From IMG/VR virus record IMGVR_UViG_3300020411_004158, positions 1 through 21,123 of that record: 21,123 bases of DNA; one strand, given 5' to 3'. Origin of the DNA: a virus. Below the pieces are notes generated by a model that made no database searches, was not told where the DNA came from, and worked only from the letters and a program-made list of their open reading frames with translations. Below, piece after piece: positions 1 through 21,123 of the stretch; positions within the stretch are counted from its first letter, which is position 1; the number at the start of each line of letters is the position of its first letter. Made by a program: the position numbers and the translations under genes.

Positions 1-794
1 ATATCATCACCATCAATGGTGACGTTTCTTGGTATAAAGACTGGGTTGTTTTCTTGGTATATACCTGCTGCAACTCTAATATTATTACCTGCTACTGCAA
101 TACTGGTAGCACCACCAACAGTTCTCTTTGCAGTACCCTGAGATAAACCATCATTTTGATCATCACCATTCTCAGCAACAAATATTACGTTTGTTATCTC
201 CGATCCTTTTGGTTCCCATACTGCTTTACCATCTGCATTTGCACCAAGAACAGAACCTGCTGCACCTACAGTTTTATTGACATCAAGTAATTGACTGTCA
301 AAATGAACCTGACCACCTACAGTTTGTAGCAAGTATTCAGGTATGGTACTACCTATACCTATTCTATTATTAGAAGTATCATAAACAAAATTATCTGCCC
401 CGCCAAACTTTCCATCTGCTGCTTTGAATTGTACAGTCTTAGTACCACCTGCAGCGAGTCCATTCAAATTTGCCTCAGAAGCGAATGTAACTCCAGTTCC
501 TGTGCTGGTAAGAACTTGACCAGCTGTACCTTCAGAACCAAGTGAGTCGAATAACTTCTTTCTTATTATAGTATCTTTGTTTATATCAAAATCTTTCTCA
601 GGTTGTGTACTTCCAATACCAACCGATGACGCTGCAACTATCCCGTCAAAATTCGCAGTCGTGGCAACATCTAACCCAAATTTAGGGTCAGTCTTACCAA
701 TACCAGTCTTTACGTTATCGGCATCAACGACCAGTGCGTTATCACCAACTTCAAGACCCTTTTCTACAGCAAATTTTTTATTTACTGATGCCAT
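1..794 (-). CDS. Fibre-type virion structural protein, 5' part only (runs off the left edge)
   Basis: This is an open frame starting at an ATG at 792-794 and continuing past position 1, giving the first 264 residues. Two copies of a GIGST.P motif (around residues 59-64 and 146-152) are typical of the head repeats of phage tail fibres. From about residue 203 the sequence changes to a short-strand pattern (VIFVAENGDDQNDG, then IRVAAGIYQENNPVFIP), which looks like the start of a right-handed beta-helix of the pectate-lyase type. A GGAG ribosome binding site lies 11 bases upstream and a GATAAATA late-promoter-like box lies at 820-827. It follows the 1,852-residue fibre on the same strand, separated by 31 bases. 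I infer a peripheral fibre or other host-contact structural protein. Total length, C-terminus and receptor specificity cannot be seen. Confidence 0.8.
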   Translation of the reverse strand, partial: MASVNKKFAVEKGLEVGDNALVVDADNVKTGIGKTDPKFGLDVATTANFDGIVAASSVGIGSTQPEKDFDINKDTIIRKKLFDSLGSEGTAGQVLTSTGTGVTFASEANLNGLAAGGTKTVQFKAADGKFGGADNFVYDTSNNRIGIGSTIPEYLLQTVGGQVHFDSQLLDVNKTVGAAGSVLGANADGKAVWEPKGSEITNVIFVAENGDDQNDGLSQGTAKRTVGGATSIAVAGNNIRVAAGIYQENNPVFIPRNVTIDGDD

Positions 795-819
795 CTACTA
801 CAATGCTCCTTAGTATGTG

Positions 820-827
820 TATTTATC
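820..827 (-). promoter_or_regulatory. Late-promoter-like box GATAAATA
   Basis: The minus strand reads GATAAATA, one base off the T4 late promoter TATAAATA. It lies 25 bases upstream of the ATG at 794 and overlaps the stop codon of the upstream 1,852-residue gene. Three other TAAATA-core boxes occupy equivalent places in this window. In T4-like phages such boxes are read by the gp55 late sigma factor with gp33 and the gp45 clamp; use here is inferred. Confidence 0.55.
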
Positions 828-3800
828 AACTTACTCTGATAATGTAAGCAATAGCGAAGTATGGTGGTAAGTTTGCACCAGTTGCATTATTACCCACCTG
901 TGATGTTGTACCACTGATTGAAACAGTTTCAGTGCTTGTGGTTCCTGACCCACCGAAGTTTGTCCTATCTTCTGGACCACCACTCTGATTCTGTTCAGCT
1001 CCTGACCCACTTGGATGTACTGCTACAGTGTGAGTATGGGAGTGATTAGCACTACCACTAAATGTGTGATCGTGCTGAACTAAAATTGCATCTTTACTAC
1101 CACCTGTGCTTCCAGCAGCGTAACTTGCACTTCGACCAATCACAAATCTATCTTCTAAGTTTGGTACTACAATACCATTTACAGTACCTGCATTAGCAGC
1201 ATTACATAATTTGAAGTGTGATGGTACGTTACCATCAGATCCAGACCACATTATAATACCACCGAGAGGTATTGCACCTGGTCCTGTGAAAGCTCCACCA
1301 GTAACTGTCCCCGTAACTGAAGCATCACCACCTACTGATAGGTCATCAGCGATTGCTGCGTCATCTGTCGAAACTAGATGTTCACCTGTAACTGTGCTTG
1401 ATGCAGTTACATTGTCAGCACTAGCGTTTGTTGTAACAACTAAAGTGTTTGCAGTAAGAGTTGCACCTGAGAATGTGAGTGAAGAACTATCTTCCAACTC
1501 TCCACCTGAACCAGTGACGACTACCCGCCCAGAATTCAGGTCTGTAACCTTCGCACTGCTTGCCTCTAGGGTACAAGTGGTAACACCCGATATGTTTATG
1601 TTACCAGTAATATCAACATTACCAGTTATATCAACTACCTTATCATCAAGAGCAGCGGCCTGACCGATTGCAAGTTTATCAAATGAGTAATGTTCTGAAT
1701 TTGCTTCGTAAGATATTGGTCCGAAACGTTGCCATGGATTAGTTGCATCTGTTGTTCTAACCCATCCAAGGTAACCACCCTTATCGTAAGTTGTGCCAAG
1801 TAAGACATTATCAGTACTACTTGTAGGTGTATTCTGACTTATACCAAGATAAACAGATTGTCCTATATCACCCGATCTATCACCTTTCAATCGTATGTCT
1901 ATGACTTCAGTGTCTTTCTTACTTGTAAGACTGCTACTTACAACTAAACTATTGAAGGTCGCAGTTTGTGGTAATTTGTTAGATGTTCCTGTCTGGTCAA
2001 TCTGTGCTATAGTTGATTTCTCTTCACCTGTGATAGCGTCAATTTTCTTACGTCCGATAAAGAATTCACCCTTATCATTCAATCCTGTATAAACAACAGC
2101 ACCACCATTGACATTGATAGACTGAGCAAAGATCTGATCATCTTCACTTAGAACTCTATCCTGTGTTTGTGGTAATGAAGTTGAATAGTTACCTGGACCA
2201 AAACCAAGATACTCAAATGTATGTCCTGATGCACGTATGATTGAGTTTCTTCTGTTCTCAACTGGTATGACTCTTATTTTTCTAACAGCATTGAATCTTA
2301 CGTGTGCTGTTGCTAAAGTGCCAAATAAACCTCTTATAACCTCTGTGCAGTTTTTATTTGCAATTCTAAGTATCTCATCCTCAACCATGATGTAATCACC
2401 ACGCCTGAACATTGCTTTCTTCTGCAAACCAATTGTGGTTGTGGTTGCTGTCATAGCAGAGTCAATCACAGTTGTTTGACCACCATAGATGGGAACATTC
2501 TGATTGAATCCTCTCATTGATATACCTGCATCATGAGCATAGGCACTAGCACCACTGAATGTTGGTGATGTAGTTGCTCCAATATTGACAGATAAAGATG
2601 AACCGTATCCTATTCTATCTTCAACAAGGTGAGTTCCATTATATTCATTGTTAGCTCCAGCGATAACAATCATATCACCACGTCTTAGACCAATGTCTTG
2701 GTATAATGTGACTGTTGCTATACCACTACTAGCATCATGTATTATGTTTGTGACTTGTGTAGACACACCAACATGATATGCAAATCCACCTGGTGTAGAC
2801 CAGTCACCTATAGATTGACCTGTAAATGTAAATCTACCTTGTTCGCTGACTGCAGTAATCTTGTTTATACCATTGAATGCGGTAGATCCAATACCAACTG
2901 TTTGTACGATATCCCCTATCTTATTATCAATAGCACTTACAGTAACCTGACAATCAGTACCTGGTGCAATAAAGGGTACACCTTTTACTGTTAGAATATC
3001 ATTTACTGCATAACCACTACCTGCATCAACTAACTCAAGAGATGTAATCGTTGCAGCAGCAGATACAGTTACATCTGCTGTGGCTCCCTTACCCGAACCA
3101 CCAAGAAGATTTACACTATAATAAAACTCAGCACTACCACTGTTAGTACCATAGTTTGATCCACCTGTAATTCCAGTTAGACCCTCAACACCATTGAAGT
3201 TATGCTGTCTTCCAAGATCAACTGATAAGTCTTTTACACTACCAGAACCTGCAACAGTTGCACCTGTAACACCAATACCAATACCAGTTCTTTCAATGAA
3301 GGAAAATATCGCTTCTTTTGTTATACTCTTAGAGGTATCATTAGTTTTTACCTGTCCAATCTTATCTCTAAGTGCAAAACTAACTGCAGCATTTGGATCA
3401 TCATCTACTGTATCTTCACTAACGATTGGTTTTAGATCATTTACATTCTGAGCAAACTTGATTGATGTATCAGTGTACGGAGATACATTTGCAGAATTCA
3501 AATAACCTAGTATTGTTATATCATAGATACCATCTTGTGCAGACTTCTGGAATCTTTGTACCTTTTCTTGTGCAAATATCTGATAATCCTCTCCAAAATC
3601 TTTTCTTGTAAAGAATGGACTGAATGTTCTACCAGAACCAACAATTGTTCTATCTACCTGAGTATAGGGTATTGTTGTAATCTTAGTGATTGCACCAGGA
3701 TCTGTATTGAGTCCGACTCTAAATGTTTTTGGATCGTCAACTGCTGATACTACATAATCCCTATTGAATCCACTATCATCAACTCCATTGACATTATTAG

Positions 3801-6384
3801 CACTCTTGATTCTTTTTACTTCGACAGGTTGACCAACAAGAAGATTGTGTGGTTGTTTTGTGGTTATAATACCAACATTACTTGACCATGAAGCAGTTAT
3901 AATACTATTATCAGTTCTTAGATCCGTATCAGATGTAAGAGATGCATCATTATCTTGGAACTTGCTATCATCTATAACTGATGCACTGTCTTGAATTACA
4001 AAACCGTTTACTGGTTCAGCAGCAAGAGTAGATCCCTCTGGTATAGAGTATCTAAGTCTGTAAATTTTCTCTAAATCAATTCTTGCATCTGGTTTTCTTT
4101 GAATTGTAGTTGCTGCAGTTTCTGGAGCAAGTGCAACCATATTATTTGTGATTGCTGTAGATAAACCATTTCCTGTGTTTACATTTACATACCAACCACC
4201 TGCTGTATCATCATATTGTATTGGATGACCCTCTTCACCAGGCTTCTTATCATCCACCTTGGAGACAATAGTCAACTTACCACCAAGATTATTGATACCA
4301 CTTATTGCATTAGCATTGATGGCAGCATTTCTACTTGTTGCAAGTTTTAGTTCATGTGTACCAATACCACTTGTAACTGCGAAATATTTTCTACCATGCT
4401 CTAATCCATCAGGTAAAGAACCATTATCAGAAATGACTCTAACTGATTCGCCAGGTAATAATTGGTGAAAAGTTTCTAGTGTTAGTGTATTACTTGTTAT
4501 ACTATTGATACCTGAGTTTTGTCCTACACGTACCTCTTTTCTAGCAGATACACCTGTATCAGGTATCTGAGGGGTGGGCATCAATATATCTGCAGTCTCA
4601 GCTACGTTGTTGATAAGGCATGTAAGTTTATCACCAACTCTGTTTCCTACTATAAATTGTGATGCTTTATCTGAAGGAATATTACCCTTGCTGGTAAAAC
4701 CACTCAAAAATAACTTGGTATCACCTGTAGTTGTGGTAAGACCTGTGGATATAGATAACCAGTTGAAACTTGATTCAGCAGCAGTATTTTTCTGAGGTGG
4801 TACGATAGCAGTAATAAATCCTTTATCATCTTTCGTAAATGCCTCATCCCTGAAACCTTTTGCTTCGAGTGCTAACGCACCAAAGTTTGAGTTAGAGTTT
4901 GTAAGTGAAAAGTCAGCACCAGATTCTGTTACAAAATGCTTTGCATATCCTATCGCAAAAACAGATACAAGTTGTAGACCTGCTTTGTTAGAACCTTTGA
5001 TATGGAAGTTCTCATAATCTGGTTTGAATCTTGCAAGACTATCAACATGGAGAGTTGTTGAAGATCCTAATGTTGCTTGATCTTCATATACACCTGATGT
5101 AGTATTATACTTTACAAATGCATTATCATCTTTCTGCAGTCCAATACCTGTAAACTGTGCAGCGAGCATGGATTTGAATCCAGTTGCTTTACTACCATCG
5201 GCATGAAGTCCATTCATACCAAATACAGATCTAGTTGTACAGTTGAATATGTAAGGAGAAGCAGATGATACTGTATCACTCTCAGGAACTACTGTTGGAT
5301 TGATACCTGTAAGATTTGGTAATGCAGTTGTAGCAGGTGTAACTGATAATGAATATGTAAAAGTTGTATCGTTTAGAACCTGTGATACAACATGGGTTCC
5401 ATCATATTCATCTCCGTTGTTACCACTTGCGTTTACATCACTGATCAAAACAGCAGTGCCAGCAGCTAAATTATGATTCTCTTTTGTTATTACAGTAACA
5501 ATCTTAGTTGCATTTACATCTGTGGAGTTTGCTCCTGAGAAAATATCCTCGATCTCAATAGCACCTATTTGCGACACAGGTCCTACGATCTTACTTTCTT
5601 CAGCTATCTTCTGGAAATCTTTATTCGCTGGATATACTGGAAGACTTCTACCAGAGTTAGTACCATAAGCACGAGTCAACTTAGCATAATACATGTCTAA
5701 GTCAGTGTTTCCTGTGCTTCCTATCTGATTTACACCATCAGCATACTCGAAACAAGTAAGTTTATGGTGAGAATAATTTGGATTATATGTGTTGAGTGTG
5801 TAGTCTCTAAAAACTCTATCTGCTGGATCACCATCAAAAAATGTGAATCCAAAGAAGAAACAACCACCTGTTACCCTGAAGATTGCACTATTAGCAATAC
5901 TATTGTTATCTGGTTGTGGTATAAACTTAGGTCTTATCTTTGTCTTTCTAAGGTCAGCACCAATAATTGATGTACCTCTTGGTAATATAACTCCTCCTTC
6001 TACTGAGTTGAATAGGTGTAATACGTTTGATGGATCCTGAATATCAAAGTTTGTACCAATAGAAAATTCAGATATAGATTGTGATGTACCATTTACGTCT
6101 GTAATATTACCACTTGTATCAATTTGAAGACCTGGTCTATTATCAATATAGTGTGTTCCTGTAGAAACGTGTATTGTTGTCTTGTCAAATCTATCGTTAT
6201 CTTGACCTGGCTGATATGAAAATCTCGCTGACTCAATAAGTGCTCTCTGAATCGTCTTGAACGGACGAGTTCTCGAATTACCCCTATTGCTAACGTCATC
6301 AGTCGCATCGAGTTCTTCTGGGTTAACGTATAATACGTTTCCCTGTACATTTTTTAGAAAATTCTCAAGTCTACTTAGAGGCAT
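826..6384 (-). CDS. Giant tail fibre/baseplate structural protein with C-terminal tail-collar domain (1,852 aa)
   Basis: This single uninterrupted frame is the largest gene in the window. Residues 15-155 look like a beta-helix: VLYVNPEELDATDD, then PFKTIQRALIESARF, then GVILPRGTSIIGAD. The middle carries several copies of a pattern of the type HNL..G..V.I followed by YDGTHVV or YNGTHLV (about 295-345, 840-892 and 1212-1268, with a weaker one at 632-682). A block at about 1320-1365 (YIMVEDEILRI, then RGLFGTLATAH) belongs to a segment I recognise from cyanophage structural proteins. Residues 1700-1852 match the tail-collar domain of short tail fibres: GAIPLGGIIMW, PNLEDRFVIG, His-rich QHDHTF and NHSHTHTV, then NLPPYFAIAYIIRV at the end. 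The His pairs recall the metal-binding HxH pairs of T4 gp12. An AAGGG site lies 7 bases before the ATG and a perfect TATAAATA lies upstream. I infer a host-adhesion fibre or wedge-attached protein; the exact T4 equivalent is uncertain. Confidence 0.85.
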   Translation of the reverse strand: MPLSRLENFLKNVQGNVLYVNPEELDATDDVSNRGNSRTRPFKTIQRALIESARFSYQPGQDNDRFDKTTIHVSTGTHYIDNRPGLQIDTSGNITDVNGTSQSISEFSIGTNFDIQDPSNVLHLFNSVEGGVILPRGTSIIGADLRKTKIRPKFIPQPDNNSIANSAIFRVTGGCFFFGFTFFDGDPADRVFRDYTLNTYNPNYSHHKLTCFEYADGVNQIGSTGNTDLDMYYAKLTRAYGTNSGRSLPVYPANKDFQKIAEESKIVGPVSQIGAIEIEDIFSGANSTDVNATKIVTVITKENHNLAAGTAVLISDVNASGNNGDEYDGTHVVSQVLNDTTFTYSLSVTPATTALPNLTGINPTVVPESDTVSSASPYIFNCTTRSVFGMNGLHADGSKATGFKSMLAAQFTGIGLQKDDNAFVKYNTTSGVYEDQATLGSSTTLHVDSLARFKPDYENFHIKGSNKAGLQLVSVFAIGYAKHFVTESGADFSLTNSNSNFGALALEAKGFRDEAFTKDDKGFITAIVPPQKNTAAESSFNWLSISTGLTTTTGDTKLFLSGFTSKGNIPSDKASQFIVGNRVGDKLTCLINNVAETADILMPTPQIPDTGVSARKEVRVGQNSGINSITSNTLTLETFHQLLPGESVRVISDNGSLPDGLEHGRKYFAVTSGIGTHELKLATSRNAAINANAISGINNLGGKLTIVSKVDDKKPGEEGHPIQYDDTAGGWYVNVNTGNGLSTAITNNMVALAPETAATTIQRKPDARIDLEKIYRLRYSIPEGSTLAAEPVNGFVIQDSASVIDDSKFQDNDASLTSDTDLRTDNSIITASWSSNVGIITTKQPHNLLVGQPVEVKRIKSANNVNGVDDSGFNRDYVVSAVDDPKTFRVGLNTDPGAITKITTIPYTQVDRTIVGSGRTFSPFFTRKDFGEDYQIFAQEKVQRFQKSAQDGIYDITILGYLNSANVSPYTDTSIKFAQNVNDLKPIVSEDTVDDDPNAAVSFALRDKIGQVKTNDTSKSITKEAIFSFIERTGIGIGVTGATVAGSGSVKDLSVDLGRQHNFNGVEGLTGITGGSNYGTNSGSAEFYYSVNLLGGSGKGATADVTVSAAATITSLELVDAGSGYAVNDILTVKGVPFIAPGTDCQVTVSAIDNKIGDIVQTVGIGSTAFNGINKITAVSEQGRFTFTGQSIGDWSTPGGFAYHVGVSTQVTNIIHDASSGIATVTLYQDIGLRRGDMIVIAGANNEYNGTHLVEDRIGYGSSLSVNIGATTSPTFSGASAYAHDAGISMRGFNQNVPIYGGQTTVIDSAMTATTTTIGLQKKAMFRRGDYIMVEDEILRIANKNCTEVIRGLFGTLATAHVRFNAVRKIRVIPVENRRNSIIRASGHTFEYLGFGPGNYSTSLPQTQDRVLSEDDQIFAQSINVNGGAVVYTGLNDKGEFFIGRKKIDAITGEEKSTIAQIDQTGTSNKLPQTATFNSLVVSSSLTSKKDTEVIDIRLKGDRSGDIGQSVYLGISQNTPTSSTDNVLLGTTYDKGGYLGWVRTTDATNPWQRFGPISYEANSEHYSFDKLAIGQAAALDDKVVDITGNVDITGNINISGVTTCTLEASSAKVTDLNSGRVVVTGSGGELEDSSSLTFSGATLTANTLVVTTNASADNVTASSTVTGEHLVSTDDAAIADDLSVGGDASVTGTVTGGAFTGPGAIPLGGIIMWSGSDGNVPSHFKLCNAANAGTVNGIVVPNLEDRFVIGRSASYAAGSTGGSKDAILVQHDHTFSGSANHSHTHTVAVHPSGSGAEQNQSGGPEDRTNFGGSGTTSTETVSISGTTSQVGNNATGANLPPYFAIAYIIRVS

Positions 6385-6416
6385 TACCTATCCCTTGTTA
6401 TACCATTCCGTAAACT

Positions 6417-6424
6417 TATTTATA
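6417..6424 (-). promoter_or_regulatory. T4-type late promoter TATAAATA
   Basis: The minus strand reads TATAAATA, identical to the T4 late promoter consensus. It sits 32 bases upstream of the 1,852-residue fibre ATG (6384), in the 44-base gap after the previous gene. With a start site about 6-8 bases downstream it would give a short leader containing the AAGGG ribosome binding site at 6392-6396. Confidence 0.7.
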
Positions 6425-6428
6425 CTAC

Positions 6429-6767
6429 TCAGATTCGAGGTATCTTCTGAATCAATGGTGCCAAGTCGGTTTCTACCTTATCTACAATTTTATCAAGTAT
6501 ATCAATATCTATCCCCATGAATGGTGGGGTAACACCTAATAACCTCAATAATCCATCTACAAACAACGCTAAAGTTGTAAATCCTAGTATCATACTAATG
6601 ATTGTGGCATCACGATTATGCTTTGCCATTGATTCCTCATCAATACGTCTCGCTTCATCTACAGCATCCTTTATCAGTTTATCTACCTCTTGTTTGGTGT
6701 AGAATTGACCGACAACTGGGATGCTGTGGAACCTAACGTCTGAAAATGGGAACCTAACTTTAGACAT
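6429..6767 (-). CDS. Small membrane-anchored protein of unknown function (112 aa)
   Basis: I chose the ATG at 6767 (MSKVRFPF), which overlaps the stop of the upstream 65-residue gene in ATGTCTAA. A GTG at 6785 would add six residues; neither start has a clear ribosome binding site. Residues 20-45 are a charged helix (TKQEVDKLIKDAVDEARR). Residues about 54-78 are one hydrophobic segment (TIISMILGFTTLALFVDGLL) that could span the membrane. The tail (DILDKIVDKVETDLAPLIQ) looks amphipathic. There is no signal peptide. It lies between structural genes and the fibre gene, so it is probably expressed late. A role in the virion, in membrane contact during infection or in lysis is possible, but the sequence does not decide between them. 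Confidence 0.7.
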   Translation of the reverse strand: MSKVRFPFSDVRFHSIPVVGQFYTKQEVDKLIKDAVDEARRIDEESMAKHNRDATIISMILGFTTLALFVDGLLRLLGVTPPFMGIDIDILDKIVDKVETDLAPLIQKIPRI

Positions 6768-6957
6768 ATACAACTTTGATTTCACTATCTATTTCATTTG
6801 CATATTTGGAAACCTCTAATACTCTCATAAACTGATCAACACTATCGCATGATAGTTCCTGTACATTACCATCAGACCCAAATATTTTGAAAAGTCTCTT
6901 GGTAAGAGAAATTTCTACCTTATCAACATACTCATCATCAAATTGTGGAAAGGACAT
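6760..6957 (-). CDS. Small conserved-looking protein of unknown function (65 aa)
   Basis: The frame begins MSFPQFDDEYVDKVEISLTK and ends in SEIKVVYV. It has no membrane segment, no cysteine pair and no motif I can name. The alternation of strand and helix (VEISLTKRLFKIFG, then SVDQFMRVLEVSKYANEI) suggests a compact folded domain. Its stop overlaps the ATG of the 112-residue gene, so the two are probably translated together. The upstream gap of 32 bases contains no late-promoter box and no Shine-Dalgarno sequence, so it is probably read through from the operon that ends with the 242-residue structural gene. Confidence 0.6.
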   Translation of the reverse strand: MSFPQFDDEYVDKVEISLTKRLFKIFGSDGNVQELSCDSVDQFMRVLEVSKYANEIDSEIKVVYV

Positions 6958-6989
6958 AGTGAAAAAACAACTGAGTATAGTATAGCAGT

Positions 6990-7718
6990 CTATGTATCAG
7001 ATGTAAACCAATGGTCATCATCTCCTGTCTCGTCATCTCTATACTCTACCTCAAATGAGCAATCTGCTCTGTTCGCCCACACTTGATAATATGAATCTAT
7101 CTTACCACCTGCTTGATTCTTTACATATACTCTCTTTCCATACTCTATTCGATCAACAAATAATTCTTGATATGCTCCTATAGGTGTAAGATGAACTGAT
7201 ATTGTTTCCTTGTCAACAAAATTTTGCCAATAGTCTGGTAGTTCTATAATACCATCAACACTTACTTTACCTCTTACATAGATCGCTGCTTCAGGTCCTT
7301 CTGGACATGCATGCTTCAATCTCATACCCTTCAAATTAGGATGTGGTATATCAAATGCTTTTGGAAGTCCACTTGACAGACTACCACAGGTTATTTTTTC
7401 TGTTACTTGTAAAGCACCTCTTACAAGTGTGTTACCATCTTGTGTTATAGCACCTGTGACATGAGCATCACCCTCTACATCCACTGATAGATTGTTTCTG
7501 ACCTTGTGATCTCCTAAACTACCACCTACATTCAAAGATCCACGACCTTTGCCACTAGAGTTGATGCCTTCATAGTTTCCTATAAATGCAGGTCCTGTGA
7601 CAGCAAGCGTTCCATCTATAGGATTGGTGCCTTTTAAAGTTTTGATAGACTTGTCAGTCTTTGGTGTTTCAGACCCAATGTAAATTTTACCTGAGTCTAT
7701 GTCACGAATTCCAGCCAT
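6990..7718 (-). CDS. Virion structural protein with conserved FDIPHP/EGPE module (242 aa)
   Basis: The N-terminal half (1-115) is low-complexity and strand-rich with Gly and Thr (LNVGGSLGD, DAHVTGAITQDG), like fibre or tail-spike stalks. The C-terminal half (about 119-230) carries KAFDIPHPNLKGMRLKHAC, PEGPEAAIYVRGKV, IELPDYWQNFVDKETISV and LTPIGAYQELFVDRI. I recognise this block as recurring in structural and fibre proteins of marine T4-like phages, often at the C-terminus. The ATG overlaps the stop of the upstream 407-residue gene as TAATG, so it is the last gene coupled to the hub operon. I infer a baseplate-associated or fibre-associated protein. The module could also be a folding or trimerisation domain, but no catalytic residues can be assigned. 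Confidence 0.75.
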   Translation of the reverse strand: MAGIRDIDSGKIYIGSETPKTDKSIKTLKGTNPIDGTLAVTGPAFIGNYEGINSSGKGRGSLNVGGSLGDHKVRNNLSVDVEGDAHVTGAITQDGNTLVRGALQVTEKITCGSLSSGLPKAFDIPHPNLKGMRLKHACPEGPEAAIYVRGKVSVDGIIELPDYWQNFVDKETISVHLTPIGAYQELFVDRIEYGKRVYVKNQAGGKIDSYYQVWANRADCSFEVEYRDDETGDDDHWFTSDT

Positions 7719-8941
7719 TAGTTTTGATCAAGATTTTCAGTTAGTTTGTTGACAGCCCTCAAGAAATTATCGGGTATCAACAGTGATGTTGGTTCATGTA
7801 TTCTAACATAATTACCAATCACATAATTTATATTCTCAGAGTATGATAAGAGATTGCTCTTAGCATCAATGGTTATATCTTTTGCTGATATTATAGCATA
7901 ATTACCGACATTTGCCCTAAAATTATGCTTGGCATTTAACACAATGTCACCTGTCATTGCGTTTTTTGTCTCCATAACAATATCTTTTGCCTTTACGGAA
8001 AATGTTCCACCACAATCAATGAGTAAATCCCCATCTGCCTTTATACTTAGACGACCCGTTCCTTTCTGTATTATACTACTTCCTTTAGTGTTATCATTTG
8101 ATTTGAGTTCCCATCCACCATCTTTGAATAAACGTAAACTGGCAGCAGATCCAGATGCTATCTGAACCTGACTCTTTCTTGTTACCTTATTGGAAGTTTC
8201 TACACCAACCCTAATGAATCCATCTTGAGGATTGCTCCATAACAAAGGTGGCACTTCACAACTATCCTTTGATACTGTTCCTTTTATTTGATTTCCTAGT
8301 TCTTTTAGAAGACGCTCCTGATCAAGATCCTCCTCTGTAACCTCATTATTTTCATTATTGACTATTGTTCCGTCAGATGTAGCTGTGACCCCTACACCAG
8401 ACGCTCCGCCAGGAATACCTATATTTACATCAGCACTACCACCTATCTGTTCTCTCAATATACCTGATATATCCGATTCCCCACTCGCTACTGAAAGATC
8501 ACGTTCATTTTTTAATTCCTCAACTTCACGATTGAATTCCTCCAACTCTGGACTTATTTTTTTAATTGAACCAGTGACAACAAGTCGCTCTCTTGCTTGT
8601 TTAGGTGTCAATGCATTTCCCATCACTGAGTTTGAATTTGGTGGAAATGCTTTTTCAAAATATCCTTTTGTACCAGGATTTACTGTAATACTGGCATCAT
8701 TCTCACTAGGTGCAGGTGAACCATATCCACCATATATCTTCGCATATATCATTCTGTTTACTTTTATATTAAAAGGATATCTGCGTTCGTTATTAGTTTT
8801 GGTTATGTCTCTCCACTTAGATAATTCTTTTAGTGCTACATCTTTAGGTACGATGAAATACTGTTCATTTATAACAGGTTTCACGTATATGGCATCTTCA
8901 CCTAACTGCCCACTTTCTAATCTTCTTTGATATATTGACAT
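7718..8941 (-). CDS. Baseplate spike-like structural protein (407 aa)
   Basis: Residues 1-130 are a mixed domain with no motif I can name. Residues about 131-148 form a short charged, coiled-coil-like helix (ELEEFNREVEELKNERD), followed by a Gly-rich linker. From about 235 the sequence is a run of short beta strands with regular turns: GRLSIKADGDLLIDCGG, FSVKAKDIVMETKN, GDIVLNAKHNF, YAIISAKDITIDAK. Such repeats resemble the beta-helical needle of T4 gp5 or VgrG tips. The gene begins 3 bases after the stop of the gp5-like hub gene. Since that gp5 lacks an obvious needle made of the same repeats, this protein may supply or extend the membrane-piercing spike. That role is inferred from context and strand pattern. 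Confidence 0.7.
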   Translation of the reverse strand: MSIYQRRLESGQLGEDAIYVKPVINEQYFIVPKDVALKELSKWRDITKTNNERRYPFNIKVNRMIYAKIYGGYGSPAPSENDASITVNPGTKGYFEKAFPPNSNSVMGNALTPKQARERLVVTGSIKKISPELEEFNREVEELKNERDLSVASGESDISGILREQIGGSADVNIGIPGGASGVGVTATSDGTIVNNENNEVTEEDLDQERLLKELGNQIKGTVSKDSCEVPPLLWSNPQDGFIRVGVETSNKVTRKSQVQIASGSAASLRLFKDGGWELKSNDNTKGSSIIQKGTGRLSIKADGDLLIDCGGTFSVKAKDIVMETKNAMTGDIVLNAKHNFRANVGNYAIISAKDITIDAKSNLLSYSENINYVIGNYVRIHEPTSLLIPDNFLRAVNKLTENLDQN

Positions 8942-8944
8942 ATT

Positions 8945-11065
8945 TTAGTAAGAGGATACACAATCAATGACTTGAATTACCTTTGTAGAAGGTAATATTG
9001 GTTTCTTATAGTCTTCGACTTTCACAAAGTTCAATGTAGGTCTCACAACTGCTCCAAAACCAGTTGACGTATTTATTGAGAGAGCAGGTAGATCATTTAT
9101 ACCATCTTTCACATCAAGTGGTTCTGCACCTATAATACGACCATTTTGTATAATCGGTTTTAGTGTTTGTCCATCAGCAGTGGTAATTGTATCGCCATCC
9201 TCGTAACCAGTACCAGTATTCAATACATCAACACCATCTAGTATAGGAATCACACCAGTTCCATCAGACAATCCTCCACCAAGATAACCATCTCCAGTTT
9301 CTTGCATAACAACTTTGATTATCTTACCATCTTCTATAATAGCTTTACCTGATGCACCTCGTCCAATATCACAATCATCAATGAAGCTTACAAGTGGAGG
9401 ACTGGTAAATCCAAATCCCATGTCAGTCATAGAGACACCAATAATTTTTCCTGTCTCTCCAAGAACTGCCTTACCAAAACCACCAATTCCTCCACCACCA
9501 AAGAATTGAACTCTTGGAGGTCCACACCTTTTACCAAACGGTCCGTCTGCACCAGTACAACCAACATCAATACCAGAAAGATCGTTATTCAATTGTAGTT
9601 CTAAGTATCTCTCTTGTGATCTGGTGCCAAGACCTTCTATTGCGGATGAAATGCCAGTAAAAGGATTCCCTATCTTATCAAGACCAGGAAACATATTAGT
9701 TGCAATTCCAGATACTGCTGGCATAAGTGATAAATTATCACTCAATCTCTGAATTCTTGATAAATTAGGAGTTTCCAATCCATCAGGACCTACGTTCAGA
9801 CTCTGATCAGCTTCCTCTTCACATTCATCACCCTCACATGAAAGTAATTTCAAACCTGTTTGTGTAAAACCTAATGCCTTTTTCGCCACACTATTAAAAT
9901 TTGGCATACCACTAAATCCACCAGGTGTTTTTACAGAACCTAATGCTGCACCAAGAGGATTATCCAAAGTATTCAAAACACCAGTTATATTATTAACAGC
10001 AGGTGCTGTTGCAAGACTTACTTTATCCATGACATCTGAGACCAACCCTGCTACCATACTCTCAGCAGCACACATCGGTAAACTAACCATTTTACCAAGC
10101 AAATCCTTCAACATACCCTTTACAACATCAGCCACACCACCCATTATATTTTCAAATAAACAGGAGAAATCTCCAAGTTTATCATTTATTTTCAATTTTT
10201 TATCTAAAAAATCAGGTTCTAAAAAATTGAGTTTATCATCAACTACTTTGTTTATCTCCAACATCATTTCTATTTTGGCAACTCTTATCCCTACTGACAA
10301 CGCTCCTGATATATCCTCTGATACTTTATCTAATACTTTTTCAAAATCTTGTTGTGGGACAGGTATATTGAATACTTTATCCACATATCCAAACGGTGTA
10401 GGTTCCAATCTTTCAGTATATTCCAAGAAACCTTTCAAATCCTTGATAGCGTCAGATAATATTTTTTGTGGAATTGTACACTTCTGTGCCTTTTTGACTA
10501 TGATCTTTTCATTATTTACTTTTTCTAATATGGTTTCAACACGTCCACCATTTTCATCAACAATTTCATTATTATTATCAAGTATACCACCTTTTTGATT
10601 TAGTTTGACTTCTTCTGTAGGTTTTATATGTGAACCATACTCAGTTGAAGAGTTGATACCAATAGGTTGAAATGCAGAAGTTTTCTTCAACTCAACTGTC
10701 TTGTAATCAATTACATCACCTACATGAGGACCTGCTGTGAAAGCACCTAGAACTACTGGTTGTTGTGCGTCTTCTCCATCTAAGAAGAAACCAACAACAG
10801 TTTCTCCTCCCTGTAGAGCAAAAGACTGTGAACCAAAGTTATTACCTGCCCCCATATTTGGTGGCACCAAAAAATGTGCCCAAGGTAAATCTTTATCAGG
10901 TATCTCCTCAGTAGCAGGGTGATGACCTAATATTCTTACTTTTGCTCTGAACCCATACTCGGTAGAGTTCTGTCTCCAGTTACAGTCAGTTGTTACCTGT
11001 CCAATAAACCAGTGAAATCCATCTCTACCGAGAAAATCAATTTTAGATAGTCTTTGTTCTAACAT
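8945..11065 (-). CDS. 5: Baseplate hub gp5, OB-fold form without lysozyme domain (706 aa)
   Basis: Residues 35-110 match the gp5 N-terminal OB-fold: AKVRILGHHP, LPWAHFLVPPN, then GGETVVGFFLDGEDAQQPVV. In T4 this domain sits under the gp27 trimer at the tail tip and is followed by a lysozyme that cuts cell-wall peptidoglycan. Here no lysozyme-like segment is seen. Residues 170-400 are instead mostly helical with hydrophobic stretches, and about 515-675 is beta-rich with Gly-Tyr turns (MTDMGFGFTSPPLV, QETGDGYLGGG, LNTGTGYEDGDTIT). C407, C412 and C415 form a small cluster. Cyanophage gp5 proteins are known to lack the lysozyme. The ATG overlaps the stop of the CP12-like gene as TAATG. The gene lies next to the gp27-like hub gene, matching the known gp27-gp5 complex. 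Confidence 0.85.
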   Translation of the reverse strand: MLEQRLSKIDFLGRDGFHWFIGQVTTDCNWRQNSTEYGFRAKVRILGHHPATEEIPDKDLPWAHFLVPPNMGAGNNFGSQSFALQGGETVVGFFLDGEDAQQPVVLGAFTAGPHVGDVIDYKTVELKKTSAFQPIGINSSTEYGSHIKPTEEVKLNQKGGILDNNNEIVDENGGRVETILEKVNNEKIIVKKAQKCTIPQKILSDAIKDLKGFLEYTERLEPTPFGYVDKVFNIPVPQQDFEKVLDKVSEDISGALSVGIRVAKIEMMLEINKVVDDKLNFLEPDFLDKKLKINDKLGDFSCLFENIMGGVADVVKGMLKDLLGKMVSLPMCAAESMVAGLVSDVMDKVSLATAPAVNNITGVLNTLDNPLGAALGSVKTPGGFSGMPNFNSVAKKALGFTQTGLKLLSCEGDECEEEADQSLNVGPDGLETPNLSRIQRLSDNLSLMPAVSGIATNMFPGLDKIGNPFTGISSAIEGLGTRSQERYLELQLNNDLSGIDVGCTGADGPFGKRCGPPRVQFFGGGGIGGFGKAVLGETGKIIGVSMTDMGFGFTSPPLVSFIDDCDIGRGASGKAIIEDGKIIKVVMQETGDGYLGGGLSDGTGVIPILDGVDVLNTGTGYEDGDTITTADGQTLKPIIQNGRIIGAEPLDVKDGINDLPALSINTSTGFGAVVRPTLNFVKVEDYKKPILPSTKVIQVIDCVSSY

Positions 11066-11292
11066 TAATCATCGTATACTAGGCACTCTGGTTCATCTGG
11101 GTGGACATCGCAGAATACTTCCAACACATTTGGATCATGATGATCCCCTGCTTCGATCTCATCTTTATGATGCTCGACATACTCTTCTAAATCATGCAAC
11201 TCATCTTCAATATGATGACGCATGGGTTCGGGAGTTTTAGGATCAGCAAGGATCTCTTTGTCTTTTGCAATGTGGTCTTCAATAGTTTTCAT
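11065..11292 (-). CDS. cp12: CP12-like protein (75 aa)
   Basis: The C-terminus reads FCDVHPDEPECLVYDD. CP12 proteins end in C-x(8)-C followed by R-x-Y-[DE]-D, with a Pro midway between the cysteines, and that pattern is kept here (C61 and C70) except for Leu in place of Arg. The acidic helix before it (DELHDLEEYVEHHKDEIE) fits the AWD-x-VEEL helix position, although the Ala-Trp is missing. Host CP12 ties GAPDH and phosphoribulokinase into an inactive complex under oxidising conditions. Cyanophage CP12 is thought to slow the Calvin cycle so that carbon flows to NADPH and nucleotides. There is no N-terminal cysteine pair. The gene overlaps gp27 (ATGA) and gp5 (TAATG), so it is translated within a late structural operon. 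A structural protein mimicking the tail motif is the alternative. Confidence 0.7.
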   Translation of the reverse strand: MKTIEDHIAKDKEILADPKTPEPMRHHIEDELHDLEEYVEHHKDEIEAGDHHDPNVLEVFCDVHPDEPECLVYDD

Positions 11293-12524
11293 GCTAGCTC
11301 CTGATAGGAATCTCTAACTAATTCTAGTCCAGTAAAGTCCTTATCGCCACCAAATTCATGACATAATTTGGAAATAAGATAAAGACCAGATTGAGGACCA
11401 GATAGTCTCGTACTATTTATTTCTGGTAATTTGAGGAAAATTACCTGACCTGCTCTCAATTTCAGGTTTATTGGTACGGTGACCTTCATCCTTTGAGAGA
11501 ATAGTGAACTATATCTTGTGGTCGCTTGTGCCTGATAATAATATTGATCCGATGTAGCGGTCAGATCCCCCTTGACCGATAAGCAACCTCTATCTACAGT
11601 TTGCAGTATAATACGAGAATAATTTTCATCCAATTTAGGAGTGACTGTCTCATCTGCTGATATTTCCATCTCCTCACTTGCACTGTCTCTATAACTATAT
11701 TCAACAAACGCTGGTTTTCTTGTTATAATATCATAATACCAGTTTGCAGTCTTATAATGACCTGCATTTAGTTGTTGCAATATATTATGACTTGACTCGA
11801 CAACAGGTTGTGAGACCACAGTAAACAAATTTTTCAAAGCATCAAAATTTGTATCCTTATCGATTTTATATTCATATTTGACTATACTTCCCTCATCTTC
11901 CTTTGCTTTTTTGAATAATCCATCAATACTTTTGAAATGATATCCGTCTTGTGTTTGGTAAAATAAGAATCCAGCAGAACCTTTTGTATCACTTGACGTG
12001 GGAGCATCAATAGATTTTTTTGCCAACCATGTGCATGCAAGAAGGGGTCTTCTATAACCACCAACAAATTCGTAATTATTATTTGTATCATCTATGTCAA
12101 ACATATCTACTCCCAACTTATCTTTCATAATCTTTGTCACACTATCAGATATTTTTCCTGTATATTTCTCAAAAACTCTTGTAGTATGATTTTCAAATGC
12201 ACTATTAGTCTCCATGACTAGAGCATATGTTTCTCTCTTCGCCTCTGGATTATATCCTATGATATTACTTATCATCAAATCTTCAAGTGAAAGGGTTGCT
12301 CCATTTGATTCTATTTCAAAAGAAACTTTATTCCCACTTCTCACAGGAAGTTTATTGAATCTACCAAATACATCTTGTATTCCTATCGTAAGATGAATAC
12401 TTGTATCTGTTATATCTTCATAATACTTTATACCACTTGTCTGCTGCGTAAAATCAAAATTCTTTTTACCTTCAGGACTTGATATGTCGAATTTTTTTAG
12501 AGTGGAACCTATTTGTACACTCAT
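11289..12524 (-). CDS. 27: Baseplate hub protein, gp27-like (411 aa)
   Basis: The length is close to T4 gp27 (391 residues). The fold pattern suits the hub family shared with phage late-control D and VgrG proteins: an early strand-rich domain (SIHLTIGIQDVFG, then VSFEIES), a helical linker (KISDSVTKIMKDKLGVDMFDI), a long middle, and a final domain ending MKVTVPINLKLRAGQVIFL, then SGLYLISKLCHEF. That last pattern, a transport or strand domain rebuilt around a Gly-containing loop, is common in hub proteins. In T4, gp27 trimers join the tail tube to gp5. Here the gene is separated from gp5 only by the CP12-like gene and overlaps both neighbours by 4 bases. I did not recognise specific gp27 residues, so the name rests on fold pattern, length and position. 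Confidence 0.65.
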   Translation of the reverse strand: MSVQIGSTLKKFDISSPEGKKNFDFTQQTSGIKYYEDITDTSIHLTIGIQDVFGRFNKLPVRSGNKVSFEIESNGATLSLEDLMISNIIGYNPEAKRETYALVMETNSAFENHTTRVFEKYTGKISDSVTKIMKDKLGVDMFDIDDTNNNYEFVGGYRRPLLACTWLAKKSIDAPTSSDTKGSAGFLFYQTQDGYHFKSIDGLFKKAKEDEGSIVKYEYKIDKDTNFDALKNLFTVVSQPVVESSHNILQQLNAGHYKTANWYYDIITRKPAFVEYSYRDSASEEMEISADETVTPKLDENYSRIILQTVDRGCLSVKGDLTATSDQYYYQAQATTRYSSLFSQRMKVTVPINLKLRAGQVIFLKLPEINSTRLSGPQSGLYLISKLCHEFGGDKDFTGLELVRDSYQELA

Positions 12525-14401
12525 ACCGTTACATGTCCTATCATTTCACTGTATTTAGTTGCAACATCGTATGGATTTGCCTCCTTGAATATTGGAACCA
12601 CTACTGAACTACCAGAACTAAATGGTTGAGTTTGTTGATTTTGTTTAGGTGGTGCGATTATTGTGATTACATTCGTGCTTGATGGTTTTTTACCTCTTGA
12701 TCTCGTATATTGATTCTCCTCTGGAATAATTCTCTCCTTCCCATGTAATATTGCAACATATCCAGATTCTGGACCTGTCATGACACCACCTTCAGAATTG
12801 AATATTTCAGAACCTAATGGTGTATTCTTCAATTGTTTGATTACTTTTTGTATGTTGATGACATCTTTAGCACCTGAAGGACCTATCTCAACCTGCCTCA
12901 AGAATTTTATAAGTTCATCAACATTTCTAGCATCAATAAAATCTGAGTCTATCATATCATCAATCGAGTTCTTGAATGCTCTGAATATTTCTATCTCTCT
13001 TTTTGTGTAATTGCCTGGCACAAACTCTCCCTGCTTCAAAACTTTTCTTACCACGGATACGAAAGCGTCTGACTCTTGTCCAGATTTGAATATTTTACTC
13101 TCAGCAGTTATTCTATTTTCTAAATTTTTCTTGTTAAGAATTTTTCGTACAAAATCTTTATTCAGTCTATTTTTATTGAACTTTCCTTTGAGAAATCTTG
13201 GTATAACTCTTTCTACTACATTTTCTTTTTTTAATGATTCAATTAATGCTTGTGCTCTTACTTTGATACCCTTTGGACTCAATGCAGGTTTGAAACTCTT
13301 ACCAAAATTCAATCTGAAAGCATTAGTCATCCTTGTACTTAGAGAATTGGTAATTTTATCTGCATTTCTACTGAATGCCACAAAACCAGAAGTCTGTGAG
13401 AATTTCTTTAGAGACATTGCCTTTTTCAAGGACATGATTCTATTTGCTAGACTTGGGAATCTTGTCGCAACATATGGGACTGACACAGTTTGATCAACAC
13501 CAGTAGGTGTAAATGCAGACGCTATGGCAAGAATATCTAATGCAATTAGTAATGTTTTCCCAATCGGAAACCTATTAGGTGTAACTCTCGGTGCCACTAT
13601 TGCTTCAATTTTTTTGTTGATATTCTGTGCAATAGCTTGACTTTCACCTAAAAGAGGTGCTTTTTTCTCAAGTTTATCTAATACTCCATCTAATTGATCT
13701 AAATTTTTAGAGAATAAAGTATCTCGTTGTCTAGTTGTTTCCTCTTCTTGTATTCTTCTGAAATCTGAACCTGCACGTAATATATTTTGCCCATATAATC
13801 TATCAAATAAATTACCACCAAGTAAACCACCTAATGCTCCACCCAATAATCCACCTGCAGCAGTTCCCACACCAGGTAATATTGCAGTTCCAAGTAAAGC
13901 ACCTAATTTAGCACCACCTGCAAAACCACCAAGACCTGCCAGTGCTCCACCACCTGCTTGTAGATTACTTTGACCCGCTTGTTTTCTAGAAAAGAAATCT
14001 AAACCTGTGCCTATTACTGCAGCAGGTCCTAATCTAAATTTTGATAAACCCTTCGCAATCCCACTTTTAGGTAGTTTTGGTGGTATGCCTCGACCACCTC
14101 CACCACCAGGTCGTCCTCCTCCACCACCACGAAATCTTCTTATAATCCGACCTGTTCCACCAATTCCAAGTGCAGTGAGTAGGACATTAGTAAGATTACC
14201 CTTTTTATTCCTATCATTGATCAAACCTGTAAGAGAATTGAAAGTTTCCTCTCTTAGTTTTTGTATCTTCTCTTCTTTTACTAAATTTCTCTGTCTTGAA
14301 ATATTATCCATGATATTATTTCTAGACACAGTGGCACTCAAAATTGATGACTGAGTGCCTGCAACGGTTGATATTCTTACTAACTTTCTAGGGTTTATCA
14401 T
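12521..14401 (-). CDS. Tape-measure-like tail protein, second of two (626 aa)
   Basis: The N-terminus is basic and helical (residues 28-56). Then come a Gly-Arg tract (RRFRGGGGGRPGGGGGRG, about 88-104) and long Gly-Ala-Leu hydrophobic segments (about 148-196) and another at 280-300. Residues 310-510 are helical and Lys-rich. The C-terminus has GGVMTGPESGYVAILHGKERIIPEE (about 538-562), a pattern (GG, GP-x-SGY, LHG-x-E, IP) that I know from the ends of tail tape-measure proteins. Tape measures thread the tail tube, set tail length and are ejected with the DNA, which suits the hydrophobic helices. T4 uses gp29 (590 residues) for this. Its start overlaps the stop of the 508-residue gene by 4 bases. 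It could instead be the gp28 or gp29 equivalent in the hub. Confidence 0.6.
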   Translation of the reverse strand: MINPRKLVRISTVAGTQSSILSATVSRNNIMDNISRQRNLVKEEKIQKLREETFNSLTGLINDRNKKGNLTNVLLTALGIGGTGRIIRRFRGGGGGRPGGGGGRGIPPKLPKSGIAKGLSKFRLGPAAVIGTGLDFFSRKQAGQSNLQAGGGALAGLGGFAGGAKLGALLGTAILPGVGTAAGGLLGGALGGLLGGNLFDRLYGQNILRAGSDFRRIQEEETTRQRDTLFSKNLDQLDGVLDKLEKKAPLLGESQAIAQNINKKIEAIVAPRVTPNRFPIGKTLLIALDILAIASAFTPTGVDQTVSVPYVATRFPSLANRIMSLKKAMSLKKFSQTSGFVAFSRNADKITNSLSTRMTNAFRLNFGKSFKPALSPKGIKVRAQALIESLKKENVVERVIPRFLKGKFNKNRLNKDFVRKILNKKNLENRITAESKIFKSGQESDAFVSVVRKVLKQGEFVPGNYTKREIEIFRAFKNSIDDMIDSDFIDARNVDELIKFLRQVEIGPSGAKDVINIQKVIKQLKNTPLGSEIFNSEGGVMTGPESGYVAILHGKERIIPEENQYTRSRGKKPSSTNVITIIAPPKQNQQTQPFSSGSSVVVPIFKEANPYDVATKYSEMIGHVTV

Positions 14402-15924
14402 TTACTGATATTGAGTAAGAGATTGTTGATAAATTTATCGATACTTCCTTTGAACTCAGGATCTACAAATACAGAGTCTGTACTTGCACCTACATCAGCA
14501 ATAGCACCGTCATCTGGATTCAATATACCACCATCTTCAAAGAATGGTAAAAATATATTTCTTATCTCAGGAGGAGCATCATCTAACGCTTTTTTATCTA
14601 TATTACTGAAATTACCCAAAGCATTATTCAAGAATGAAGCTGCTATTTCCTCTTGTTTTTGTTGTTTTGTGAGTGGTATAAATTCAGTCTGAATCAAACC
14701 CAGAAAGTTTTTCATGAGTTTATTCATTTTCTCACCTTTTTTATTTCCTACTACACTTGTAAGGTCTACACTTCCATCATCACCTATTTTTGTGCTCTGT
14801 GATAATGCTTCTAAGTTATCAGCGATTCTATCAGCAATACCATCAAGTTGAATAGCAGTTTCTAACAATTGATCTTCTGCAATCTTCACTTCTGAAATAT
14901 TACCCTCATTACCAGATCCCGCTTCCAACAAATTTTGATCTATATCATCAAGTTCTGCAGCACCCGCTTTTGGGGTGAAAATATTCATAATACCACCAAA
15001 TATATTTCTCAATAAAGATGTTCTACGACCAAAATCTTCTGCTTGCTCATCCTTATTTTTGAAAATATCAACTATCTGCTGAAAAGGATTTGTGAATTGT
15101 TGTATTAATTCAGCGAATCCAAATAATTGTTCACCTATAGGTCTATCCCTCATAGGATTTGGTGGTTCTTCTTCTGGAAGTTCTAAATCAATATCACCAA
15201 TAGTTTGATTGATATTTTGTGGAGTTCTCCTTCTACCACCAAAACTGTCTATCAATCTCTCGAACCTATCAAGTTGTCTACCAAATCTAGCAGTGTCATC
15301 AGCACTTATCACAGTTCGTCTTATTCCTCTTACTGCTTGCTCTCTTCTAAACTCTGAAGTGGGAGCGTTATTCTGATTATTACGACCTGCACCCATCAAT
15401 AATGGTGCCAATGCTAAAAGTGGTAGTGCTAGTAAACCTGCCCTACCTTTTGGCATGGGCATTGCACGACCACCAGTTCCACCACCACCACCAAGCAATC
15501 CTTTGGTAGCGAGTCCACCAACCACAACTTGTGATGTAATATTGATTATCTCTGGTAAAAATGCTGTTACTGCTAATCCTGTATCTTGTAATCCAGCACC
15601 TACGTTGCCTTGTTGAAACTGATTGAGTGCAGAGGCACCTGCTGCCACTCCTATTATCTTCCTTAGATTAGAAGTTGCTGACCTTAGAGTTGTTAATGAC
15701 TCCTCTTCTTTCTTTAGTAACTTATCTCTCTTCCCTTCAAAATTCTGTTTATCCCTAGAATCTTTTGATAATATATTTCTAATGTTTAATATATTTGCAC
15801 CAATTCTCTCAAAACCACCTAATAAATTTCCTGTTCCTTTTGCTTGTTCTGGCAATGGCAACCTAGTCGCAGGTGCCATGACCATGCGACTTCTTGGTTG
15901 AAATATACTACCAGGAGTTTGCAT
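14398..15924 (-). CDS. Tape-measure-like tail protein, first of two (508 aa)
   Basis: Its architecture resembles the 626-residue neighbour. There is a Pro and basic N-terminus, then a charged helix (SKDSRDKQNFEGKRDKLLKK, about 53-72). Hydrophobic Gly-Ala stretches follow (about 90-150), including LATKGLLGGGGGTGGRAMP, then a strong hydrophobic segment GLLALPLLALAPLLMGAG (about 163-180). A helical region comes next, and the C-terminal FFEDGGILNPDDGAIADVGAS resembles the GG-containing ends of tape measures. The ATG overlaps the stop of the 63-residue gene by 17 bases. Standing directly after the gp26/chaperone pair is the usual place of the tape-measure gene in many tailed phages. I infer tape measure or hub function; which of the two proteins measures length is not decidable from sequence. 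Confidence 0.55.
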   Translation of the reverse strand: MQTPGSIFQPRSRMVMAPATRLPLPEQAKGTGNLLGGFERIGANILNIRNILSKDSRDKQNFEGKRDKLLKKEEESLTTLRSATSNLRKIIGVAAGASALNQFQQGNVGAGLQDTGLAVTAFLPEIINITSQVVVGGLATKGLLGGGGGTGGRAMPMPKGRAGLLALPLLALAPLLMGAGRNNQNNAPTSEFRREQAVRGIRRTVISADDTARFGRQLDRFERLIDSFGGRRRTPQNINQTIGDIDLELPEEEPPNPMRDRPIGEQLFGFAELIQQFTNPFQQIVDIFKNKDEQAEDFGRRTSLLRNIFGGIMNIFTPKAGAAELDDIDQNLLEAGSGNEGNISEVKIAEDQLLETAIQLDGIADRIADNLEALSQSTKIGDDGSVDLTSVVGNKKGEKMNKLMKNFLGLIQTEFIPLTKQQKQEEIAASFLNNALGNFSNIDKKALDDAPPEIRNIFLPFFEDGGILNPDDGAIADVGASTDSVFVDPEFKGSIDKFINNLLLNISK

Positions 15925-16099
15925 TCTTCGCTTGAGCTGCCTCTAAGTTTTTCTTCTCTATGTAATTAGACAGATAGGTTACATAGATTTCACGCTCAAA
16001 AGGAATCATATCTTCTATTTCAGTCAACCCCCAACCATGATGCTGCATGAGTGAGAAGTTTGACTCATAATAAGAATCAAGACTCGTATGATATAACAT
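15908..16099 (-). CDS. gp51-position baseplate hub assembly/tail chaperone protein (63 aa)
   Basis: This short protein contains SLMQHHGWGLTEIEDMIPFEREIY, then VTYLSNYIEKKNLEAAQ. The pattern of a small helix, a GW-x-L-x-E-I turn and a helix with a conserved MIPFERE core suits the second half of tail-assembly chaperones such as P2 gpE' and lambda gpT. It occupies the place of T4 gene 51 (order 26-51-27), whose product helps assemble the hub without being in the virion, but T4 gp51 is 249 residues. Its ATG overlaps the gp26 stop as TAATG. The frame is also open upstream in the -1 frame through a slippery run at the end of gp26, so it may be made both alone and as a C-terminal extension of gp26. 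Assignment to gp51 by position is tentative. Confidence 0.65.
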   Translation of the reverse strand: MLYHTSLDSYYESNFSLMQHHGWGLTEIEDMIPFEREIYVTYLSNYIEKKNLEAAQAKNANSW

Positions 16100-16827
16100 T
16101 ATGCGAAAAAATTTGATAAACCCTCAATTAGAACTTCAGACTCTACATCTGTATTTGGGTTTACCACCGTAGACTTGTATTGTAGTCTAGGCATTGTTAC
16201 AAAGAATTCTTCAATTTTAGCAAATTGTTGAGAGTTCAACGATTCAATAAAACCAAGTAACTCTTTTTTTGTACAGTCACTTGCCGACCATGCATCTTCT
16301 GAAGTGAAGACTTGATCTATGCAATCTGCCACAGCATCGAACGCTTTATCAATTCTCTCTTGATTTGTTTCATCAGGAGGTGTAATAAAGTTATTCTCTA
16401 AAAATTGTTTCATAGATGGATATTTCATTTTTATTGAAATATCTCCACCTAAATCAATTGTGTCAGTGTGACCATCAGGAACATGTAATTTGATATCACT
16501 CAATCCAATTGTCAACGGAACTTGAGTTTTACCGTCATCTTGACATGTTATAAGAAGGTCTACTGTCTCTCCAACAGATTTTCCTCTCACATTCAGAAAA
16601 AGGTATTCAAGATCAAATGATGGTAAATCATCTATTTTGACTCTTGACATCAAACAACCTTTCAATACATTCTTGATTGTTGCTATGATATCTTTTTCTG
16701 TACCATTTTCCATCGCAATCAAAAGTGCTTTCTCCTCTTTTACGAGGAATGGGCGATATTTGATTGTTTTTGATGATGATATAAGGTTCAGTTCAAACGT
16801 AGGTGCTACGACCTTTGGTAAAGGCAT
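16099..16827 (-). CDS. 26: Baseplate hub subunit gp26 (242 aa)
   Basis: The N-terminus MPLPKVVAPTFELNL, followed by KTIKYRPFLVKEEKALLIAME, is the signature of the T4 baseplate hub family containing gp26. The LFLNVRGKSVGE segment and the Asp-rich strand region near residues 105-130 (IGLSDIKLHVPDGHTDTIDL) also fit that family. Length is close to T4 gp26 (208 residues). It heads the long hub operon, with a CTAAATA box 20 bases upstream. In T4, gp26 is needed for hub assembly. The last codons are AAT TTT TTC GCA TAA, which contain overlapping -1 slippery heptamers, so a 306-residue fusion with the next gene is possible. Confidence 0.85.
   Translation of the reverse strand: MPLPKVVAPTFELNLISSSKTIKYRPFLVKEEKALLIAMENGTEKDIIATIKNVLKGCLMSRVKIDDLPSFDLEYLFLNVRGKSVGETVDLLITCQDDGKTQVPLTIGLSDIKLHVPDGHTDTIDLGGDISIKMKYPSMKQFLENNFITPPDETNQERIDKAFDAVADCIDQVFTSEDAWSASDCTKKELLGFIESLNSQQFAKIEEFFVTMPRLQYKSTVVNPNTDVESEVLIEGLSNFFA
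16105..16114 (-). promoter_or_regulatory. Candidate programmed -1 frameshift site, AAATTTTTTC
   Basis: On the minus strand the end of gp26 reads TCA AAT TTT TTC GCA TAATG. It contains two overlapping X XXY YYZ heptamers in the correct phase: A AAT TTT (16114-16108) and T TTT TTC (16111-16105). After a -1 slip the frame continues CGC ATA ATG with no stop and enters the 63-residue gene, giving a fusion of 241 + 2 + 63 = 306 residues. An inverted repeat, ATGAGT with ACTCAT separated by 10 bases, lies about 35-60 bases downstream, at 16047-16068. It is a weak, distant stimulator candidate. Confidence 0.55.
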
Positions 16828-16846
16828 AATAATTACTTCAGTGATT

Positions 16847-16853
16847 TATTTAG
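16847..16853 (-). promoter_or_regulatory. Late-promoter-like box CTAAATA upstream of gp26
   Basis: The minus strand reads CTAAATAAAT right after the gp54 stop codon (TAG at 16854-16856), 19 bases before the gp26 ATG. The same ten bases occur on the plus strand at 17742-17751 in front of gp4. The TAAATA core is that of T4-type late promoters. This would let the long gp26-to-242-residue operon start independently of gp54. Confidence 0.5.
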
Positions 16854-17741
16854 CTAGGTTTCAGTGGGGATCTCACCAGTAGTTGACTGATCTCTTTTGA
16901 ATTCTTCCAAAGTCGTAGGAACTATCGCTGTAGTTACTGGTATATTAGCATCCCTTACGTTTCCTACACTGTCAGAAATAGCAAGTGCACCACCTACTCT
17001 TGAGGTTCTATCCACAAAGAAATTATCAAATTTGAATACTATTGATGTTTTTATAAGTTGTGCTTGACCATATGCCAATGGTGCTGCAACTATATTGATG
17101 GGAAAAGCATTTTGAATGTAGTAAGTTATACTACTAGGTGCTTGTATCAATGGAAAACTCTTTTGCTCCTCCAATCTTTGAGATTTTGTAAAAACCTCAT
17201 TACTAAAAGCAGTTATCTCTATCTCGCACTTATATTCATCGGGATATTTCAAACGTCTATATGAATTTTTATCATTTCTTCTTTGTGGTGTATGATCACC
17301 AAATGTACCATTTGCGATTCTTGTGGGTGTTATGAACTCCATCCATGCATTGAATACATCATTAGTATAATAATCTTTCTGAGAGAAAAATGTAAGAGTT
17401 AGATCTGTCATTTTTCTCATAGTACCAACCTGAGTCATCATACCTTGTCTTAGACCAGGTACTTCTTGTGCAGAAATAGCTGAACCTGGTAATACTGCTT
17501 CTGAGCAGAATAATCTAAGATAGTCACCTATATCAGCATCATTTTGTTGATCATAAAAACCATGCTGGTTTATAAAAGTAAGCAAGTTTGGTGCACTTCT
17601 AAAATTAATATATACGTCATATGAATTATTATACGCAGGTACTATATTTCCAAACTTTGAGTCAGTACGGTATAGCATCTCTGTTGGGAGATGTTGTTTC
17701 TGTCTTTGTAAGACATCTGCTAATCGACTACTACCTAGCAT
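16854..17741 (-). CDS. 54: Baseplate tail-tube initiator gp54 (295 aa)
   Basis: The layout follows T4 gp54 (320 residues). An early segment ends with an exposed strand and gives PGSAISAQEVPG, close to the place of KMPENRLSYETDW. Then comes MRKMTDLTLTFFSQKDYYTNDVFNAWMEFI, paired with the T4 block around ISFRMDSEACNYRAMQDWV. Finally SSITYYIQNAFPINIVAAPLAYG and TSIVFKFDNFFVD parallel the T4 block FTGCVPISVSAPELSYDG with FDVTFAYRV. gp54 has the tail-tube fold and, with gp48, starts tube polymerisation on the hub. The gene is divergent from gp4 across only 27 bases, and no Shine-Dalgarno sequence is visible before its ATG. The C-terminal 40 residues are of no recognised type. Confidence 0.75.
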   Translation of the reverse strand: MLGSSRLADVLQRQKQHLPTEMLYRTDSKFGNIVPAYNNSYDVYINFRSAPNLLTFINQHGFYDQQNDADIGDYLRLFCSEAVLPGSAISAQEVPGLRQGMMTQVGTMRKMTDLTLTFFSQKDYYTNDVFNAWMEFITPTRIANGTFGDHTPQRRNDKNSYRRLKYPDEYKCEIEITAFSNEVFTKSQRLEEQKSFPLIQAPSSITYYIQNAFPINIVAAPLAYGQAQLIKTSIVFKFDNFFVDRTSRVGGALAISDSVGNVRDANIPVTTAIVPTTLEEFKRDQSTTGEIPTET

Positions 17742-17748
17742 CTAAATA
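17742..17748 (+). promoter_or_regulatory. Late-promoter-like box CTAAATA upstream of gp4
   Basis: The plus strand reads CTAAATAAATG in the 27-base gap between the divergent gp54 and gp4 genes. It is 20 bases before the gp4 ATG at 17769 and matches the box before gp26 over ten bases. It probably drives gp4, the 137-residue gene, gp48 and gp53. No equally good box is seen for gp54 on the other strand; TATAAGAC within gp4 is a poor candidate. Confidence 0.5.
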
Positions 17749-17768
17749 AATGTGTAATTACTGAGAAA

Positions 17769-18203
17769 ATGTCTTATAAAGGCAAATTCAGACCATCAAA
17801 ACCCAAAAAATATAAAGGTGATCCCACTAATATAGTATATAGGTCACTTTGGGAGCTAAAATTCATGCGATACTGTGACAGCAATAAGAATGTTGTCAAG
17901 TGGTCTAGTGAAGAAATAGTAATTCCATACAAATCACCTCTCGATAATCGCTTTCATAGATACTTTCCAGACTTTTATCTCAAATATAAGGATGTAGAGG
18001 GTAAAATGATAGAAAAGGTGATAGAAATCAAACCTGCTGCACAGGTAAAGGAACCAAAAATACAAAAAAGAAAAACAAAGAAGTATGTGACCGAAGTTGT
18101 GAATTACGCAAAAAATCAGGCAAAATGGATGGCAGCAGAGGAGTTTTGCAAGGATAGAAGATGGAAATTTCAAATATTGACGGAGAAAGAACTTGGAATT
18201 TAG
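17769..18203 (+). CDS. 4: Head completion protein gp4 (144 aa)
   Basis: The N-terminus FRPSKPKKYKGDPTNIVYRSLWELKFMRYCD is diagnostic of T4 gp4 (also called gp50/65), followed by WSSEEIVIPY, RYFPDFYLKYKD and EKVIEIKPA. E29, D68 and E86-x-K88 fit a restriction-enzyme-like (PD-(D/E)XK, TnsA-type) nuclease core. The length is near the usual 150 residues. In T4, gp4 is needed to finish the filled head before tail joining. It opens the divergent operon and has a weak ribosome binding site (GAG, spacing 4) before the ATG. Confidence 0.92.
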   Translation: MSYKGKFRPSKPKKYKGDPTNIVYRSLWELKFMRYCDSNKNVVKWSSEEIVIPYKSPLDNRFHRYFPDFYLKYKDVEGKMIEKVIEIKPAAQVKEPKIQKRKTKKYVTEVVNYAKNQAKWMAAEEFCKDRRWKFQILTEKELGI

Positions 18204-18606
18204 CACTGTATTTCCATCATCAGATCAAGTAGGATCACCAGCACCAGGAAGACTTATGCTGTTTCAATATACAGCAAAGTATAAAGATACGCTTCCTTTC
18301 TACGATAGAAATCCACTATCGTATATTGTGGGAGTTGAGAGTCAAGCTTTTTATGGTGTAAATTTACATTATACTCAACCTAAGAATCGAGCAGCAGTCT
18401 TGAGATTCATTGATGATGGTGGAGATTTTACCAAGTTATCTGGATATAATAAATACCTCAGATCATACGTTAGAGGAACATTCCTTGCTCTAAGTCTTTC
18501 TGATATGGAAAAGGCAGTTGAAATGGGACTCGAAGACTTTGTACGTAATGTAGGGGGTGTTAGTGTAAGCACTGAACCTAATCTACGTAGTTTTTATAGG
18601 AAATAA
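18193..18606 (+). CDS. Conserved T4-like protein of unknown function (137 aa)
   Basis: The start is a TTG at 18193 that overlaps the gp4 stop by 11 bases. It is supported by a good GGAG 7 bases upstream (18182-18185). An ATG at 18256 would lose the first 21 residues, including part of the conserved GRLMLF strand. The core has PGRLMLFQYTAKYKDTLPFYD, NPLSYIVGVESQAFYGVNLHY and QPKNRAAVLRFI. I know this pattern from T4-like phages as a conserved protein without an assigned function. Its place between gp4 and gp48 suggests a virion or assembly role. Its stop overlaps the gp48 ATG as TAATG. Confidence 0.75.
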   Translation: MEFSTVFPSSDQVGSPAPGRLMLFQYTAKYKDTLPFYDRNPLSYIVGVESQAFYGVNLHYTQPKNRAAVLRFIDDGGDFTKLSGYNKYLRSYVRGTFLALSLSDMEKAVEMGLEDFVRNVGGVSVSTEPNLRSFYRK

Positions 18607-20282
18607 TGTCGTATCACACATCTGGTTATGAACTTAAGATTCCTTATAATGGGAAGCAGACATCATTTATGATGGAATATAGGATGACGGATGCTGTTAG
18701 GGATGCAAATTTTTTGACTCCAGATGGTAAAAGAATAAATTTTTCAGGTGGTTTGACTGTTCGTGAGGTATTAGATGGAGATTTGAATAGTCCAACATAC
18801 GGTTCACCTTTGAGTGTGCAAATAAAAATTGGTAAGAATGCTGGATTATCAAGTGAGTGGGTCGATGTGCCACCCAATAGTGAATTGGGTCAAATTATAG
18901 CAGGTGATCCATATGGCGATAGAACTAAGAGATATCAAAATGCACTAGGTCAAATGAGACAGGGTGTATTTTTTAGTAAAAATCAAGTTGCTCAACATGA
19001 TGCTGCACTAACTGCAAATGGTTTATATGATCTTTGGGATGGAACAGCAACGGTTAGTGATGCTGAAGTTGCCACATCACTTCCTCCCGTAGATGTTTCA
19101 AATTTTGTCAGTAGCGTAGATGATACCGATAAAGAAGAAGTAAAAGATGAAGATGTAAATGTCAAGAAGAAAAAGTTTTTTGGTGGTGTAGCAATACAAT
19201 ATCCAGCAGGTGCACATTATGCAGAAGCAGAGGGAGGACCTTCTCAAGATTATATGAAGTTTGATATGTTCCAATATTCTCCTCCACAGGAAAGTTATGC
19301 TTCCAAATATTTTGAACAAGAACCACTAGATATCAAAGAAAAAGGTGTAAAGGAGGGACAATCAGGAAGATTCAATACAACATTCACCGAAACACTCACA
19401 GGAGGACTTGCTCGATCTAGTACAATAAGAGATTATTTGGGAACTGTAAAATTACCAATCCCCAATCAATTATCTACAGGAAATGGAGTTTCATGGGGAG
19501 AAGGAAGAGCAAATGCCTTTGAAGCAGCAGCATTTTTAGGTGCTTTTGGTCAATTAAGAGAAACAGTAGCAGGTAATCAAAATTTACTAAATGTGTTTCA
19601 AAATGCAGGCTCAGAGTTTGGAAACCTCTTCAAAGCTTTCAAAGATGGTGCAGGTGGTGATGCAAATACACTTATTTCTTCAACTGCAACTAAAGCTGCA
19701 CTTGCTCAACTTAACATAAACACTGACCCAAATCAGTTTATAACAAGAGCAACAGGTAAAGCGATAAACCCAAATTTAGAACTTCTATTTGCAGGTCCCA
19801 AACTAAGATCATTTCAATTTACTTTCCAATTTGCACCTGTAAATGAATTAGATGCGAAAAGAACTCGTCAGATTATGAGATTCTTCAAACAAGGAATGTT
19901 ACCTAATAGAGGAACTAAAAGTGATTTGTTCTTATTATCACCTAATGTATTCAGACTTGCATTTATGAATGGGTCAAAAAGAATAAAATCTCTAAACTCA
20001 TTCAAAATTTGTGCACTCACAACATGTGCAATAAACTTCGCTCCTGATGGAGTGTATCAAGCATATGATGACCCTAACGCTATATCACAACCCGTCAGAT
20101 CACAAATGACTCTTGGATTCAGCGAACTCACACCAATTTTCGGTGATGATTATGATGCAAAAGATACTGGTGCAAGAGCAGATATTCTTGAACTACAGAA
20201 AGGCATCACTGAAAGAGGACCGCTTGATGAGTGGTTTGATGATTCATCTATAGACGGTGGAGGCAACGACATAGGATTCTAA
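18606..20282 (+). CDS. 48: Baseplate tail-tube cap gp48 (558 aa)
   Basis: The conserved core lies in the C-terminal part, about residues 375-515: TGKAINPNLELLFAGPKL, FQFTFQFAPVNELDAKRTRQ, IMRFFKQGMLPNR, ICALTTCAINFAPDGVY and QMTLGFSELTPIF. This agrees with T4 gp48, which has the tube fold and, with gp54, lets the tail tube begin. T4 gp48 has 364 residues. The extra length here is mainly N-terminal, including an acidic then basic low-complexity stretch (DTDKEEVKDEDVNVKKKK, about 174-191) and a Gly/Ala-rich region. AGGA precedes the ATG, and the upstream and downstream genes overlap as TAATG. Confidence 0.85.
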   Translation: MSYHTSGYELKIPYNGKQTSFMMEYRMTDAVRDANFLTPDGKRINFSGGLTVREVLDGDLNSPTYGSPLSVQIKIGKNAGLSSEWVDVPPNSELGQIIAGDPYGDRTKRYQNALGQMRQGVFFSKNQVAQHDAALTANGLYDLWDGTATVSDAEVATSLPPVDVSNFVSSVDDTDKEEVKDEDVNVKKKKFFGGVAIQYPAGAHYAEAEGGPSQDYMKFDMFQYSPPQESYASKYFEQEPLDIKEKGVKEGQSGRFNTTFTETLTGGLARSSTIRDYLGTVKLPIPNQLSTGNGVSWGEGRANAFEAAAFLGAFGQLRETVAGNQNLLNVFQNAGSEFGNLFKAFKDGAGGDANTLISSTATKAALAQLNINTDPNQFITRATGKAINPNLELLFAGPKLRSFQFTFQFAPVNELDAKRTRQIMRFFKQGMLPNRGTKSDLFLLSPNVFRLAFMNGSKRIKSLNSFKICALTTCAINFAPDGVYQAYDDPNAISQPVRSQMTLGFSELTPIFGDDYDAKDTGARADILELQKGITERGPLDEWFDDSSIDGGGNDIGF

Positions 20283-20947
20283 TGGCATACTTCGATCAAT
20301 TCCCAAACATACTTATCCCTTCTCCTTTTAGTGATAAGACTTCCAGCAATGATTTTGTTGCTGCTAAAAATATATTCAAACGTGGCAAAATAAGAGAAGA
20401 TTTTTTTGAAAGCACAGTCGCTTTTTCAAAATACAGCGTTTTGGGTGATGATAGACCAGATAATGTTGCTAAAGAAATATATGATGACTCATCATTAGAT
20501 TGGGTGATTCTTATATCAAATAACATTATCAATGTAAGAGATGAATGGCCTATGAATCAACAAGATTTCAATAGGTATCTCAATAACAAATACACACCAG
20601 AAAGATTATCTTCTACAAAATATTATGAGACTAAAGAGGTAAGAAATGGTAACGGTATACTTCTACTACAGGCAGGTCAAATAGTAGATTCAGATTTTAC
20701 TTTTGAATTTACAAATTTTGGTTCAAATAATTCACTATCAGGTTCACAGATCATGACATCTGTTTCTCATTATGAAGATGAGGTGAGAAAAAACGATGCA
20801 AAACGTGCAATATTCACCTTGAGACCAAATTACCTTGATACTATCATGGAAGATATGAAGAAAATAATGACATATACAGATTCATCTCAATTTATCAATA
20901 AAAGAATGAAAAAAGGAGAAAATCTTAGAATATTATCTCCTCGTTGA
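20282..20947 (+). CDS. 53: Baseplate wedge subunit gp53 (221 aa)
   Basis: The key block is YSVLGDDRPDNVAKEIYDDS followed by SLDWVILISNNIINVRDEWPM, matching the gp53 family (T4: RPEELANAIYGNPQLYWVLLMCND). The C-terminal YLDTIMEDMKKIMTYTDSSQF parallels the T4 helix FMNDLIRIMEKSYG. The length is 221 against 196 in T4. In T4, gp53 joins the last step of wedge assembly and links neighbouring wedges to the hub. The ATG overlaps the gp48 stop as TAATG. Its stop (20945-20947) directly abuts the converging minus-strand gene. Confidence 0.85.
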   Translation: MAYFDQFPNILIPSPFSDKTSSNDFVAAKNIFKRGKIREDFFESTVAFSKYSVLGDDRPDNVAKEIYDDSSLDWVILISNNIINVRDEWPMNQQDFNRYLNNKYTPERLSSTKYYETKEVRNGNGILLLQAGQIVDSDFTFEFTNFGSNNSLSGSQIMTSVSHYEDEVRKNDAKRAIFTLRPNYLDTIMEDMKKIMTYTDSSQFINKRMKKGENLRILSPR

Positions 20948-21109
20948 TCATTCTTGAATACAAGAACCATTTCTCCATCTCTTTTGAAATGTAACTCCTC
21001 TATATTCTACAACCTCTGCATGTTTTTGAATGAGAATCCTTTTAGAAACAGTCATCTCATCTGAATAAAAAATGAGTGGTTGGTCTTTTAGTCTAGAGTC
21101 TCCACTCAT
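20948..21109 (-). CDS. Small protein of unknown function (53 aa)
   Basis: The frame begins MSGDSRLKDQPLIFYS and ends RWRNGSCIQE. AGGAG at 21117-21121, with 7-base spacing, is among the best ribosome binding sites in the window and supports a real gene. It is basic overall (Lys/Arg-rich C-terminal half), has one cysteine, and has no membrane segment. The EVVEYRGVTFQKRW pattern suggests a small strand-rich fold, but I recognise no family. It ends exactly one base after the gp53 stop on the opposite strand, so the two transcripts converge without a spacer. Upstream DNA is beyond the right edge, so its promoter cannot be judged. Confidence 0.6.
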   Translation of the reverse strand: MSGDSRLKDQPLIFYSDEMTVSKRILIQKHAEVVEYRGVTFQKRWRNGSCIQE

Positions 21110-21123
21110 TCTTCTTCTCCTTT

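Follow-up and report, generated by a model that had tools for sequence, protein, structure and literature searches.

Results

Organization of the gp26/gp51 junction

The stretch of DNA analyzed here (called the window for simplicity) comprises 21,123 bases, i.e. positions 1 to 21,123 of the IMG/VR virus record IMGVR_UViG_3300020411_004158. The record belongs to a marine T4-like virus. The genes and signals considered are located on the minus strand (TAC, tail assembly chaperone):

16854..17741, minus strand: tail tube-like protein directly upstream of gp26, in the position of the major tail protein; phrog_45 (E = 4.2e-21), PF23849 (E = 1.3e-13)
16099..16827, minus strand: gp26, 242 aa; PF12322 (T4_baseplate) and phrog_150; predicted TAC-N and counterpart of lambda gpG
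16121..16125, minus strand: Shine-Dalgarno-like GAGGG, 9 nt 5' of the heptamer; probable 5' stimulator, marked by codon enrichment
16108..16114, minus strand: second heptamer, A AAT TTT; in phase, not conserved
16105..16111, minus strand: slippery heptamer T TTT TTC, with zero-frame codons TTT TTC; conserved in relatives
15908..16105, minus strand: -1 frame continuation (CGC ATA ATG TTA); C-terminal gp51 part of a predicted 306-aa fusion, the predicted TAC-NC; phrog_634 and phrog_150
15908..16099, minus strand: gp51 as a 63-aa open reading frame whose ATG overlaps the gp26 stop (TAATG); usually annotated as a separate gene
16056..16085, minus strand: the window's own predicted hairpin, starting about 20 nt after TTC and distinct from the +6 hairpin of relatives; role uncertain
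14398..15924, minus strand: 508-aa protein that follows gp51; no family match
12521..14401, minus strand: 626-aa tape-measure-like protein; phrog_794 (E = 6.5e-12, the match being partly Gly-rich)

The 3' end of gp26 reads GAG GGT TTA TCA AAT TTT TTC GCA TAA TG on the minus strand, which confirms the reading in the initial annotation of AAT TTT TTC GCA TAATG with the terminal TAATG overlapping the ATG of the 63-aa frame. Both heptamers named there, A AAT TTT and T TTT TTC, are indeed in phase (16114-16108 and 16111-16105, respectively); their distance to the stop, given as 7 bases, has to be corrected to 6 nt for A AAT TTT and to 3 nt (GCA) for T TTT TTC. A third in-phase heptamer at the junction, G GGT TTA, is not conserved. 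As claimed, the -1 frame runs without a stop through CGC ATA ATG into the 63-residue gene, being open for 7 codons upstream of the gp26 stop and for 64 codons onward into the gp51 frame. A -1 slip on T TTT TTC, with CGC ATA ATG TTA as the next bases, would yield SNFF|RIMLYHTSLD and thus a predicted fusion protein of 306 aa consisting of gp26 residues 1-241, R, I and the 63 residues of gp51. After such a slip both codons of the heptamer would be UUU, with which tRNA-Phe (GAA) is able to re-pair.

Any TAATG overlap places the following gene in the -1 frame, and the short open bridge alone therefore carries little weight; bridge plus overlap were rejected as stand-alone evidence, every such overlap providing both. 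Across the window's genes we counted 52 in-phase heptamers of the type X XXY YYZ, and only three of these, all at the gp26/gp51 junction, are followed by a -1 frame longer than 26 codons. This, like the invariance of T TTT TTC in close relatives and its recurrence in distant ones, goes beyond chance expectation. Further downstream, the last 17 bases of the gp51 frame (15908-15924) are shared with the beginning of the 508-aa gene, which suggests that translational coupling continues along the tail operon.

Protein families and gene order

The assignment of gp26 to PF12322 (E = 3.9e-66, 223.3 bits at a cut-off of 24.5) and phrog_150 (E = 4.1e-72) is clear. The 63-aa frame matches positions 59-119 of the phrog_634 profile (baseplate hub assembly catalyst; E = 2.6e-24) and weakly the C-terminal end of phrog_150 (profile positions 240-276). 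Since phrog_634 matches both the 63-aa frame and residues 147-246 of T4 gp51, the frame can be regarded, by profile similarity, as a homolog of the C-terminal part of T4 gp51. In several genomes the phrog_150 profile is itself divided between the frames, its positions up to ~234 matching the zero frame and those from ~230 onward the -1 frame.

The genes are arranged in the order tail tube, gp26/gp51, 508-aa gene and tape-measure-like gene, the latter being the second gene after the pair. Tail assembly chaperones are usually encoded at just this location, after the tail tube gene and before the tape measure gene. Of the two tape-measure-like genes that had been proposed to follow directly, the 626-aa gene retains this assignment, while profile searches with the 508-aa gene returned no match to a tape measure or any other family.

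An attempt to establish the TAC identity by fold was unsuccessful. A profile search against the PDB found nothing that identified gp26 as a TAC, and the two Foldseek matches of highest probability to the AlphaFold model of gp26 (pLDDT 83.5), namely 3fgx (probability 0.47, E = 2.9) and the HK97 tail assembly chaperone 2ob9 (probability 0.20, E = 5.9), were not significant.

The slippery site is fixed in phase at synonymous positions

Relatives of the window's gp26 (80 IMG/VR sequences together with S-PM2 and DSL-LC03) were picked by protein similarity and not by motif, and were clustered at 85% identity. Every gp26 in this set ends with NNT TTT TTC followed by one codon and the stop, and NNT TTT TTC is in phase in 74 of the 74 resulting clusters, which are at most 85% identical to each other. 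In S-PM2 the predicted gp26-gp51 fusion reads ...LQSFFRISMFYNN... across the junction. Under free synonymous choice with gp26's own codon use (626 TTT and 193 TTC codons for Phe), the chance of this outcome is about 10^-70 (log10 P = -69.6), a number that is indicative only, the sequences being related. The neighboring Gly and Leu codons are free to vary, and the remaining Phe-Phe pairs of gp26 take the NNT TTT TTC form in 1 of 74. The second Phe codon of the site stays TTC although TTT is commoner elsewhere by 626 to 193.

The initial annotation had named both overlapping heptamers as slippery. A AAT TTT was rejected as the main site: the codon before TTT TTC varies among AAT, AGT, TCT, GCT, GAT and GGT, with AAT present in 15 of the 74 clusters and AGT or TCT being commoner. 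By this pattern of conservation the working heptamer is T TTT TTC, invariant in the close relatives, and not the A AAT TTT overlapping it.

Many relatives lack a start codon for gp51

In the window the second frame possesses an ATG; in dozens of relatives a gp51 start codon is absent, and their second frame would not need a start of its own. No ATG, GTG or TTG able to start gp51 in the -1 frame was present at 12 of 97 junctions (no ATG at 15 of 97), and most of the IMG/VR set found with the pf16 query likewise lacks a gp51 start codon. Frameshifting is the only evident route to gp51 in these relatives because a start codon is missing. The window's SD-like GAGGG is located about 21 nt upstream of the gp51 ATG, which is too far for normal initiation. 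Free gp51 may nevertheless also be produced in the window by re-initiation at the ATG overlapping the stop. In DSL-LC03 (L082, 3996-4165), ACG-2014d (L100, after 2501) and LPCS28 (L087, after 3187), the GenBank records do not annotate gp51, for which the -1 frame offers no usable start codon. Melnitz-3 likewise lacks a start for gp51.

Putative stimulatory signals flanking the heptamer

Codon -9 relative to the gp26 stop is GAG in 65 of 74 clusters, as compared to 508 of 1714 (30%) elsewhere in gp26 (Fisher p = 2.8e-24), and where this codon is GAA the next one is GGG in 7 of 9 cases versus 4.6% elsewhere (Fisher p = 4e-8). As an outcome of this codon choice, GAGGG or GAAGGG is placed about 9 nt before the heptamer, where the SD-like element is a probable 5' stimulator of the predicted shift. 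Downstream, a folding-energy scan revealed a single dip starting 6 nt after TTC (mean z of -2.1, near zero away from there). About half of the relatives have an 11-bp hairpin at this distance, e.g. AGTATGGCTCA...TGAGTCATACT, in which one pair varies as T-A, G-C and A-T. Over all 80 sequences, 70% of the cells were paired as compared to 63% with shuffled 3' arms, i.e. covariation support is modest. In the window this +6 hairpin was not found (5 of the 11 positions of the conserved hairpin pair). The idea of a universal 3' hairpin was rejected, since neither the window nor about half of its relatives form it; the +6 hairpin is lineage-specific.

In the -1 frameshift of E. coli dnaX, slippage on A AAA AAG is stimulated by an SD-like sequence, whose spacing of about 10 nt upstream favors the -1 direction, and by a downstream hairpin. 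The window's GAGGG and the hairpin of its relatives resemble these stimulators, whereas dnaX is a cellular gene with another slip site.

The site is retained in distant T4-like lineages

The same site with an open -1 frame into gp51 was found in phages of Pseudomonas (pf16, Astolliot), Aeromonas (Aeh1), Cronobacter (LPCS28), Vibrio (nt-1, 6E35.1a), Agrobacterium (OLIVR5), Rhizobium (RHph_Y68, AF3), Sinorhizobium (phiN3), Synechococcus (BUCT-ZZ01) and Methylophilales (Melnitz-3), and in IMG/VR junctions retrieved with pf16, RHph_Y68 and nt-1 as queries. Across these lineages the heptamer ends with C or T, or with G in the Rhizobium phages, and the run of six T in the window extends to seven or eight in pf16 and Melnitz-3. 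In Ackermannviridae the -1 frame is homologous, but the site reads ATT TTC or GTT TTT. When the junctions were aligned as the initial annotation had proposed, all relatives examined with the order 26-51 outside Ackermannviridae had an in-phase slippery heptamer, usually T TTT TTC and more rarely one ending in T or G. No stop interrupted the -1 frame at the junction in any relative examined. The proposed -1 frameshift extending gp26 is thus supported, having withstood the sequence-based tests that could have refuted it.

Two deviating arrangements were observed. In several loci (L124, L139, L151, L154 and several of L160-L167) the zero-frame stop is not reached until eight codons after the slip site, which is still present, and gp26 thereby gains an additional C-terminal tail that overlaps with the -1 frame. 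Kuttervirus and Ackermannviridae-like loci (L186-L202, L089, L091) have a homologous -1 frame, mostly without an early start, and ATT TTC or CTT TTC at the slip site, a poorer heptamer.

T4 encodes the long form in a single frame

In T4, PF12322 alone makes up gp26; in gp51 a PF12322 domain is followed by the phrog_634 tail in the same frame. An alignment of T4 gp51 with the predicted fusions runs unbroken across the junction (NFFRIMLYH aligned with DVFKLLVNP). T4 thus has two copies of PF12322, encoded by divergently transcribed genes, while each of 19 genomes sampled from other T4-like lineages has one; a search of the window's record, a 21-kb fragment, with gp26 as query hit a single site. 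In 1,334 phage records there are proteins of the T4 gp51 type that cover at least 80% of T4 gp51. The T4 pair (Tevenvirinae) therefore belongs to the same families as the window's pair and differs from it in comprising two divergent genes, the long form being encoded in a single frame such that no shift is needed. With PF12322 and the gp51 tail in one frame in T4 and one PF12322 copy in the others, the long protein is predicted to arise by duplication and fusion in T4 and by frameshifting elsewhere. The frameshift appears to have been kept across most T4-like lineages and to have been replaced in T4 by a second, ready-fused gene. As a separate observation, T4 gp26 (L083, 7803-8429, minus strand) weakly matches phrog_1140 (baseplate hub distal subunit, E = 9e-4), probably the gp28 family; gp28 may be another paralog.

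This comparison bears on a previous description of cyanophage gp51 as 'truncated', with the first ~200 residues absent, and of gp51 as 'missing' in Aeh1 (Sullivan et al., 2010, PMC3037559). The 'short' cyanophage gp51 would be accounted for because the absent part is gp26 itself, joined to it by the predicted shift, and in Aeh1 (L086, NC_005260) an unannotated gp51 continues gp26 in the -1 frame just after position 3220.

Discussion

The slippery site and its in-phase synonymous conservation, the SD-like element, the open -1 frame, the relatives without a start codon, the colinearity with T4 gp51 and the gene order together argue that gp26/gp51 is very probably a tail assembly chaperone pair of the lambda G/GT type (TAC-N/TAC-NC), expressed as one translational unit by programmed -1 frameshifting. 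From these sequence features we infer that slippage occurs, how efficient it is, that it is ribosomal and that the products act as chaperones. The majority of ribosomes would finish at the gp26 stop to yield the 242-aa TAC-N, while a minority would slip back by one base on T TTT TTC, bypass the stop and add the gp51 tail, resulting in the 306-aa TAC-NC. Pairing of GAGGG, about 9 nt upstream, with the 16S rRNA would aid the slip. As in lambda gpG/gpGT, TAC-N would be expected to coat the tape measure and TAC-NC to bring in the tail tube subunits.

If the junction merely served ordinary coupling, ribosomes would terminate at TAA and start anew at the ATG overlapping it to produce a separate 63-aa gp51, and the T-run would reflect nothing but two Phe codons. 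The TAATG overlap, found in the window and in relatives (L001-L008), is what such coupling predicts, and the annotations of S-PM2 and P-SSM4 list gp51 as a gene in its own right. We nevertheless regard this explanation as very unlikely, as the -1 frame of many relatives is devoid of a start codon, the heptamer is fixed in phase at synonymous positions, the spacing of the SD-like element suits a shift at the heptamer and not initiation at the ATG, and T4 gp51 is a fused protein. Even less credence is given to a fusion generated by transcriptional slippage. The run of six T at the site, and the longer runs in pf16 and Melnitz-3, could invite it; six T are, however, short for polymerase slippage, retention of the less common TTC as the second Phe codon shortens the run, and the SD-like element and the downstream hairpin are signals of translation.

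A different question is whether the shift takes place in a pair that serves as a scaffold of the baseplate hub rather than as a lambda-type chaperone of tape measure and tube. T4 gp26 and gp51 have been described as hub assembly chaperones, gp51 being absent from the particle (PMC3004832). The position of the pair between the tail tube and the tape-measure-like gene speaks against this role, as does the TAC identification by Vladimirov et al. (2022) in the paraphrase given in PMC10885494. The two roles overlap in that the tape measure gp29 is part of the T4 hub, and a hub scaffold in place of a tail chaperone is improbable, if less so than coupling or transcriptional slippage.

The comparison with lambda G/GT and P2 E/E' drawn in the initial annotation fits. 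As in lambda, a -1 shift shortly before the first frame ends would result in a short and a long form, encoded between the tail tube and tape measure genes; significant similarity of the lambda proteins to the window's pair in sequence or fold was not found, and the lambda slip site differs from T TTT TTC. P2, likewise a contractile-tail phage, uses a -1 shift at a T-rich heptamer, the E/E' slip site being a T-run. It belongs to a different phage family, a relation in protein sequence was not found, and we know of none between the E/E' proteins and gp26/gp51. The TAC shift of Vandenendeviridae/Andersonviridae (phage Adele) likewise combines a conserved poly-T stretch at the TAC-N end with an open -1 frame that needs no start, and differs in the phage families and in the motif, GTTTTT (PMC12846349).

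One earlier account regards G/GT shifting of the lambda type as conserved widely, 'except T4' (PMC5009743). As far as the papers citing their work convey it (PMC10885494, PMC12846349), Vladimirov, Gautam and Davidson (2022, Virology 566:9-15) identified TAC genes in T4-like phages. According to these papers, some T4-like phages dispense with a shift and encode the short and the long, fused form in separate genes (PMC10885494), and TAC-N genes of this phage group are known to contain poly-T shift signals (PMC12846349). The initial annotation, which knew of no described example for the T4 26-51 pair, had thus overlooked a precedent. Because TAC genes and poly-T signals of T4-like phages, as relayed in these citations, were described earlier, the kind of system is known, and the window's phage adds a member well supported by its sequence. 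The stimulatory signals and the breadth of the switch from frameshift to fusion may be undescribed.

The wide spread of the frameshift state suggests, from its distribution and not from a tree, that it is ancestral. We see about even chances that a -1 shift at NNT TTT TTC with GAGGG, and in many lineages a hairpin, was the ancestral T4-like route to the long tail chaperone, that Aeh1, nt-1 and LPCS28 (Straboviridae) retain it and that Tevenvirinae swapped it for the duplicated, fused gp51. The small gp51 of hundreds of phage records, annotated as a gene of its own or not at all, is probably a C-terminal extension of gp26. Within a single virus group, the T4-like phages would then clearly illustrate how a duplicated, fused gene takes the place of frameshifting, making it testable whether selection keeps the ratio of the short to the long form.
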